DNA of 64,000 nucleotides from Rhizobium binae (GTDB taxonomy: Bacteria; Pseudomonadota; Alphaproteobacteria; Rhizobiales; Rhizobiaceae): contig NZ_CP071606.1 of assembly GCF_017357225.1 (NCBI RefSeq), positions 186,001 to 250,000 of the forward strand, read 5' to 3'. The notes beneath the pieces are model-generated. The model ran no database searches, was not told the origin of the DNA, and was given only the letters and a program-made list of their open reading frames with translations. Both the position numbers and the translations under genes were made by a program. Of this stretch, positions 1 to 64,000 are shown one piece after another (position 1 is the stretch's first letter; the number at the start of each line of letters is the position of its first letter).

Positions 1-60
1 AGGCCCTGCTGTGTCTTGTTCATGCGAATAATCAAACCCAGGCAACAGGAGGATGCCCGC

Positions 61-1089
61 ATGAAAATCAACACCCTTTCCCTCATGCTCTTCGCCGGCA
101 CGGCGCTCGGGGCGCTGCCGGCGCAGGCAGCCGGCGAACTCAACCTCATCTGCTCGGCCGATGTCGTCATCTGCGAGCAGATGAAGGGTGATTTCGAGAA
201 GGCGCATAACGACATCAAGGTGAACATGGTTCGCCTCTCGTCCGGCGAAACCTATGCCAAGGTGCGCGCCGAGGCCCGCAACCCGAAGACCGACATCTGG
301 TGGGCCGGCACGGGCGACCCCCATCTTCAGGCCGCGGCGGAAAATCTGACGCTGGAATATAAGTCGCCGAAGCTCGATGAGCTCAACGACTGGGCGAAGA
401 AACAGGCTGAAAGCTCCGGCTACAAGACGGTTGGCGTCTACGCCGGCGCGCTCGGCTGGGGCTACAATACGGAAATCTTCAAAACCAAGGGCTATAAGGA
501 GCCGGTCTGCTGGGCAGACCTTCTGGCGCCGGAATTGAAGGGCGAAATTCAGATCGCCAACCCAAATTCTTCCGGCACCGCCTATACGGCGCTCGCCTCT
601 CTCGTGCAGATCATGGGTGAGGACCAGGCCTTCGACTACCTGAAGAAGCTGAACGGCAACATCTCGCAATATACCAAGTCCGGCTCGGCGCCCGTCAAGG
701 CGGCTGCACGCGGCGAGACGGCGCTCGGTATCGTCTTCGTGCACGACGCGGTGGCGCAGACGGCGGAAGGCTTCCCGGTCAAGTCGATCACGCCTTGCGA
801 AGGCACCGGCTACGAGATCGGTTCGATGTCGATCATCAAGGGCGCGCGCAACCTCGACAATGCGAAGATCTGGTACGACTGGGCGCTGACGGCGGAAGTC
901 CAGTCCCGCATGAAGGATGCCAAATCCTTCCAGCTGCCTTCCAACAAGAGCGCGACCATTCCGAAGGAGGCGCCGCGCTTCGAGGACATCAAGCTGATCG
1001 ATTACGACTTCAAAACCTATGGCGACCCGGCAAAGCGCAAGGCTCTGCTGGAACGCTGGGATCGCGAAATCGGCGCCGCCGCCAACTGA
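61..1089 (+). CDS. ABC transporter periplasmic substrate-binding protein (AfuA/FbpA-like)
   Basis: Periplasmic binding protein that should deliver solute to the permease and ATPase encoded just downstream. The ATG at 61 is chosen over an upstream in-frame ATG because AGGAGG lies at 48-53 and the protein then begins with a clean signal peptide (MKINTLSLMLFAGTALG, cleavage near APAQAA). The 342-residue mature-type sequence has the layout of family 1 / iron-type binding proteins (DIWWAGTGDP near the N-terminus, GWGYNTE in the middle). The partner permease is the unusually long fused type. In that subgroup, Actinobacillus AfuA is known to bind hexose phosphates rather than iron, so the substrate is left open. 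A GC hairpin follows the gene. Transporter role is confident, substrate is not. Confidence 0.85.
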   Translation: MKINTLSLMLFAGTALGALPAQAAGELNLICSADVVICEQMKGDFEKAHNDIKVNMVRLSSGETYAKVRAEARNPKTDIWWAGTGDPHLQAAAENLTLEYKSPKLDELNDWAKKQAESSGYKTVGVYAGALGWGYNTEIFKTKGYKEPVCWADLLAPELKGEIQIANPNSSGTAYTALASLVQIMGEDQAFDYLKKLNGNISQYTKSGSAPVKAAARGETALGIVFVHDAVAQTAEGFPVKSITPCEGTGYEIGSMSIIKGARNLDNAKIWYDWALTAEVQSRMKDAKSFQLPSNKSATIPKEAPRFEDIKLIDYDFKTYGDPAKRKALLERWDREIGAAAN

Positions 1090-1099
1090 TGTCCTGACC

Positions 1100-1127
1100 G
1101 GCGGCGTCTGCCTCAACGGGCGCCGCC
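1100..1127 (+). terminator. GC-rich intercistronic hairpin
   Basis: GGCGGCG at 1100-1106 pairs with CGCCGCC at 1121-1127, between the binding-protein and permease genes, with no T-run. It is more likely an mRNA-stabilising or attenuating hairpin that raises binding-protein yield than a full terminator. Confidence 0.4.
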
Positions 1128-1158
1128 TTCCAAAACTCAAAAGACAGCGAGGTCAGCC

Positions 1159-3381
1159 ATGAGACATGGCAATCGCAGGCTGGACGTGGTCCTGATCCTG
1201 GGCGCGGTCGCATTGACCCTGTTGCCCTGGTATCGGATCGAGGGCGGCCTCTTCGGGCTCGGTTGGCTGGCCGGTTTCCCTATTTCTCCGGAGGCCGCCC
1301 CCGGCCTCGTGCAGATATTCGCCCATGGCCGGCTATGGCTTGCCGCTGCGCTCGTGCTCCTTCTCCTGGCGGTCGCGGCTCGCGGCATGGCGGACCCGAT
1401 GCGACGCGGCGCCGTGCTGGCCTGGACCGGCGCGATCGGCGTTCTCTTCCTCTCGCTCCAAGGCCTCGCCATCGGCTTTTCCGGCTGGAACTGGACGGTG
1501 AGCGACACGCTTTTCGGCCCGCTCTCGAACGGCCAGCCCGCCATGGGGGCGGGGGCAGTGCTCTCTTCCATCACCTTCGTGCTGCTCTTCGCCTTCGGCC
1601 TTGCCGAGCGCGGCGTGATGAAGGGCGATGCGTTCGTCGTCAGCGCAATCGCGCTGCTGGTCTTCCTCGTCGCCGTCTTCGTCTTCTACCCGATCGGCAG
1701 CATGTTCGTCGGATCGGTGCAGGATTTCGACGGCTCGTTCAATGCGGATAACTTCATCCGCAACATTCAGGATCCGAGCATCTGGAGCCTCAACTGTGTG
1801 ATCGGCGCCGGCCGCTGCGGCGTCGCCTGGCGCACGCTGTGGCTGGCCATCATGACTGGCCTCGGCTCGACCCTGCTCGGCCTTGCCTTCGCGCTCGTCG
1901 CCACCCGCACCCGCTTTCCCTTCAAGAAGGGCCTGCGGCTGCTGACGATCCTGCCGATTATCACGCCGCCCTTCGTCATCGGTCTGGCGCTGACGCTGCT
2001 CTTCGGCCGCGCCGGTGTCGTCACGCAGGGGCTGTCGCAACTGTTCGGCCTAGAGCCCGGCCGCTGGCTCTACGGCCTTACCGGCATCTGGATCGCGCAG
2101 GTGCTGTCCTTCACGCCGATCTCCTTCCTCGTGCTGATCGGCGTCGTCGAAGGCGTCAGCCCATCGATGGAGGAGGCCTCCACGACACTGCGCGCCGACC
2201 GTTGGCGCACTTTCCGGCGGGTGTCGCTGCCGCTGATGAAGCCCGGCCTCGCCAACGCCTTCCTCATCGGCTTCATCGAAAGCATGGCCGATTTCGGCAA
2301 CCCGCTGGTGCTCGGCGGCAGCCATGGCGTGCTCTCGACGGAAATCTTCTTCGCCGTCGTCGGCTCGCAGAACGACCCCTCGCGCGCCGCCGTGCTCGCC
2401 ATGGTGCTGCTCGCCTTCACGCTCTCCGCCTTCCTCGCCCAGCGCGTCTGGCTGTCGGGCAAGAACTTTGCCACCGTCACCGGCAAGGGCGACAGCGGAT
2501 CGCATATCGCCCTGCCGCGCGGGCTGTCGATCGGCGTTCACGCCCTCGTCATCCCGTGGATCCTCTTCACCCTCGTCATCTACGGCATGATCCTGATCGG
2601 CGGCTTCGTGAAGACCTGGGGCCTCGACAATTCGCTGACGCTCGATCACTACGCCAAGGCCTTCTCGATCAGTTTCGAAAACGGGATCGCCTGGACGGGC
2701 GTCGCCTGGAACTCGTTCTGGACAACGATGGAGATCGCGCTGATCTCCGCCCCGCTGACCGCCGCTGTCGGTCTGCTCACCGCATATATCATCGTGCGCC
2801 AGAAATTCGCCGGCAAGAATGCTTTCGAATTCGCACTGATGATGAGCTTTGCCATTCCCGGCACGGTCATCGGCGTCAGCTACATCATGGCCTTCAACCT
2901 GTCGCCACTCGAGATGACCGGTTCGGCGCTGATCCTGATCGCTTGCTTCGTCTTCCGCAATATGCCGGTCGGCGTGCGCGGCGGCATTGCGGCGATGAGC
3001 CAGCTCGACAAGAGCCTGGACGAAGCATCGCTGACCCTCCGGGCCAACAGTTTCCGCACGATCCGCAAGGTCATCCTGCCGCTCCTGCGTCCTGCCATCA
3101 CTGCCGCGCTCGTCTATTCGTTCGTGCGTGCCATCACCTCCATCAGCGCCGTCATCTTCCTCGTCAGCGCCGAGTACAACATGGCGACCTCCTACATCGT
3201 CGGCCTCGTCGAGAATGGCGAATACGGCGTGGCGATCGCCTATTCCTCCATGCTGATCGTCGTGATGATCACCGTCATCGCCGGCGTCCAGCTCATCGTG
3301 GGCGAACGGCGCCTGCGCCGTGAAAACCGTGTCGCCGGCCTCGCCACCTCCGCTTCCTCTCGTCAGGAGAAAATCGCATGA
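1159..3381 (+). CDS. Fused ABC transporter permease, two transmembrane domains (AfuB/FbpB-like)
   Basis: 740-residue inner-membrane permease forming the whole translocation channel in one chain. About the first 190 residues hold extra hydrophobic segments, then come two homologous BPD_transp_1 domains. Each has an EAA loop that docks the ATPase: EEASTTLRADRWRTFRR, and EASLTLRANSFRTIRK near the C-terminus. Ordinary FbpB permeases are near 500 residues; the long N-terminal extension is typical of AfuB-type proteins. The stop codon overlaps the start of the ATPase gene (ATGA at 3378), so the two are translationally coupled. Substrate is not deducible from sequence alone. Confidence 0.88.
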   Translation: MRHGNRRLDVVLILGAVALTLLPWYRIEGGLFGLGWLAGFPISPEAAPGLVQIFAHGRLWLAAALVLLLLAVAARGMADPMRRGAVLAWTGAIGVLFLSLQGLAIGFSGWNWTVSDTLFGPLSNGQPAMGAGAVLSSITFVLLFAFGLAERGVMKGDAFVVSAIALLVFLVAVFVFYPIGSMFVGSVQDFDGSFNADNFIRNIQDPSIWSLNCVIGAGRCGVAWRTLWLAIMTGLGSTLLGLAFALVATRTRFPFKKGLRLLTILPIITPPFVIGLALTLLFGRAGVVTQGLSQLFGLEPGRWLYGLTGIWIAQVLSFTPISFLVLIGVVEGVSPSMEEASTTLRADRWRTFRRVSLPLMKPGLANAFLIGFIESMADFGNPLVLGGSHGVLSTEIFFAVVGSQNDPSRAAVLAMVLLAFTLSAFLAQRVWLSGKNFATVTGKGDSGSHIALPRGLSIGVHALVIPWILFTLVIYGMILIGGFVKTWGLDNSLTLDHYAKAFSISFENGIAWTGVAWNSFWTTMEIALISAPLTAAVGLLTAYIIVRQKFAGKNAFEFALMMSFAIPGTVIGVSYIMAFNLSPLEMTGSALILIACFVFRNMPVGVRGGIAAMSQLDKSLDEASLTLRANSFRTIRKVILPLLRPAITAALVYSFVRAITSISAVIFLVSAEYNMATSYIVGLVENGEYGVAIAYSSMLIVVMITVIAGVQLIVGERRLRRENRVAGLATSASSRQEKIA

Positions 3382-4454
3382 TCAACCAGAAAGCCGGTTC
3401 CGTCGTCTTCCAGAACGTGCGCAAGACGTTTGGCGCCTTCACAGCCATTGCCGATCTGTCGCTCACCATCGAGCCTGGCACGCTCGTCACCCTGCTTGGC
3501 CCCTCCGGCTGCGGCAAGACGACGACGCTGCGCATGCTTGCCGGCCTCGAACATCCTTCGGCCGGAAAAATCCTGATCGGCGGCAAGGACGTCACCATGC
3601 TGCCGGCCAATGAACGCGATGTCTCGATGGTCTTCCAGTCCTATGCGCTTTTTCCGCATATGAATGCGCGCGACAATGTCGCCTATGGCCTGGAATCCTC
3701 CGGCCTCGGCCGCGGGCAATCGCGTGAGAAGGCGGAAGAGGGGCTGGCGCTCGTCGGCCTTGCCGGCATGGGCCATCGCCTTCCGGCCGAGCTCTCCGGT
3801 GGCCAGCAGCAGCGCGTTGCCGTCGCCCGCGCGCTGGTGCTGGAGCCGCAGGTGCTGCTGCTCGACGAGCCGCTCTCCAACCTCGACGCGCGCCTGCGCC
3901 GCAAGGTGCGCACCGATATCCGCCAGCTCCAGCAGCGTCTGGGCTTCACGGCCGTCTATGTCACCCACGATCAGGACGAGGCGCTTGCAGTGTCCGATCG
4001 CATCATCATCATGAAGGATGGCGAAATCGCCCAGTCCGGCGCCCCGCGTGATCTCTATGAATCGCCGGCTTCCGCCTTCATCGCTGATTTCATGGGGGAG
4101 GCGAACGTTATCCCCTGCGAAGTGGTCGGCATCGATGGCGCTGAAGCTGAAATCCGTATTGGTGGTTCCAAGCACCGCGTGCCTGCCGGTCGGGCGACGC
4201 CGGGTGCGGCAAGCCTTGCCGTTCGTCCCGGCGCCATCGCGCTTTCCGAGGGACGTGGGCAAGGGCTTGCCGGCCGTATCCTGCATTCGGCCTATCTCGG
4301 AGATCATGTCGAGTACGAGGTCGAAACCGACGTCGGCACGCTCTTCATCGTCGACCACGCCGTCGACCGCATCCTGCCGGCCGCCGCCGACGCGACGCTC
4401 GGCTTTCGAAGCCGCGGCATCGCCCTTATCAGCGGGTCGGCCTCTAATATCTGA
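3378..4454 (+). CDS. ABC transporter ATP-binding protein (AfuC/FbpC/PotA-like)
   Basis: Energises the permease encoded immediately upstream. 358 residues with Walker A GPSGCGKT near residue 41, signature LSGGQQQR near 139, Walker B LLLDEP near 159 and the switch histidine in VTHDQDE near 194. A C-terminal TOBE/OB regulatory region of about 110 residues follows (SLAVRPGAI motif). The gene overlaps the permease stop by 4 bp and is followed after 67 bp by the inositol-monophosphatase-family gene, apparently in one operon. Confidence 0.9.
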   Translation: MINQKAGSVVFQNVRKTFGAFTAIADLSLTIEPGTLVTLLGPSGCGKTTTLRMLAGLEHPSAGKILIGGKDVTMLPANERDVSMVFQSYALFPHMNARDNVAYGLESSGLGRGQSREKAEEGLALVGLAGMGHRLPAELSGGQQQRVAVARALVLEPQVLLLDEPLSNLDARLRRKVRTDIRQLQQRLGFTAVYVTHDQDEALAVSDRIIIMKDGEIAQSGAPRDLYESPASAFIADFMGEANVIPCEVVGIDGAEAEIRIGGSKHRVPAGRATPGAASLAVRPGAIALSEGRGQGLAGRILHSAYLGDHVEYEVETDVGTLFIVDHAVDRILPAAADATLGFRSRGIALISGSASNI

Positions 4455-4521
4455 AAATTCGGGCGGTGCGGGCCGCTCAACTCCCGCACCGACGACTGCC
4501 ATTGCAAGGGGTACCAGCATT

Positions 4522-5316
4522 ATGTTGCAAGAGACCGAACTTGATACACGCTTCGCTTTCGCCAAAGCGGTGGCACAGGAGGCGGGCGCCATGGCGCTCG
4601 ACTATTTCAACAGGCGCGAAACGCTCGTGATCGAAACGAAGCGGGATCTGCAGGATGTCGTGTCCATTGCCGACCGTAACGTCGAGACGTTCATCCGCAG
4701 GCGCGTGGCGGAAGCTTTTGGGGCAGACGGATTTCTCGGCGAGGAATACGGGTATCAGGAAGGGCAGTCGGCATTGACATGGGTAGTCGATCCGATCGAC
4801 GGAACGGCGCCCTTCGTCAATGGCATGCCGACGTGGTGTGTGTCGATTGCGGTCCTGCACCGCGGTGTACCGGTGATCGGCGTCATCCATGTTCCATGCG
4901 CTGATGAACTCTACGCAGCGGCAGCGGGCATGGGTGCGAGCCTGAACGGCAAGAATCTCAGCCTCGACCCGTCAAGGACTTTGCAGAATGCGATGACGGG
5001 CATCGGCTGCAATACCTATGTCACCCCGGAACGGGTAGGCGCGATTGTCGCCGCCGTGCTTGGCAAGGGTGGGAATTTTATCCGCAATGGCTCCGGTGCC
5101 CTGATGCTCGCCTATGTGGCCGCTGGCCGGCTTGTTGGCTATTACGAGCCTCATATGCGTGCCTGGGATTGCATGGCCGGCTACTGCCTCGTCAGGGAGG
5201 CAGGTGGAACTCATCTAACCTTCCCGGCTGAAGGCGAAGCTTTGCTAAAGGGCCATCCGGTGCTGGCGAGCAATCAGACAGTCTATGCTGATTTGCTGGC
5301 AATCCATACCGGCTGA
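4522..5316 (+). CDS. Inositol monophosphatase family protein
   Basis: Mg2+-dependent phosphatase fold (inositol monophosphatase / fructose-1,6-bisphosphatase superfamily), 264 residues. Metal-binding signatures are visible: GEEYG near residue 73, WVVDPIDGTAPF near 87 and AWDCMAGYCLVREAGG near 213. The ATG at 4522 is used because a longer open frame upstream lies inside the ATPase gene. Family members act on inositol phosphate, histidinol phosphate, PAP or sugar phosphates. Its place directly after an AfuABC-like transporter suggests it dephosphorylates an imported or derived phosphate ester. That pathway link is inference. Confidence 0.85.
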   Translation: MLQETELDTRFAFAKAVAQEAGAMALDYFNRRETLVIETKRDLQDVVSIADRNVETFIRRRVAEAFGADGFLGEEYGYQEGQSALTWVVDPIDGTAPFVNGMPTWCVSIAVLHRGVPVIGVIHVPCADELYAAAAGMGASLNGKNLSLDPSRTLQNAMTGIGCNTYVTPERVGAIVAAVLGKGGNFIRNGSGALMLAYVAAGRLVGYYEPHMRAWDCMAGYCLVREAGGTHLTFPAEGEALLKGHPVLASNQTVYADLLAIHTG

Positions 5317-5590
5317 ACATCCCAGCGCCCCATCGGGGGTCGAGGCTCCGGCGACTGCGCTCCCATTCAGACGTATTCTCGGAGACCCTTGATTTTCATC
5401 ACGACGGAGCCGATCGCCAAAATTTCTGTGTGAATGCCGGTTGCCGAACGTCCTTTATGTCACCGGGAGCGAAAATAGCTGGGTGAATAGTTCGAATCCG
5501 TTCAACTGCAAGGATCTCATCGCAAGTGGCCACCGCTCCTCTACGTGCGCATTCCGCGTTTTTTAACGGCTGAACAGGGGCCGACGTGCT

Positions 5591-6556
5591 TTAATCCACG
5601 GCGTCTCCACCAGGCGAATGACCTCCCGTCGTTGCGGTTATCGCCTGCTGTATCCACGTTCTGAAACGAGCCTGTGTCACCTCGTTCCAGCGCTCGCGCG
5701 CTCCGACAAAATAATAGCCGCCGAGGCGGACATCGGTTTCAAGCAGTTCGACGAGCCGGCCTGCGCGTAGATCGTCTGCCGCGATCAATCGCGTGGCCAA
5801 GGCGACTCCCTGGCCCGTGACGGCCGCGTCCACCGTGAGATTTGCTGACCACAATCGCGGACCGTTCAATAAAACCTCATGTTCGAAACCGGCTTTGCGG
5901 AACCACTGTCGCCATTGATCGCGGCTTTCCTCGTGGATGAGAGGCTGGCGAACCAAATCGTCAAGGGTCCGGACGGGCGCATTTCTGCTGATCCAATCGG
6001 GGCTCGCAACCGGGAACATCCGAGGCCTTTCCAGCAGGATCCAGCGGACGTTTCCTCTTGGTTCCTCCGAATAGCGGATGTCGACATCGGCCTCGTAGCG
6101 GCTGAAATCCGGCTCGAGGTCGGTGGCACGCATGACGAAGTCGATGCCGGGCAAAGCGAGCTGAAGCTGGTTGAAGCGCGGCGTCAGCCAGCGCGTTGCG
6201 AGGCCGGGGACGCACCAGACGCGCAAGACCGTGCGACTGATGGCGGGCCGCAGTTCAGCGGTCGATTTAGCGATAAGGTCGAAAGCCGTTCCCACAGTTT
6301 CTGCAAAAAGCCTGCCTTCCACCGTCAGCCTGATGCCGCGCGGGCCGGCATCGACAAGCCGCGTGCCCAGCCAGGCTTCAAGGTTTCGGACATGCCGGGA
6401 TATGACCGTATGGCTGAGGTTGAGATCATCGGCGGCCTTGCGCATCGAGCCCAATCGACTGACCGCTTCGAAGGCGCGGACCATGGACAAGGGCGGCAAA
6501 CGCCCACGTGGCGGATCGCCATCAAGCTCGGTTGCTTCTGCTTTCCCTCTGCGCAA
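5591..6556 (-). CDS. LysR-family transcriptional regulator (GcvA-like)
   Basis: 321 residues. An N-terminal winged helix-turn-helix at about residues 23-80 (LSMVRAFEAVSRLGSMRKAADDL is its first half) is followed by a LysR substrate-binding domain. The conserved PRG-IRLTVEGRLF segment and lack of a long linker resemble GcvA/AmpR-type members. It is divergent from the PotD-like operon starting at 6878, with a palindromic LysR-type box between them, so it probably controls that operon and itself. The 274 bp between it and the phosphatase gene (5317-5590) show no gene. Confidence 0.88.
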   Translation of the reverse strand: MRRGKAEATELDGDPPRGRLPPLSMVRAFEAVSRLGSMRKAADDLNLSHTVISRHVRNLEAWLGTRLVDAGPRGIRLTVEGRLFAETVGTAFDLIAKSTAELRPAISRTVLRVWCVPGLATRWLTPRFNQLQLALPGIDFVMRATDLEPDFSRYEADVDIRYSEEPRGNVRWILLERPRMFPVASPDWISRNAPVRTLDDLVRQPLIHEESRDQWRQWFRKAGFEHEVLLNGPRLWSANLTVDAAVTGQGVALATRLIAADDLRAGRLVELLETDVRLGGYYFVGARERWNEVTQARFRTWIQQAITATTGGHSPGGDAVD

Positions 6557-6665
6557 GCGTATCCCCCAATGAAATGGGCTGTGATTGAACCGAAGTCAGA
6601 CTGCTGTGCACCGCCCGTTATGCCACAAAAACTCGAACGGCCTGTGTCATGAAGAGTGGCGCACC

Positions 6666-6686
6666 GTGGTGCATACAATGCACCAC
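6666..6686. promoter_or_regulatory. Palindromic LysR-type operator (primary box)
   Basis: Perfect 9-bp inverted repeat GTGGTGCAT / ATGCACCAC separated by ACA. The inner part TGCATACAATGCA fits the LysR T-N11-A rule. It lies 110 bp upstream of the LysR start, in the 321-bp divergent spacer (6557-6877), which otherwise holds no gene. Confidence 0.6.
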
Positions 6687-6776
6687 TATTTCCTCGAATG
6701 GAATTCGGCTTTTTTGAGCCCAAGCACGTGGATTCCCGACGGAGCCGGTTTGAAGACTGGCAATGGCTGGTCTCGC

Positions 6777-6797
6777 GTGGTGCATCCAATGTCCCAC
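6777..6797. promoter_or_regulatory. Second, degenerate copy of the LysR-type operator
   Basis: GTGGTGCAT, then CCA, then ATGTCCCAC: the same left arm as the perfect box at 6666, with two changes in the right arm. Centre-to-centre distance is 111 bp. It lies 80 bp upstream of the binding-protein start, as expected for an activation site weaker than the recognition site. Confidence 0.5.
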
Positions 6798-6877
6798 CGC
6801 GGGCAAGAAAAAGCGCCTTCTCGCTGCCCGGGACATAGGTCAGCATTGCCGCATCACTAACAAACAGGGGAAAAAGA

Positions 6878-7927
6878 ATGAACCTCAACAAAACCTCGAC
6901 GATCGCAGCTCTGGGCCTGTTGTCGCTGACGCTTGCCGACGGACCTGGCATGGCCAGGGATCTCACCGTGGCGTCCTGGGGCGGGAATTTTCAGGATGCC
7001 CAGCGGGAGATCTACTTCAAGCCCTTCTCTCAACAGACCGGCAAGCCGCTGCTGGATGAGGGGTGGGATGGCGGCATCGGTGTTCTCCAGGCCAAGGTCA
7101 AGGCAGGCAGCCCTTCCTGGGATGTCGTGGAGGTCGAAGCCGATGAACTGGCACTCGGCTGTGCCGACGGGCTTTTCGAAAAGGTGGACTGGAATAGGCT
7201 TGGCGGCAAGGATGCTTTTCTGCCTTCGGCCGTCAATGATTGTGGCGTCGGCGCCATCGTCTGGTCGACCGCAATCGCCTATGACGGCGCCAAGATTGCC
7301 GATGGTCCCAAGTCGTGGGCCGATTTTTGGGACGTGCAGAAATTTCCAGGCAAGCGCGCCCTTCGCAAGGGGCCGAAATACACGCTCGAGTTCGCGCTGA
7401 TGGCCGACGGCGTTCCGGCTGACAAGGTTTACGACGTCCTGGCGACGCCGGAGGGCGTGGATCGTGCCTTCGCCAAACTCGATGGCCTCAAGCCGAACCT
7501 CGTCTGGTGGACGTCGGGCGCTCAGCCGCTGCAACTGCTTGCTTCCGGTGAAGTGGCCATGACCAGCGCCTATAACGGCCGCATTACCGGCATCAACCGT
7601 TCCGAGGGCAGGGCGTTCAAGGTCGTCTGGCCCGGCAGCATCTACGCGGTGGACAGCTGGGTCGTCCTGAAGGGTGCTGAAAACAAGGACGCGGCTTTCG
7701 ACTTCATCGCCTTCGCCAGCAAGCCGGAAAGCCAGGCGAAACTGCCGCAATATATCGCCTACGGCCTCACGAACAGGGTAGCGGACAAGAACCTGCCACC
7801 GGACCAGCTCGCAGACCTGCCGACTGCGACCGCCAACATGGCCGGAGCACTGAGCCTCGATACGGACTTCTGGATCGACAATTCGGAAGCTCTGACAAAG
7901 AGGTTCGACGCCTGGCTGGCGCAATAG
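6878..7927 (+). CDS. ABC transporter substrate-binding protein (PotD/spermidine-putrescine type)
   Basis: 349-residue periplasmic binding protein with an N-terminal signal peptide ending near GMARD. The mature start LTVASWGGNFQDAQRE is characteristic of PotD-like proteins of rhizobia. It heads a five-gene run of PotDABC components. Downstream gabT/gabD-like genes suggest a GABA, putrescine or other amino-compound substrate. The ATG at 6878 has an AGGGGAAAAAGA ribosome-binding stretch. A strong hairpin follows the gene. Confidence 0.88.
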   Translation: MNLNKTSTIAALGLLSLTLADGPGMARDLTVASWGGNFQDAQREIYFKPFSQQTGKPLLDEGWDGGIGVLQAKVKAGSPSWDVVEVEADELALGCADGLFEKVDWNRLGGKDAFLPSAVNDCGVGAIVWSTAIAYDGAKIADGPKSWADFWDVQKFPGKRALRKGPKYTLEFALMADGVPADKVYDVLATPEGVDRAFAKLDGLKPNLVWWTSGAQPLQLLASGEVAMTSAYNGRITGINRSEGRAFKVVWPGSIYAVDSWVVLKGAENKDAAFDFIAFASKPESQAKLPQYIAYGLTNRVADKNLPPDQLADLPTATANMAGALSLDTDFWIDNSEALTKRFDAWLAQ

Positions 7928-7943
7928 CAGAGCTATTTCCTCG

Positions 7944-7975
7944 CCCACGGATTGCTCCAAGAAGCAATCCGTGGG
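7944..7975 (+). terminator. Strong 13-bp hairpin after the binding-protein gene
   Basis: CCCACGGATTGCT (7944-7956) and AGCAATCCGTGGG (7963-7975) form a perfect 13-bp stem with loop CCAAGA. No T-run follows, so partial termination or 3' end protection of the binding-protein mRNA is more likely than complete termination before the ATPase gene. Confidence 0.6.
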
Positions 7976-8016
7976 TCTCCGCATTTAAGAAACGACCATC
8001 CGAACGGAGGGCCATC

Positions 8017-9090
8017 ATGGCTACCCCGCGCATACGCTTTGACAGAATCTCCAAATCCTTCGGTACATTTCAGGTCGTCAAGGACCTGTCGCTCGATATC
8101 GGCAAGGGCGAATTCGTCAGCCTTCTGGGACCCTCGGGCTCGGGCAAAACGACGTTGCTGATGATGCTTGCAGGATTTGAAAATCCGACCAGCGGCGGCA
8201 TCTTTCTCGATGATCACCGTATCGACCACCTGCCGCCACACCGGCGCGAAATGGGCGTCGTCTTCCAGAATTACGCTCTCTTTCCCCACATGTCGATCGC
8301 CGACAACATCGCCTTTCCGCTCAAAATGCGCGGCGTCGGACGCAGCGAGATCGAGGATCGGGTGATGCGCGCGCTCGACATGGTGCAACTGTCGGCAATG
8401 AGCGGCCGAAAGCCGGCCCAGCTTTCCGGCGGTCAGCAGCAGCGTGTGGCACTTGCCCGCGCGCTGGTATTCGAGCCCACCGTGGTGCTGATGGACGAGC
8501 CGCTCGGGGCGCTCGACAAGCACCTGCGCGAACAGATGCAGCTCGACATCCGCGACCTTCACAAACGCTTGGAACTGACCGTGGTATTCGTAACCCACGA
8601 TCAGTCCGAGGCGCTTACCATGTCGGACCGGATTGCGGTCTTCAACCATGGCAAAATCGAACAGATCGGTTCACCGCGTGAGATCTATGACCGTCCGCGA
8701 ACGCGTGTCGTCGCCGAATTCATAGGCGAAACCAACCTGATAGAAGGAACGGTGAAGGCAACGGATCCGACCGGGACGGCAGTCGAGATCGTCGACGGGC
8801 GGCACGTGGTCGTATCAGGCGGCGGCTCCCTCTCTGTCGGAAGCCGCGTCCATATTTCTGTCCGTCCCGAGCGGATTTCTCTGGCGGCACGGGGACAGGG
8901 TTCGCCAGCCAATGCCCTGCCGACAAAGATACTCGACAGCGTATACCAGGGCGATCATCTACGGGTGCAGCTCGACGAGGATGCCTTCCGCTTCGTGGTT
9001 CGAACCGACAGGCGATCGGCGGAGTGGCCACCGGGGTCCGACGTGATGGCGCATTTCTCGCCGGACGACTGCTGGGTGATTGCCGCATGA
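8017..9090 (+). CDS. ABC transporter ATP-binding protein (PotA-like)
   Basis: 357 residues. Walker A GPSGSGKT near residue 36, Q-loop QNYALFPH near 84, signature LSGGQQQR near 136, Walker B VVLMDEP near 156, VTHDQSE near 191 and a C-terminal TOBE domain (ISVRPERI). It powers the two permeases that follow. Its stop overlaps the next start (ATGA at 9087). Confidence 0.9.
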   Translation: MATPRIRFDRISKSFGTFQVVKDLSLDIGKGEFVSLLGPSGSGKTTLLMMLAGFENPTSGGIFLDDHRIDHLPPHRREMGVVFQNYALFPHMSIADNIAFPLKMRGVGRSEIEDRVMRALDMVQLSAMSGRKPAQLSGGQQQRVALARALVFEPTVVLMDEPLGALDKHLREQMQLDIRDLHKRLELTVVFVTHDQSEALTMSDRIAVFNHGKIEQIGSPREIYDRPRTRVVAEFIGETNLIEGTVKATDPTGTAVEIVDGRHVVVSGGGSLSVGSRVHISVRPERISLAARGQGSPANALPTKILDSVYQGDHLRVQLDEDAFRFVVRTDRRSAEWPPGSDVMAHFSPDDCWVIAA

Positions 9091-10256
9091 GCGCTTTCCG
9101 TCAACGTCTCGGCACCTTTGCTCTCGTGCTTCCGCTCGCCTTGTTTCTGAGTGTCTTCTTTATCTGGCCGCTCCTGACTGTGCTCGGTCAAGCGGTGTCG
9201 GATCCGGTCGTGAGCCAAAACCTGCCGCTCACAACAGCCGCTATTTCCAGCTGGGACCGTATCTCCGCGCCTTCGGACACCATTCACACTGCGCTTGTCG
9301 ATGATCTGAAATCGATCAAGGACGACCAAAACCTAGGCGAGGTAGTGAGACGGTTGAACAGTGCCCAGCCAGGCTTCCGCACTCTGATGAGGAAGACCAT
9401 AACGGCTGTGAGAGATGGCACGCCGCCGTTCGTCCTTGAAGAGGTCGATCCACGATGGAACGACATAGCGTTTTGGCGGGCAATCGCCGAAGCCATCAGC
9501 CCCTATACCGATCGCAATCTTCTTGCTGCCATCGATCTTCAACATGATGCCGCAGGGGCGATCGTGGCCATGCCGGCCGAGGAGTCGGCCAATCGGGCAA
9601 TTCTCCTGAGAACCTTCGCTGTGGCTGCTGTCGTGACCTTGGCGACTTGCGTCATCGGGTTGCCATACGCGATGCTGGCGGCGGCCTCGAACGGCTGGCG
9701 ACGCCAGCTTCTCCTGGCCGCAGTGCTTCTGCCGCTGTGGACGTCGCTTCTGGTGCGCACCGCAGCCTGGTATATTCTTCTTCAGGATAAAGGCCTCATC
9801 AACTCGGTGCTGATGTCGCTCGGCCTCGTCAGCGGTCCCTTGCCGCTGCTCTTCAACAGGACAGGTGTCATCATCGCCATGACGCATGTGTTGCTGCCTT
9901 TCATGGTCCTGCCGATCTACAGCGTTCTCATCGCCATCCCGCGAAACCTCATGCCGGCGGCCGCTTCCCTCGGTGCAAGGCCGATCAGAGCCTTCCTGCA
10001 TATTCTGCTGCCTTTGACGCTACGAGGTATCGCCTCCGGCGGCCTGCTCGTTTTCATGGCGGCGCTCGGCTACTACATCACGCCCGCGCTTATCGGCGGG
10101 CCGAAGGACCAGATGATCAGTTCGGTCATTGCCTTCTACGCCACAGGCTCCGCCAATTGGGGCATGGCGGGGGCACTGGGCATTGTGCTGCTCGCCGTCA
10201 CGATCGTGCTTTACGGCATCTATGGGCGGCTTTCCATGAAGACGACAAGGGCATGA
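9087..10256 (+). CDS. ABC transporter permease (PotB-like) with large loop
   Basis: 389-residue inner-membrane permease. TM1 is at about residues 12-34. Then comes an unusually long non-membrane insertion of roughly 125 residues before the remaining five TM segments, a feature of some rhizobial PotB-type permeases. The EAA-like loop AAASLGARPIRAFLHILLP contacts the ATPase. The start at 9087 (MSAFRQ) overlaps the ATPase stop and is preferred over an in-frame ATG inside that gene at 9024. Confidence 0.87.
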   Translation: MSAFRQRLGTFALVLPLALFLSVFFIWPLLTVLGQAVSDPVVSQNLPLTTAAISSWDRISAPSDTIHTALVDDLKSIKDDQNLGEVVRRLNSAQPGFRTLMRKTITAVRDGTPPFVLEEVDPRWNDIAFWRAIAEAISPYTDRNLLAAIDLQHDAAGAIVAMPAEESANRAILLRTFAVAAVVTLATCVIGLPYAMLAAASNGWRRQLLLAAVLLPLWTSLLVRTAAWYILLQDKGLINSVLMSLGLVSGPLPLLFNRTGVIIAMTHVLLPFMVLPIYSVLIAIPRNLMPAAASLGARPIRAFLHILLPLTLRGIASGGLLVFMAALGYYITPALIGGPKDQMISSVIAFYATGSANWGMAGALGIVLLAVTIVLYGIYGRLSMKTTRA

Positions 10257-10257
10257 G

Positions 10258-11043
10258 ATGATGGCGCGGCTATTCAAATTCGCGTTCGGCGCGGCAGCGG
10301 TCGTTTTTCTGCTGGCTCCCCTTTTGGCGATCCTTCCGATCGCATTTACCTCCAGCAGCTTCCTAGCCTATCCCATTCCGGCCTTCTCGACCCGCTGGTT
10401 TGCAGAGCTTGCAAATACCGAGGCCTGGCGGCGATCCATTGTCAACAGCTTGCTGATCGGCACGGGAACCACCCTGCTGTCGACGGTGCTCGGCATGTTG
10501 GCGGCGCTCGCATTGCGCAGGCGCATCGTCTTCGGTTCGGCATTGCGAACGATCTTCCTCCTGCCCATGGTCGTTCCGGCAGTCGTACTCGGCGTCGGCC
10601 TGCAGATCCTGTTTGCCCGGCTCGGATTTGCGCACACTTTTGCAGCCGTCATCGTGGCGCACACCGTTGTCGCCGTGCCCTTTGTGCTGGTCAGCATCAC
10701 CGCATCGCTCGAAGGTATCGACTATCGGGTCGAGCGCGCGGCGGCGAGCCTGGGCGCTTCGCCCCGGCGGGTTTTCTGGAAAATAACGCTTCCGCTCGCT
10801 GTGCCGGGGGTGCTGTCGGGCGCAGTGCTTGCCTTTGCCACATCGCTGGACGAGGTCGTGCTGACCCTTTTTGTTGCCGGACCGAACCAGCTGACACTCG
10901 CGCGTCAGATGTTCTCCTCGATCCGCGAAAACATCAGCCCGGCAATCGTCGCTGCCGCATTCCTGTTCATCGTGGGAACGGTCCTTCTTGGCGGCATGCT
11001 GGCGGCCCTACACAGGCGGGCCCGTCTGGTGACCGCAGGCTGA
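10258..11043 (+). CDS. ABC transporter permease (PotC-like)
   Basis: 261 residues with six predicted TM segments and the EAA loop ERAAASLGASPRRVFWKITLP. Second half of the heterodimeric channel. It starts one base after the previous stop. An imperfect hairpin (TGAGATC at 11041-11047, GATCTCA at 11066-11072) overlaps its stop codon. Confidence 0.9.
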   Translation: MMARLFKFAFGAAAVVFLLAPLLAILPIAFTSSSFLAYPIPAFSTRWFAELANTEAWRRSIVNSLLIGTGTTLLSTVLGMLAALALRRRIVFGSALRTIFLLPMVVPAVVLGVGLQILFARLGFAHTFAAVIVAHTVVAVPFVLVSITASLEGIDYRVERAAASLGASPRRVFWKITLPLAVPGVLSGAVLAFATSLDEVVLTLFVAGPNQLTLARQMFSSIRENISPAIVAAAFLFIVGTVLLGGMLAALHRRARLVTAG

Positions 11044-11140
11044 GATCTCGATCGCCTTCGGGGACGATCTCAAACTGCGGAATGGCAGATAACGCTACCA
11101 AGGCAAAAACACGTAAGCAAATGAACATCAGGAGGATATC

Positions 11141-12369
11141 GTGAGCGCCACCTTGCTTACCGACCGGAAGAATGCCGCGATTTCGCGCGGTGTCGGCATG
11201 ACCACCCAGATCTATGCGGACCGCGCAGAGAATGCCGAAATCTGCGACAAGGAGGGCCGCCGCTATATCGATTTCGCCACCGGCATCGCCGTGCTCAACA
11301 CCGGTCACCGCCATCCCAGGGTTATCGCAGCCGTCAAGGAGCAACTCGACCACTTTACCCACACCTGCCATCAGGTCGTGCCCTACGAGAACTACGTCAG
11401 CCTCGGTTGAACGCGCTGTTGCCCGACAATTTCCAGAAGAAGACGCTCTTCGTCACCACTGGCGCCGAGGCGGTCGAGAATGCCGTCAAGATTGCCCGCG
11501 CCGCCACCGGCCGCTCGGCCGTCATCGCCTTCAGCGGCGGTTTCCATGGCCGCACCTTCATGGGCATGGCGCTAACCGGCAAGGTCGTGCCTTATAAGAT
11601 CGGCTTCGGCGCGATGGCCGGCGACGTGTTCCATGTTCCTTTCCCGGTCGAACTTCACGGCGTCTCCGTCGACCAATCGCTTGCAGCGCTGAAGAAACTC
11701 TTCGCCGCCGATGTCGATCCGCAGCGCGTCGCCGCCATTATCCTCGAGCCGGTGCAGGGCGAAGGCGGCTTCTATCCGGCGCCCGTAGCCTTCATGAAAG
11801 CACTGCGCGAACTCTGCGACCAGCACGGCATCCTCTTGATCGCTGACGAGGTGCAGACCGGTTTTGCCCGCACCGGCCGGATGTTCGCGATGGATCATCA
11901 CGAGGTGGCCGCCGACCTGACGACGATGGCGAAAAGCCTTGCCGGCGGCTTCCCGCTCGCCGCAGTCACCGGCCGCTCCGAAGTCATGGACGCGCCAGGA
12001 CCGGGCGGGCTCGGCGGCACATACGGCGGCAATCCGCTCGGCATCGCAGCCGCCCATGCCGTCCTCGACGTCATCGCGGACGAAGACCTCTGCAGTCGCG
12101 CCAACCAGCTCGGCGGACGGCTGAAGCAGCGGCTTGAATCCTTGCGTGAAAAGGTGCCGGAGACTGCCGATATTCGCGGACCCGGCTTCATGAACGCCGT
12201 CGAATTCAATGACCGGACGACGGGATTGCCGAGTGCTGACTTCGCCAACAAGGTGCGGCTCACAGCGCTCGACAAGGGGCTGATCCTGCTCACCATTCAG
12301 GACGAGGTCTTTGGCGAGGCGCTCGACATTCTCGAGACGTCAATGCTGGAAGCGAGCACGGGCAAGTGA
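11141..12369 (+). pseudogene. gabT: 4-aminobutyrate aminotransferase gene, broken by a frameshift and an internal deletion
   Basis: GabT converts GABA plus 2-oxoglutarate to succinate semialdehyde plus glutamate, using PLP. Here a GTG start (11141, AGGAGGA upstream) gives 89 GabT-like residues ending PYENYVSLG-stop at 11410. The rest continues in another frame from 11407 (NALLPDNFQKKTLFVTTGAEAVENA...). The junction is explained by a 7-bp loss in the usual YVxLAERLNAL segment. Near 12290 the protein reads LILLT-IQDEVF, lacking about 14-15 residues that in GabT hold the substrate-carboxylate-binding Arg (R398 of the E. coli enzyme). The catalytic-Lys region (MAKSLAGGFPL) remains. Two independent lesions make it non-functional. 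Confidence 0.85.
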
Positions 12370-12409
12370 CCGCATCGGAACCGCACTCAATTCCCAATGA
12401 GGATATGAC

Positions 12410-13891
12410 ATGGCTTTCACCACTGCACTGACAAAGCACGTTCCTTTCTCTTCGCCGTTCCTGCGCGCCGCCGGCTATATCAACGGCGTCTGGACCTCAG
12501 GCAATGCCACTGGGACTTTCGACGTGCTCAACCCGGCAACCGGCGAACTGCTTGCTTCGCTGCCCGACATGGGGGCAACCGAGACGCGGGCGGCGATCGA
12601 TGCGGCCCATGCCGCCCAGCCGGCCTGGGCTGCCCGCCCGGCCAAGGAGCGCAGCGCCCTCCTGCGCAAATGGTTCGACCTGATGGTCGCCAATGCCGAC
12701 GAACTCGCCGCGATCCTGACCGCCGAAATGGGCAAGCCCTTCCCCGAAGCGCGCGGAGAGATCCTGTATGCCGCGTCCTATGTCGAATGGTATGCGGAAG
12801 AGGCCAAGCGCATTTACGGCGAGACGATCCCGGCACCTTCCGATGACAAGCGGATGATCGTCATCAAGCAGCCGGTCGGCGTCGTCGGCACGATCACGCC
12901 GTGGAATTTCCCGGCGGCTATGATTGCCCGCAAGATCGCGCCGGCGCTGGCCGTCGGCTGCACGGTCGTGTCGAAGCCCGCCGAACAGACGCCGCTGACG
13001 GCAATCGCGCTCGCCGTGCTCGCCGAGCAGGCCGGTATTCCGGCCGGCGTCTTCAATCTCATCGTCGGTATCGACGGACCGGCAATCGGCCGCGAGCTCT
13101 GCGGCAACAACAAGGTGCGCAAGATAAGCTTCACCGGTTCGACGGAAGTCGGCCGTATCCTGATGCGGCAGTGCGCCGACCAGATCAAGAAGGTCAGCCT
13201 GGAGCTCGGCGGCAACGCGCCCTTCATCGTCTTCGACGATGCCGATCTCGACGCCGCCGTCGAAGGCGCGATCGCTTCGAAATACCGCAATGCCGGCCAG
13301 ACCTGCGTTTGCGCCAACCGCCTCTACATCCAGTCGGGCGTCTATGACGCCTTTGCGGCCAAGCTTGCCGCCAGGGTCGCCGCAATGCCGGTCGGCGACG
13401 GCTTCACGGCGGGTGTCGAGATCGGGCCGCTGATCGACGAACAGGGCCTTGCCAAGGTGGAAGATCATGTCGGCGACGCGCTTGCCAAAGGCGCCAAGGT
13501 GCTGACCGGCGGCAAGCGCATCGACGGTGCCGGCACCTTCTTTGCGCCGACGGTGCTGACCGGCGTGACCCGCGGCATGACGGTGGCGCGCGAGGAAACC
13601 TTCGGACCGGTGGCGCCGCTCTTCCGCTTCGAGACCGCCGAGGATGTCATCGCTGAGGCCAATGACACGGAATTCGGTCTTGCCGCCTATTTCTACGCCG
13701 GCGACCTGAAGAAGGTCTGGCGGGTGGCGGAAGCGCTGGAATACGGCATGGTCGGCATCAATACCGGCCTGATGTCGTCAGAGACGGCGCCGTTCGGCGG
13801 CATCAAGCAATCCGGACTCGGCCGCGAGGGCTCGCGCCACGGCGCCGACGATTATCTCGAGATGAAATATCTCTGCATCGGCGGCGTCTGA
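12410..13891 (+). CDS. gabD: Succinate-semialdehyde dehydrogenase (NAD(P)+)
   Basis: 493-residue aldehyde dehydrogenase. It oxidises succinate semialdehyde to succinate, the second step of GABA degradation. ALDH landmarks: TPWNFPAAM near residue 163, FTGSTEVGR near 242, catalytic Glu in SLELGGNAP near 265, catalytic Cys in GQTCVCANR near 299 and EETFGPV near 394. The strong match to GabD and its position 40 bp after a gabT relic support the name. Unlike gabT it is intact. Confidence 0.92.
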   Translation: MAFTTALTKHVPFSSPFLRAAGYINGVWTSGNATGTFDVLNPATGELLASLPDMGATETRAAIDAAHAAQPAWAARPAKERSALLRKWFDLMVANADELAAILTAEMGKPFPEARGEILYAASYVEWYAEEAKRIYGETIPAPSDDKRMIVIKQPVGVVGTITPWNFPAAMIARKIAPALAVGCTVVSKPAEQTPLTAIALAVLAEQAGIPAGVFNLIVGIDGPAIGRELCGNNKVRKISFTGSTEVGRILMRQCADQIKKVSLELGGNAPFIVFDDADLDAAVEGAIASKYRNAGQTCVCANRLYIQSGVYDAFAAKLAARVAAMPVGDGFTAGVEIGPLIDEQGLAKVEDHVGDALAKGAKVLTGGKRIDGAGTFFAPTVLTGVTRGMTVAREETFGPVAPLFRFETAEDVIAEANDTEFGLAAYFYAGDLKKVWRVAEALEYGMVGINTGLMSSETAPFGGIKQSGLGREGSRHGADDYLEMKYLCIGGV

Positions 13892-14136
13892 TCGGGGGCG
13901 TGTTTGTTGGGCCCCCCATGACGCGCTGAGCCGGCTGATTAAGGCACGTATACCGCACATCTCACTCCGCTTTCTGCTCGCCGTTGTGCCAATCGCGCCC
14001 GCCCGATGATGGCGGGCTGATGTCGGCTATTCACTTCCGAGTGGTGACGTGAGGACACCACCGAATGGGAGATAAAACGCCTGCACAAATCCAGACGAAC
14101 GGGGCAACATTCAACGGCATCACTGGGAGGAAAGCA

Positions 14137-14517
14137 ATGTCTGACACTGACGATCATGCTGCCATTTCGGCCTGTATCGCCACTTATCTGGACGGTTTGT
14201 ACGAAGGGGACGCTGACAAGATCGCGTCGGTCTTTCAACCGACCAGCGAGCTGACGTACGAAGAGCTTGGCGCCGTCCGTATCATTCCGCGCGACGAATG
14301 GCTGCAAGCCGTCAGGGATCGCCAGTCTCCTCTTGCTCAGCGATTGCCGCGTCATGATCAGGTGCTGCAAATGGACCAGTCGGCGCCCGGAACGGCGTTC
14401 GTCAAACTGAAGTGCGCCGTTCCGCCACGTTACTTCACTGACTATCTGTCGTTGCTGAAAATAGAGGGGCAATGGCAGATCGTTCAGAAGGTTTATGCCA
14501 TAGAAGGAGGAACATGA
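14137..14517 (+). CDS. Nuclear transport factor 2 / lumazine-binding-like family protein
   Basis: 126 residues with the look of a small cone-shaped NTF2-like fold: an N-terminal helix IAATYLDGLYEGDADKIASVF-like, then strands ending in LLKIEGQWQIVQKVYA. The start at 14137 has GGGAGGAAAG just upstream; an in-frame ATG at 14065 lacks a site. Families of this kind include dehydratases and small-molecule binders. Function here is unknown. It is followed after 168 bp by an aminotransferase in the same direction. Confidence 0.7.
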   Translation: MSDTDDHAAISACIATYLDGLYEGDADKIASVFQPTSELTYEELGAVRIIPRDEWLQAVRDRQSPLAQRLPRHDQVLQMDQSAPGTAFVKLKCAVPPRYFTDYLSLLKIEGQWQIVQKVYAIEGGT

Positions 14518-14685
14518 TGCCCTGTCATGACTCGGCCGATAATGCAGGCTGACGCTGCTTCCGTCCGTGACGGAGCCAGCCTCAGCGAAGGCGGCTCTAC
14601 ATCTCGCAAAAACCAAATACAGCCTCGCAAGCCGCAGGCCTGGCGAGAACGTGCGCACTATACCTTATTCCGTCGGAGACCTCAC

Positions 14686-16056
14686 ATGTCCAATTTCACC
14701 CGCGCGCTCCATGCTGGCGACATCGCCTTTCATCTCCACAGCTACACCAACGCCAGAGCGCATGAGGAAGCTGGCCCGCTGGCCATCGAGCGCGGCGAGG
14801 GGGTGTTCGTCTACGACACTGATGGGCGCCGCTACATCGAAGCGATGGCGGGGCTCTGGAGCGTCGCGCTCGGCTTCGACGAGCCTCGGCTCGTCGAGGC
14901 AGCGATCGAGCAGATGCGCAAGCTGCCCTTCTATCACACCTTCACCCACAAGACGCATCAGCCAGCCATCGAGCTTGCCGAGAAGCTCATCTCGCTGGCA
15001 CCGGTACCGATGAGCAAGGTCCATTTCACCAATTCCGGATCGGAAGCCAACGACACCGTGGTGAAGATGGTGCGCTACTACAACAACGCCCGCGACCTGC
15101 CGCGAAAGAAAAAAATCATATCCCGTATCGGCGCTTATCACGGCGTCACCGTGGCCGCCGCAAGCCTGACCGGCCTGCCGAACAACCATCGCGCTTTCGA
15201 CCTGCCATTGCCGAACATCCTCCATACGCTCTGCCCGCATTACTATCGGTTTGCGGAAGCAGGAGAAACGGAAACCGCCTTTATTGATCGGCTTGCCCGA
15301 GAGTTCGAAGCCCTGATCGAACGCGAAGGACCAGACACAGTGGCCGCATTTATCGGCGAGCCAGTCATGGCGGCGGGTGGAGTGATCGTTCCGCCGACCG
15401 GTTACTGGAGCAGAATCCAGGAGATCTGCCGAAGATACGATATCCTCCTGGTGGCCGATGAGGTCGTCTGCGGGTTCGGGCGAACCGGCTCCATGTTCGG
15501 CTGTACCACGTTTGGCATCGAACCGGACATTATGGTGCTTTCCAAGCAACTGTCGTCGTCCTATCAGCCGCTTGCCGCCGTGCTCATCAATGACAAGGTC
15601 TATCAGCAGGTAGCCAGCCAAAGTGCTGCTATCGGCACGTTCGGACACGGTTTCACAGCGAGCGGCCATCCCGTGGCAACGGCGGTGGCACTTGAAAATA
15701 TCAGGCTGATCGAAGAACGCGGTCTGGTGGAGAATGCAAAGAGGATGGGGAAGCGGCTGCTCTCGGGCCTCTCGCGCTATGCCGATCACTCCCTCGTTGG
15801 TGAAATCCGCGGGATCGGCTTTATTGCGGCGGTCGAACTCGTGGCGGACAAGTCAACGAAGGCGCGCTTCGATCCCGCCGGCCGCGTCGGAGCATATTTC
15901 AACGCCTGCTGCCAGTCTCATGGGATGATTGTCCGCAACATCGGCGACAGCATCGCTTTTTGTCCGCCGTTGATCGCAAAGGAGGGCCATGTTGATCAAA
16001 TTCTCGATTGCTTTAGCAAGGCGCTGGAAGACACGGATCGGTGGACGCGCAGTTAA
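14686..16056 (+). CDS. Class III PLP aminotransferase (omega-amino acid / GABA:pyruvate type)
   Basis: 456-residue cytosolic PLP enzyme. SGSEANDTVVK holds the cofactor-phosphate site, ADEVVCGFGRTG holds the PLP-ring Asp, and the Schiff-base Lys is in VLSKQLSSSYQP near residue 287. The subgroup acts on omega-amines, beta-alanine, GABA, taurine or putrescine, often with pyruvate as acceptor. The ATG at 14686 follows CGGAGA; the longer open frame upstream lacks conserved sequence. Because the neighbouring gabT is broken, this enzyme may supply the transamination step. Exact substrate unknown. Confidence 0.85.
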   Translation: MSNFTRALHAGDIAFHLHSYTNARAHEEAGPLAIERGEGVFVYDTDGRRYIEAMAGLWSVALGFDEPRLVEAAIEQMRKLPFYHTFTHKTHQPAIELAEKLISLAPVPMSKVHFTNSGSEANDTVVKMVRYYNNARDLPRKKKIISRIGAYHGVTVAAASLTGLPNNHRAFDLPLPNILHTLCPHYYRFAEAGETETAFIDRLAREFEALIEREGPDTVAAFIGEPVMAAGGVIVPPTGYWSRIQEICRRYDILLVADEVVCGFGRTGSMFGCTTFGIEPDIMVLSKQLSSSYQPLAAVLINDKVYQQVASQSAAIGTFGHGFTASGHPVATAVALENIRLIEERGLVENAKRMGKRLLSGLSRYADHSLVGEIRGIGFIAAVELVADKSTKARFDPAGRVGAYFNACCQSHGMIVRNIGDSIAFCPPLIAKEGHVDQILDCFSKALEDTDRWTRS

Positions 16057-16129
16057 GTCGGTTTGCGGGCCAGGACGAGGGATACCCCAAAAGGTCCCCA
16101 CCTCTCATACTCCCTTCCCACCCGCCAAG

Positions 16130-16970
16130 TCAGGAGTCCGAGGACGGATCGTCTTGATCATCGGCCTTGTCTAGCTGCTCGCGGATATACGCTTCGATGT
16201 AATCGAAGACCTCGACCGCGCCGGTATCGGTCTCGATCAGATCGATCGGGCGACGCCCACCGAGATGGACGTTCTCCTTACCGCCCACTTCAGGACTTCG
16301 CCTTCAGTGCTCAGCACCGGGCGTGCCATCTCCAGCATTTTCGCGAGGCGACGCGGTTTCGCATACCATGAATGCGGCTTGACGCTGGCCGCGTCGACGG
16401 CCGGGGACGACATCCGGCAATTGCGCCCCCCGCAGTTCATCCTTCGCAATATGTCGCCTCACCCAATGCGCCAGCTTCGCAAGCGACACGTTTGCCTCGT
16501 GTTCAAGATCTCCGCCGGCGCCGACCTTTCGTGTCGGGATCACCAGGCCGCGGACGATATGCGGGCAACGGGCCTGCAACATCTCCAGCGCCAGGGTGAG
16601 GCGCCTATCGTTGGTGACAAGCACCGACTGATCGACGTCGCCGCTGAGTCCCGTAATCGCCCACCACGATGGAGAGCCTGCCGTCGCAATGCGTCGTCAA
16701 GGCGTAATAGTATTGGGCCCGGGAAGACACTGAGTCCTCGCCCTAGCGCACTTTCGATGATCTTGGCCGTGAAATACTTGATCGCGCAGTTCGGATGTAG
16801 AGGTCGGCATCCGGTGTCGGCCGGTAGAGGATCGTCGGCAGGATTTGCGTTTCGAAAAGGCACAGAACGTCCAGCCATTTGAACGCGGTCTTGCGGTGGC
16901 AGCCATAATAGAGATTGTAGCCGTCGATATAGACGCGGGTTCGCAACGCCGGCACTCCTGCCTCCAAAAC
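16130..16970 (-). pseudogene. NYN-domain (PIN-like nuclease) gene relic, many frameshifts
   Basis: Reading the minus strand, segments of one NYN/LabA-type protein appear in changing frames: TRVYIDGYNLYYGCHRKTAFKWLD (16743-16967 frame; here divided, YIDGYNLYYG is the metal-site motif), then AIKYFTAKIIESA, then QYYYALTTHC and LSIVVGDYG, then VTNDRRLTLALEML with LAKLAHWVRRHI, then KPHSWYAKP. The last readable part, LGGRRPIDLIETDTGAVEVF to the stop at 16130-16132, resembles the C-terminal MbcA/ParS/Xre antitoxin (DUF2384) motif. At least five shifts are needed. The 5' end abuts the IS1182-type element, so the start codon is probably lost. Confidence 0.7.
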
Positions 16971-16973
16971 ATA

Positions 16974-17014
16974 AAAAAGCCGGCTTGCGCCGGCTTCAGA
17001 CTGCTGACAAACCC
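16974..17014. repeat. Left terminal inverted repeat of the IS1182-type element
   Basis: Begins with AAAAAGCCGGCTTGCGCC and ends GCTGACAAACCC; matched in inverted orientation at 18507-18547. Confidence 0.85.
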
Positions 17015-17049
17015 CTGGCGATGCCGGGGGTTTTGTGATTCATTGGGAC

Positions 17050-18420
17050 ATGTTGAAGAAACCCTCTGCCGAACAGACGGCGATCGAGATGGTGACGCTC
17101 GATAGCCTAGTGCCGAAGGATCACCTGCTTCGCAAGATTGATCAGGTGATCGACTTTTCCTTCATTCATGATCGTGTGGCTTTGCTTTACTGCCCGGACA
17201 ACGGCCGGCCAGCGCTTGATCCGACCTTGATGTTCAAGGCCTTGTTCATCGGTTATTTGTTCGGCATCCGCTCCGAGCGTCAGCTGGTGCGCGAGATCGA
17301 GGTCAACGTCGCCTATCGCTGGTTCCTGCGGTTGAAGCTGGCAGATGGCGTGTTCGACGCCTCGACGCTGAGCCAGAACCGGCGTCGGCGCTTCAGCGAC
17401 ACATCGGTGGCCCAGGATATCTTCGACCATATCGTCGAACAGGCGATCGCCCACAAGCTGGTAGACGGCACGGTGCTTTATACCGACTCGACGCATCTGA
17501 AGGCCAATGCCAACAAGGGCAAGTACGATCTTGCCATGATCGAGAAGTCGCGTGCCGACTATTGGGCCGATCTCGACCGGGCGATCGAGGCTGAGCGGGC
17601 GCTGCATGGGCAGAAGCCGTTGACGGAGAAGGAGCGCGAGCCGCAGGTGAAGCAGACCAAGGTCAGCCGTACCGACCCCCAGGCCGGCTACATGGTGCGC
17701 GACGGCAAGCCGAAGGGCTTCTTCTATCTCGATCACCGCACGGTGGACGGCAAGCTCGCCATCATCACCGACACGCATGTGACGCCGGCCAATGTGCATG
17801 ACAGTATCGTCTATCTCGATCGGCTGGACCGGCAGCGGCATCGCTTCGACTTCGATGTGAAGGCGGTCGGGCTCGATGCCGGCTATGCCACATCCGGCAT
17901 CGCCAAGGGTCTTGAAGATCGCACTATTCTCGGCGTCACCGGCTACCGCAATCCGACGCCGCCCAAGGCCGGCATGATGCGCAAGTCGAAATTCGACTAT
18001 GAGCCCGAGACAGACGGCTACCGCTGCCCCGAAGGTCAGCTCTTGACCTATGCCACCACCGACCGCAACGGCTACAAACACTACACATCCGATCCGGCCA
18101 TCTGCTGTTCCTGCCCGTTGCTGGCGTCGTGCACCAGCAACAGCAAGGCCGTCCGCACCATCACCCGTCATGTCTGGCAAGACGCCCGGGAGCGCACCGA
18201 CGCTCATCGCCTGACGCCCTGGGGCAAGGCGATCTACAAGCGCCGCAAGGAGACAGTCGAGCGCTCCTTCGCCGATGCCAAGCAGCTTCACGGGCACCGC
18301 TATGCGCGCTTTCGAAGTCTGACCCGCGTCGCTTGTCAGTGCCTGCTGGCCGCCGCAGCCCAAAACATCAAGAAGATCGCAATGGCGCTCACCAAAGCAC
18401 CCAAACCAGCCATGGCATGA
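17050..18420 (+). CDS. IS1182-family DDE transposase
   Basis: 456 residues. An N-terminal DUF772-type region (LDPTLMFKALFIGYLFGIRSE) is followed by a DDE catalytic core with the first Asp in LYTDSTHLKANANK near residue 147, AVGLDAGYAT with the second Asp, and the Glu near RRKETVERSFADAKQLHGHRYAR. The ATG at 17050 is 15 bp inside an upstream possible start; either is possible. No lesion is seen, so it may be active. Confidence 0.92.
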   Translation: MLKKPSAEQTAIEMVTLDSLVPKDHLLRKIDQVIDFSFIHDRVALLYCPDNGRPALDPTLMFKALFIGYLFGIRSERQLVREIEVNVAYRWFLRLKLADGVFDASTLSQNRRRRFSDTSVAQDIFDHIVEQAIAHKLVDGTVLYTDSTHLKANANKGKYDLAMIEKSRADYWADLDRAIEAERALHGQKPLTEKEREPQVKQTKVSRTDPQAGYMVRDGKPKGFFYLDHRTVDGKLAIITDTHVTPANVHDSIVYLDRLDRQRHRFDFDVKAVGLDAGYATSGIAKGLEDRTILGVTGYRNPTPPKAGMMRKSKFDYEPETDGYRCPEGQLLTYATTDRNGYKHYTSDPAICCSCPLLASCTSNSKAVRTITRHVWQDARERTDAHRLTPWGKAIYKRRKETVERSFADAKQLHGHRYARFRSLTRVACQCLLAAAAQNIKKIAMALTKAPKPAMA

Positions 18421-18506
18421 GGGCCACAGGCCGCCACCTCCGCTCCGCAGCCGCACCCAATTCGAAGCAGCCAACTCCAAAATAAAACCCGCCGAAAAAT
18501 ATCGAC

Positions 18507-18547
18507 GGGTTTGTCAGCTGTCTGAAGCCGGCTTGCGCCGGCTTTTT
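18507..18547. repeat. Right terminal inverted repeat of the IS1182-type element
   Basis: Inverted copy of 16974-17014. Reading outward it forms AAGCCGGC-TTGC-GCCGGCTT followed by T's, a good intrinsic-terminator shape. Confidence 0.85.
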
Positions 18548-18842
18548 ACCCCAACCGCACGGAGCCCATGTCTCTCAGGATGCTGGGTTAGTTGTTAGCT
18601 CACAACATCGTGTCGAATGGTTCTCTCGTCAACCGACATTGACGGCCACATTGCGCGTCGAAACCGGCGCTTTTGCGTGATTTGACCCAAACTAGGCACT
18701 TGTTGGCAGATCCGCAACGGAATCGCGGAGACCGCCGTCTCCGGACCTTGAAGCGTCCGTCTTCCGCCGGTTCGGGGCGACCGCATCGAAGGGCAAATCG
18801 GCACGGGGCCGGAGCCGCTTCGAGGTTGGAAAGGAAGAAACC

Positions 18843-19346
18843 ATGGCAAAGCCCGCTACCTCCCCTCGTCAATCCGCCCGCGTCGTGGCCCTCCGAAAAG
18901 GCGCAACCCTCGAAATGGTCCGGCTCACATGCCCGGACAGCGCCCAGGCGCTGAAAATCGCCGAGAGCTTCGGAACCGCGATCGTCGACAGCGACGGCAT
19001 CCGCGACCTCCATGAGCGGCTCATCTCCGGTACGGCCGATGCTCTGAGCGACGGCCTCGGCGAAAAGGCCATGCAGATCCACCTGCAGCGGATCGTCGGC
19101 GCCTTCGTCGGTTCCGCCCACGGTGCAGGCCAGTTCTACAGCCGGGCCGTTACCGAGGCACGCGATGCCACAGCCAAGGCCGCCAACGACAGCCGCGACG
19201 AGGACCTCGACGGTCCTGTCGGCTACGACAGTGCTGCCCAGCGCAAGCGCGAGTTTGCAGCCGACATGGGAGTGCAGGCACACGCGCTCAGGATGGCTGC
19301 CGAGGGCGCCGTTGCAGCCTACAAGCAAATCGTCGGTGAGACCTAG
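18843..19346 (+). CDS. Conserved hypothetical protein of plasmid type
   Basis: 167 residues, soluble, Ala-rich, starting MAKPATSPRQSARVV after GGAAAGGAAGAAACC. No catalytic motif recognised. It sits at the head of a block with VapBC, ArdC and DUF736, a common arrangement on rhizobial accessory plasmids, so a plasmid-maintenance or anti-restriction link is possible but unproven. The 295 bp before it (18548-18842) hold no gene I can support. Confidence 0.55.
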   Translation: MAKPATSPRQSARVVALRKGATLEMVRLTCPDSAQALKIAESFGTAIVDSDGIRDLHERLISGTADALSDGLGEKAMQIHLQRIVGAFVGSAHGAGQFYSRAVTEARDATAKAANDSRDEDLDGPVGYDSAAQRKREFAADMGVQAHALRMAAEGAVAAYKQIVGET

Positions 19347-19512
19347 AAGCCCTTCGATCGGCCCGTCGAAAACTCAGGTCACTCGCTGGATCGCAAGGCG
19401 GCCGAAGCACAGATGTCCGCCTTCGACTAAGCGCTTTCCGGCGGGGCTTAGGCCCCGCCTTATTCGGTGGCGAGAAGCACGCGTGCCGACGGCCTTGGAA
19501 AAGACCGCACAA

Positions 19513-19544
19513 TAATCTACATTATCTTCGAAAATTATCTACAT
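19513..19544. promoter_or_regulatory. Direct-repeat operator candidate of vapBC
   Basis: TAATCTACAT at 19513-19522 and TTATCTACAT at 19535-19544, start-to-start 22 bp (two helical turns), ending 11 bp before the vapB start. The position fits autoregulation by the VapBC complex. Confidence 0.45.
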
Positions 19545-19555
19545 GGAGACGACCC

Positions 19556-19801
19556 ATGCCGATCAACGTCAACAATCCGGAAGCGGACGCGCTGACGCGC
19601 AAGTTCGCCGAAATGGCCGGCGTCGGGATTACCGACGCCATCGTCATTGCCATGCGGGAGGCGATCGAGCGTCGCAATCGCGCGGAGACGCCATTACAGA
19701 CGGCGGCGCGGCTGCGGGAAAAGCATGGGGTCGCGATGAGCGAGGACATCCGCAAGCCTCTACCTCGTGAAGCATTCGATGAGATGTGGGATGACGCCTG
19801 A
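19556..19801 (+). CDS. vapB: Type II antitoxin, VapB family (Rv0623-like)
   Basis: 81 residues. An N-terminal DNA-binding/dimerisation half (MPINVNNPEADALTRKFAE) is followed by a charged C-terminal tail (LPREAFDEMWDDA) that would wrap the toxin. Belongs to the PSK-type transcription factor family. Stop and toxin start share a base (TGATG at 19799-19803), the usual coupling. Likely represses its own promoter through the repeats at 19513-19544. Confidence 0.82.
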   Translation: MPINVNNPEADALTRKFAEMAGVGITDAIVIAMREAIERRNRAETPLQTAARLREKHGVAMSEDIRKPLPREAFDEMWDDA

Positions 19802-20205
19802 TGTTCGTCGATGCCTGCGCGATCATCGCGCTTCTCTCTGATGAACCGGAAGCGGCGCGCGTCTCAGACGCTGTTGCTTCCGCCAGACATCCGTTCACAT
19901 CTCCGGTCGCAATTCTCGAAACCGTCCTCGGTCTTGCACGGCCCGACAAGTTCAACCTTCCGATTTCCGCGGTCGAAACGATCGTGATGGAATTCCTCGA
20001 AGCGCGGGAAATCGAGGTTCGCGATCTGCCGCCGGCAAACGAGACGACGCGGCTCGCCCTTGTCGCTGCGCACCGCTATCGCAGCGGCCGCCATGATCTG
20101 AACCTCGGCGATTGCCTGCATTATGCCTGCGCCAAATTCCATGGCGTGCCGATCCTCGCCACGGCGGACGAGTTCAGGTCGACCGACCTCGAAACCATTC
20201 CTTGA
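19801..20205 (+). CDS. vapC: PIN-domain ribonuclease toxin VapC
   Basis: 134 residues. PIN-domain acidic residues appear in order: MFVDACAII (Asp4), the Glu in SPVAILETVLGLA, the Asp in LGDCLHYACAK and the last in PILATADEF. The fold makes an Mg2+-dependent RNase that cleaves tRNA or rRNA; target unknown. Toxin partner of the adjacent VapB. Full length and apparently intact. Confidence 0.87.
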   Translation: MFVDACAIIALLSDEPEAARVSDAVASARHPFTSPVAILETVLGLARPDKFNLPISAVETIVMEFLEAREIEVRDLPPANETTRLALVAAHRYRSGRHDLNLGDCLHYACAKFHGVPILATADEFRSTDLETIP

Positions 20206-20408
20206 AACTCGTGAAGCAGTGACGCGGGAGCGGCCGTCGCAACCCCGTCCGGCATGCGTCCTGGCGGAGCGAGGCGTTCGAGAAACGGCTTCGCCGTCCT
20301 CCACTTTCGTTCCGGCCTGCCGGTGCCCTCACCCCTTCTTGCTCCGACCCTTTGGACCGCCGTGACGGGGTCGCGATCGGCGCGATCTCCTGGAAATGGA
20401 GGTTTGGA

Positions 20409-21038
20409 ATGAGCAGGAAGGACGAAGGCCAACGCGCCGACATTTATACGCGGATCACTGACAAGATCATGGAGGACCTGACAAATGGCGTTCGGCCCTG
20501 GATGAAGCCATGGAACGCGGTGAACACGAACGGCCGTATCACCCGACCGCTGCGCCACAACGGCCAGCCCTATTCCGGCATGAATGTGCTGTTGCTTTGG
20601 TCGGAGGGCATGGCGCGTGGCTATTCCTCACCGATGTGGATGACATTCAAGCAGGCGCTCGAATTGGGATCGGCCGTGCGCAAGGGCGAGACCGGCGCGA
20701 CGGTTGTCTTTGCGAGCCGCTTCACCAAATCCGAAACGGACGGTAACGGCGGCGAGATCGAGCGGGAAATCCCGTTCCTCAAGGCGTACACCGTTTTCAA
20801 CGTCGAGCAGATCGACGGCCTTCCCGATCATTATTTTCATCGCCTGGATCCCGTCCTCGACCCGGTCGAGCGCCTTGCGCATGTGGACCGCTTCTTCCGG
20901 AACACCGGCGCGCTTATCCGCCATGGCGGAAACCAGGCGTTCTTCGCGCCTGCCGCCGACCTCATCCAGATGCCGCCGTTTGAGAGCTTCAGGGACGCGG
21001 CGAGCTACTATGCGACGCTGAGCCATGAGGCAACGCAT
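20409..21038 (+). pseudogene. ardC: ArdC antirestriction protein, 5' part (gene split by mobile element)
   Basis: Residues 1-210 of an ArdC-like protein: the ssDNA-binding N-terminal domain DUF1738 (RADIYTRITDKIMEDL... PYSGMNVLLLWSE), then the start of the M78-like metallopeptidase part, ending at the zinc motif SHEATH. ATG at 20409 with GGAGG upstream. After CAT (His210, 21036-21038) the reading frame runs into the element's left end and stops at 21194 with unrelated residues. The 3' part lies at 28469-28765. Joined, they give a continuous 308-residue protein, HEATH followed by W T. ArdC family proteins protect incoming plasmid DNA from restriction. Confidence 0.9.
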
Positions 21039-21062
21039 TATGCCGTAAGCCGGATTATGCCG
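21032..21062. repeat. Left 31-bp inverted repeat of the recombinase-trio element
   Basis: Starts with AACGCAT (which belongs to ardC) and contains two direct copies of ATTATGCCG (21037-21045, 21054-21062). It matches 28411-28441 inverted with a single C/T difference. A third, inverted copy CGGCATAAT lies at 21113-21121, 50 bp further in. Confidence 0.88.
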
Positions 21063-21120
21063 CATGGCCGATATAAAGGGCGAAGGCTCCTCCAAGTGTC
21101 CATGCGGCGGTTCGGCATAA

Positions 21121-22114
21121 TCAGAGCGATTCTAGGAACGCGAGCAGTTCATCGTCGGGACGATACCGCCTCGAATGGGCTTCCGGCTTGGTGACTTGAG
21201 AGAGCGCCTTCTCCTTCAACCGCATGTCGGCGTGGATATAGATCTGGGTCGTTTCCACGGATTCGTGCCCGAGCCAAAGCGCGATCACGGATTGGTCGAC
21301 GCCATGATGGAGCAGTTCCATCGCGGTGCTATGCCGCAAGGTGTGCGGTGTAACCCGTTTGCTTGCGAGGCTCGGACATGCTCGGGATGCTGTGAGGCAA
21401 TGCTTGCGCACCAGGTGTTCCAACGCATCACGGCTGAGCCGCTCACCCCGGATCGAAGGGAATACGGGATTGTCGCTGTCACGGCGTTCCCCAATCCAAT
21501 CCTGGATCAACTTTGCCGTATCTCGACGAAGAGGTGTACTGCGTTCTTTTTCGCCCCTTGCCGACGCAACGGATGTGAGCGCCTGTCCCAAGGAACACGT
21601 CCGTGCACCGCAGACTGATCAGCTCGGATGCTCGCAATCCGGTCTGAAGTGCAAGCAACAGCAGGGCGTGATCACGCCGCCCCACCCACGTCGTTCGATC
21701 CGGCGCCGCCAGCAACGCCGCTATTTCTTCTGCGTCGAGGAACGTCACGCTTCGCTTCACGTATCGCTTGCTTGGCATCGAGAGAATGCGCTGGCAATGG
21801 AGCAGCTTGGTCGGATCGGTCATCGCAACGTATCGGAAGAATGAGCGGATGGCGGCAAGGCGCGCGTTGCGGGTCCGTGCCGTGTTACCGCGCGCCGTCT
21901 CGACGTGGGTCAGGAAGTCGGCGACAAGATCGACGTCGAGATCTTCGATCGTCAGCTTCGTGGGCGGCTTTCCACACCGTGAACCAGCGTAACGGATCAA
22001 CAACCGGAATGTATCCCGGTAGCCGGCGATGGTGTGGTGGCTTGCCTCCATCTGTGTGCAGAGCCGGTCAGTGAAGAAGCGTTGAATGAGTGCAGGGAAG
22101 CTAGTCGCCTTCAT
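21121..22114 (-). pseudogene. Tyrosine recombinase, third gene of the trio, +1 frameshift
   Basis: N-terminal SAM-like core-binding domain (HHTIAGYRDTFRLLIRYAG) and first catalytic Arg in LQTGLRASELISLR, in the frame that starts at 22114 (MKATSFPALIQ). The reading then shifts at a run of five T's (plus strand 21547-21551, five A's in the gene). GKGRK should continue ERSTPLRRDTAKLIQDW, which is in the next frame with HTLRHSTAMELL and WLGHESVETTQIYIH down to the stop at 21121. One extra A explains it. The gene overlaps the end of the second recombinase by 14 bp. Confidence 0.82.
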
Positions 22115-23048
22115 TGCTCCCCTCCGCCGCACTCGTAATCCGGGTGGAGGCCAATTCCAGCAATTCCGGGACCGCTTCCAGATACCAATAGGTATTGGCC
22201 GGGCTCTCGTGACCGAGCCAGGTCGTCAGTTTGATCATCTCACGCCCGACATCTTGGCCTGAACGATACCAGTTCAGCATCGTCCGAACCGCGAAGCTGT
22301 GGCGAAGGTCGTGGATGCGCGGCCCGCGTCCATGGCGCTGGTAATCCTGCCTCGGCCTCAAACCGATCTGCTGGCAGACCAGCGCGAAGTTATAGCGCGC
22401 GCCGCAATCGCCGAGACGGTGGCCCCTGCACGTGATAAACATGGCCTCTGACCTGCGCCCCAATAGCCGGTCCCGCTCACGCCCATAGCGTTCGAGCTGC
22501 TGAACGACCGTTAGATCCAAGGGCAACATTCGTTCCTTGCCGAGTTTCCCGAAGCGTACACGAAGGACACCGGTCTCAATATCAAGATCAGACTGGTCGA
22601 GACGCAGGGCTTCGTTAATCCGAAGCCCTGTCACGGCGATCAGGCCGAAGAGCGTCGAACAGGTTAACCCGCGCATGCCGTAAACCGATGGCAACGTCCG
22701 GGCTTGCTCGACAATCGCAAGGATTTCGGCGTCGCTGTAGATGTGTGGATGAACCCGTTGGACATGAGCGGGCACCAACCCTTGGGGCGGAACCTCGTGC
22801 CGCGGATCCATACCGTGTAGCCAAAGGGCAAATTGACGTGCCACCCGGAAGCGAGCGCCCCGTGTTCCGGCACTGGCGGCGGGGAGGCTCTCCAGCCAGC
22901 GCATGATCAATCTGGTATCGACATACTCCGCGCCATCCTTGTCGGCAAAGGCGGTGAAGCGACGCAATATGCGTTCGTCCGTACTCAGGTCGGCGCCCAG
23001 CCGTCTTCTGATGCTAAGGTAGCGGTGCTGTTCGGCAAGGAATCTCAT
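22101..23048 (-). CDS. Tyrosine recombinase, second gene of the trio, intact
   Basis: 315 residues from ATG at 23048, which overlaps the first recombinase stop (ATGA). Catalytic residues are in order: Arg143 (TGLRINEALRL), His246-x-x-Arg249 (RIHDLRHSFAVR), His280 (WLGHESPANT) and the nucleophile Tyr289 (TYWYLE). Members of such trios act together. This is the only undamaged one here, so mobility of the element today is doubtful unless helped by a relative elsewhere. Confidence 0.88.
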   Translation of the reverse strand: MRFLAEQHRYLSIRRRLGADLSTDERILRRFTAFADKDGAEYVDTRLIMRWLESLPAASAGTRGARFRVARQFALWLHGMDPRHEVPPQGLVPAHVQRVHPHIYSDAEILAIVEQARTLPSVYGMRGLTCSTLFGLIAVTGLRINEALRLDQSDLDIETGVLRVRFGKLGKERMLPLDLTVVQQLERYGRERDRLLGRRSEAMFITCRGHRLGDCGARYNFALVCQQIGLRPRQDYQRHGRGPRIHDLRHSFAVRTMLNWYRSGQDVGREMIKLTTWLGHESPANTYWYLEAVPELLELASTRITSAAEGSNEGD

Positions 23049-23981
23049 TGTGCTGCCTCCGCGATCGGCCAAGGCTGGGCGATGGAGCGCAATCCATCCG
23101 TGTCGAGCTTCGCATAGATCATCGTCGTTGCGCGCGATCGATGTCGCAACAGATCGCCGATCTCCTTCAGCGAAGCACCGGACCGCACCAGGTTCGTCGC
23201 AAGGCTGTGACGAAGGACATGCGATCCGACATAGGGTGCCGGCGGCTTCACCCCGGTTGCCGCGAACGCTTCCCGCAAGATCGAGTTGATGATCTGGCTA
23301 TCCTTGAACGGACGGTTCGGCGCCCGGTGGTAGATATCGCGGAAGTCTCGCGCCCCAGGGCTTGTGTACCCTGGGTACACAGAGTGAGAGGTTCGTGGTG
23401 GTGAGCCCCTGGGCGAACAGGTACTGGAAGAAGCCGCGCAGATGCGAGGATAATGTCTTATCCCGGTAGGGCGTCTTGCGAACAACAACATGCTCCATGA
23501 ACGCAACGACGTCGCGCGCGCTTAGCGCAGCAATATCGAGCATGCCGTCTCCGAAGCGATGAGCCAGAAAGCGGGCCGCGAACCCCTGCACGTGCTTGAC
23601 GGACCGTGGGCTGAGACCACGTTGCCGCAGGAGGTAAAACTCGAGTTCGCCGAGAAGCTCTTTGCGCTCGGCTTGAGCAGCAGTGAGCCGCGGGCGTGTC
23701 GCCACGCCGATCTCGAACAGGTGCTGGACGAACAGCCTCGCAAGGTTGGGAACCTTGATTTGGCCCTTGGGTGTCGTCGGTAGCCGCCGACCCAATTCGA
23801 GCGCAAGCTCTGTCGTCAAACCTGACGGCGCAACTCCCTCGTCTTCAAGCAGTTGGCCAAAGCGCCGCAGGAGATAACGATAATTCTCCACGGTGGCAGG
23901 CTTGTAGTTCTTGGCGGAGAGACTTTCCTCGAAAGAGGCGAGGTACGGCTCAAGGCAGGTAAACCGGTTGGATATGTCCAT
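23045..23981 (-). pseudogene. Tyrosine recombinase, first gene of the trio, internal deletion
   Basis: N-terminal core-binding domain from MDISNRFTCLEPYL (start 23981) to HKPWGARLPRYLPP. The reading then jumps frame to RAPNRPFKDSQIINSILREA and the C-terminal catalytic part GSHVLRHSLATNLVRSG, LLRHRSRATTMIYAKLD, stop at 23045. About 90 residues that normally lie between, including the first catalytic Arg, are missing near 23320-23340, and the frame changes at the junction. Non-functional as it stands. Confidence 0.82.
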
Positions 23982-24155
23982 TATTGTGCTCCGGGTTGGT
24001 GGAGCAACAATTTTCTTCAAAAACCTCTACATCAATTCGATACCGGCCTTTGCTGACCTGCTGGCAGACATGACGGGGTCGACGTTGATTACGTCAAGCC
24101 AGGAGTGCCGCAAGATGATGGTTTGACACATGTCGGCAGGGAAGAGATATCGGTG

Positions 24156-24206
24156 TTGACAGAGTAGGACAATTGACCTAATCACAGGACTAGGACAAAT
24201 GACCTA
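24156..24206 (+). promoter_or_regulatory. Sigma70-type promoter with twin TetR-type operators before the OYE gene
   Basis: TTGACA at 24156-24161 and TAATCA at 24179-24184, 17 bp apart, are near-consensus -35 and -10 boxes. A near-palindrome TAGGACAATTGACCTA fills the spacer and part of the -10 (24165-24180). A second copy TAGGACAAATGACCTA lies at 24191-24206, 26 bp on. Bound repressor would block RNA polymerase. The TetR gene at 26757 is the obvious candidate. Confidence 0.68.
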
Positions 24207-24224
24207 ATCCGTGGGGAAAGTTTC

Positions 24225-25415
24225 ATGATCGCCGATCTCTTCAATACCTTTCAGCTAAGTGATTTGCCGCTGTCCAATCGCATGGTGATGGCGCCGATGA
24301 CGCGCAACCGTGCCGATGGTGATGGCAATGTGACGCCCATTATGGTTTCGCACTACCAACAGCGAGCTTCTGCGGGTTTAATCATCGCCGAGTCCACTAC
24401 TGTTTCTCCTGAGGCTGTTGGCTACCCCTTCACTCCCGGCCTTTTCACCGACACACACGTGAGCAGTTGGCTGCGACTGACCAACGCCGTGCATTCCTCA
24501 GGAGGTCGTATTTTCGTGCAACTGCAACACTGCGGCCGGGTTTCCCATCCCAGCCTCCAGCCGGAAGAAGCTTCCCCGGTCGCGCCATCGCCGGTTCGTC
24601 CAGCCGGCAAGGCAGTCACATACGCCGGGATGCAGGATTTTGTGAGGCCGCGCGAACTGATGCTCGCGGAGATTCCAGATCTCGTCGCTCAGTTTCGACA
24701 TGCCGCGGCGTTGGCAAAGCGCGCGGGATTCGATGGGGTCGAGATTCACGGAGCGAACGGATACCTAATCGACCAGTTCCTGCGCGACGGCAGCAACCGG
24801 CGAGGTGACGCGTACGGCGGCATTGTCGGCAACCGTATGCGATTGCTGCACGAGATCCTCGACGCCGTCGGTGAAGTTTGGCCCGTAGGGAGAATTGGTG
24901 TGCGCCTGACACCAGAGAACAGCTTCAACGACATGGTCGATTCCGACCCGCAAGCTCATTTCGAATACATCATCCGGGAGCTTGGGGCTCGAGGGCTTGC
25001 ATACGTCCACGTGCTACAAGGAGACATGTCAACAAAATCGTCTGTGGTTGACTATCGCGCTCTTCGGGCATGTTTCGCTGGCACATATATCGCGAACAAC
25101 GGCTATGACCTAGCCCGCGCAAAGCAGGCAATCGCAAATGGCGAAGCCGATCTCGTGGCATTCGGCCTCCCCTTTCTCGCCAACCCTGATCTCGTACGGC
25201 GTTACCGGCAGGGATTGCCGTTGAACACGGCTGATCCAGCGACTTTCTATGGTGGGGGCGACGCCGGATATACTGATTATCCGTTCTTCACGGGCGAAGA
25301 GGAGCTATGCTGGAATTTGGGTGACGAGGTTGATCAAGCGGCGCTCTGTGGCTTCGATTCGATGACCTCGATTCCGTCCTGGAATTTGGCACCTGCGATG
25401 AGTTTCGGCAACTGA
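24225..25415 (+). CDS. Old yellow enzyme-family FMN oxidoreductase, C-terminus altered by IS256
   Basis: FMN-dependent NAD(P)H reductase of activated alkenes and electrophiles such as N-ethylmaleimide (NemA/OYE family). LPLSNRMVMAPMTRNRADGDG opens the barrel (first 20 only are diagnostic), followed by FVQLQHCGRVSHPS, EIHGANGYLIDQFL and RRGDAYGG. GGGDAGYTDYPFF marks the normal end. Pre-insertion, the gene ended GEEASAA-stop, with the stop at 26723-26725. The insertion at 25301/25302 replaces the last four residues by 37 encoded in the IS. The fold should survive, so the enzyme is probably still active. Cargo of the recombinase element. Confidence 0.87.
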   Translation: MIADLFNTFQLSDLPLSNRMVMAPMTRNRADGDGNVTPIMVSHYQQRASAGLIIAESTTVSPEAVGYPFTPGLFTDTHVSSWLRLTNAVHSSGGRIFVQLQHCGRVSHPSLQPEEASPVAPSPVRPAGKAVTYAGMQDFVRPRELMLAEIPDLVAQFRHAAALAKRAGFDGVEIHGANGYLIDQFLRDGSNRRGDAYGGIVGNRMRLLHEILDAVGEVWPVGRIGVRLTPENSFNDMVDSDPQAHFEYIIRELGARGLAYVHVLQGDMSTKSSVVDYRALRACFAGTYIANNGYDLARAKQAIANGEADLVAFGLPFLANPDLVRRYRQGLPLNTADPATFYGGGDAGYTDYPFFTGEEELCWNLGDEVDQAALCGFDSMTSIPSWNLAPAMSFGN

Positions 25416-26701
25416 TTTTGTCCTTTCAATCGTCGCCACGTCCTGGCGGCGGCGATGACCAGCTTGAAGACCATCAGCGTGGCGGTCTTCGAGGATAGCG
25501 CACCCCTGGTGCGCACCGTGCGGTGGCGAACGGTGGCAAAGACGCTTTCGATGGGATTGGATGTTCGCAGATGATCCCAGTGTTCGGCGGGGAAATCGTA
25601 GAACGCCAGCAACGCATTTTGATCTTTCGTCAGGCAGTCGACTGCCTTGGCATACTTCGCGTCATATTTTTCGACGAAGACGGCAATTGCCGTCTCGGCC
25701 GAGGCCCGGCTGGGAGCGAGATAGATTTCGCGCAGGACTGCCTTCATGCCGGCCTGCACCGATTTCGGCACCTTGTTGAGAATGTTGGCTGTCTTGTGCA
25801 CCCAGCATCGCTGGTGTTTGGTGTCGGGAAGGAGCTCATCGAGCGCCTTCCAGAAGCCGAGCGCGCCGTCGCCCACGGCAAGATCGGGCGCGATCTTAAG
25901 GCCACGCCGCTTGATGTCGACCAGCAGCTCGCGCCAGCTTTGCGCACTCTCGCGAATACCGGTCTGGAAGCCGACAAGTTCCTTCTTGCCCTCGGGCGTG
26001 GCGCCGATCAGGACCAGCATGCATTCGGCTTGATCTTCCATGCGCGCCTGCAGGTAGACCCCGTCCGCCCACACATAGACATAATGGCGCGCCGAAAGAT
26101 CGCGCTTTTGCCAACGATCATATTCGATGCCCCACTCCGCCGTCAGTCGCGAAATCACTGAGGGTGAAAGGTTCGGCGCGTCCTTGCCCAGTAGCGCCGA
26201 CAGGGCTTCCTGGAAATCCCCCGTCGAAACGCCGCGCAGGTAGAGAACGGGCAGAAGCGCATCCACACTGCGCGTCCGACGCGCCCATTTCGGCAGGATC
26301 GACGAGGAAAATCGGATCCGGTCAACCTCGCATTCCGCGCCGCGGTCCCGGATCTTCACCCGGCTGACCGGCACCGGCCCGATCCCCGTCTGGATGCTCC
26401 GTTCCGGGGCGTGACCATGCCGGACAATCCGATCACGACCATCGGCAAGCTTGAGATCCTTCATCGCGCCAAGAAATGCTTCGGCTTCCATCTCGATCGC
26501 CTGCGCTAGCAATTTGCGCGCCCCGCTGCGCAGCACATTCGTCAGGGGATCTTCAATTTCGTCGGGCTGACGAAGCCGAAAAATGTTGATAGTCTCGTTC
26601 ATGGCGTATCGCTCTCCTTGAGAGGGTCTGGCTGGCTTCAATCACCCGCCTCGATACGCCGCCATTCTCAAACCGTCATCACCCATTTTCCACCATAGCT
26701 C
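25302..26701 (-). mobile_element. IS256-family insertion sequence with 9-bp target duplication
   Basis: 1400 bp. The ends share imperfect inverted repeats starting GAGCTATG-TGGAA (25302 rightward, 26701 leftward). The target GGCGAAGAG is duplicated at 25293-25301 and 26702-26710, within the 8-9 bp expected for this family. Transposase is on the minus strand. Removing the element and one duplicate restores the OYE reading frame and stop. Confidence 0.92.
25334..26602 (-). CDS. IS256-family (mutator-type) transposase
   Basis: 422 residues from MNETINIFRLRQPDE (26602). DDE catalytic region: VWADGVYLQARMEDQ (first Asp), LAVGDGALGFWKAL (second Asp) and the late Glu in TSNPIESVFATVRHRT. A longer TTG start at 26641 is possible but the ATG has GGAGAGCGATACGCC-like spacing. 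No lesion seen. Confidence 0.92.
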   Translation of the reverse strand: MNETINIFRLRQPDEIEDPLTNVLRSGARKLLAQAIEMEAEAFLGAMKDLKLADGRDRIVRHGHAPERSIQTGIGPVPVSRVKIRDRGAECEVDRIRFSSSILPKWARRTRSVDALLPVLYLRGVSTGDFQEALSALLGKDAPNLSPSVISRLTAEWGIEYDRWQKRDLSARHYVYVWADGVYLQARMEDQAECMLVLIGATPEGKKELVGFQTGIRESAQSWRELLVDIKRRGLKIAPDLAVGDGALGFWKALDELLPDTKHQRCWVHKTANILNKVPKSVQAGMKAVLREIYLAPSRASAETAIAVFVEKYDAKYAKAVDCLTKDQNALLAFYDFPAEHWDHLRTSNPIESVFATVRHRTVRTRGALSSKTATLMVFKLVIAAARTWRRLKGQNQLPKLIAGAKFQDGIEVIESKPQSAA

Positions 26702-26756
26702 GGCGAAGAGGCCTCTGCTGCCTAAGGCGTCCGAAGACCAACAGGGAACTACTACG

Positions 26757-27380
26757 ATGGCCAATCGGGCTACACGTGAGGAGATCGTCGGCGTAGCGGA
26801 CGATCTGTTCTATCGCAGAGGATTTGATCACACGTCTTTTGCAGACATTGCCGAGCTGGTGAAGATTTCTCGCGGCAACTTCTATCACCATTTCAAAACG
26901 AAGGACGACATTCTCGAAGCGGTGATTCAAAAACGCCTCGCTGATCGCAATGCTATGCTGGAGCGATGGGAGATAGAGGGCCAGACACCTGTAGAGCGGA
27001 TCAGCAGCTTCATCGATATCCTGATTGTGAATGGGGATAAGATCAAACTGTATGGATGCCCGATCGGGACCTTAACGAGTGAGCTTGCGAAGCTGAACCA
27101 TCCAGCGCAGCCAGACGCAGGCAGATTGTTCATGCTGTTTAGGACGTGGCTTCGCCGTCAGTTCGTAACACTCGGTCGAGAAGCAGATGCGGATGTGCTT
27201 GCCATGCATCTTCTCTCCCGGAGCCAGGGCGCGGCGACCCTTTTTAATGCATTCCAGGATCAAGACTTCGTTCAGCGCGAGGTCGATCAGATGAAGGATT
27301 GGTTGAAGGTTATCGCTGCCGAGGCGTCAACACCGACCGGGGATAAGCTGCCTCGAACAAACCCGCTCGACGCGTCATAG
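26757..27380 (+). CDS. TetR/AcrR-family repressor
   Basis: 207 residues. N-terminal helix-turn-helix at about residues 9-55 (GFDHTSFADIAELVKISRGN, then FYHHFKTKDDIL). The ligand domain has one single Cys in the whole protein, Cys101 in YGCPIGTLTSEL. Before the IS256 insertion it lay 31 bp after the OYE stop, so it was cotranscribed with the reductase. It probably represses the promoter at 24156-24206 and responds to an electrophile or reductase substrate, by analogy with NemR. Confidence 0.87.
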   Translation: MANRATREEIVGVADDLFYRRGFDHTSFADIAELVKISRGNFYHHFKTKDDILEAVIQKRLADRNAMLERWEIEGQTPVERISSFIDILIVNGDKIKLYGCPIGTLTSELAKLNHPAQPDAGRLFMLFRTWLRRQFVTLGREADADVLAMHLLSRSQGAATLFNAFQDQDFVQREVDQMKDWLKVIAAEASTPTGDKLPRTNPLDAS

Positions 27381-27431
27381 CGCGGCGAGCGCCTTTCTCA
27401 TTCCGTCACAGCTCAAGAAACGGGACAGTTC

Positions 27432-27719
27432 ATGTTTATCGTATTTCTCAGGTTTTCCGACAACAAGCCGCAGGCCTCTCAATTTCTTGAGGGACACAAT
27501 ACCTGGATCAAAAGAGGTTTCGACAGCGGAACTTTTCTTCTCGCAGGCACCCTCCAGCCGAACGCGGGCGGGACACTCCTCGCCCACAATATTGATCGGA
27601 AAAGCCTTGAGGCGTTGGTTCAGGAGGATCCGTTCGTAGCAGAGCGTGTGGTGAGCGCCGAGATCCACGAAGTCTCGCCAGGCCGCGTTGATGAACGGCT
27701 TATGTTCCTGAAAGGGTAA
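27432..27719 (+). CDS. YciI family protein
   Basis: 95 residues, YCII-related ferredoxin-like fold (MFIVFLRFSDNKPQASQFLEGH; a conserved His at residue 23; DPFVAERVV near the end). Members are small dimeric proteins; a few act in chloro-aromatic degradation, most are unassigned. It lies between the regulator and the glycosylase gene, 3 bp before the latter, in one operon. Confidence 0.8.
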   Translation: MFIVFLRFSDNKPQASQFLEGHNTWIKRGFDSGTFLLAGTLQPNAGGTLLAHNIDRKSLEALVQEDPFVAERVVSAEIHEVSPGRVDERLMFLKG

Positions 27720-27722
27720 TCG

Positions 27723-28331
27723 ATGAGCGGAACTGTCCTAGGTCATGACGGACGGCTGCGTTGCCGCTGGTGCGCGGCCGCACCAGAGTTTCTTCATTAC
27801 CATGACGCCGAATGGGGCTTTCCGGTCTCCGACGATTTTCGCCTTTTCGAAAAACTCTGCCTCGAAAGCTTTCAGTCGGGCTTGAGCTGGCGAACTATCC
27901 TTGCCAAGCGCGAGAACTTCAGGTCTGCCTTCTGTGCTTTCGATTTCAACCGTATCGCGCAATTCGATGGTTCCGACGTCGAGCGACTCTTGAAGGACGA
28001 GGGCATCGTCCGCCATCGCGGCAAAATCAATGCTGTCATCAACAACGCGAAACGAGCGCAAGAGCTTGTCAAGGCCGAGGGTTCTCTCGCCACCTACATC
28101 TGGCGCTTCGAGCCGCGACAGGAAGATTGCGCCGAACCGCAGACTGCATCGACTTCCGCAGCTTCAATTTCGCTATCGAAAGATCTGAAAAGGCGCGGTT
28201 GGTCCTTCGTAGGGCCAACCACCGTCTATGCCTTCATGCAGGCGATGGGGCTCATCAATGACCACGCCTCAGGATGCGAGATCAGGGCTTCGGTCGAACA
28301 AGCGAGAGCGGAGTTCCATCGCCCAGCGTAG
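27723..28331 (+). CDS. DNA-3-methyladenine glycosylase I (Tag-like)
   Basis: 202 residues. Removes 3-methyladenine from alkylated DNA. The Tag zinc site is visible as RCRWCAAAPEFLHYHDAEWG near the N-terminus (Cys and His) and NDHASGCE near the C-terminus (His and Cys). FQSGLSWRTIL and WSFVGPTTVYAFMQAMG complete the HhH-type fold. Last gene of the cargo operon. The pairing with an electrophile reductase fits a response to alkylating or electrophilic chemicals (inference). Confidence 0.87.
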   Translation: MSGTVLGHDGRLRCRWCAAAPEFLHYHDAEWGFPVSDDFRLFEKLCLESFQSGLSWRTILAKRENFRSAFCAFDFNRIAQFDGSDVERLLKDEGIVRHRGKINAVINNAKRAQELVKAEGSLATYIWRFEPRQEDCAEPQTASTSAASISLSKDLKRRGWSFVGPTTVYAFMQAMGLINDHASGCEIRASVEQARAEFHRPA

Positions 28332-28410
28332 CCGACGGCAAACCGGTAGCAATTATGCCGACCATCAAGGCGGAGTTGGTGTTTAATTCCAATGCCGTTC
28401 TCATGAGATT

Positions 28411-28441
28411 CGGCATAATCCAGCTTACGGCATAATGCGTT
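28411..28441. repeat. Right 31-bp inverted repeat of the recombinase-trio element
   Basis: Inverted match of 21032-21062 (30 of 31). Holds CGGCATAAT at 28411-28419 and 28428-28436. The inner opposite copy ATTATGCCG is at 28352-28360, again exactly 50 bp away. Confidence 0.88.
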
Positions 28442-28468
28442 TTATGCCGATATCGGCATAAAACGCAT
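28428..28468. repeat. Recombinase core site and 34-bp perfect palindrome at the right end
   Basis: 28428-28449 is a full core-type site: arms CGGCATAA and TTATGCCG around TGCGTT. 28435-28468 is a perfect 34-bp palindrome centred between 28451 and 28452. The last arm CGGCATAA (28454-28461) and AACGCA (28462-28467) abut the resumed ardC sequence. Confidence 0.8.
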
Positions 28469-28765
28469 TGGACGGCGCCAGCCAGCCGCGTCGGCCGGGA
28501 TCTTTCCCGGTATTCGAGAGATAGAAGTGAGCGCGCCCGCGAGGAACTCATTGCCGAGCTTGGCAGCTGCTTCCTCTGCGCCGATCTCGGCATTGCGCCG
28601 GAACTCGAGCCGAGGCCGGATCATGCGTCGTACCTTCAGTCCTGGCTCACCGTTCTTTCGGGCGACAAGCGAGCCATCTTCCAAGCCGCGGCGCATGCCC
28701 AACGTGCCGTTGGCTATCTTCACGATCTTCAGCCGGCGGAGAGCCAAGACCGGCAGGCGGCTTGA
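28469..28765 (+). pseudogene. ardC: ArdC antirestriction protein, 3' part
   Basis: Continues ardC in frame: WTAPASRVGRDLSRYSRD, then REELIAELGSCFLCADLGIA, a hallmark of ArdC C-termini, and LQSWLTVLSGDKRAIFQAAA, stop at 28763-28765. 98 residues that complete the 210 encoded at 20409-21038. It lacks its own start and is not expected to be translated. Confidence 0.88.
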
Positions 28766-28796
28766 AAAGCCGGGTGCCGCTCCCGCTCGCGGATAG

Positions 28797-28973
28797 TCAG
28801 GACCGGCCTCCCCCAACGGCGGTGGCCGGCTCCACCACCGGCTCGGTCCTCACCTGCAGGTCCTCGTCCGCTCTCAAGTCCAACTTGCCCCAGATCGACA
28901 TTTTCTGTGGACCCGTTTTCGGCTTGCGGGACGGCTTGATTTCGACGGTGAACGGTTTTGTCTGTTTGCGCAT
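28797..28973 (-). CDS. Small basic hypothetical protein
   Basis: 58 residues from MRKQTKPFTVEIKPSRK, followed by QKMSIWGKLDLRADEDL. The N-terminal half is strongly basic, and the phrase SIWGKLDL recalls small conserved proteins of rhizobial plasmids, but no function is known to me. The start may be further upstream, since the frame stays open to 29177. It faces ardC tail-to-tail. The 451 bp after it (28974-29424) show no other gene. Confidence 0.4.
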   Translation of the reverse strand: MRKQTKPFTVEIKPSRKPKTGPQKMSIWGKLDLRADEDLQVRTEPVVEPATAVGGGRS

Positions 28974-29424
28974 GGATCTCTTGGCCGGAACGAATCGCGC
29001 TTCAACGATATCCCGTGTATGGATCAAAGCAACTGGCGCGTCTGCGGCGCCGACGTCGAGGCGTCCACGACAAACGATCTGGCAGCCTGGAGCGGCTCGC
29101 CTATGAGCCGTTTGAACTGCGATCGCATGGCGTGTGGGTCGCCATCGCCATGTTCCCGCCCTCATTGTTGCCGGCACTCCCTTCTGCGGGCTCGATGAGG
29201 CATGTCTGACCGGACAGCGGCTTCGCCTCGCTCGTCTTCCCGCAACGGCCTCCAGAACTTTCCCCCTGGCGGCTCCGCCGCCATTCCTCGCGAAACAACA
29301 AAGTTCCTCCGGCCGCCCTCCATTTCATTCCGGACCTTCAGGTGCGGGCCGATCGTCTCCGGTCTTTGCGACAGCCATCGAGGCCGCGAAGGGCGCGGCC
29401 CGAAACAACGAAAGGAACATGACA

Positions 29425-29736
29425 ATGGCTACTATCGGCACCTTCACCTCCACCGAAAACGGCTTCACCGGCTCGATCCGCACCCTCGCCCTCAACGTCA
29501 AGGCTCGCATCGCCCGCATTGAAAATCCCTCCGACAAAGGCCCGCACTTCCGCATCTACGCGGGTGCCGTTGAACTGGGCGCCGCCTGGCAGAAGCGCTC
29601 CAACGAGAGCGACCGCGACTACCTCTCGGTCAAGCTCGACGATCCGAGCTTCCCGGCGCCGATCTACGCGACGCTGACGGAAGTCGAAGGCGAAGACGGC
29701 TTCCAGTTGATCTGGTCCCGCCCGAACCGGGACTGA
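29425..29736 (+). CDS. DUF736 family protein
   Basis: 103 residues, [20 protein letters not shown] at the start and [19 protein letters not shown] in the middle, the signature of DUF736. The family is very common next to antirestriction and conjugation genes on alphaproteobacterial plasmids; function unknown. The second of two close ATGs (29425) is preferred because AAAGGA ends 8 bp before it. Confidence 0.85.
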
Positions 29737-29879
29737 GGTCCCCGAGGCTCCGCCAGCCGGGCGGGGCCTCTTCCGCCAACTCGAAAGATCAGTTCGGCCG
29801 CGGTGGGCAGCGCGAGAGAAGGCCATGCGAACTTGGTATTCCTGAGCCGCGTGTAGAAGGTGTAAACCGTCTCGGCGCC

Positions 29880-30093
29880 GATGTTCATCGCGGTCCAGAT
29901 CATCCCAAAATTTCCGTCGTGTCGTGTCAACCACGCGCGGCGGTGGATATGTCGTGCCGACGGGATCGAGGAAGTCCTCGGCGTGCCTTTCACCACAATA
30001 GCCGGCAGCAAGTTCCGCCGTCATGCGGGGCGGCAAATGCCGGCGGGGATTAGGGAGTGGCGACGAGCCGTCATCTACCCGTCCTCCTTTCAT
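29880..30093 (-). pseudogene. Possible excisionase-like DNA-binding protein remnant
   Basis: Minus-strand reading gives PNPRRHLPPRMTAELAAGYC, then FLDPVGTTYPPPRVVDTTRR and FWDDLDRD, a layout like small helix-turn-helix excisionase-type proteins of rhizobial plasmids. Beyond DDLDRD the frame reads on without further similarity. Tentative. The rest of 29737-30179 shows nothing I can support. Confidence 0.28.
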
Positions 30094-30179
30094 AGGATGA
30101 GAGAGCGGAGACCGCTTCCGGTGATTCCACTACCAAGGTCACCGATTGAACCATCTTCAGCCATAAGCAGTTTATTTGT

Positions 30180-30367
30180 ATGACCAAAGAGGAATTCTGC
30201 GAACGGTTCTGTCAACGCGTAACGTTCCATTGCCGCACCGGCCGAAAACCTTTGGACTGGATCCCAAGGCGTACTGCGATAGGATTGCTCCAATCTATTG
30301 GCGCGAGTTGGGAAAGGAATTGAGCCCCGAGGAATGCGCCGATCAGGACGCTGCTTACTGGCCCTGA
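30180..30367 (+). pseudogene. Small conserved rhizobial hypothetical gene, two frameshifts
   Basis: Starts MTKEEFCERFCQRVT. One extra base near 30222 moves to SIAAPAE, and another near 30241 moves to FGLDPKAYCDRIAPIYWREL ending SPEECADQDAAYWP-stop. The SPEECAD-x-D-x-x-YW ending is typical of short rhizobial proteins of unknown function. The two +1 shifts make a hybrid that should not be translated as one product. Confidence 0.5.
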
Positions 30368-30572
30368 CAAGGCCCTCAAACGGACGTGATCCTCACGCTA
30401 TTTGCCTCGCTCTCTGGAACATCATCGGCTGCTGGTCGCGCGGGATGCGGTGCTGGCCGCGGGCCATCGGGTGCTTGGGGAATTTGTACTTCGTCAGGCC
30501 GAAGCAGACGAGGTCGACGATCATGGCGCAGCAGGACCTTGCTGTTGCGCAGGCGCATAGGACCATGACGCC

Positions 30573-30767
30573 ATGATGAGAGCGAAGATCATGTATCGTC
30601 ACCTCAAAGTCGCCGAAAAGCTCTCCGTTCTCGATCGGGAGCGCGCAGCCCTCGATCGCGCCAACGCGCGGGTGACCCGCTGCGCCAACCATATCGACGA
30701 TTTCAACGCCCGCCAGGCCGGCGCTCAATCCACCCCGAACTTCGATGGGAAAAATAATGCCAGATGA
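30573..30767 (+). CDS. Small hypothetical coiled-coil protein
   Basis: 64 residues, charged and helical (VAEKLSVLDRERAALDRANA). No family recognised. Its end overlaps the start of the next gene, suggesting a two-gene unit. Weak call. 30368-30572 has no gene. Confidence 0.4.
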   Translation: MMRAKIMYRHLKVAEKLSVLDRERAALDRANARVTRCANHIDDFNARQAGAQSTPNFDGKNNAR

Positions 30768-31089
30768 TATCCGTTGGTTGATCGGGGCCATGATCACCGT
30801 GTCCACGTTTGTCAGAGGGCTCGTTTTTGCCGCCTTCAACAACATCAAGATGCGGATGAACGCGGTGGATGAGCGACTATCCGGAAAGATCGAAGCGGGC
30901 GACGACGTTTTGCATGACCGGCTGAACAGGATCCGCGACGAGTACGCCCGCCGCTCTGATCTCGACGGCCATATCCATCGGCTGGAATCGAGCATCAAGG
31001 ATCTTCGCGAAGAGCACCGGGAGACGTCGAAGGAAACCACCCGACGGCTCGATGCCATCATTGCGTCACTGGCGAAAAACAACGCCTGA
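30757..31089 (+). CDS. Membrane-anchored coiled-coil protein, phage/plasmid type
   Basis: 110 residues: one N-terminal membrane segment (WLIGAMITVSTFVRGLVFAA), then a long charged coiled coil (RIRDEYARRSDLDGHIHRLE, SSIKDLREEHRETSKETTRR). Size and layout resemble accessory lysis or holin-neighbour proteins in rhizobial prophages, but no lysis gene is nearby. Start at 30757 (MPDDIRW) is preferred because GGGA precedes it; an in-frame ATG at 30745 is an alternative. Confidence 0.5.
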   Translation: MPDDIRWLIGAMITVSTFVRGLVFAAFNNIKMRMNAVDERLSGKIEAGDDVLHDRLNRIRDEYARRSDLDGHIHRLESSIKDLREEHRETSKETTRRLDAIIASLAKNNA

Positions 31090-31133
31090 GTGTCGGGCCG
31101 CGCATCGCTGTGGGCGAACGGGGTTCAAGCTGG

Positions 31134-31778
31134 TCAATGAACCGCGATCGGACTGGGAGAGGTGAGATCGATGCAGATGGCCGGCGGAGCCTCCAGATCA
31201 AGGGCCCAACAGGGTGGGACTGTCGGTTTCATTGCGTGGGCTCTGTCATAATCCATAATTTGGACAGCCACTGGAAATAGCAGCTCTCCTGCACCCTGAT
31301 CGTAGTGCATGACGGTCTGTATGAATTTCACTGAGGCCTTCGATATCCAGATTTTCATCGCCGCACTCCGTTTGTTTCGGTGCCAGTTTGCGGAATAGTG
31401 AAATGCAGGACCATCTTCGGTTTGCGAGTCGCCGAGCTCTTTACAAGATGTGAAGACTGGCAGTCCCGAATTTGCATCAAGTGGGGTACGAATAGGCAGC
31501 CGCCTTTCTTCACCCCAGCCGCCATTTTCGATTCTGTAATAGACGAAATTGTCAATCGCGCGCACCTCCATGTAAGGCCTGAGGTGACCATCTTTTTGCA
31601 ACTCGGATATCGTATAGCGCCCGCTGTTATGCATGTTTTCGTATGCACGGTTGACGGTATAGCAGGATTTATCCTCCCCATTGAATGTCTCATGAAGAGA
31701 GCGACTATCTTCCGCGCCGTGAGCGGTTGCGATTTTGATCAGAAATAAACAAAAAGCGGCTGCAGCAATAATACGCAT
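31134..31778 (-). CDS. Secreted hypothetical protein
   Basis: 214 residues with a clear Sec signal peptide (MRIIAAAAFCLFLIKIATAHGA). The mature part has four Cys (DKSCYTV, FTSCKEL, PPCWALD, AICIDL) that could form disulfides in the periplasm. No known domain recognised. A longer in-frame start at 31823 would mask the signal peptide, so 31778 is chosen. Confidence 0.6.
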   Translation of the reverse strand: MRIIAAAAFCLFLIKIATAHGAEDSRSLHETFNGEDKSCYTVNRAYENMHNSGRYTISELQKDGHLRPYMEVRAIDNFVYYRIENGGWGEERRLPIRTPLDANSGLPVFTSCKELGDSQTEDGPAFHYSANWHRNKRSAAMKIWISKASVKFIQTVMHYDQGAGELLFPVAVQIMDYDRAHAMKPTVPPCWALDLEAPPAICIDLTSPSPIAVH

Positions 31779-31974
31779 GGAAACCTGCGAATGAAATGAC
31801 GGGTAGAGTCCCAATGATCTCACTTACCCGGAGCATTGATGTCTGCGCAATTTCATACCTTGGCGACGTCGACGTTAACCGCAAAATAGTTTCTACCACC
31901 AGGGTAAGGTGGTATGTTCATGACGCGCCACTGAAGACGGCTAACGCCTTACCAGAGTCGCTAAGGGACTGAAG

Positions 31975-32304
31975 ATGCGAAGATACGTGTTTAGTTTTCT
32001 AAGAATTTTAGTGATAAACGAAGAGAAATATGGCCTTTATGCTATAATAACAGGGCTTTTAATTTCCGTCCTTGCCTGGATTCCCCTTGTTGTCTTGGCG
32101 ACCACTTTGTCATCTGAGTTATCGATCGGGCCAGGGCTCGCGATGTTGGGTGTCATTTTTATATTTTCGCCTGTCGTTATTTTGTTTTACGCTTCATTTG
32201 CTTTGTTATCTGATGAGGTTTCTGGATATTTAACGGGGCGAACGCTGATTGGAAAAGCACCTGGTTCTCTTAAGCGCAAAATTCGGCAGATGGCGGGGAT
32301 CTAG
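31975..32304 (+). CDS. Hypothetical membrane protein with two TM segments
   Basis: 109 residues: TM segments at about 20-43 (LYAIITGLLISVLAWIPLVV) and 52-76 (GPGLAMLGVIFIFSPVVILF), with a basic C-terminus. AT-richer than the surroundings, which suggests recent acquisition. No family recognised. Confidence 0.5.
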   Translation: MRRYVFSFLRILVINEEKYGLYAIITGLLISVLAWIPLVVLATTLSSELSIGPGLAMLGVIFIFSPVVILFYASFALLSDEVSGYLTGRTLIGKAPGSLKRKIRQMAGI

Positions 32305-32495
32305 AAGACATGGGAACTAAAGCGGACGACACCGCGTAGCGCAGCGCCATCTTTATGTTTCGGTCCGTGAGAAACATCGAAAGCGTCGGGCCGTGCGGAG
32401 CGTCGCTTGGGAGCGGACCGGTAAATTGACTCCGCACGACCCAACAGTGGATCGTAAGAGGAAGGCATTACGCGAACTGGAAACTAACTGGCTTT

Positions 32496-32520
32496 CTCCC
32501 GCGATCCGGTGAGTTAACCT
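32496..32520. repeat. 25-bp dispersed repeat, copy 1
   Basis: Begins CTCCCGCGATCCGGTGAG and matches 33871-33895 in 24 of 25 bases (T versus C at position 19). Both copies are followed within 60-90 bp by an A-run plus GC hairpin. Part of the 695-bp gene-free stretch 32305-32999. Confidence 0.55.
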
Positions 32521-32555
32521 CATTGTCCCAATGTGGTTCCGGTACGATGCCGGAC

Positions 32556-32587
32556 AAAAAAGCCCCGCCGAAGCGGGGCGAGTTTTG
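32556..32587 (+). terminator. GC hairpin with flanking A/T runs (copy 1)
   Basis: GCCCCGC (32562-32568) pairs with GCGGGGC (32573-32579) around CGAA, with six A's before and GAGTTTT after. Intrinsic-terminator shape readable on either strand. Confidence 0.5.
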
Positions 32588-32671
32588 ACAACAAAGAGGG
32601 ACTGACCAAGTTCCACTACGGCGTTGGACATAGTTTAACCCAGCTTGGCAAACAAAGGTGTTATTTACTTT

Positions 32672-32723
32672 GCCAGGGAGGTTCTGACTGGATACAAAGC
32701 AACATTGCTAAAACCTCCCTGGC
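32672..32723. repeat. 12-bp perfect inverted repeat with nested hairpin
   Basis: GCCAGGGAGGTT (32672-32683) and AACCTCCCTGGC (32712-32723) flank 28 bp that contain the small palindrome AGCAA-CA-TTGCT (32698-32709). No coding function visible. Confidence 0.55.
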
Positions 32724-32839
32724 GTCCTCTCGACAAGGATGAAGAAAATCTAGCTTGAATATTACCGAGAAAAAGACGGACTAAAGTCGGGGCTGTCGGG
32801 CGCCGTTGTTTGTGGTGCGGTTCGAGTAGATGCCAGACA

Positions 32840-32867
32840 AAAAATCCCCGCATTCTCGCGGGGTGAG
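32840..32867 (+). terminator. GC hairpin after an A-run (copy 2)
   Basis: CCCCGC (32846-32851) and GCGGGG (32858-32863), preceded by GCCAGACAAAAAAT, the same lead-in as copy 1 at 32550. Confidence 0.4.
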
Positions 32868-32999
32868 CACCATGGGGTTATTTTGTAGGCATTGCGCACT
32901 TAGGCGCTGCACAACAATGTTGCTCGAAATTCTCTTTAAGGACAATAAGTAGTACTTTATCATTTAGGCTTACCGAGCAGCTGTAAGGCCATCTCCGAG

Positions 33000-33317
33000 T
33001 TACGATTTCGATTTGCGCCAGCCGGCGGCCCAAGCTTCAAATTCGGAGCAGAACCACCGTTCTCCATATTGGGGGTTAATCTTCGTCTGCTCGTAGTATT
33101 TCTGCCCCGGCACGTGGAAGATGCGCTCGCCCGTGTCGATCGAGATGTTGCCCTTGATCCTGCATGATAGTCCAGAGCCGCCAGAAGCGCCCCATGAGGC
33201 CAGCATGTCGCTCGCGGTCCAGCCGCCGGCTGCACCAAACGCGACCGCGCCGATGACCAAACCCGGCGCCCTTAGCAGCAAGGATTTCTTCTGCGGAACG
33301 CGATAACCCTGACGCAT
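33000..33317 (-). CDS. Small exported or membrane protein with ExoI/thermonuclease-type C-terminal motif
   Basis: 105 residues: an N-terminal hydrophobic anchor (APGLVIGAVAFGAAGGW), then a compact C-terminal module CRIKGNISIDTGERIFHVPG, then YGERWFCSEFEAWAAGWRKS. That module is well known at the end of rhizobial ExoI/thermonuclease-family proteins, here without the nuclease domain. Function unknown. Confidence 0.65.
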   Translation of the reverse strand: MRQGYRVPQKKSLLLRAPGLVIGAVAFGAAGGWTASDMLASWGASGGSGLSCRIKGNISIDTGERIFHVPGQKYYEQTKINPQYGERWFCSEFEAWAAGWRKSKS

Positions 33318-33476
33318 GCCCCATCTCCGCCATTTCGCGCGATGATTGTAACAGCGCTAGGCTACGCCGAATATTTATCCAAAAGGCTTATCTGAGACGG
33401 CCCCGGAGGACGCTCGCGGGCGCCGACCGCAGAGGCGGAAATCAGCGTGGGCGCGGAAAAGCCGCTGGCCGTTGGA

Positions 33477-33716
33477 TCAGCCGGCCTTGGCGGGCGGAGT
33501 GAGCCAGCCGTCGCGCGGCAGTTCCGGCCGTTGCGGCTTCGGGCGGAACTTCACCAGCACTTCACGTCCGTCGACGGAGGCCTGCGTGCGTTCCAGCGCG
33601 TCCCGCTCGGCGACTGCCTGGCGCCAATGTTCGCTGTCCCGGCCGTCAGGGCGGCCCTGTTCTTCCCAGATCGCATAGGCCCGTTTGCTGATCCACTCAT
33701 GGCGTCTGTCGCTCAT
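33477..33716 (-). CDS. DUF2934 family protein
   Basis: 79 residues from MSDRRHEWISKRAYAIWEEQ, then GRPDGRDSEHWRQA, the DUF2934 signature. Common in Rhizobiales, often on plasmids; function unknown. The start at 33716 is preferred to an upstream in-frame ATG at 33752. Confidence 0.75.
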   Translation of the reverse strand: MSDRRHEWISKRAYAIWEEQGRPDGRDSEHWRQAVAERDALERTQASVDGREVLVKFRPKPQRPELPRDGWLTPPAKAG

Positions 33717-33870
33717 ATATCGATTCCGTTCGTGAAAGGCGTTATTCGGCAATTCTGTCTGGCAGAACAGGCGCGCGGCGCTTGGCTGCCATCAGCAAAA
33801 TCGAGTTCGATCGAGGAAGGCCCGAAACGGGTGAACAGGCTCTCGGCCTGGTCGCTGCGCAGTGACCCTC

Positions 33871-33895
33871 CTCCCGCGATCCGGTGAGCTAACCT
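33871..33895. repeat. 25-bp dispersed repeat, copy 2
   Basis: See 32496-32520. Lies in the gene-free stretch 33717-34232, which otherwise holds only the two GC hairpins listed. Confidence 0.55.
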
Positions 33896-33954
33896 GGTTC
33901 TGTCGCGGCAGTTCCTGTACGGCGGCGGACCAAGAAAAGCTCCGCAGCCTAGCG

Positions 33955-33986
33955 AAAAAAAAGCCCCGCATTATAGCGGGGCGTGT
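33955..33986 (+). terminator. GC hairpin after an A-run (copy 3)
   Basis: GCCCCGC (33963-33969) and GCGGGGC (33976-33982) around ATTATA, preceded by eight A's. Confidence 0.45.
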
Positions 33987-34096
33987 AGGAAGCGGACGTG
34001 CCAAATGACGCATGGCGCGTCCGCGCGCAAAGAAAGGAAAGTTCCAGTCATCGAACAATGTGAGACATCGAAAGTTCCCGGTTTCACTTCGCACGT

Positions 34097-34122
34097 AAAA
34101 AAAAGCCCGCGCAAGCGGGGGC
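34097..34122 (+). terminator. GC hairpin after an A-run (copy 4)
   Basis: CCCGC / GCGGG stem around GCAA, preceded by eight A's; the weakest of the four similar structures. Confidence 0.35.
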
Positions 34123-34232
34123 CAAAGAAGCAGGGTCTAGCACTGGGGGACAAACAACCCCATTAGCATGACATCGGTTTCAACAGGGTCAACTAGCCAG
34201 AACTCGCTAATCTTGTTGGGTACCCAGTGGCC

Positions 34233-34607
34233 TTACTCGCACCAGTCGTTCCGCTGTTGCGGGTGCCATGTCCGGGCGAAGCCTTCCCTGAGCAGCTTCT
34301 TCCCGATCTCTTCCCCATTCGTCAGTTAGACGTTAACGAGCGGCCGGTGAGATGGCGTCCTGTCCACCGCGCCGCTGAACACGACGCGCAATCCCTTTTC
34401 AGCCAAAAGCTCTTTCAGCCTGCCCTTGGCGATTAGCGCCAGCTTCCGTTCCTTGAGGCACTTCGCGTGGCTCCCGATCTCCGGCGTGTCGATGCCCGAG
34501 ACGAACGGGACACCTTCCCCCAGCAGTCGCATGTTCTGTCCATCGCATTTGACGGTATCGCCGTCGACCGCCGTCAGCGAGGCGCAGAGGATCAGCCCAG
34601 CGATCAT
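34233..34607 (-). pseudogene. Thermonuclease (SNase)-family gene with in-frame stop
   Basis: From MIAGLILCASLTAVDGDTVK the SNase active-site region is readable: DGDTV, the Arg of QNMRLLG and the Glu of DTPEIG. A TAA at 34326-34328 follows HRPLVNV. The same frame then continues LTNGEEIGKKLLREGFARTW and ends NDWCE-stop at 34233, exactly the expected C-terminus. One base change (for example CAA to TAA) explains it. The 93-residue product would lack the last beta strand. Confidence 0.75.
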
Positions 34608-34651
34608 TTCGAATTGCTCCGGTACTGACAGATGCCGGTGAGACGACGGCT

Positions 34652-35080
34652 GATTGCATTCGCCGTTTCCGCCAACAGCACAGCTTGCCTGTCCTGAACG
34701 CCCTAAAGGCGTGGCTCGACGCCATCGCGCCGAAGGTCGTGCCGGATACCAAGCTCGGCGACGCCGTCTCCTACACCCTGAACCAATGGAATTACCTGAC
34801 ACGCTACACCAGCGACGGCAGGATCCCGATCGATAACAACATTCTGGGACGCGAAATCAGAGTTTTTGCCACCGGAAGAAAATCGTGGCTGTTCAGCGAC
34901 ACCGCCGACGGAGCCAAGGCCAGCGCAGTGGTCTACAGTTTGATGCTGACTTGCCGCGTCTGTGGCGTCGACCCACTCGCCTGGCTGCGCTACGTGCTCA
35001 CTGAGTTGCCGCAGCGGGACGAAAGGGCCGACATCGTCGACCTGCTGCCGTTCAACTTCGCCAGAACCGAAGCCGCCTGA
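34652..35080 (+). pseudogene. IS66-family transposase (TnpC), C-terminal fragment
   Basis: Frame starting abruptly at DCIRRFRQQHSLPVLNALKA, then YTLNQWNYLTRYTSDGRIPI, DNNILGREIRVFATGRKSWL and a normal C-terminus LLPFNFARTEAA. These are the last 140 or so residues of an IS66 transposase; the rest is missing upstream. An intact TnpC is near 500 residues. Confidence 0.82.
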
Positions 35081-35141
35081 CACAATACGGTTCCAAACGT
35101 TGATCCGATGCCAATCAACGGGTTGGCGTCAACGTGCAGCG

Positions 35142-35564
35142 AAAATCGCGCTTACAATCAAGGGGCGCAAGCGCCACATCATTGTCGACACGCTGGGGCT
35201 GATGGTCGGTCTGATCGTGCATGGCGCGGACATTCAGGATCGCGACGGGGCATCCGACCTTCTGAAATCGATCCGCCACCGCTGGCCCTGGCTCCGGCAT
35301 GTCGGCTATGCGGGCGACAAGCTGAAAGGGAGACTGGCGAAGATCGGCCAGTGGACGATGGAAATCGTCAAGCGTTCCGATAAGGCCGAGGGCTTCACCG
35401 TCCTGCCGCGCCGCTGGGTGGTGGAACGGACCTTCGCTTGGCTCGGTCGTTGCCGTAGACTGGCCAAGGATTGGGAGAAAACGATCGCCTCCGCCTAAGC
35501 ATGGATCACAATCGCCCACATCCGCATGCTCACACGGCGGCTCGCAAGATACAGATATTGCTGA
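35142..35564 (+). pseudogene. IS5-family transposase, C-terminal fragment
   Basis: IKGRKRHIIVDTLGLMVGLI begins the readable part; RRWVVERTFAWLGRCRRLAK carries the catalytic Glu. HVGYAGDKL lacks the usual FADG, so the second catalytic Asp is deleted. A TAA at 35496-35498 interrupts before AWITIAHIRMLTRRLA and the true stop at 35562-35564. Degenerate remnant directly after the IS66 piece. Confidence 0.8.
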
Positions 35565-36014
35565 GGTCTTTTTGAGTCAACCTCTAAGGGATTTACCTAG
35601 TTTCTGGTTTTGATCGCATGATCTTTCGATAAGATCCGCCCAATGATTAGAAGCATAAAAAATAGTTTGGACGTTCCCTGGTTGCTATTGACAACGTTTG
35701 CGAGAAAAAATAATTCACCATTAAGTTGAGAATTGCCACTTCACCTTTGAATTTTGGAAATTTTGGCGTGCGATCCTGGAATCGTTCATGCGAATAATTT
35801 ATTTTTGATCTCTTGAATTTATCCCCAGCGGATAACGGGATCAGCAGGAGCTTAAGATGAATTCTCAAGTGTCGTGCCGCTTAAACCCCTTCGAATTCGG
35901 ATAATGACTGCGACAGTATTTATGAAGAATAGCGCTTGCCGATGCTATTGTGTATTAGTTTTATTCGGACAAAGATTAAGAATAATCCATTACGCCGTAT
36001 TGTGGGGCGCAACC

Positions 36015-36337
36015 ATGAATAAAACGCATGCCTTAAGAATATCTATGATTATACTGTCCATAATCTACTTTGTTGCTTGTACTCGCTTCTCAGGCAAATA
36101 GCACTTTATCAAAGTATATCAGAAGAAGTACTCGGCGCATTTCAACCTAATGGTTCTATCGCCGGAATGATCATAGTGTCTCCGCAGGTTTATATACTGC
36201 TTATATTGGCGGCATTCTTGCATATTATGAGAGAAAGGCGCGACGTGATAAGAAAAACAATGCGTCTCTGGTCTGTAATATTTATAGCTGGCTCAGCATG
36301 GAGCGCTATTCTCATATATTTTATTAACAACGGCTGA
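36015..36337 (+). pseudogene. AT-rich hypothetical membrane protein, probably frameshifted
   Basis: MNKTHALRISMIILSIIYFV (from 36015) appears to continue, after a shift near 36077, as YSLLRQIALYQSISEEVLGA with TM segments VSPQVYILLILAAFLHIM and SVIFIAGSAWSAILIYF. Stop at 36337. Codon use is AT-rich, unlike the genes around. 35565-36014 shows no gene I can support, only AT-rich sequence. Confidence 0.38.
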
Positions 36338-36360
36338 TTCCTAAAGGGAGATATATATCA

Positions 36361-36465
36361 TGGCGGAGCCCACATCACTATTCACACGGGGAACAACAGA
36401 CTTTATCCAGCGGAATGCATTTCTTGCCGAGACCGTTGCTATAGCGGTTCTGGAAAAGGACTGAT
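36361..36465 (+). CDS. Tiny open frame with good ribosome site
   Basis: 34 codons, MAEPTSLFTRGTTDFIQRNA..., preceded by AAAGGGAGATATATATC. Possibly the intact start of a truncated gene. Its end overlaps the minus-strand gene end at 36439. No family recognised. Confidence 0.25.
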
Positions 36466-36912
36466 CGGCTTCGGTGCAGGTCCACGCGGTGCGAAAGCTG
36501 AGTGAGCAGCATTGTCGCCTTCGCCGACGCGATGCGGCTTTCTGGTTGAGGAGGCGGTGATTGTCTTTTTGTCTTGATCTGATTTCTTAGAGCGAAGGGT
36601 CTGCTTCCGAGTTTTTAGGTCTTCGACAGCCGGCGGTGCGCCTAGCCATCGGATGATCGCATCCAAGCCTGGCCGCATCTGCTTTTTCAGTTCTGTCGTC
36701 AACTCGGCTTCGATCCCACACGCCTGACCGATCGTCGTCCAGTCGATATGGCCATTCAGGAGCGGGGGCGATTTTCGATAGATGATGAAACTGACTAGGT
36801 AGGGCCGAATATTCTCCAGTACCCTTTTGGACGCAATCAGCGCGATACGCAGCTCGCAGAATTCTAATATCTTTCGCTGAAAATGACGTGATAAAAGGTC
36901 GTTTTTGGTCAT
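36439..36912 (-). CDS. Hypothetical protein, probably C-terminally truncated
   Basis: 157 residues. The N-terminal half (FCELRIALIASKRVLENIRP... IDWTTIGQACGIE) resembles the opening of a longer rhizobial plasmid protein of unknown role; it is followed by a low-complexity basic linker and RGPAPKPISPFPEPL, where the frame stops abruptly. In the longer relatives as I recall them, further domains follow the PEPL segment, hence the suspicion of truncation. Confidence 0.4.
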   Translation of the reverse strand: MTKNDLLSRHFQRKILEFCELRIALIASKRVLENIRPYLVSFIIYRKSPPLLNGHIDWTTIGQACGIEAELTTELKKQMRPGLDAIIRWLGAPPAVEDLKTRKQTLRSKKSDQDKKTITASSTRKPHRVGEGDNAAHSAFAPRGPAPKPISPFPEPL

Positions 36913-37075
36913 GCTCTTTCCGTTTCTCTCGGCGTTAATCCCGAGGGCGAGCGGGAATATGAGGTGAGCTTTAAGAAAGGATGTACCGGGTCTGACACGG
37001 TGAATGTTGCCTCATCAGCATTATCCCTTTACTCAGATCACTCTGGATCAGCGCTCTGGACTTCGTGTCTCCGCG

Positions 37076-37138
37076 TTAATTAAGCGCGCTTATCTAAGTC
37101 TGTGGCTTAATTAAATGAAAAGCGTCTTGCTTAAATAA
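37076..37138. promoter_or_regulatory. Repeated GCTTAAWTAA boxes upstream of fic
   Basis: TTAATTAAGC (37076-37085), GCTTAATTAA (37105-37114) and GCTTAAATAA (37129-37138): one inverted pair and one direct pair start-to-start 24 bp, ending 23 bp before the Fic start. Candidate operator for the protein's own C-terminal winged helix. Confidence 0.4.
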
Positions 37139-37160
37139 CGAGCGAGCCCGATAGTGGGTT

Positions 37161-38342
37161 ATGTCAGATTCCCAATCCAAAAATCGCTTGGGTCGCTTCG
37201 TCGAGACGACCGCTGCCAGTGAAACAGTATCGGCTTTCGTACCTCCACCTTTGCCGCCCGAACCGGCGATCGATGTGCTTTCATTGCTGGAGCGTCTCAG
37301 CTTGGCTGAGCGCGCGCTAGGACGCTTGGATGGCATCACAATGCTGCTGCCGCGACAGGAGCTGTTTCTCTATATGTATGTGAGAAAGGAAGCTGTTCTC
37401 TCCTCGCAGATCGAAGGAACGCAGTCGACGCTTTCCGATCTCTTGCGGTTTGAAACCGAAGCTCAGGCCGGGCAACCGGTTGATGATATCCGTGAAGTCT
37501 CCAACTATGTCGATGCCATGATGTATGGTTTGGAGCGGCTGGAAACGCTGCCCATGTCATTGCGTCTGATCCGCGAAATGCATGCCAGACTCCTACAAAG
37601 TGGACGAGGTGGCTCCAAGGATCCAGGAGAGTTCCGCCGCTCGCAAAATTGGATTGGTGGTACGCGCCCCGGTAACGCACTCTTTGTGCCGCCACCCCTC
37701 ACTGAAATGGCCGGTTGCCTGGATGCTTTCGAGCACTTCATCCATGACGACCGATCGCGGCTACCAGCGCTGATCAAAGCCGGCCTGCTGCATGTGCAGT
37801 TTGAAACAATCCATCCTTTTCTCGATGGCAATGGTCGTATCGGCCGGCTGCTCGTAACCCTATATCTCTGCATGAACGGCGTTCTGAGAAAGCCGCTGCT
37901 ATACCTCAGCCTTTACCTGAAGTCCCATCGGCGAGAATACTATCGGCTACTGCAAGAGGTTCGCGAACAGGGAAACTGGGAAGCCTGGCTAGACTTTTTC
38001 CTGGCCGGCGTGGCCGATACAGCCAATCAGGCTTTTGAGGCCGCGACTCAGATCGTCGCTCTTTTCAAGGAAGATCGGGAGCGGATCACTATGGAGAGTG
38101 ATAGAGCAGGGTCGGCGCTACGCATTCACGAGCTTTTCCAGCAGAATCCTTTTCACACGGCGAACCAGATTGTCCAGATTACAGGTTTGTCTGCGCCAAC
38201 GGTCAACGCAGCGCTCGCCGATCTCGAGCGCTTAGGCATCGTTGATGAAGTAACCGGCCGCAAGCGAGGTCGCGTATTCAGCTATCGAAGATATCTTGCA
38301 ATTCTAAGCGAAGGCACCGATCCTCTACCCCTCAGTTCATGA
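37161..38342 (+). CDS. Fic-family protein (AMP-transferase) with N-terminal inhibitory motif
   Basis: 393 residues. An N-terminal Fic_N/DUF4172-like region holds SSQIEG at residues 81-86, the (S/T)xxxE(G/N) inhibitory-helix motif of class II Fic proteins (Glu85). The catalytic Fic motif is HPFLDGNGRIGR with His218. The C-terminal 70 residues form a winged helix (QITGLSAPTVNAALADLERL). Fic enzymes usually transfer AMP to Ser/Thr/Tyr of targets. Full length and intact; target unknown. It sits alone at the right edge of the mobile region. Confidence 0.87.
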   Translation: MSDSQSKNRLGRFVETTAASETVSAFVPPPLPPEPAIDVLSLLERLSLAERALGRLDGITMLLPRQELFLYMYVRKEAVLSSQIEGTQSTLSDLLRFETEAQAGQPVDDIREVSNYVDAMMYGLERLETLPMSLRLIREMHARLLQSGRGGSKDPGEFRRSQNWIGGTRPGNALFVPPPLTEMAGCLDAFEHFIHDDRSRLPALIKAGLLHVQFETIHPFLDGNGRIGRLLVTLYLCMNGVLRKPLLYLSLYLKSHRREYYRLLQEVREQGNWEAWLDFFLAGVADTANQAFEAATQIVALFKEDRERITMESDRAGSALRIHELFQQNPFHTANQIVQITGLSAPTVNAALADLERLGIVDEVTGRKRGRVFSYRRYLAILSEGTDPLPLSS

Positions 38343-38426
38343 CAAATTGATGGATCGATGGTTCTATTTGCATCGCGGCGGACACAAGCGCTCATGTTAA
38401 TACGAAAGCACTACCGCCGGATCAAT

Positions 38427-39170
38427 TCACGAGAAATTCTCGAGCACGGCCATGAACGTGTGCCGGTCACCCTGTCCTTCGGTCAGGCGCACGCGCCCCT
38501 CGATGTCTGCTAGGTGATGATCCATTAGGTCCTGCGCTTTGGCGAGATCCTTCGCTTTCAGCGCCGTAACGATCATGCGATGGTGATCGGCGCCGCAATC
38601 GTCTTTGCGGTCTTCCTCGTAGAGAGCCATCACGAGGGAAAGGCGCGCGACGACCTTCGAGAGCATCTCCGTCAGCACCGGGTTGCCGGCGAGATCGGCC
38701 AGCACGATGTGGAATTTTCCGGACAGAACCGTCTTCGATTTCTCGTCACCATGGCGATGAATGTGCTCCTCCTCGTCCGTCAACCTTTCGAGGGCATCCA
38801 GTTCGTCGGATGTGGCTCGAAGGATGACGAGTTCCAGGAGCATCCGTTCCAGCTTCCGGCGTGCCTCGAACAGGTTCTTCGCCTGCTCGATGCTCGGTTC
38901 GGCAACGAAGGTGCCACGGTTCCTCTTGCGCTCCAGAAGATGGTCGCTTTCGAGCACTCCGAGTGCGCCGCGGACGACGGTCCGGCTGACGCCGAAATGC
39001 TCGGCGATCGCCTCTTCGAGGATCTTGGTGCCCGGCTTCAGCGCGCCTTCGCCGATCGCCGCCGCCAGCGTGTTGCGGATGCGCTCGGAGACGTCGTCAT
39101 TATCGACGGTCTCTGTCGTGCCATTCGTCGTGGCGGGGACGGCTTTCAGGTTTTGGCGACGCGTCTTCTT
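38427..39170 (-). CDS. GntR-family (FCD) transcriptional regulator
   Basis: 247 residues from MKKTRRQN (39170, AGAGGAAAC upstream). Winged helix at about residues 28-95 (EEAIAEHFGVSRTVVRGALG), then the all-helical FCD effector domain with metal-type His in GKFHIVLADLAGNPVL, DHHRMIVTALKAKDLAKA and LMDHHL. First of a minus-strand block with an epimerase and an ABC transporter, probably its targets. Confidence 0.87.
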   Translation of the reverse strand, partial: KKTRRQNLKAVPATTNGTTETVDNDDVSERIRNTLAAAIGEGALKPGTKILEEAIAEHFGVSRTVVRGALGVLESDHLLERKRNRGTFVAEPSIEQAKNLFEARRKLERMLLELVILRATSDELDALERLTDEEEHIHRHGDEKSKTVLSGKFHIVLADLAGNPVLTEMLSKVVARLSLVMALYEEDRKDDCGADHHRMIVTALKAKDLAKAQDLMDHHLADIEGRVRLTEGQGDRHTFMAVLENFS

Positions 39171-39342
39171 CATGTTTCCTCTCCGGACCCATCCATGAGC
39201 TCGGGCCTGCACAAACAGCAACGATCGACTCGATATCGGTATGCTGCAATTATTTCCATAAGAATGTTCGTGCGCAATTCATTGGTGCCACATAACTGGC
39301 ATGTGGCGTCGGCGACCGAGGCCGCCAACGCCATCACGAACG

Positions 39343-40473
39343 TCAGGCCGCCTTCCGGTTCGTTGCCGCCGTGTTCAGGGCGATCCCCTTGTCCTTGCAG
39401 ATCGTCTCGATACGACGTGCCGACTGCCTGATGAAGGCGATCGCCTCGTCGAAGCCGTAGGACTGTTGCTCATAGGTTGGATAGCCATACTGGCTGGCTT
39501 CGTAAGTTTCCCAGTCCGGGACCGCGCCGGATGCGACGCGCGTCTCATAGGCATCCACCAGCGCCATGTAGGCGCCGAGCTCCTCGGCCGTGAGATCGGG
39601 ATGGCCTGCGCGCCAAATGGGGTCGTCGATCTGGATGCACTGGCGCGGATTGGCCTTTCGCGGCCTGTCGGCGACGGAGGCTGCGACCTCCAGCGAGAGG
39701 TTGAGCGCGGGGTTGGCTTCGGCGAGGATCGGCAGGATGGTCTCGAAATCGACGATACCGCCGCCGACGGGCCGGGTCTGGAAGTCGAGGCCGCCGGGCG
39801 CGCGGCCGACATAGGCGTCCTTGATATGCGTCTGACGGACGAAGGGGGCGAGGCGCTTGGCCGCGAAGACCGGATGCTCGGCCCGCTGCAGGCCATTGGC
39901 GGTGTCGAAGACGGCGCCGACGCAATCTGGGCCGACCTTCTCGATCAGCCGCAGGATCTCGAAGGAAGTGATCTCGTCATGGGTTTCGATGTTCAGGTGT
40001 GCGCCATGCGCGCGAGCGACCGGCGCAAGCTTCTGCAGAACCTTCTCGATGCCGATCAACTGCTCTTCCCAGGTGATGTCGGTCCGGAAACGGTCATTGG
40101 CCAGCCGGCCGCGATATTCGGACTTGAAGTTGCCGGGTGCGACCCAGAGCTCGAAGCAACCGATGGCGGCGCTCGCCTCGATCATCCGCGTGAAGCCGGC
40201 GATGATGTCGCCGCCGCCGGCAGCTCTCAGAGCCGGTTCCTCGGCGCTGCAATAGGGATTGATCTTGCCGACGCCGCTTTCGAGGTAGAGGCCAAGTTCA
40301 TCGGCCTTCGCCCTGATATCGCGCAGTTCGCCGATGTCGAGCGTCGGGCTCATGTCCAGCGCCGTCGAAAAGAAGATGCCCGAAAGCCCGAGCTCCTTGA
40401 CGTGGTCGAGGCTGCCGAGCGGGCCGCGCTTCTTCGATTCCGGCAGTTTGATATTGTCGATGCCAAGCTTCAT
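39343..40473 (-). CDS. Sugar phosphate isomerase/epimerase (TIM barrel)
   Basis: 376 residues, xylose-isomerase-like TIM barrel (AP endonuclease family 2). Probable metal ligands lie in LNIETHDEITS (Glu/His), GAVFDTANGL (Asp) and QTHIKDAYVG (His/Asp). Such enzymes isomerise or epimerise sugars, inosose or hydroxypyruvate-like compounds; the specific substrate is not readable. Same strand as, and 68 bp after, the ABC permease gene in transcription order. Confidence 0.82.
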   Translation of the reverse strand: MKLGIDNIKLPESKKRGPLGSLDHVKELGLSGIFFSTALDMSPTLDIGELRDIRAKADELGLYLESGVGKINPYCSAEEPALRAAGGGDIIAGFTRMIEASAAIGCFELWVAPGNFKSEYRGRLANDRFRTDITWEEQLIGIEKVLQKLAPVARAHGAHLNIETHDEITSFEILRLIEKVGPDCVGAVFDTANGLQRAEHPVFAAKRLAPFVRQTHIKDAYVGRAPGGLDFQTRPVGGGIVDFETILPILAEANPALNLSLEVAASVADRPRKANPRQCIQIDDPIWRAGHPDLTAEELGAYMALVDAYETRVASGAVPDWETYEASQYGYPTYEQQSYGFDEAIAFIRQSARRIETICKDKGIALNTAATNRKAA

Positions 40474-40541
40474 GTTGGACTCCTTGTCGTTTCCTGACAG
40501 ACCTCGCTGCTCTGGCGAGGCCCTTCGTTATTGGTTGGTCC

Positions 40542-41417
40542 TCAGGCGCGTTTCGCGTCGCGGCGCTTGTCGGCGCCGCTGCGGAATTTGGGCTGGAGGG
40601 TCTTTTCGAGATAGTGCTGGCCGATCGACGCCACCGTCGTGATCGCGAGGTACCAGATGGAGGCGACGAACAGCAGTTCGATCACCAGGAAGTTGCGGGC
40701 GTAGATGACCTGCGCCTGCGTCAGCAGGTCCTGCATGCCGATGACGGAGACGATGGCGCTCGCCTTCAGCATGCCGATCGCCTGATTGCCGGTCGGCGGG
40801 ACGATGAGGCGTGCGGCTTGCGGCAGGATGATCGTCCGGAACGTCTGCCGGGGCTTCAATCCGAGTGCCGTCGCCGCCTCGCGCTGCCCGCGGTCGATGG
40901 CTAGAAGGCCGCTGCGGATGATTTCCGACATGTTGGCTGCCTCGTGCAGCCCGAGCGCCAGGAAGCCTGCGAGCGCTGGCGTGACGAGGTCGTTGATCGA
41001 GATGCTGTAGTGTCCCACCCCGACCTGCGGAATGAAGAGCGCGATATTGAACCAGAGGAAGATCTGGACGATCAGCGGCACGCCGCGAAACCACCAGACG
41101 AAGCCTGCGGCAATCGCCTTCAGAACGATGTTGGTCGACGTCGCCATGACGGCGAGAAGGCAGCCGAGGCCGATGCCGAAGACCATGGCGCCAGCCGTCA
41201 GCTCCAGCGTCAGAAGCACGCCGCGCAGGATCGAAGGATGCACGAGATAGCGCGGGATCTCGGACCATTGCACGCTCTGGCTCTGCGCGACGACGCTGCC
41301 GAGAAGCACCAGCGCGAGGATCGCGCTGGCACCGGTTGCGAACTGTCCCCACTTGATCGACCGCATGGCCGGTGGCGGCAGGCTCATTGTCGTTGTCTGT
41401 GCGGAGAACAGTGCCAT
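40542..41417 (-). CDS. Polar amino-acid-type ABC permease (HisMQ/GlnP family)
   Basis: 291 residues; starts MALFSAQTTTMSLPPPAM. HEAANMSEIIRSGLLAIDRG then QREAATALGLKPRQTFRTII is the EAA loop of amino-acid permeases. Five or six TM segments. A long upstream in-frame extension overlaps the binding-protein gene and is rejected; 41417 lies 5 bp after that gene's stop. No cognate GlnQ-type ATPase is encoded in this block. Confidence 0.87.
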   Translation of the reverse strand: MALFSAQTTTMSLPPPAMRSIKWGQFATGASAILALVLLGSVVAQSQSVQWSEIPRYLVHPSILRGVLLTLELTAGAMVFGIGLGCLLAVMATSTNIVLKAIAAGFVWWFRGVPLIVQIFLWFNIALFIPQVGVGHYSISINDLVTPALAGFLALGLHEAANMSEIIRSGLLAIDRGQREAATALGLKPRQTFRTIILPQAARLIVPPTGNQAIGMLKASAIVSVIGMQDLLTQAQVIYARNFLVIELLFVASIWYLAITTVASIGQHYLEKTLQPKFRSGADKRRDAKRA

Positions 41418-41422
41418 TGGGT

Positions 41423-42352
41423 TCACTCCGCGGGCATGCTGGCGGCGTCGTTGACCTTGACAGTCTTCACCGCGAGCGGGCCGAGGCTCCACTTCTTCAT
41501 GATCGTCTCGTAGGCGCCGCTGTCGACCATCTGCTGCAGGGCGGCGACGAGGGTGTCGCGGAGCTCCGGATTGTCCTTTGCCGTCAGCATGCCGAGATAG
41601 CCGGCGGCAAGACGGATATGGGGAAGCGCCTGCAGGCCCTTGCCGTTGCCGGTCTGGTGTTCGGTCGTGTAAACGCTGGTCGCGTAGCCGTTGACGGTGG
41701 CGTCGGCACGGCCGGTGCGCACCGCCTGTAGCACGTCGGGCATCTTCGGGATCGCCATGATGTCGATCGGCGTCTTGCACTTCGCCGAGGCGGCCTCGAC
41801 CATCTTGCCCTGGAAGGTGCCGACCGGAACGGCGACCTTCTTGCCGCAGAGGTCTTCCATGCTCTTGATGTCGAGCGGGTTGTCCTTCATCGTCATGATC
41901 GTGGTGGCGTCGTACATGTAGTCGATGACATCGACCTGCTTTTCCAGCTCGACATCGTCATTGATGCCGGAGATCGTCATGTCGAAGCGCTTGGACAGGA
42001 TGGCGGGAACGATGGCAGCACCTGCGCCGACATCCGTCATCTGGACGTCGAGGCCGAGGATCACGCCGAGGGCTGCGGCGATATCGGCGTCGATGCCGAC
42101 AAGTTTGCCGTCATCGTCGTGGAAACTGATCGGCGGGGTCAGGTCGGTCGCGACCTTTAGTACGCCCGATGCCTTGATGGAAGCGGGAAGACTGTCCGCC
42201 AGCTTCTGCGTCAGCGCCACGCCGGGGAGTTTGGCAACCTCAGCCCCTGCCATCTTCTCTGCTGCGCTTTCTGCGGCATGGGCGGACAGCGCCATGAGAG
42301 TGACGAGCGCGGTGGCGATGCCGTCCTTCAGGATTGTCTGCACGTTCTTCAT
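41423..42352 (-). CDS. Polar amino-acid-type ABC substrate-binding protein
   Basis: 309 residues, signal peptide MKNVQTILKDGIATALVTLM ending near AHAAES. Family 3 binding-protein motifs: GVLKVATDLTPPISFHDDDG (opening strand), ISGINDDVELEK and GYATSVYTTEH. The start at 42352 is chosen over an upstream in-frame ATG because only it gives a signal peptide. First gene of the minus-strand transport unit. Confidence 0.88.
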   Translation of the reverse strand: MKNVQTILKDGIATALVTLMALSAHAAESAAEKMAGAEVAKLPGVALTQKLADSLPASIKASGVLKVATDLTPPISFHDDDGKLVGIDADIAAALGVILGLDVQMTDVGAGAAIVPAILSKRFDMTISGINDDVELEKQVDVIDYMYDATTIMTMKDNPLDIKSMEDLCGKKVAVPVGTFQGKMVEAASAKCKTPIDIMAIPKMPDVLQAVRTGRADATVNGYATSVYTTEHQTGNGKGLQALPHIRLAAGYLGMLTAKDNPELRDTLVAALQQMVDSGAYETIMKKWSLGPLAVKTVKVNDAASMPAE

Positions 42353-42751
42353 GGGATCCCTTTTTCGATTTTGCCATGCATGAATTCTCTGGGATCTTCC
42401 AAGCAATCACCGTGCCAGTTCACCTTCGCGACATCAAGCGATTGAATCTGAACGTGTAAATATTCGACGCGTTTCTCCGAACAAAGTTTCGCATATTATT
42501 TCGCATGATTGTTTGAAATAACAATGATTAAAAAATTGCCCTTGCGTCGATTTTCTGGGCGAAAGCCGCCGCAAGCCTCGCTTTTTCCCTCCTGCCTGTT
42601 CTCTTGCTGATGGATGATGGCCGGCGAGATTGTCTGTTTCCCGCCTGGCGAGGCGGCCATCAAGTCGATAAATGAGCAGAATTCTGCACGATATCGAACA
42701 TTTATGGCAAAACTTTACGCAAAATAAATTCCAAACTAAATGTCGGAATTT

Positions 42752-42806
42752 TATAATCAGAAACTTTCGCAACTTTGTAAATCATTAAAATATCTCTATA
42801 ATCAGA
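42752..42806. promoter_or_regulatory. Repeated TATAATCAGA boxes in the divergent spacer
   Basis: TATAATCAGA at 42752-42761 and again at 42797-42806, 45 bp apart, each followed by TTCGCAACTTTG- or TTGCGCCTTTG-like sequence. The second contains a perfect -10 TATAAT (42797-42802). They lie in the AT-rich 574-bp gap 42353-42926 between two divergent ABC operons, which holds no gene. Confidence 0.4.
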
Positions 42807-42926
42807 TAGTTGCGCCTTTGTCTGTCGTCATTCTTCGAATCTGGCACGGCCCTTGCAATTCCCTTTCCATGAACATGCTCCGGCGTTGGAGCGCTCATTG
42901 ACACCACGCAAGATCAGGGAAGCCAC

Positions 42927-44039
42927 ATGCTGGATATCGCAAAGACTACCGATCGTAAGCGGCTCAGTGTTCGGGGCGTTACCCACAGCTATGGCGGCCA
43001 GAATGCCGTCAGCGACATATCCTTCGATATCGAGGCCGGCGAGATCGTTGCGCTTCTGGGGCCGAGTGGCTGCGGCAAGTCGACGGTGCTGAGGGCGATC
43101 GCCGGCCTCATTCAGCCGAAGGCGGGCCGCATGGTGCTCGGCGACAACGACCTTGCCAATGTCTCCGCCCGCGCACGGGGCATCGGCATGGTCTTCCAGA
43201 ACTATGCCCTGTTCCCGCATCTGACCGTTGCGGAAAACATCGCCTATCCGCTCGCCTGCCAGAAAGTGCCGCGTGCGGAGCGAAACGCGCGGGTCGAGGA
43301 GATGCTCTCGCTCGTCCGGCTCGATGGTTATGGCAACCGCCTGCCGCGTGAGCTCTCGGGTGGGCAGCAGCAGCGTGTCGCCGTCGCCCGCGCTATCGCG
43401 GGCCGCCCGTCGCTGCTGCTGCTCGACGAACCCTTCGGCGCGCTCGACCGGGCATTACGCTTCGACCTGCAGGTCGAGCTCCTCCATCTGCAGAAGACAC
43501 TCGGCATCACCACGCTGATCGTCACCCACGACCAGGAAGAAGCCCAGAGCCTCGCGAGCCGCCTGGTGCTGATGAACAAGGGCAATGTCGAGCAGATCGA
43601 CACGCCAATGGCAGTCTACGACAGGCCGAAGACCCTGTTCGTCAACACCTTCATCGGCCAGACCAATGTTCTCCATGGCACTGTTGCCGAACTCGGCGAA
43701 GGTAGCACAGTCATCGCTCTGAAGAGTGGCGAAAACCTCGTCCTGCCGCGCCGCCTAAGTTTCACCACAGGCTCGGATGTCACAATCACCTTCCGGCCCG
43801 AAGAGGTCCGCCTGATGACGCAGCCAGGCGTGAACGCGCTTGCCGCGCGCGTCACCGTTTCCGTGCCGCTCGGCCCGACGCTGATCCACGACCTCGTGCT
43901 CGATGACGGCACTAGCCTGCGCGCCTCCGAGGTGCGCGGTCCCGGCACCGCCATTCCCGATATCGGTGCCCAGCTCTTCGCAGAGATCGACACCCGCAGG
44001 TGTCACGTATTTCCGGCCGAACCGGAAAGCATCCAGTGA
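42927..44039 (+). CDS. ABC transporter ATP-binding protein (PotA-like)
   Basis: 370 residues: Walker A GPSGCGKST near residue 46, QNYALFPH near 91, signature LSGGQQQR near 144, Walker B LLLLDEP near 164, VTHDQEE near 199 and a TOBE domain (ITFRPEEVRL). First gene of a plus-strand operon ATPase - binding protein - two permeases - M24 peptidase - flavin-reductase-like. Confidence 0.9.
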   Translation: MLDIAKTTDRKRLSVRGVTHSYGGQNAVSDISFDIEAGEIVALLGPSGCGKSTVLRAIAGLIQPKAGRMVLGDNDLANVSARARGIGMVFQNYALFPHLTVAENIAYPLACQKVPRAERNARVEEMLSLVRLDGYGNRLPRELSGGQQQRVAVARAIAGRPSLLLLDEPFGALDRALRFDLQVELLHLQKTLGITTLIVTHDQEEAQSLASRLVLMNKGNVEQIDTPMAVYDRPKTLFVNTFIGQTNVLHGTVAELGEGSTVIALKSGENLVLPRRLSFTTGSDVTITFRPEEVRLMTQPGVNALAARVTVSVPLGPTLIHDLVLDDGTSLRASEVRGPGTAIPDIGAQLFAEIDTRRCHVFPAEPESIQ

Positions 44040-44094
44040 ATGCCCCCTTTGGATGCCCAGAGAATGAACAACGACAACCAACAGAGGTGACAGC

Positions 44095-45138
44095 ATGAAC
44101 GACTTCAAAATGACCCGCCGCCATTTCGGCCTTCTCGCTGCCGGCGTTGCCGCGGCCTCCGCAATGCCCTTCGCTGCCCGCGCGGCTGCAGGCGAAACCG
44201 CCATCGCCGCGACCTTTCCGGGCAACTGGGAAGACGGCTATCGCAGCGTTCTCAGCCCACTCGTCAAGGAAGCCGGTTACGGCCTGACCATCGCCCCCTC
44301 GATGGCGCAGGACCAGCTCGCCAAGGTCATGGCAAGCCCCGGCAACCCGCCTTACGACACGCTGCTGATGTCGCCCGGCCAGATGGCCGTCGCCATCGAG
44401 AACGACATCATCCAGAAGATCGACCCGAGCCGCCTGAAGAACTGGGGTATGCTCGATCCGGCCTTCCAGGGTGAATACGGCCCGACGGTGACCATCGAGG
44501 TCAACGGCATCGCCTACAATCCCGATCTCGTGCCGCGCCCGAAGGGCTATCGCGACCTGTTCGAAAACAAGGCCTATAGCGGTCTGGTTTCGTGGACCGG
44601 CTTCGGCTCGAACACCGCCGTCATGGCCTATACGGAAATGGCGAAGATCTTCGGCTCGGGTCCGAACGACATGGATGCGGTCTTCAAGCTGTTCAAGGAT
44701 CATCCTGAGCATCTGAAGGGCGTCGTCGACAGCACTAACCACCAGATGACGCTGTTCCAGCAGGGCGAGATCGCCGTCTTCATGTGCTCGACCGGCAACG
44801 TCGCCCGCCTGAAGTCGATGGGCCTCAAGGCGCAATATGTCGCCCCGGAAACCGGCGCGCCGGCAGCGCCTGTCAACATCCACCTGACCAAGGGCGCGAA
44901 GAACCTCGACGCGGCCTATGCCTATATGGACGCCGCCATCTCCAAGGCCGCGCAGGACAAGCTCAAGCTGCCGCCGACCGAGATGTTCCCGACTAACAAG
45001 GACGTGGCGCTGACGCCCGAGATCGAAGCCTATGTGACGCGCGAGCAGCTCGGCAACATGGTCTATCCGGACTGGGTCGCCATCAACAAGAACCGCGCGG
45101 ACTGGATCCGCCAGTTCGACGCGCTCGTCGCAGGATGA
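44095..45138 (+). CDS. ABC substrate-binding protein (PotD-like), probable Tat export
   Basis: 347 residues. N-terminus MNDFKMTRRHFGLLAAGVAA with twin Arg followed by HFG and a hydrophobic stretch is Tat-like; cleavage near AARAAA. The mature part (ETAIAATFPGNWEDGYRSVL) fits family 1/PotD binding proteins. Tat export hints at folding, or ligand pre-loading, before export (inference). Confidence 0.85.
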   Translation: MNDFKMTRRHFGLLAAGVAAASAMPFAARAAAGETAIAATFPGNWEDGYRSVLSPLVKEAGYGLTIAPSMAQDQLAKVMASPGNPPYDTLLMSPGQMAVAIENDIIQKIDPSRLKNWGMLDPAFQGEYGPTVTIEVNGIAYNPDLVPRPKGYRDLFENKAYSGLVSWTGFGSNTAVMAYTEMAKIFGSGPNDMDAVFKLFKDHPEHLKGVVDSTNHQMTLFQQGEIAVFMCSTGNVARLKSMGLKAQYVAPETGAPAAPVNIHLTKGAKNLDAAYAYMDAAISKAAQDKLKLPPTEMFPTNKDVALTPEIEAYVTREQLGNMVYPDWVAINKNRADWIRQFDALVAG

Positions 45139-45148
45139 GGAGAGCACG

Positions 45149-45976
45149 ATGAAGGCGGGCGGTTTTCCATACGTTATCCCGATGCTGTTGCTGTCGGTGG
45201 CGTTCTTTGCGACGCCGCTCGCCGTTCTCGTCGGTTTCAGCTTCACAGGCCCTGAAGGGGCAACGCTGGCCAATTATGCCAGGTTCTTCGGGGACGCGTT
45301 CAATTTTCGCGTCCTCATCAATACCGCACGGCTGGGGCTGGAGACGGTTGCCGCCACGGCGCTGCTCGGCGTGCCGATCGCCCTTCTCTACTGGCACAGC
45401 GGCAAGACGGCGCGGCAGGTGATCATCTTCCTGACGCTCATCCCAATGCTGACCAGCAATGTGGTGCGCACCTTCGCCTGGATCGTCATCCTCGGGCGCC
45501 AGGGGCCGATCAGTGAGGCGCTTATGGGGCTCGGCCTGACCGGCAGCCCGATCAGCCTGATGTTCACAGAACTAGGCCTCGTCATGGCCATGTGCCAGAT
45601 CGACCTGCCGCTGATCATCCTGCCGCTCGTCGCCATCCTGTCCCGCACGCCGGTTCAATACACCGAAGCGGCGCAGGTCTCCGGTGCCGGCCCGTGGCGC
45701 ATCTTCGTGACCGTGCTCATCCCGCTGATGCTGCCCGGCCTTTTGGCCGGCTGGATCCTGGTCTTCGCCAGCACCAGCAGTTCCTTCGTCACGCAGGCCG
45801 TTATCGGCGGCGCGCGCAACGTCTATGTTCCGCAGCTCATCTATCGCGAAGTCGGCACGCTGTTCGACTGGCCGCTGGCATCGGCGATCGCCGTCGTCCT
45901 GCTTCTCTCCACCGGCTGCCTGCTCGTCGCAATGACCATGATTTCCCGTCACAGGAGACTTGTCGGCCATGGCTGA
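45149..45976 (+). CDS. ABC transporter permease (PotB-like)
   Basis: 275 residues, six TM segments. EAA loop EAAQVSGAGPWRIFVTVLIP. Starts 10 bp after the binding-protein stop and overlaps the next permease start by 8 bp. Confidence 0.88.
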   Translation: MKAGGFPYVIPMLLLSVAFFATPLAVLVGFSFTGPEGATLANYARFFGDAFNFRVLINTARLGLETVAATALLGVPIALLYWHSGKTARQVIIFLTLIPMLTSNVVRTFAWIVILGRQGPISEALMGLGLTGSPISLMFTELGLVMAMCQIDLPLIILPLVAILSRTPVQYTEAAQVSGAGPWRIFVTVLIPLMLPGLLAGWILVFASTSSSFVTQAVIGGARNVYVPQLIYREVGTLFDWPLASAIAVVLLLSTGCLLVAMTMISRHRRLVGHG

Positions 45977-46787
45977 TAGACGCGAAAACCCCATCCCCGG
46001 TCTGCTCTACAAGCTCTTCGTCTTCGGTTTCGGCACCTTCGCCGTGATCTATCTCGTGGCGCCGATCGTCATTGCGTTGACCATGTCCTTCACCTCGGAC
46101 CAGACTCTGAAATATCCGCCCGAGGGCTTCTCGCTTCGCTGGTACGAGGCGCTGCTGGATCCCGTTCGCTCCGCGACGGAACATGCCGCCGCCTTCAACT
46201 CGCTGAAGATCGCAGGCCTCGCGGTTCTCGGCTCGCTGCTCTTCGCCGTGCCCGCCACCATCGGCATGAGCCGGATGCGCAAGGGCACGGTCGGCGCGAT
46301 CGAACCTCTGCTTTTGTCTCCACTCGTCCTGCCCAGCCTCGTCTACGGTCTGGCGGCGCTGATCGTCGCCAATTTCATCGGCTTCCAGCCGTCGCTCTGG
46401 CTCACAGTCGCCGGCCATGTCGTCGTCTTTGGGCCGCTGATGTATCGCGCAGCCTCGGTCGTCGCGCAAGGACTCAATCCCTCGCTCGCCGAGGCATCGA
46501 CCGTCATGGGCGCATCTTGGTTCACCACGCTGCGCCGGGTGACGTTGCCGCTCTTGATGCCGGGCATTCTTGCCGGCGCGTTCCTGGTCTTCATCCAGTC
46601 GCTGGACAATGTCTCGATCTCGCTCTTCCTCGCCGATGCCGAGACCACGGTTCTGCCGCTGCGCACGTTCGCGCTGATCGAAGAATCGCTCGACGTTCGC
46701 GTCGCCGCGATCTCGGGCATCCTTATCGGCCTCACCCTCATCGTCATGCTCGTCGCAAGGCGCGTTCTCGCGCCGCGTCAGGCCTGA
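45969..46787 (+). CDS. ABC transporter permease (PotC-like)
   Basis: 272 residues from MADRRENPIPGLLYK. Six TM segments; EAA loop EASTVMGASWFTTLRRVTLP. The start at 45969 overlaps the PotB-like stop, the normal coupling. A start 9 bp earlier (MSA) is possible. Confidence 0.88.
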   Translation: MADRRENPIPGLLYKLFVFGFGTFAVIYLVAPIVIALTMSFTSDQTLKYPPEGFSLRWYEALLDPVRSATEHAAAFNSLKIAGLAVLGSLLFAVPATIGMSRMRKGTVGAIEPLLLSPLVLPSLVYGLAALIVANFIGFQPSLWLTVAGHVVVFGPLMYRAASVVAQGLNPSLAEASTVMGASWFTTLRRVTLPLLMPGILAGAFLVFIQSLDNVSISLFLADAETTVLPLRTFALIEESLDVRVAAISGILIGLTLIVMLVARRVLAPRQA

Positions 46788-46821
46788 TCAAACTCCAATA
46801 ATAATCTGGAAGGAAACACCC

Positions 46822-48246
46822 ATTACCCCTAGCGCAACCAAGTCAGGATCCTACCGCGTCGGATCGCTGCTCGCCGACTTTCAACCGGATTTCGATTTCA
46901 ACGCGCCGCTGCCGCTGCCTGTCGAGGAGTTCGAGGATCGCCTGCGCCGCATCCGTCGTCAGGCCGTGGAAGCCGGGCATGATGCGCTGATCGTCCATAC
47001 GGGCAGCGTCGGCTGGTTCCATGCCTCCAACCACTATCTGCGCTACATCTGCGACTGGATGCGCGAGGGCGTTCTGATCATCCCGACAGACAGCAACAAG
47101 CCGCTGACGCTTCTCTCCTTCTTCACCCAGTCGGTTCTTCTGCCGCCGGGCGGCGAGCCGGTGCTGGTCGAGGACATCTGGCAGATCGGTCCGATCGGCC
47201 GCGAATATGCCGACCGTCCCGGCGACAGTGTCGTCAAGACCGCCGAGAAGTGCGCCGAACTCTTGGCCGGCATGGGGCTCGCGAAGGCGCAGATCGGCCG
47301 CATCGGCGACCGGACGTCGCTGACCTTCTGGGCGGCACTCGACGAATTCATGCCGAAGACCAAGTTCGTCGCCGACAATGCCATTCTCGACCGGACGCAG
47401 AAGGTCCGCTCGCCGCGCGAGATCGGAATGTTCCGCGCCGCCGCCCAGCTCATCAGCATCGCCACCCAGGCGGCCTATCATGTCGCCAAACCCGGCGTCA
47501 CCGACCATGAAATCTACGCCGCCTTTACCCAGGCGCAACTCTCTTACGGCGGTGAGACTGGCGACGGCTACCAGATCGGCATCAATGAGTTCGGTACCCA
47601 TTGCGGCAAACCCTATGGCCATGTTGTGCGGCCGGGCGACCTGATCAATCTCTATGTCTCAAACGTCACCTATCGCGGCTACACCGCCCAGACCGCCCGC
47701 ATGATCGCGGTCGGCGGGATCACCAAACGGCAGGAAGAGGTGCTCGAAGCCTGCATCGAGGGCGTCAAGCGCGCTGAAAGGCTGATCCGCCCCGGTGCCC
47801 TGATGCGCGACGTCAACAACGCGGCCTTCGAGCCGATGATCGAGCGCGGAATGCTGGCCTCGCCCGAGGCGCGCACCATGCCCTACAACTGGGCGCCGAT
47901 GGACGATGGCAGCGCCCGCCTCATCCCGCGCCAGTATGTGAAGAACATCGACTGGGAGGCGCAGGGCCGCAAACTCATGCACGTCTACCCGGCGACGCAC
48001 GGGCCACATAATCCCAACCTTGGCCACTCGGTCGGCATGGCCGGAGGGCAGAACAGCTTCAACATCTCCTCCCACAATTACGACCGGATGGAGGAAGGCA
48101 TGGTCTTCGTGCTCCATACGCAATGGCTGGAGCCGCTTTCGGCCGGCTGCAATGTCGGCGACATGTATGTCGTCACCAGGGATGGGTTCGAGAACCTCTC
48201 CCGCCATACTCCGCTTGAAACCCACCGCATCGCGGCCGAGGCCTGA
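46822..48246 (+). CDS. M24-family peptidase (Xaa-Pro aminopeptidase / creatinase type), start codon ATT
   Basis: About 474 residues if read from 46822. N-terminal creatinase-like domain (FEDRLRRIRRQAVEAGHDAL), then a pita-bread M24 domain. The usual five metal ligands are not all clear: GTHCGKPYGHVV and LGHSVGMAGG hold His, and MVFVLHTQWL replaces the last Glu region, so it may be a non-peptidase relative. Conserved N-terminal sequence continues upstream to ATTACCCCTAGC, with AGGA 7 bp before the ATT but no ATG/GTG/TTG; the first ordinary start is GTG 46966, which would cut into the domain. Confidence 0.75.
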   Translation: MTPSATKSGSYRVGSLLADFQPDFDFNAPLPLPVEEFEDRLRRIRRQAVEAGHDALIVHTGSVGWFHASNHYLRYICDWMREGVLIIPTDSNKPLTLLSFFTQSVLLPPGGEPVLVEDIWQIGPIGREYADRPGDSVVKTAEKCAELLAGMGLAKAQIGRIGDRTSLTFWAALDEFMPKTKFVADNAILDRTQKVRSPREIGMFRAAAQLISIATQAAYHVAKPGVTDHEIYAAFTQAQLSYGGETGDGYQIGINEFGTHCGKPYGHVVRPGDLINLYVSNVTYRGYTAQTARMIAVGGITKRQEEVLEACIEGVKRAERLIRPGALMRDVNNAAFEPMIERGMLASPEARTMPYNWAPMDDGSARLIPRQYVKNIDWEAQGRKLMHVYPATHGPHNPNLGHSVGMAGGQNSFNISSHNYDRMEEGMVFVLHTQWLEPLSAGCNVGDMYVVTRDGFENLSRHTPLETHRIAAEA

Positions 48247-48247
48247 T

Positions 48248-48910
48248 ATGTCCGACCATACCCATTTCGACTTCTCCAGCCTCAACGAGCGCGAGCGCTA
48301 CAAGATCCTGATCGGCACTGTGATCCCGCGGCCGATCGCTTTGGTCACGACTGTCAGCAAGGACGGCCAGCCGAACGCCGGCCCGTTCAGCTTCTTCAAC
48401 GTGCTCACGCACGATCCGGCCATCGTCGCCATCGGCGTCGAGAACTATGCCGACATGCGCTTCAAGGACACCGCCCGCAATATCCGCGAGACCGGCGAGT
48501 TCACCGTCCACATCTGCGACAACGCGCTGGTCGAGCAGATGGAAATCTGCGCCATCAAGTTCGGCCCCGAGGTAAACGAGATGGAGGAGGCGGGCCTCGC
48601 GACGGTGCCCGGCGGGATGGTCCGCAGTCCGCGAATCCTGGCAGCCCCGGCAGCGCTCGAATGCCGCCGCCACACAACCCTGCAGGTCGGCCCGGCCCGC
48701 GAGATCATCCTCGGCGAGGTCGTCGGCGTCTTCGTCCGCAGCGATGCGGTCAATGCATCGAACCTGCATATCGACCAGCAGATGATGGACACCGTCGGCC
48801 GTATGGGTGGGCATACCTATGCCCGCACACGCGACCAGTTCGACATCAAGACGCTGACCCCTCAGGAATGGGACGGCCGGAGGGCTGGTGTGAAGACGGC
48901 GGCAGAATAA
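48248..48910 (+). CDS. Flavin reductase-like, FMN-binding split-barrel protein
   Basis: 220 residues; IGTVIPRPIALVTTVSKDGQ, then PNAGPFSFFNVLTHDP, is the flavin-reductase-like signature. Such proteins reduce FMN for a partner oxygenase or act on their own. It starts 2 bp after the M24 gene stop, so probably the last gene of the operon. 48911-49084 contains only a tRNA T-arm-like sequence, not a tRNA gene. Confidence 0.82.
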   Translation: MSDHTHFDFSSLNERERYKILIGTVIPRPIALVTTVSKDGQPNAGPFSFFNVLTHDPAIVAIGVENYADMRFKDTARNIRETGEFTVHICDNALVEQMEICAIKFGPEVNEMEEAGLATVPGGMVRSPRILAAPAALECRRHTTLQVGPAREIILGEVVGVFVRSDAVNASNLHIDQQMMDTVGRMGGHTYARTRDQFDIKTLTPQEWDGRRAGVKTAAE

Positions 48911-49084
48911 GACTACCACGGTTACAGAGACTTAGGCGGCGTGAATAATGAGGAAGGCATGGGTTGATGGTTCAAATCCCATCAAGAGCAAGGATCAAAC
49001 AAGTTTAACTTCGCTCCGAAGAGTTTGTCCCGCAGCTGTCCCTCGACCCAAGCTTGGCGATCTAATGGCGCTTACTTTTCGGGA

Positions 49085-50452
49085 TCAGTCGCCATCTGAG
49101 ATCAAGTTCCAGAATGCGTTGTCGCTGGTCAGGTTTTCAATATAGGCCAGATGGCGAAGCTGCAGGAAAGAGGCACCGGACCCATTCCGGTTTCCCCAGT
49201 GCAGGCAGTCGATAAATTTGACTTCACGTTCATGAACGCTCATCGGCGCTTCGAGCGATCCCTTCGCATGCAAGCGAGACTTGTTCAAAATCCGCCCGTC
49301 GCGCATCGTCACCGTGACGACATGCGGGAGGCGCTCCACGCCTTTTTCCTCATCGGCCGAATAAGACTGCATTTCGATGCGCGGCATAAATTCCCGGATT
49401 TCCGGCCGTTCGATCTCCTGCCGCGTAAAATCCGAAAGGCTAAGAGACCCCTTGAGGAAGGCTGTCGCCAGGCAATATTGCATCGAGAAGCGGGCTTGCA
49501 TCTCGTCAGCGGGGTTGGGATAAGCGAGGTTGCGGGCAGCGGATATGCCGACTTTCGTCTCGATCCCGGCAATGTCGCCCGTCAAAAGCCCATGCTCCTG
49601 CTTCAGATCCAGAAGCGCGTCGATCGCGCGATGGGTCGAAGCGCAGCAGGGATGGCGCTTGGTCACCACGCCCCGGCTTTCGATGATATGCTGCTCCTCG
49701 AAGGTCAGGCCGTCCCAGCCCTTGGCTTCGTCGCCCCCGAAAAGATCGAGGAAGCCTTGCGGCCGTTCGAGGATATCCAGCCGCCCGCTGATACCCGCCA
49801 GCGCCATGCGCGCCGCGTCCACGGCATTGCGCGCGGCAATGCCGGCGTGAAGCGGTTTGGCTGTCGTGCCGAATTGCCCTTTCGGGCCGCAGGCGAAGCT
49901 CGTCGCGAGGCTCATCGCCGCGGCGAGGCTCTTTTCGTCGGCGCCGAGAAGCTGTGCCACGCCAGCCGCTGCCCCTATGCTGCCGACCGTCGCCGTTGCG
50001 TGCCAGCCCCTGTTGTAGTGAGAAGGATTGACGCCGAAGCCGACCGCCGCCTGCGCTTCCAGCCCGGCCAGATAGGCCTCGAGAAACCGTCTTCCGCTTT
50101 TGGCCCTGCCGCTTGTCAGAACCGCCAGCAGCGCCGGCACCAGCACCGCGGAAGCATGCGCCCGCGCCGGATGGAAATTGTCGTCGAAATCGAGTGCATG
50201 GGCCGCGGTTGCGTTGATGAGTGCGGCGAGCGAGGGCGAGGCGGAGCCGCCGGTGACGAGCCGCGCTTCGCCGCTTCCGGCGATTTCCCCGTTGAAGGCG
50301 CGGGCGAGCGCGGCAACGCTTTCATCGCCCCTGCCTGCAATCATGCAGCCGATGGTGTCCACCACGGCATCTCTTGCCCGGTCCATGGCGAGCCTCGAAA
50401 ACGTCGTTCGGGACAGGATCTGTTCCGCGATCTTCCGGAGAATGGTGGCCAT
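49085..50452 (-). CDS. MmgE/PrpD family protein
   Basis: 455 residues. DTIGCMIAGRG near residue 35, ATAAHALDFDDNFHPARAHA near 85 and GPKGQFGTTAKPLHAGIAAR in the middle are typical of the MmgE/PrpD fold (2-methylcitrate dehydratase, cis-aconitate decarboxylase and iminodisuccinate epimerase are known members). The start at 50452 begins the conserved part; a longer upstream reading overlaps the LysR gene. Divergent from that regulator with a 108-bp spacer. Substrate unknown. Confidence 0.87.
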   Translation of the reverse strand: MATILRKIAEQILSRTTFSRLAMDRARDAVVDTIGCMIAGRGDESVAALARAFNGEIAGSGEARLVTGGSASPSLAALINATAAHALDFDDNFHPARAHASAVLVPALLAVLTSGRAKSGRRFLEAYLAGLEAQAAVGFGVNPSHYNRGWHATATVGSIGAAAGVAQLLGADEKSLAAAMSLATSFACGPKGQFGTTAKPLHAGIAARNAVDAARMALAGISGRLDILERPQGFLDLFGGDEAKGWDGLTFEEQHIIESRGVVTKRHPCCASTHRAIDALLDLKQEHGLLTGDIAGIETKVGISAARNLAYPNPADEMQARFSMQYCLATAFLKGSLSLSDFTRQEIERPEIREFMPRIEMQSYSADEEKGVERLPHVVTVTMRDGRILNKSRLHAKGSLEAPMSVHEREVKFIDCLHWGNRNGSGASFLQLRHLAYIENLTSDNAFWNLISDGD

Positions 50453-50560
50453 TGACGAAAGTCTTTCCGTGCGTTTGGTTCTCCGCGGAAAATGTTCAAC
50501 TTTCCTCAGCTCCGCAATCTTATGCGGTTTGCGGGTAGGGCTATCGGTATTGGAGATAGA

Positions 50561-51466
50561 ATGGCGCGAGACACGAGTGCGGCGATCAGCCTGAAGCATA
50601 TCGAGGCCTATGACGCCATCGCCGCGACGGGCTCGACGATCGCCGCTTCGGTCGAGCTGGGGATCTCGCAATCGAACGCCAGCCGCCTGTCGCAGCAACT
50701 CGAAGACTATCTCGGCGTCCGGTTGTTCGAACGGGAAAAGAACCGGCTTCAACCGACCCGCGAGGGGCTGCAGCTCGGCCCGGAAATCCGGGCCATTTCC
50801 GATCGGCTGCGCGCCTTGAAAACCGCGGCCATGGAGCTCGAGAGCGGCCGGTCGCGCGAGATCATGCTGCGGCTCGCCTTTCCCGCCAGCCTTTCTTCGA
50901 CGCGCATTCCGAAGCTGGTGAAGAATTTTCTCGCAACGAATGGCCCGATGCGCGTCGAAGTCGCATCCGGCAGTTATCTTGCAATAGAGCGGATGGTGGC
51001 CGACGGCGAGGCCGATCTCGGTTTCGCGCGTCTGCCGCTGATGAGCCCGGGATTGAAACAGGAGAAGATCCTGTCATCGCGGATCGTTTGCGTGCTGCAC
51101 AACGATCACCCCAAGGCCGGCAGCAGCCTGCTGTCGGTCGGCGAACTGAAGGGGCAGGATCTGATCATGCTGAATAGGGAGCGGCCGGTTCGCCATGAGC
51201 TGGAGGCATTGTTCTACAAGGCCGGCATCCGTCAGCGCCCCCTGCTCGAAGCACATTCGGTGGCGAGCGCCTGTGCGCTGGCCGCACAGGGGCTCGGCAT
51301 TGCGCTGGTCGGCGAGATCATCGCCCGCGAATATGCGGCGCTGCCGCTGCAGTTCATTCCGCTCGAACCGGAACTGCCGGTTGCCTACGCGCTGATCAGC
51401 GGAGAGAAATTTCCGATGCCGAAGGCCGCCAGCCTCTTCCTTCAAAGCATTTCGGACTGGGCATGA
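50561..51466 (+). CDS. LysR-family transcriptional regulator
   Basis: 301 residues from MARDTSAAISLKHIEAYDAI (50561, TTGGAGATA before it; an in-frame ATG at 50492 is less likely). Helix-turn-helix TIAASVELGISQSNASRLSQ, then a LysR effector domain. Transcribed away from the PrpD gene and 37 bp before a second LysR gene. Confidence 0.87.
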   Translation: MARDTSAAISLKHIEAYDAIAATGSTIAASVELGISQSNASRLSQQLEDYLGVRLFEREKNRLQPTREGLQLGPEIRAISDRLRALKTAAMELESGRSREIMLRLAFPASLSSTRIPKLVKNFLATNGPMRVEVASGSYLAIERMVADGEADLGFARLPLMSPGLKQEKILSSRIVCVLHNDHPKAGSSLLSVGELKGQDLIMLNRERPVRHELEALFYKAGIRQRPLLEAHSVASACALAAQGLGIALVGEIIAREYAALPLQFIPLEPELPVAYALISGEKFPMPKAASLFLQSISDWA

Positions 51467-51503
51467 CGACGGTGCTCAAGCCGTTCCGGGGGATCGCAAG
51501 CGC

Positions 51504-52409
51504 ATGAATATCAAGCAACTGGAAGTCCTGCGTACACTTCTGGCGACAGGGTCGACAATTGCCACGGCAAAAACAATGGGGCTCAGCCAGTCCGGCGTCA
51601 GCCGCCTGCTTCAGCAGCTCGAGACAGATCTTTTGATGTCGCTTTTCGTACGCGACAAAGGCCGTCTCGTCCCGACCCCCGAGGCCTTGCTCCTTGCCCG
51701 CGATGCCGAGAACATACTGCTGGCAGTCGATCGGATGTCGGGCCACGCGGAGGATCTGAGAAGCGGTGCCGCCGGCCCGGAGATTGTTCGCGTTGGCCTT
51801 CCGAGCAGCATGTGGGAGCATTTCGCGCCGGCAATGCTGGTCGACTACATCAGGGATTTCCCCGGTGTGCGGATTGAAACCTTTTTCGAGACGACGACCG
51901 CGATCAACAAGCTCGTCGAGCAGAGAGTGATCGATTTCGGCTTTTTGCGCATGGAGGGCGAGAGTGGTCCGGGCATCGAGGTCGAGCGGGTCGCGACCGG
52001 CGAAAGCGTCTGCGTCGTTCCAAAGGATCATCCTCTTGCGAAGCTGGAGGAAATCACGGTCAGGAATTTGCGCGACGTGCCTCTCATACTGATAGGCCGC
52101 CAACGGCCGAACCGCATGGCACTCGACCAGACCTTCCGGCGGGCCGGCGTCAAACAGATCGTCAAGATCGAAACGCATACCAACAGTTCGGCCTGTTCCT
52201 ATGTCGCGCATGGTCTCGGGGTCACGATCATCAGCAGCTTCTATGCGAATCTCTATCGCCACCTGCCGGTGGTTCACCGTCCTTTCGTGCCACGCGCCAC
52301 CCAGGAGTTCGGATTGGCGAGGGCGGTTGCCACACCGCTCTCGATTGCCGCCCACGCTCTGAGTGACGCCTTGAAGCGACAGATCCAGATGTCACAAAAA
52401 GACATTTGA
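51504..52409 (+). CDS. LysR-family transcriptional regulator, tandem paralogue
   Basis: 301 residues, same length and layout as the preceding LysR protein. Helix-turn-helix TIATAKTMGLSQSGVSRLLQ, effector domain from about residue 90. Together with its neighbour it lies between PrpD and the dipeptide-type transporter, so the pair may split control of the two sides. Confidence 0.87.
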   Translation: MNIKQLEVLRTLLATGSTIATAKTMGLSQSGVSRLLQQLETDLLMSLFVRDKGRLVPTPEALLLARDAENILLAVDRMSGHAEDLRSGAAGPEIVRVGLPSSMWEHFAPAMLVDYIRDFPGVRIETFFETTTAINKLVEQRVIDFGFLRMEGESGPGIEVERVATGESVCVVPKDHPLAKLEEITVRNLRDVPLILIGRQRPNRMALDQTFRRAGVKQIVKIETHTNSSACSYVAHGLGVTIISSFYANLYRHLPVVHRPFVPRATQEFGLARAVATPLSIAAHALSDALKRQIQMSQKDI

Positions 52410-52441
52410 ATTCAAATTTTTAGCCTGAATTTTGACTCGAA

Positions 52442-52460
52442 CGCAACCGCCTGGGTTGCG
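52442..52460. promoter_or_regulatory. Inverted repeat upstream of the dipeptide-type operon
   Basis: CGCAACC (52442-52448) and GGTTGCG (52454-52460) with 5-bp spacer, 127 bp before the permease start, in the 178-bp gap after the second LysR gene. Candidate LysR recognition site; an imperfect TTCCGCATA / TATGACGAA pair follows at about 52466-52487. Confidence 0.4.
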
Positions 52461-52587
52461 ACCGCATTCCGCATAGACTTATGACGAAATCGCATAATAT
52501 TGCGGATATTTCTTCATTCGATCATAGTCTATGGCAACGAAACCGATGGCGCCGGGCACTCTCCGTCGCCCATCGCGGGGAACAAAA

Positions 52588-53532
52588 ATGCTGAAATTCA
52601 TTCTGAACCGCCTGCTGATGGCATTGCCGACGATCGTCCTCGTTTCGGTGACCGTCTTCACGCTGATCCGCTTCATACCCGGCGATCCGGCCGCACTGAT
52701 GCTGGGTGATATGGCTGAGCCGGCGCAGATCGCGGCGATGCGCACGGAACTCGGCCTCGACAAATCGCTGCCGCAACAGTTCCTGATCTGGACCGCCAAT
52801 GTCGTGCAGGGTGACTTCGGCCGCTCGATCGTCAATGACGAGGCGGTGCTGCCGCTCGTCGCATCGCGTTTTCTGCTCAGCGCCGAAATTGTCCTCGTCG
52901 CCGTCCTTCTGGCGAGCCTCATCGCCGTGCCGGCCGGTGTCATCGCCGCCTGGCGGCAAAACAGCCTGACGGATCTGGCGCTGGTCGGCACGGCCACGAT
53001 CCTGCTGTCGGTCCCGACATTCTGGCTCGGGCTGCTTTTGCTGCTTTTTTTCGGCTTGAAACTCGGCTGGTTACCGGTGCTCGGCTATGTCTCGATCGGC
53101 AGCAACGTTGCCGGCGGCCTGGTCTACCTCGTGCTGCCGATCATGACCCTGGTCATTCATGAGATGGGTGTGTTGATCCGCATGGCGCGCGCCTCGACGC
53201 TGGAAGTGCTGCGTCTCGACTATATCACCCATGCCCGGGCCAAGGGGCTTTCCGAAAGCGCCGTCCTCTGGCGGCACGCCTTCAAGAACGCCTTCGGCCC
53301 GACCTGGACCGTCATCGGCCTGATCCTCGGCAATCTGCTCGGTGGCATTGCCGTCATCGAGACGGTCTTCACCATTCCGGGGCTCGGGCGACTGATGGTC
53401 GACAGTATTTTTGCCCGCGATTACCCCGTGATCCAAGGATGTCTGCTGCTCGTCTCGCTTTCCTATGTGCTGGTCAATTTGGTCGTCGACCTGCTCTATC
53501 CCTTGTTCGATCCGCGGGTGGTCGCCGAATGA
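52588..53532 (+). CDS. Dipeptide/oligopeptide-type ABC permease (DppB-like)
   Basis: 314 residues from MLKFILNRLLMALPTIVLVS; the FIPGDPAALMLG segment and the EAA loop ITHARAKGLSESAVLWRHAF are DppB hallmarks. The start at 52588 has GGGGAACAAAA before it. First gene of the operon permease - permease - fused ATPase - hydrolase - binding protein - amidohydrolase. Confidence 0.9.
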   Translation: MLKFILNRLLMALPTIVLVSVTVFTLIRFIPGDPAALMLGDMAEPAQIAAMRTELGLDKSLPQQFLIWTANVVQGDFGRSIVNDEAVLPLVASRFLLSAEIVLVAVLLASLIAVPAGVIAAWRQNSLTDLALVGTATILLSVPTFWLGLLLLLFFGLKLGWLPVLGYVSIGSNVAGGLVYLVLPIMTLVIHEMGVLIRMARASTLEVLRLDYITHARAKGLSESAVLWRHAFKNAFGPTWTVIGLILGNLLGGIAVIETVFTIPGLGRLMVDSIFARDYPVIQGCLLLVSLSYVLVNLVVDLLYPLFDPRVVAE

Positions 53533-54347
53533 AAAACGTCACGTTCAACGGCTTCATCGGCAGCATTCTGATTGCCGCATTGCTCATCTCCGCTGCGATC
53601 GGCCTGTTCTGGACCCCTTATGATCCGATGAAGCTCGGCTTCACGGCACGGCTGGCGGCGCCAAGCAGCGCCCACTGGCTCGGAACCGACGAATTCGGCC
53701 GCGACGTGCTCAGTCGCCTGATCGTCGGCGCCCGGGCAAGCGTCTGGATCGGCACCTTGACGGTCGCATTCGCGACCGTCTGCGGCACGCTGATCGGCCT
53801 CGTCAGCGGTTACGCCCGCGGTTGGATCGATGCAGTCATCATGGCCGTCAACAATGCGCTTCTCGCTTTTCCCGGCATCCTGCTGGCGCTTGGATTGCTC
53901 GCCGTCTTCGGCGCCAACCAATATGGCATCATCTTCGCACTGGGCATTGCCTATTCTCCCTCGATGGCCCGCGTTGTCCGGGGCGCCGTGCTGTCGCTGC
54001 GCGAGCGGGAATTCATCGAGGCTTCCAAGGTGATGGGCAATGGCGAGCTCTACACCATGTTCCGCCATATCCTCCCCAATTGCGTCGCCCCGATCACCGT
54101 GCTGGCGACCTCGATGTTCGGCTGGGCGATCCTTTCGGAAAGCGCGCTCAGCTTTCTCGGTCTCGGCGTTCCGCCACCGGCGCCGACCTGGGGCAACATG
54201 CTGGCCGCCGGCCGGCCGTTCATCGAGCAGGCGGTCTGGCTGGGTCTCTTCCCGGGCCTGGCGATCGCCCTGACGCTCCTCGGCATCAATCTTCTGGGCG
54301 ACGCTCTTCGGGACAAGCTCGATCCGCGGATGAGGGGACTGAAATGA
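53529..54347 (+). CDS. Dipeptide/oligopeptide-type ABC permease (DppC-like)
   Basis: 272 residues; HWLGTDEFGRDVLSRLIVGA is the DppC signature; EAA loop EFIEASKVMGNGELYTMFRH. Overlaps the previous stop by 4 bp (ATGA at 53529). Confidence 0.9.
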   Translation: MKNVTFNGFIGSILIAALLISAAIGLFWTPYDPMKLGFTARLAAPSSAHWLGTDEFGRDVLSRLIVGARASVWIGTLTVAFATVCGTLIGLVSGYARGWIDAVIMAVNNALLAFPGILLALGLLAVFGANQYGIIFALGIAYSPSMARVVRGAVLSLREREFIEASKVMGNGELYTMFRHILPNCVAPITVLATSMFGWAILSESALSFLGLGVPPPAPTWGNMLAAGRPFIEQAVWLGLFPGLAIALTLLGINLLGDALRDKLDPRMRGLK

Positions 54348-55972
54348 CCAATGAAACGCTTTTGAATGTCCGCAACCTGTCGCTTCAGGTCACCGGGACC
54401 GGTGTACAGGTCGTCAAGAAGGTCAGCTTCGACATCGCCCCAGGCGAGATCTTCGGCATCGTCGGGGAGAGCGGATCGGGCAAGACGCTGGCAACACGCG
54501 CCCTGATCTCGCTGCTGCCGGCGCCGATCAAAGTGATCGGCGGCTCCGTTGCCTATAAGGGGCGCGACGTGCTTTCGATGAGCGCTGCGCAATTGCGTCA
54601 AATGCGCGGTGCGGAGATCGGTGTCGTCTTCCAGGAGCCGATGACCTCGCTCAATCCCTCGATGACCGTCGGCCGCCAACTCGAAGAAGGGTTGCAGCTG
54701 CATACGAGACTTTCGCAGGAAGAGCGGCGCAGCCGGATCCTCGACATGCTGAACCGGGTCGGGATCCGCGATCCCGCCGGAGCGCTCACGTCCTATCCGC
54801 ATGAATTCTCGGGCGGCATGCGCCAGCGCATCATGCTGGCGTCGGTCATGCTACTGAAACCGGCGCTGTTGATCGCCGACGAGCCGACGACCGCGCTCGA
54901 TGCCGTGATCCAGCGCGATGTCATGGAACTGATGGTGGAATTGACGCAGGCGGAAGGCACCGCCGTGCTGCTGATCAGTCACGATCTGCCGATGGTTGCC
55001 CGCTACACCAACCGCATCGTCGTCATGGAAAAGGGCGGGATCGTCGAACAAGGACGCACTGCCGATCTGCTCGACGCGCCGCAGCGCGCCTATACGAAGA
55101 AACTGCTTTCCTCCCTGCCGTTTCGCGGAGAGACGCGGATGATCGACAAGACTAAGGCGCCGATGGTCTCGGCGCGGGATATCGTCGTCGATTATCCCGG
55201 CCGGCGGTCGCTGATGAAGAAGGCAGTGCCAAAGCGGGCGCTGCATGGCGTCAGCATCGATATCCACGAAGGCGAAGTCGTCGCGCTTGTCGGCGGTTCG
55301 GGTTCCGGCAAGACCACGCTCGGCCGCACCATTGCCGGGCTGGTCCGGGAGAGCGAAGGCGATATCCGCTTCAAGGGACGCAGCCGCGACGACGACTGGA
55401 TGGACTATCGGCTGAATTGCCAGATGGTGTTTCAGGATCCTTATTCCTCCCTCGATCCGCGCATGACCATCATCGCGCTTGTGGAAGAGGCGCTGCGGCT
55501 CGTTCCTGATCTCGACGCCGCGGCAAAGCGCAAGCGCGCCATGGAGACGCTGGAGGAAGTCGGGCTTGGGGCCGACTATGCCGAGCGCTACTCACATGAG
55601 CTTTCGGGCGGTCAGCGCCAGCGCGTGGCGATTGCCCGCGCGATTGCGCGCCGGCCGAAATTCCTGATCGCCGACGAACCGGTATCGGCGCTCGACGTGA
55701 CGGTGAGGGCGCAGGTGCTCGAACTCCTGTCCGATCTGCAAAAACGCTACGGCTTTTCCTGCCTGTTCATCAGCCACGATCTCGGCGTGGTCGAACAGGT
55801 GGCCGATCGCGTCGTCGTCATGCAGGACGGCCGGATCATCGAGGAGGGCGATCGCGATACCGTTTTCGACAGTCCGAAGGAGGCCTATACGCAACGGCTT
55901 CTCTCGGCCATCCCCGCTCTGGACCACAATGCTCAGGGTGGCGTGATCCTCAAATGGCGCCTGGAGAACTGA
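54344..55972 (+). CDS. Fused double ATPase of a dipeptide-type ABC transporter (DppD-DppF-like)
   Basis: 542 residues with two complete ABC modules in one chain. First: Walker A GESGSGKT near residue 41, signature EFSGGMRQR, Walker B LLIADEP. Second, from about residue 278: GGSGSGKTT, FQDPYSSLDPRMT, signature ELSGGQRQR, FLIADEP. Other dipeptide systems use two separate proteins; the fusion fixes a 1:1 pairing. Overlaps the DppC stop by 4 bp. Confidence 0.9.
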   Translation: MTNETLLNVRNLSLQVTGTGVQVVKKVSFDIAPGEIFGIVGESGSGKTLATRALISLLPAPIKVIGGSVAYKGRDVLSMSAAQLRQMRGAEIGVVFQEPMTSLNPSMTVGRQLEEGLQLHTRLSQEERRSRILDMLNRVGIRDPAGALTSYPHEFSGGMRQRIMLASVMLLKPALLIADEPTTALDAVIQRDVMELMVELTQAEGTAVLLISHDLPMVARYTNRIVVMEKGGIVEQGRTADLLDAPQRAYTKKLLSSLPFRGETRMIDKTKAPMVSARDIVVDYPGRRSLMKKAVPKRALHGVSIDIHEGEVVALVGGSGSGKTTLGRTIAGLVRESEGDIRFKGRSRDDDWMDYRLNCQMVFQDPYSSLDPRMTIIALVEEALRLVPDLDAAAKRKRAMETLEEVGLGADYAERYSHELSGGQRQRVAIARAIARRPKFLIADEPVSALDVTVRAQVLELLSDLQKRYGFSCLFISHDLGVVEQVADRVVVMQDGRIIEEGDRDTVFDSPKEAYTQRLLSAIPALDHNAQGGVILKWRLEN

Positions 55973-55973
55973 T

Positions 55974-56837
55974 ATGACGACGATGATTGAATCCGGGAAG
56001 CTTGCGGAGCGATTGAACGCGATCTGCGATGCCCAGCCGTTCGTAACGCGCTTCATGGTGCGTGCACTCGGCAGCGGTGAAACGATCGGCAGGGGCGCCG
56101 ACGAGGAAACGCCCTCGGCCAGCACCCGGAAGACCTCGATCATGATGGCGGCCTTGAAGGCGGCGCATGAAGGCCGCCTGGATCTGGACGAACGGATCAC
56201 CTACGAAAAGCGTTTCGCCGAGGAAGTGGCGAGCGGGATGTTCCGCTATCTCAGCCCCGGTATCGTCATATCGCTGCGCGATGCCATCACCGGCATGATG
56301 GTGCTGAGCGACAATGTCTGCACCAAGATGGTCTTCGAAAGGCTGACGCTCGAAGAGGTCGACAATTATTGCAAGTCGATCGGCATGACGGGCACCAACC
56401 ATCGCTTCCTCATCCCTCCCTTGGCGCTGTCGCCCGATCATTCATTGAAGGCAGTCACCACGACGACGGCGCGCGATCAGGTCTATCTGCTGCAGACCAT
56501 CCTGGACGCGCAGGATTCGCGGGAGGCCGCCGACCGGCTCGGCTGCTCGCAGGCGTTGTGCGCCTATGCCCTTCAAACCCTGAAGAACCAGATCCTGCGT
56601 TATGCCATTCCCTCCCGGCTGCCATTCGGCGTGCTCGTTGCCCACAAGGGCGGCACGGGAAAGCGCGGTCGCATGAATGCCGGTATCGTCTATTGCGACG
56701 GCTCCCCCTTCTACATCATCGCCGCCTATACCGACCACGTGCCGCAGGAAATGCCGGACGGCACCCCCGGCTATACGGTCGCGCTTGAAACCATCGGCAG
56801 GCTTTCACGCGCCTGCTGGGATGAACTCCAATCCTGA
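55974..56837 (+). CDS. Beta-lactamase-fold serine hydrolase without signal peptide
   Basis: 287 residues of the class A beta-lactamase / DD-peptidase fold: nucleophile motif Ser50-Thr-Arg-Lys53, Ser112-Asp-Asn114 and Lys225-Gly-Gly227. There is no signal peptide, so it should act in the cytoplasm, and no clear Glu166 equivalent, so resistance to antibiotics is unlikely. It lies 1 bp after the ATPase gene, inside a peptide-type uptake operon, so it may hydrolyse an imported amide or lactam (inference). Confidence 0.8.
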   Translation: MTTMIESGKLAERLNAICDAQPFVTRFMVRALGSGETIGRGADEETPSASTRKTSIMMAALKAAHEGRLDLDERITYEKRFAEEVASGMFRYLSPGIVISLRDAITGMMVLSDNVCTKMVFERLTLEEVDNYCKSIGMTGTNHRFLIPPLALSPDHSLKAVTTTTARDQVYLLQTILDAQDSREAADRLGCSQALCAYALQTLKNQILRYAIPSRLPFGVLVAHKGGTGKRGRMNAGIVYCDGSPFYIIAAYTDHVPQEMPDGTPGYTVALETIGRLSRACWDELQS

Positions 56838-56860
56838 CAATCCAAAAAGAGGGTAGAACA

Positions 56861-58405
56861 ATGCATAAGCTTCTTCTTGCCGGCACCATGCTGATGGCGA
56901 TGACCGGCGTGGTCGATGCCCGCGACATCGTCGTGGCGCAAAGTTCCGATCTGCGCAGCGCCAATCCGGGCGTCAATCGCGACGGCAATACCGATGGCGT
57001 CATCCTGCATATTGTCGAAGGGCTCGTCGGCTATGCCAACAATGGCGAGGTCAAGCCGCTGCTGGCAAAGAGCTTCAACGTCTCGGCCGATGGGCTGACC
57101 TACAGCTTCAAACTGCGTGACAACGTCAAATTCCACAACGGCAAGAAATTGACCGCCGATGAGGTCGTGTGGAACTGGAACCGCTATCTCAAGCCCGAAA
57201 CGAAATGGACCTGCCTTCCCGATTTCGACGGCAGCGGCAACGTCCATGTCACCGGGGTTAAGGCAGTCGATCCTTCCACAGTCACCATCACGCTGGAAAA
57301 GCCATCGGCGGTTTTCCTTGGCCTGATGTCGCGCCCCGAATGTGGTTACACCGGGATGATCTCGCCGGAATCGGTCGGCGCCGACGGAAGCTTCATCAAG
57401 CCGATCGGCACCGGTCCCTTCAAATGGGATGAATGGAAGAAGGGCGAGTATATCCATCTCGCCAAGTTCGACGATTACGTCTCGCCCCAGAATGACGGCA
57501 AACCCGACGGCATGGTCGGCTCCAAGCGCCCTCTCGTCGACGGCATCAAATTCATGGTCATTCCCGATGCTTCGACCGTAAAGGCCGGCCTTCAGTCCGG
57601 CGTGCTTGATACCGCGGAGATTTCGCCGGATCTCATTCCCGAATTCAAGACGAGCGACACGATGCAGCTGATCGTGGCGCGCAACAACGGCAAAAACCTC
57701 TTCTACATCCAGACGCGCGACAAGCTTCTGGGCAATCCCGGCGTGCGCCGGGCCATGGCGATGGCCCTCGATCTCGACCAGCTCGTCGAGGCCGCGTCCA
57801 ATGGTACCGGTACAGCCAACGGTTCGATGGTTTCGCAGGATTCGCTCTATTTCGACGATGTCCAGAAGCAGCATCTGCCCTACGATCTCGACGCAGCAAA
57901 GAAGGAGCTCGCGGCAGCCGGCTACAAGGGCGAGCCGATCACCATCATCGCCAACAAGCGCAGCAACGTGCCAAGCTTCCCCGCCGCGGTGATGGCGCAG
58001 GCGATGATGCAGCAGGCAGGTCTCAATGTGCAGATCGAGGTGCTCGACTATGCGACGCAGGTCGATCGCCGTCGCTCCGGCAACTATCAGGTCATCTCGC
58101 AATCGGTCGCGCCGCGGCTCGATCCGGCGCTGATGTACGGCTTCTATGTCGGCAACAAGGACAAGAACGCGTCCTTGATGTGGGATGACCCGAAAGCAGT
58201 CGAGCTGATGAAGGCCGCTTATTCGGAGCCCGACCAGACGAAGCGTCAGGCGATCTTCGACGAGTTTCACACGCTGATGCTCAAGGAAATGCCGGGCATC
58301 TTCCTCTATGACATGGTCGATGTCTGGGGCGCGACCAAGAAGCTGAAGGGCCAGCCCGTCTGGCAATCGAATGCCCGTCTTTGGGAAGTTTCGCTCGACA
58401 ATTGA
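56861..58405 (+). CDS. Dipeptide/oligopeptide-type ABC substrate-binding protein (DppA-like)
   Basis: 514 residues, signal peptide MHKLLLAGTMLMAMTGVVDA. Family 5 binding protein: VEGLVGYANNGEVKPLLAKS, then LRDNVKFHNGKKLTADEVVW. Binds the solute for the fused-ATPase transporter. Its place near the operon end, rather than first, is less usual. A hairpin follows at 58469. Confidence 0.88.
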   Translation: MHKLLLAGTMLMAMTGVVDARDIVVAQSSDLRSANPGVNRDGNTDGVILHIVEGLVGYANNGEVKPLLAKSFNVSADGLTYSFKLRDNVKFHNGKKLTADEVVWNWNRYLKPETKWTCLPDFDGSGNVHVTGVKAVDPSTVTITLEKPSAVFLGLMSRPECGYTGMISPESVGADGSFIKPIGTGPFKWDEWKKGEYIHLAKFDDYVSPQNDGKPDGMVGSKRPLVDGIKFMVIPDASTVKAGLQSGVLDTAEISPDLIPEFKTSDTMQLIVARNNGKNLFYIQTRDKLLGNPGVRRAMAMALDLDQLVEAASNGTGTANGSMVSQDSLYFDDVQKQHLPYDLDAAKKELAAAGYKGEPITIIANKRSNVPSFPAAVMAQAMMQQAGLNVQIEVLDYATQVDRRRSGNYQVISQSVAPRLDPALMYGFYVGNKDKNASLMWDDPKAVELMKAAYSEPDQTKRQAIFDEFHTLMLKEMPGIFLYDMVDVWGATKKLKGQPVWQSNARLWEVSLDN

Positions 58406-58468
58406 GCCTGAACTGCCGCGCCCGGTGGGTCGGGCGCCGTGATCCCACGGCGACAGTCAACAGGAGAT

Positions 58469-58488
58469 CCGGCAGGCAACCCTGCCGG
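58469..58488 (+). terminator. Hairpin after the binding-protein gene
   Basis: CCGGCAGG (58469-58476), loop CAAC, CCTGCCGG (58481-58488), extendable by A-T, G-C pairs. No T-run. Third binding-protein gene in this window followed by such a stem. Confidence 0.5.
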
Positions 58489-58539
58489 GTCCCGTGCAAC
58501 ACGTCCCTGTGGCGGCAGGACAGACAGCGAGGAAATGCC

Positions 58540-59988
58540 ATGAATCTTGACGCGTTCAATTCCATTGTCGCGACGATCGAAAAGATGAAACCGGATTATA
58601 TCGCCCTCAGCGACCACATCTGGGAATTTGCGGAGCTGAAATTCGAGGAGCGGCGTTCCTCGCAATTGCTGGCAAGGACGCTCGAGGAGAACGGCTTTGC
58701 CGTGCGTCGCGGCGTCGCAGGCATGGAAACCGCCTTCATCGGCGAATTAGGCAGCGGCAAGCCGGTGATTGCTTTCCTCGGCGAATTCGATGCCCTCGCA
58801 GGAATGAGCCAGGCCGCCAACTTGGCCGAGCCTCGTCCTGCAACGGTGGGAGCGACCGGCCATGGCTGCGGGCACAATCTGCTTGGCGTCGGGTCGCTGA
58901 TGGCGGCGGTTGCGCTTGCCCGCCACCTCAAGGAGTACAATCTGCCCGGGACGGTGCGTTATTACGGCTGCCCGGGAGAGGAGGGCGGTTCCGGCAAGAC
59001 CTTCATGGTTCGCGCCGGCGCATTCGATGATGTCGATGCCGCCCTGACCTGGCATCCGGCTCCGTTCAACGGGGTTCGCTCGACGAACAATCTTGCCGTT
59101 CTCGAATATTACTATCGCTTCAGGGGTGTCGCGGCACATGCCGCCAACAGCGCCCATCTCGGCCGTTCGGCGCTCGATGCGGTCGAACTCATGAATGTCG
59201 GCGTCAATTTCTTGCGGGAACACATGCCGCAGGATTGTCGTGTTCACTACGCGATCACCGACACCGGCGGCAGGGCCGCCAATGTCGTGCAGGCGAGCGC
59301 CGAAGTTCTCTATCTGATCCGGGCGCCCGACATGCCGCAGGCGCTTGCGCTTGCCGGACGCGTCGAGAAAGTTGCACGCGGTGCGGCCATGATGACCGAA
59401 ACTGAGGTCGAGATCGTGTTCGACACCGCCTCGACCAACCTTCTTCCCAACATCACGCTGGAAACGGCGATGCACGAGAACATGGTCGCGCTCGGGCCGA
59501 TCGCCTTCGACGAGGCCGATATCGAATTCGCCAGGAAAATCCAGGCCACCTTCACACTGGAAGCGATCACGAGCAGTATCCGCCTCTATCAAATCAAGGG
59601 CGACGTGTTCTCCAATGCCAGGGTCGATGGCTCGACGCCGTTGCACACCGGTCTGCGCGATTTCGAGGGGCAATCGCATTTCCGGGCCGGATCGACCGAT
59701 GTCGGCGACGTCAGCTGGGTGACACCGACCGCGCAATGCTGGGCGCCGGCCTGGGCGATTGGCACCAGTCCCCATACCTGGCAGGTCGTCGCGCAGGGAA
59801 AAAGCCCGGCCGCGCACAAGGCCATGGCGCATGCGGCCAAGACGCTTGCGACGACGGGCCTCGCCTTGATTTCGTCATCCGACCTCCTGGCGGCCGTGAC
59901 GGCCGATTGGCAGGAAAAGACCAGCGGCAAAGCCTATCTGTGCCCGATCCCCGACGATGTAATGCCTGCATCGGTTCATAACCGGTAA
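58540..59988 (+). CDS. M20-family amidohydrolase, AbgB-like
   Basis: 482 residues. Metal-dependent amidohydrolase related to p-aminobenzoyl-glutamate hydrolase subunit B. Motifs: FLGEFDALAGMSQAA, GHGCGHNLLGVGS with metal-binding His, PGEEGGSGKTFM with the catalytic Glu pair, and HAANSAHLGRSALDAVEL in the lid domain. ATG 58540 with GCGAGGAAATG context. Suggests the imported compound is an N-acyl or peptide-like amide cleaved inside the cell. Confidence 0.87.
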   Translation: MNLDAFNSIVATIEKMKPDYIALSDHIWEFAELKFEERRSSQLLARTLEENGFAVRRGVAGMETAFIGELGSGKPVIAFLGEFDALAGMSQAANLAEPRPATVGATGHGCGHNLLGVGSLMAAVALARHLKEYNLPGTVRYYGCPGEEGGSGKTFMVRAGAFDDVDAALTWHPAPFNGVRSTNNLAVLEYYYRFRGVAAHAANSAHLGRSALDAVELMNVGVNFLREHMPQDCRVHYAITDTGGRAANVVQASAEVLYLIRAPDMPQALALAGRVEKVARGAAMMTETEVEIVFDTASTNLLPNITLETAMHENMVALGPIAFDEADIEFARKIQATFTLEAITSSIRLYQIKGDVFSNARVDGSTPLHTGLRDFEGQSHFRAGSTDVGDVSWVTPTAQCWAPAWAIGTSPHTWQVVAQGKSPAAHKAMAHAAKTLATTGLALISSSDLLAAVTADWQEKTSGKAYLCPIPDDVMPASVHNR

Positions 59989-60186
59989 CCCTTTCCCGTT
60001 CGTCGGATGGTACCCCGGCGAACTGCATCCAACCCGCTCGCAGCACCCCATGAAAAAGCACTAAGGGTATGGAAGTCGAAAGCGCGGAACTGAGGCATTC
60101 ACCGCTTTCGAACCTCCAACACGTCGGAAAAGGCAACGAATGAGCAGGCCCTTCATGAGCGGCGTCCCGTTCATGGCGGCGGCCTC

Positions 60187-60330
60187 GTCCATCACAGCGA
60201 TCGCGGTGTCCAATACGTCTCGATCAAGTGTTCGGAGCGACTGGCGAGGCGTGCATCGAGCCTTCTGTCGGAAGCGTCGGCGACGGCTACGACAACGCGC
60301 TCGCCGAAACGATGAACGGTCTCTACAAGA
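60187..60330 (+). pseudogene. IS3-family transposase (OrfB) fragment
   Basis: HHSDRGVQYVSIKCSERLA, one-base shift, then IEPSVGSVGDGYDNALAETM and NGLYK. This is the D-to-E stretch of an IS3-group integrase domain, about 47 codons, with nothing of the rest. No inverted repeats seen nearby. Confidence 0.7.
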
Positions 60331-60394
60331 ACGCCGCTCACATGGCGTTCCGTCAGCGGTTAGGACTTGCCTCCGCAAATCTTTATCCACTGCC

Positions 60395-61426
60395 TTAGAA
60401 TGCGATTTGCACCTTAAGCGCACTATCACGCTGGTTGGCAAGTTTGAACGCTGCCGTCGCCTCTTCAAATGGCAAGACGGCCGTGATCAGCGGGCGTACA
60501 TCAATCATGCCACTGCCGAGTAAATTGACGGCATCGACAAATTCGTGGTGGAAGCGGAAGGATCCCAGCAGCCGGACTTCGCGCGTGATGACCGCGTTAA
60601 TCGGGAGCGCAAATTCTCCGCCAAGGCCAAGTTGCACGACCGTTCCTTGAGGGACCATCGCCGGCAGCGCCTGCTGCAAAGCCACAGCGCTTCCGGATGC
60701 TTCGAAACACAGGTCGAAGTGACCCTTGCCGGCAGCGTAGGCTGCGAGTGCATCCGGTTCGTCACGCACATTTATGATGCGGGTCGCCCCACAGCTCTTC
60801 GCAATGTCGAGAGGGAAGGTGCTGAGATCGGTCACGACGATATCGCGAGCCCCGCCGAGACGGGCGAGTATCGTCACCAGAGCGCCGATCGGGCCTGCGC
60901 CCGTCACCAGAATACGCTTGCCGAGCAGAGGGCCAGCAATCCTGGCGGCATGCAGGCAGACCGCGAGGGGTTCGGCCATGGCGGCTTCTTCCAGGGAGGT
61001 GTCGCCTTCAAGTCGGATTGCCTGTACTGCCGGTATGGTCACACTCTGCCTGAACCCGCCCTGATCGTGTGGAAAGCGCATTGCGCTGCCCATAAAATGC
61101 ATATTCACACAGTGGTTTTGCCTGCCTGCCTGACACTGCTGGCAATCACCACATGCCCGGCTGGGATTGACAGCGACGCGCGTTCCGACGGCCATTCCTT
61201 TGACCTCTTCACCGATCTCCGCGATCACGCCGGCAATTTCGTGGCCGAGTACCATCGGCTCGCGCAGGCGAATTGCCGCCGTGCCGCCGTGGTTATAGTA
61301 ATGGAGGTCCGAGCCGCAAATGCCGCCCGCTTTGATGGCGACGCGCACTTCCCCGCGCTCGGGTTTTTGCAGAGCATATTCCTCAACACGGAGATCTTTT
61401 GGGGCGTGGAGAACGACGGCGCGCAC
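60395..61426 (-). CDS. Zinc-dependent alcohol dehydrogenase, L-idonate 5-dehydrogenase-like
   Basis: 343 residues, medium-chain dehydrogenase/reductase. Catalytic zinc site GGICGSDLHYYNHGG with GHEIAG; structural zinc Cys cluster CGDCQQCQAGRQNHC; NAD site VTGAGPIGALV. Sequence and the neighbouring gluconate-5-dehydrogenase-like SDR suggest oxidation of L-idonate or a similar sugar acid. Last gene of the minus-strand operon. Confidence 0.82.
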   Translation of the reverse strand: MRAVVLHAPKDLRVEEYALQKPERGEVRVAIKAGGICGSDLHYYNHGGTAAIRLREPMVLGHEIAGVIAEIGEEVKGMAVGTRVAVNPSRACGDCQQCQAGRQNHCVNMHFMGSAMRFPHDQGGFRQSVTIPAVQAIRLEGDTSLEEAAMAEPLAVCLHAARIAGPLLGKRILVTGAGPIGALVTILARLGGARDIVVTDLSTFPLDIAKSCGATRIINVRDEPDALAAYAAGKGHFDLCFEASGSAVALQQALPAMVPQGTVVQLGLGGEFALPINAVITREVRLLGSFRFHHEFVDAVNLLGSGMIDVRPLITAVLPFEEATAAFKLANQRDSALKVQIAF

Positions 61427-61451
61427 GGCTTTGCCTTTCAGTGGTTGGCTA

Positions 61452-62219
61452 CTAGAGAACGGACATCATGCCGCCATCGACATAGATGATCTGGCCATTG
61501 ACGTAATCCGCAGCCGGGGAGGCGAGATAGACGGCGGTACCGGCCAGTTCCTCGGGCTTTCCCCATCGCCGGGCGGGGGTGCGGGCTTTCACCCAGCCAT
61601 CGAATTGCGGATTGTTGACGAGGGCTTCGTTCATATCGGTAAGCATGTAGCCCGGACCGATGGCGTTGGCTTGGATGCCGAGTTCGCCCCATTCTGCTGC
61701 CATTGCCTTGGTCAGCATTTTAATTCCGCCCTTTGCTACCGTATAGGGGGCGACGGTGGCGCGGGCCAATTCGCTAGTCAGGGATCCGATGTTGATGATC
61801 TTGCCAAAGCCCCGCTCCGCCATGCGCCGCGCCGCCTCCCGGCCAATCATGAAGGCGCTGGTGAGGTTGGTGTCGATGACGCGTCGCCAATCCTTGGTTT
61901 CCAGTTCCAGCATTGGCTTGCGGAACTGTATGCCGGCATTGTTGACGAGAATATCGATGGCGATGCCGCGTGCGTCGAGCGCCTGAAACGCATTGATGAT
62001 TGCCGCTTCGTCTGTCACGTCGAAGGCAAGCCCCTCCGCCGATATTCCCTGGGCTCGCAGAGCCGCCACAGTTTCATCGAGACGATGGGGATCGACGCCA
62101 TTCAGCACCAATTTTGAGCCGGCGGCGGCCAGGCCTTGCGCGATGGAGAGGCCGAGACCGCGGGAGGACCCCGTTATGAGGGCCGTCCGGCCTGATAGAT
62201 CGAAAAGATTGAGGGACAT
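61452..62219 (-). CDS. SDR-family dehydrogenase, gluconate 5-dehydrogenase-like
   Basis: 255 residues from MSLNLFDLSGRTALITGSSR. Rossmann TGSSRGLGLSIAQGL, NNAG at about residue 92, catalytic Ser in IGSLTSELARATVAPYTVAK with Tyr-x3-Lys. C-terminal GQIIYVDGGM. Close in layout to IdnO-type 5-keto-D-gluconate reductases. One base separates it from the enolase-superfamily gene. Confidence 0.85.
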   Translation of the reverse strand: MSLNLFDLSGRTALITGSSRGLGLSIAQGLAAAGSKLVLNGVDPHRLDETVAALRAQGISAEGLAFDVTDEAAIINAFQALDARGIAIDILVNNAGIQFRKPMLELETKDWRRVIDTNLTSAFMIGREAARRMAERGFGKIINIGSLTSELARATVAPYTVAKGGIKMLTKAMAAEWGELGIQANAIGPGYMLTDMNEALVNNPQFDGWVKARTPARRWGKPEELAGTAVYLASPAADYVNGQIIYVDGGMMSVL

Positions 62220-62220
62220 C

Positions 62221-63420
62221 TCACACCTCCGAATAGCGGGTCGAAAGGTCGGGGCGCTCGAACACGCTCGGTAGCAGTTCCGTGCCGAGACCCGGTCCTT
62301 CCATCGGCAGGACGTGGCCATCCACGATCCTCGGCAATTCGGTCACCAGTTCCTTGTACCAGCCGGTATAGAAGGCGCGCACCGATTCCTGGATCATCGT
62401 GTTGGGCTGGGAGAAGGAAGAATGAACGGCCGCAACATAGGCCACCGGCCCGGTGCAATCATGCGGCGCGTAGGGGCGGTGATATGTATCGGCAAGGGCT
62501 GCAATTTTGCGCCCCTCGGTCAGGCCGCCGGTCCAGACGAGATCGGTCATCACAATGCCGATGGCGCCCGATTCGAGCATATCCTTATAGGGGAAACGCG
62601 ATCCCAGCGTCTCGGAGGCGCAGATCGGGACACAGGTGGAGGTGGCCAGTTCGCTGAGGGCGGATACAGAATTCATGCGGATCGGGTCTTCGTACCAGGT
62701 CGGATCGAAGGCCTCGAGTTCACGGCAAATGCGCTTGATTGTCGGCAAGTTCCACAGGCAATGGAACTCGACCATGATCCGCATCCGGTCGCCGACGCGC
62801 TTGCGGATTTTCTCGAAGGGCGACAGTGCCGTCCTCATCTGCTCTGCAGTAATGAAACGCCCGTCATTTTCGATGGCTGCGGGGTCGAACGGCCAGATTT
62901 TCATGGCGGAGATCCCGTTCTCCAGCAGGTTTTCCGCGAGGACACCGGCATCGGACATGAAGGCGCCGAGATCCTCATAGGGACCGTCGCCCGCGCCCAT
63001 GTTCCAGGTGTCGACGGGCTTGATGCGGTTGGAGCGGACATAGCCGTAGCCCGCGCAGGTGTTGTAGACTGGCACGCGCGCATGGCAAGCGCCGCCGAGC
63101 ATCTGGTGCACGGGCTGGCCGCAGACCTTGCCGAAAATATCCCACAGCGCAAGATCGATGGCCGAGGCGGCGCGATATTCCGCGCCGGTGGAGGCCTGCG
63201 CCAAGGGCAGATTGACCAGTTCCCGAGACAACGCCTCGATATGCAGCGGATCGTGGCCGAGGAGCCGGTTCGCCAGAACATCATGAATATGGGACTCCAC
63301 GGAGCCGGCGCCATAAAAGGTCTCGCCGAGGCCGATAATGCCGACATCCGTTTCCACATGGACCCAGAGGACGTTGGCGAATTCTTCCAGCCGGAAGGTG
63401 CGAATGGCGGTGATTTTCAT
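62221..63420 (-). CDS. Enolase-superfamily sugar-acid dehydratase (mandelate racemase/muconate lactonizing family)
   Basis: 399 residues from MKITAIRTFRLEEFANVLWV. Barrel motifs: catalytic-strand ISAMKIWPFDP, metal ligands in MVEFHCLWNLP (Glu), WYEDPIRM (Glu) and CASETLGSR (Glu), and the late His in YAPHDCTGPV. Resembles sugar-acid dehydratases; exact acid unknown. First gene of a three-gene minus-strand operon and divergent from the GntR gene. Confidence 0.85.
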   Translation of the reverse strand: MKITAIRTFRLEEFANVLWVHVETDVGIIGLGETFYGAGSVESHIHDVLANRLLGHDPLHIEALSRELVNLPLAQASTGAEYRAASAIDLALWDIFGKVCGQPVHQMLGGACHARVPVYNTCAGYGYVRSNRIKPVDTWNMGAGDGPYEDLGAFMSDAGVLAENLLENGISAMKIWPFDPAAIENDGRFITAEQMRTALSPFEKIRKRVGDRMRIMVEFHCLWNLPTIKRICRELEAFDPTWYEDPIRMNSVSALSELATSTCVPICASETLGSRFPYKDMLESGAIGIVMTDLVWTGGLTEGRKIAALADTYHRPYAPHDCTGPVAYVAAVHSSFSQPNTMIQESVRAFYTGWYKELVTELPRIVDGHVLPMEGPGLGTELLPSVFERPDLSTRYSEV

Positions 63421-63491
63421 GGCATGATTATCCGATACTGGTCTCGCGGCAGGCGGCCGCGGCGGATTGATGGTGGATTGAGATATTTCTT

Positions 63492-63506
63492 GATATGTTA
63501 CATATC
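63492..63506. promoter_or_regulatory. Palindromic operator in the divergent GntR/dehydratase spacer
   Basis: GATATGTTACATATC: 6-bp arms around TTA, 72 bp upstream of the dehydratase start and 45 bp upstream of the GntR start. Size and symmetry fit an FCD-GntR dimer. Confidence 0.5.
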
Positions 63507-63550
63507 GCCGGTAACGACCGTCCCGGTCGTCGACAACGCGAAGGTTTGGC

Positions 63551-64000
63551 ATGAGCGAGCGCAGGAGCAGGGAAAAATCCGCGGGGGGAACGGTCGGCCG
63601 TGGCCAGATCAACCTGATGGAGGTCGCTTATGAGCGGCTTGAACAGCTTATTATCAATTGCGATCTTAAGCCCGGCTCGTTCCTGTCGATCCAGGATCTG
63701 CAATCCATGACCGGCAGCAGCCGCACCCCCATCTATCACGCCGTCGGCAGGCTGGCGACGGACACGCTGGTCGTCATTCACCCCCGCCACGGTGTGCGCA
63801 TCGCGCCGATCGATCTCGCCCGCGAACGGATGCTGCTCCAGCTTCGCAAAGATCTGGAACGCTTTGTGCTGCGGCTGGCGGTCGAGCGGGCGACGACGAC
63901 CCACCGCACGCAGATCATGCATGTGGCGCGCACAATGCGCAGTCATCGCGATGCCATGACGATGGCCGAGTTCAACGCCTTTGACAGCCGTATTGACAAG
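63551..64000 (+). CDS. GntR-family transcriptional regulator, truncated by window end
   Basis: 150 codons visible from MSERRSREKSAGGTVGRGQI. Winged helix at about residues 18-85 (LQSMTGSSRTPIYHAVGRLA), then the start of an FCD-type helical domain (LLQLRKDLERFVLRLAVERA). Continues beyond base 64000. Divergent from the sugar-acid operon and probably its regulator. Confidence 0.85.
   Translation, partial: MSERRSREKSAGGTVGRGQINLMEVAYERLEQLIINCDLKPGSFLSIQDLQSMTGSSRTPIYHAVGRLATDTLVVIHPRHGVRIAPIDLARERMLLQLRKDLERFVLRLAVERATTTHRTQIMHVARTMRSHRDAMTMAEFNAFDSRIDK

Follow-up and report, generated by a model that had tools for sequence, protein, structure and literature searches.

Recombinase-in-trio (RIT) elements are already known (Van Houdt et al. 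2009, 2012; Ricker et al. 2013), with a first description in 2009 (cited in PMC10214605). They consist of three adjacent, slightly overlapping tyrosine recombinase genes from three distinct families, ritA-ritB-ritC, and have terminal inverted repeats, for which the accessible sections of two papers give 34 bp (PMC10214605) and 28–29 bp (PMC3414803). In its accessible part, the 2012 paper calls the need for three recombinases hard to understand (PMC3414803). Table 1 of a 2023 comparison lists the target specificity of RITs as 'not tested', and likewise the empty site and movement (PMC10214605). A mention of ardC as RIT target was not found in the literature accessible to us, which did not comprise Van Houdt 2009, Ricker 2013 and Nielsen 2017.

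An interrupted ardC gene and its composite insert

The window, a stretch of 64,000 nucleotides of Rhizobium binae DNA, contains an ardC gene in two parts. The 5′ part (20409–21038, + strand) comprises residues 1–210 and ends with S-H-E-A-T-H at 21038; it includes the ArdcN domain (PF08401, E 3e-42) and the beginning of the zincin-like MPTase-PolyVal domain (PF18818). The 3′ part (28469–28765, + strand) resumes in frame with W-T and extends from W211 to the stop codon at 28763–28765. Joined, the two parts amount to 308 residues, and the cut falls behind residue 210 (HEATH|W). Thus, the original prediction of a 7.4-kb element splitting ardC after the HEATH motif was borne out in its coordinates, protein length and junction residue, and the interruption is more general than first described. 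The halves indeed join in frame, as had also been claimed, but since the length of the insert (28468 minus 21038, 7430 bp) is not a multiple of three, the frame is restored on paper only. AACGCAT occurs in direct orientation on both flanks of the insert (21032–21038 and 28462–28468), and the exact crossover point is therefore ambiguous by 7 bp. A second, uninterrupted ardC with 78% protein identity is present in the same genome on contig C5.

The insert is a composite of a RIT element, cargo genes and a later IS of the IS256 family. Like RITs, it carries three genes with Phage_integrase matches side by side, all in the same direction, an assignment made by description: ritC (21121–22132, − strand), ritB (22101–23072, − strand) and ritA (23045–24020, − strand). 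While ritB is open, the frame of ritC is broken near residue 187 (open pieces 21121–21591 and 21479–22132), and ritA lacks residues 220–310 of an intact relative and shows a frame change. The window copy is thus decayed and probably immobile without help. Two SAM-like N-terminal domains were matched in the RitA piece (residues 26–59 and 128–204, both above the curated cut-off), in agreement with the two sequential core-binding domains by which RitA is defined in the accessible part of PMC8138268. In the closest relative (L066), whose RitB is 95.5% identical to that of the window, RitC (330 aa), RitB (312 aa) and RitA (406 aa) are intact and their genes overlap by 4 bp. A pattern scan of these proteins for the catalytic R-H-Y motif detected HxLRH in all three and TGLR in RitB and RitC, and missed the arginine of RitA and all tyrosines.

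The left terminal inverted repeat (21038–21065, + strand) starts with TTATGCCGTAAGCCGGATTATGCCG... and the right one (28408–28435, − strand) has its end, CGGCATAA, at 28428–28435; the 34-nt arms 21032–21065 and 28408–28441 are 94% complementary. As in described RITs, there is a palindrome at the end, and the element lies inside a gene, for which radC and transposase genes are the known examples. The 20-bp palindrome P (TTATGCCGATATCGGCATAA, 28442–28461) is framed by two 6-bp spacers, the inner spacer i6 (28436–28441, reading AACGCA on the − strand) and the putative footprint spacer o6 (AACGCA, 28462–28467, + strand) at the right junction. A third spacer, n6 (AACGCA, 21032–21037, + strand), lies on the ardC side of the left junction. 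The spacer i6 belongs to a second core site, CGGCATAA-6-TTATGCCG, and P is common to both core sites. The equal spacers around P extend it to a perfect palindrome of 36 bp (28434–28469) at the right end. As all three spacers are equal, the window alone cannot distinguish them.

Between ritA and the right repeat, four cargo genes are located on the + strand. These are a gene for an alkene reductase of the old yellow enzyme type (N-ethylmaleimide-reductase-like, 24225–25415), a TetR-family regulator (26757–27380), a YciI-like small protein (27432–27719, match under the family cut-off) and DNA-3-methyladenine glycosylase I (Tag, 27723–28331, match somewhat under the family cut-off). The 3′ end of the reductase gene is altered by the IS256-family IS (25302–26701, − strand; transposase ORF 25334–26641, − strand; 9-bp flanking repeat GGCGAAGAG), of which a 100% identical copy lies on contig C7. 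Cargo and IS account for the length of 7.4 kb, while bare members of the same clade measure 3.1–3.5 kb, much like the published RITs of about 3.5 kb. The latter value is the typical size of RITs and not an exclusive criterion.

Recurrence of the ardC site in one RitB clade

Using RitB, 56 loci were fetched blind to ardC; 54 of them have RitB at 46–92% identity. A flank is visible in 41 of these 54 loci and none in the other 13. In 39 of the 41 informative loci ardC is cut at residue 210, at the same codon (27 of these at two ends). The proposed search for other ardC genes cut at the same codon was therefore successful, and ardC indeed serves as a dependable target in plasmid after plasmid. Related elements at unrelated sites, named beforehand as the refuting observation, were found within the clade at only two of 41 loci (L040, L056). 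In the RitB tree, a branch of 63 rows (SH-aLRT 100) is made up of 48 ardC rows, 13 rows with unseen flanks and two others, and it takes in every ardC row of the tree. An ArdC match was sought in the DNA fetched for the 24 loci outside this branch, and none was found (0/24); more distant RITs, outside the clade, sit in other genes. The near-duplicates L088, L086, L011 and L073 were left out of the tree as well as of the spacer comparison, the left-arm count and the stop-codon count. Also left out of the tree were L140 and L089, four loci with too short a RitB match (L076, L062, L064, L099) and four without a RitB match (L068, L080–L082). These data place the attachment site of the whole RIT clade at the catalytic HExxH|W codons of ardC.

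One alternative is that the position in ardC is due to chance, plasmids being merely good landing places, or that the common codon in relatives goes back to one old inherited insertion. Some near-copies probably do sit at the same place, namely L010 and L086 in Sinorhizobium medicae and L011, L013 and L073 in Agrobacterium vitis. Nevertheless, ardC genes that clearly differ from one another within a single strain harbour bodies of 100% identity (L065/L067, L029/L030), and five genera share bodies with identities of 99.8% or more (L048–L051, L053; flanking ardC visible only in L050, L051 and L053). Furthermore, both orientations occur: over all loci, 27 ends have the 5′ half of ardC on the side of ritA and 22 have it on that of ritC, and for the RitB-fetched loci alone these numbers are 22 and 15. 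Barring assembly errors, the recurrence together with identical bodies in different ardC genes refutes chance or a single inherited insertion, to which we attach next to no probability.

A second alternative is that a short motif (CAYGAR-N6-CA plus a YTGG-like arm) is recognised and not ardC as such, so that any gene with HExxH codons is open and the prevalence of ardC would reflect how common it is on plasmids, where no other gene of this kind is more frequent. In line with this, the left arm is conserved as essentially CAYGAR (46 ends), and L056 interrupts a gene that matches neither ArdC nor any Pfam family, at a HETIH-coding stretch (...CATGAGACGATCCAT). Such a case was however seen only once in 41 loci, the other exception, L040, lying in a traE-like gene with only its other side visible. 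We consider recognition of the motif alone a tentative possibility.

The original prediction also stated that the insertion disables antirestriction, for which the data give no support. The ssDNA-binding domain of ArdC is left whole by the insert, and the accessible part of a study on R388 reports that the ArdC active-site mutant E229A still functions in conjugation to Pseudomonas putida (PMC7213743). Stop-free ardC halves were counted in 37 of 46 cases for the 5′ half and 34 of 41 for the 3′ half, and this simple stop-codon count showed no sign of purifying selection on truncated ArdC.

Spacers, identical pairs and a proposed mechanism

The relatives have three 6-bp spacers per insert as well: n6 adjoins the 5′ half of ardC, and the other two, i6 and o6, lie on either side of P, which abuts the 3′ half. 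At 44 of 44 P-type ardC ends, P adjoins an ardC 3′ half that runs away from the element. Irregular structures were also observed: an extra or odd end is present in L011, L013, L045 (here also with an assembly gap of Ns beside one end) and L071, P is absent from L073, and L079 and L082 are bordered left and right by 3′ halves of ardC.

For comparison with native ardC, a gene was counted only if one match spans the site, which held for 73 stretches. Nine loci have a 5′ flank that agrees with their nearest uninterrupted ardC at 85% identity or more. In five of these nine, n6 equals the native 6-mer exactly, and in eight it gives the same residue 209; L009, L033 and L072 carry an n6 that differs synonymously from the closest native sequence. 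For o6 an exact native 6-mer was found in one of ten cases and the same residue in four of ten. The inner spacer i6 is among the 18 native 6-mers found in 20 of 40 cases (4.1 expected), these 6-mers stemming nearly all from the Rhizobium sample. A comparison of 29 loci, without those having two 5′ or two 3′ ardC ends, revealed n6 = o6 in nine (1.7 expected by shuffling), with i6 differing again. Simple duplication of a 6- or 7-bp target was rejected as a full account on these grounds. In L066, both n6 and o6 differ from the 6-mer of a native ardC of 98–99% identity. Altogether n6 tends to be native to ardC, o6 looks like the footprint of an earlier site and i6 is a further memory; the short tags kept by each copy look as if taken from ardC genes occupied before.

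It could be argued that P is a small insert that pre-existed in ardC as a landing pad and is no part of the element. In L082, which lacks a RIT match, P lies between the two 3′ halves of ardC, but recombination between two insertions appears to have given rise to this locus. As an exact 20-mer, P occurs in only two of 385 genomes of the class, once in the window's own and once at a 2.6-kb locus with weak tyrosine recombinase matches. Moreover, no ardC with P alone in normal order was seen in eight P-bearing plasmid regions, taken from 60 listed of 76 matching plasmid records. Both searches leave the landing pad without support, and we regard it as very improbable.

Three pairs of 100% identical bodies within one genome (L065/L067, 6277 bp; L029/L030, 4542 bp; L045/L046, 3488 bp) are each mutually flipped. 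In all three, n6(new) and o6(new) both equal i6(old), while i6(new) equals n6(old), for L045/L046 once an exchange of halves is undone. The 5′ ardC flanks are 67% identical in L065/L067, and comparison of those in L029/L030 revealed no similarity. One rule fits the three pairs, a hop through the inner site with flip and spacer swap. A further same-strain pair with 99.97% identical bodies (L180/L181) matches the rule in part only: o6(L181) equals n6(L180), the orientation is kept and i6 misfits. No more near-identical pairs were found within 30 genomes of the fetched loci, where draft assemblies may collapse copies.

Orientation and swapped spacers might also result from inversion of the body after insertion, by recombination between the n6 and i6 sites. 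Inversion likewise predicts the flip and the n6/i6 exchange, and L009 is a possible case, as its i6 is the nearest native 6-mer of the 5′ flank and n6 differs. In L065 and L067, however, n6 matches the native 6-mer found in an ardC flank of 100% identity. Neither copy has therefore undergone net inversion after insertion, yet they are mutually flipped. Inversion alone also fails to produce o6(new) = i6(old), and we consider it unlikely.

We therefore favour, with a probability of roughly 0.8, the view that the insert is a cargo-carrying RIT transposon of an ardC-targeting clade, which moves as a circle with two core sites and exchanges spacers on hopping. Each junction is a short tyrosine recombinase core, in which a 6-bp spacer with CA at its end separates an arm of 8 bp from one contributed by ardC. 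This spacer starts at the third base of codon 208 and runs through codon 209 to the CA of His210. In the putative circle, the terminal repeats would be separated by [i6]-P-[s6], a joint with two identical, oppositely directed core sites sharing P. Recombination with ardC could proceed through either core site, so that the body enters both ways and P always comes to lie next to the ardC 3′ half. The native spacer would be kept on the left as n6, as in SE elements, the spacer of the used site would become the right footprint o6 and that of the unused site would stay inside as i6; at the next hop the circle would copy the n6 of the donor. As the element could use whichever spacer matches the next ardC, the spacers may serve as a memory with two slots. 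We lean slightly towards the idea that the circles have two opposed attachment sites, joined via a palindrome and each with a spacer from an earlier ardC victim, and that this memory aids jumps between variants of the catalytic codons.

Comparison with known systems

A RIT family present in many genera thus repeatedly enters the active-site codons of ArdC, a common plasmid protein. The transposon exploits a gene that recurs from plasmid to plasmid, its cargo includes metabolic and metal-resistance genes, and it has recently crossed genera. With the ardC target and the junction defined, with identical bodies as traces of recent natural hops and with a predicted circle, target choice and the need for three recombinases become directly testable.

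Inteins and homing introns likewise occupy those codons of a gene that are most conserved and encode the active site. They splice out and spare the gene product, whereas the ardC RIT shows no sign of splicing out.

Tn554 has its target in radC, and the ends of the Tn554 family differ from those of the ardC RIT. In place of tnpA-tnpB and a non-recombinase tnpC, the window has three genes that all match Phage_integrase. According to the accessible part of PMC10214605, the family shares tyrosine recombinases, target specificity and a 6-bp footprint with the ardC RIT, but its TnpC is grouped with Srap/GinD and not with recombinases.

Strand-biased circularizing integrative elements (SE) are described in the accessible part of the same paper as having a 6-bp spacer that is native at one end and a donor footprint at the other, as seen here, and as leaving no empty site behind (PMC10214605), a feature that RITs would share. 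They possess four genes (IntA, Tfp, IntB, Srap) and not RitABC, and a double core site with palindrome is absent from this part of the SE description (PMC10214605). Instead of intA, tfp, intB and srap, the window contains a trio of integrase genes, and the cargo beside them belongs to other families. The SE spacer rule (native left, footprint right) applies to the ardC RITs as a tendency in behaviour, which L066 does not follow, and not as a sign of membership.

GInts resemble the ardC RIT in their three integrase-type genes, site-specific insertion and joint sequence variants that can influence target specificity; in contrast, they need four essential genes, often lie at the end of ssb, and their authors expect the target genes not to be fully inactivated (accessible parts of PMC5385486 and PMC10214605).

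From RITs as described so far, the elements reported here differ in the codon-exact use of ardC by one clade, in cargo of up to several kb and in a palindrome that can be interpreted as a pair of core sites, whose 6-bp spacers would change at every hop.

Insertion of a RIT element into ardC

In the window, ardC consists of a 5′ part (20409..21038) ending in SHEATH and a 3′ part (28469..28765) that opens with WT. Together the two parts encode 308 residues and are separated after residue 210, which confirms the split directly behind HEATH that was originally noted. The contig (C3; the genome comprises 8 contigs and 7.06 Mb) carries a RepC gene and is most likely a Rhizobium plasmid of the repABC type. 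Two further ArdcN matches were found in this genome. The ardC gene on contig C5 is uninterrupted and 78% identical to that of the window, and the one on contig C6 (G000:C6:167136-167764) has a broken frame near residue 201, about five codons upstream of HExxH, without a large insert. Upstream of the window ardC, at 19556-20205, two small adjoining genes resemble, by eye, a putative VapBC-type toxin-antitoxin pair.

The insert of 7430 bp contains three tyrosine-recombinase genes, all on the minus strand, and plus-strand genes for an alkene reductase, a TetR regulator, a YciI-like protein and a 3-methyladenine glycosylase. Because of its three distinct recombinases, its 34-bp terminal repeats and the palindrome at one end, it is a recombinase-in-trio (RIT) element, a type of element already known. 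The same trio, terminal repeats and end palindrome are given as RIT hallmarks in the literature (PMC3414803, PMC10214605, PMC8138268). In the closest relative, locus L066 on a plasmid of Rhizobium sp. CB3060, RitC, RitB and RitA are intact (330, 312 and 406 residues). The window version has an open RitB, a RitC with a frame change around residue 187, and a RitA with a frame change and without residues 220-310. An IS256-family element (25302-26701) interrupts the alkene reductase gene at its 3′ end; it is flanked by a 9-bp repeat, and contig C7 carries an identical copy.

Element bodies for which ends were found span 3.1 to over 10 kb. The alkene-reductase group of cargo genes is shared by the window and loci L065-L068 (for L067 judged from its sequence identity to L065); by annotation, L071 carries a SulP transporter, L075 genes for chromate resistance and L085 a two-component system. 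Five genera share bodies that are at least 99.8% identical (L048-L051, L053; flank not visible in L048 and L049), and the chromate-resistance RIT (L075:4004-9926) and L016, from Novosphingobium and Pseudochelatococcus, are 99.98% identical over 5923 bp.

The insert spares the ssDNA-binding domain and the HExxH codons of ArdC and cuts off the rest of the metalloprotease domain. The proposal that insertion disables antirestriction could not be upheld as an assumption, since the protease active site of R388 ArdC is described as dispensable for its effect on conjugation (PMC7213743). Stop-free halves numbered 37 of 46 on the 5′ side versus 34 of 41 on the 3′ side, and thus the stop count gave no sign of selection keeping the 5′ fragment.

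Recurrence at the same codon and the RitB tree

By RitB alone, 56 loci were drawn from the genome collection, 54 of them with a RitB identity of 46-92% and two (L061, L063) of 40%. No flank was available for 13 of the 54 (L014, L016, L019, L021, L025, L028, L031, L034, L036, L043, L047, L048, L049), either because the contig breaks off at or within the element or because no end could be located. In 39 of the 41 loci with flank, ardC is broken at residue 210, and 27 of these were seen at two ends. This bears out the expectation that other ardC genes are cut at the same codon; insertion of related elements at unrelated sites, which would have spoken for a chance site, was limited among these 41 to two loci, a traE-like gene (Pfam TraE) in L040 and, in L056, a gene without Pfam match hit at bases encoding HETIH. 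Plasmid loci picked by similarity to the window, not an unbiased sample, agree with this set. Of 100 genomes from the genus, 72 have an ArdC match at E ≤ 1e-30. Uninterrupted ardC genes predominate, and among the matches listed only those of the window and R. cauense are split at this codon.

A RitB tree of 86 rows, built with IQ-TREE in quick mode, rooted at the midpoint and with SH-aLRT as its sole support measure, places 63 rows on a single branch at support 100, namely 48 with ardC, 13 with unseen flanks and the exceptions L040 and L056. None of the 24 loci outside this branch (23 of them in the tree) had an ArdC match in the DNA examined, for many 1.5 kb either side of RitB. The targets that could be read were IS66 tnpB (L101) and tnpC (L099), tyrosine-recombinase genes (L106; L092, whose match stays under the Pfam cut-off; in L100 such a gene lies close to the end) and a DUF932 gene (L084, match below cut-off), besides others without an assigned identity. 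Target choice thus follows the recombinase clade, and the published RITs in radC and IS66 tnpA agree with this (PMC2864759). Each RIT clade may have its own conserved-codon target. The RITs of L092, L100, L101, L099, L106 and L084 all lie in or beside other mobile-element genes, with DUF932 counted among these.

Literature searches, which did not extend to the main RIT papers of 2009 and 2013, turned up no paper naming ardC as a target of RITs, and the words ardC and antirestriction are absent from the main texts of PMC3414803, PMC10214605 and PMC5385486.

Junction structure and spacers

On the ardC 5′ side, CAYGAR-NN is followed by a 6-bp spacer n6 (NNNNCA), TTATGCCG (or TAATGCCG), the rest of the terminal repeat and the body. 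On the far side, the terminal repeat ending in CGGCATAA (or CGGCATTA) is followed by the inverted inner spacer i6 (TGNNNN), the 20-bp palindrome P (TTATGCCG-4-CGGCATAA), the outer spacer o6 (NNNNCA) and the ardC 3′ half, which begins with YTGG or, in some ardC types, with GCC or another codon. P adjoins the 3′ half at 44 of 44 P-type ardC ends. The body occurs in both orientations: at 27 ends the ritA side faces the ardC 5′ half, at 22 ends the ritC side does (a further 5′ end lacks RitB), and within the RitB-fetched loci the counts are 22 and 15. All three window spacers are AACGCA, which creates a perfect 36-bp palindrome. Beside the RIT core site of L071:9689 and L033:14100-14160 a hairpin-like CCGCTCCGGCGTAGCGGAGCGGGTTAGTCCA replaces the usual sequence and is perhaps another element using the same site. 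At L082:5700-6280 two different ardC 3′ halves meet head to head across P, and the region examined contains no RIT match.

Spacers were compared with 73 uninterrupted ardC stretches. At a flank identity of at least 85%, 5 of 9 loci have an n6 identical to the nearest native 6-mer, and in 8 of the 9 the encoded residue agrees; for o6 the values are 1 and 4 of 10. Neither n6 nor o6 of L066 has an exact native fit. The i6 is among the 18 native 6-mers in 20/40 cases (4.1 expected from base composition) and among these or the n6 of other loci in 33/40 (at most 8.0 expected), and o6 in 13/40 (4.2 expected) and 26/40 (7.7 expected), respectively. Among the 29 loci that have a single junction of either type, n6=o6 occurred nine times (1.7 expected), i6=o6 six times (1.1 expected) and n6=i6 four times (1.7 expected; not significant). 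Between near-identical bodies i6 differs (L050/L051/L053, L019/L024 with the L019 target not visible, L029/L030/L059, L065/L067, L180/L181).

Recent movement between ardC genes

In each of three genomes, two different ardC genes are occupied by copies whose bodies are 100% identical. In R. anhuiense T24, L065 has n6 TTGCCA, i6 GACGCA and o6 TTCACA, and the oppositely oriented L067 has n6 GACGCA, i6 TTGCCA and o6 GACGCA; both n6 match the native 6-mer found next to a 5′ flank of 100% identity. A Novosphingobium MAG carries L030 (n6 GGTTCA, i6 GTCGCA, o6 GTCGCA) and, in opposite orientation, L029 (n6 GTCGCA, i6 GGTTCA, o6 GTCGCA). On one contig of Mesobacterium pallidum the ardC halves are exchanged, 5′-RIT-5′ in L046 and 3′-RIT-3′ in L045 (assembly gap beside one end), and these loci are the reciprocal products of inversion between two ardC::RIT copies. 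With the exchange undone, the copies would read n6 GACCCA, i6 GGCCCA, o6 CGCCCA and, in opposite orientation, n6 GGCCCA, i6 GACCCA, o6 GGCCCA.

In all three pairs the new n6 and the new o6 equal the old i6, and the new i6 equals the old n6. A circle carrying [i6]-P-[donor n6] would yield this swap in one hop through the inner site, which would be used because its spacer matches the target. In a fourth pair, L180/L181 of Tardibacter, the bodies are 99.97% identical and keep the same orientation; o6 of L181 equals n6 of L180, which use of the other site would produce, but i6 does not fit. The split, its recurrence, the clade, the anatomy of the junctions, the spacer statistics and the identical copies in separate ardC genes are read directly from sequence; from them we infer a circle with two usable sites and roles for the three recombinases; the presence of both copies in the same assembly suggests copy-like movement. 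The left-native/right-footprint spacer rule of these RITs matches that measured for SE elements (PMC10214605).
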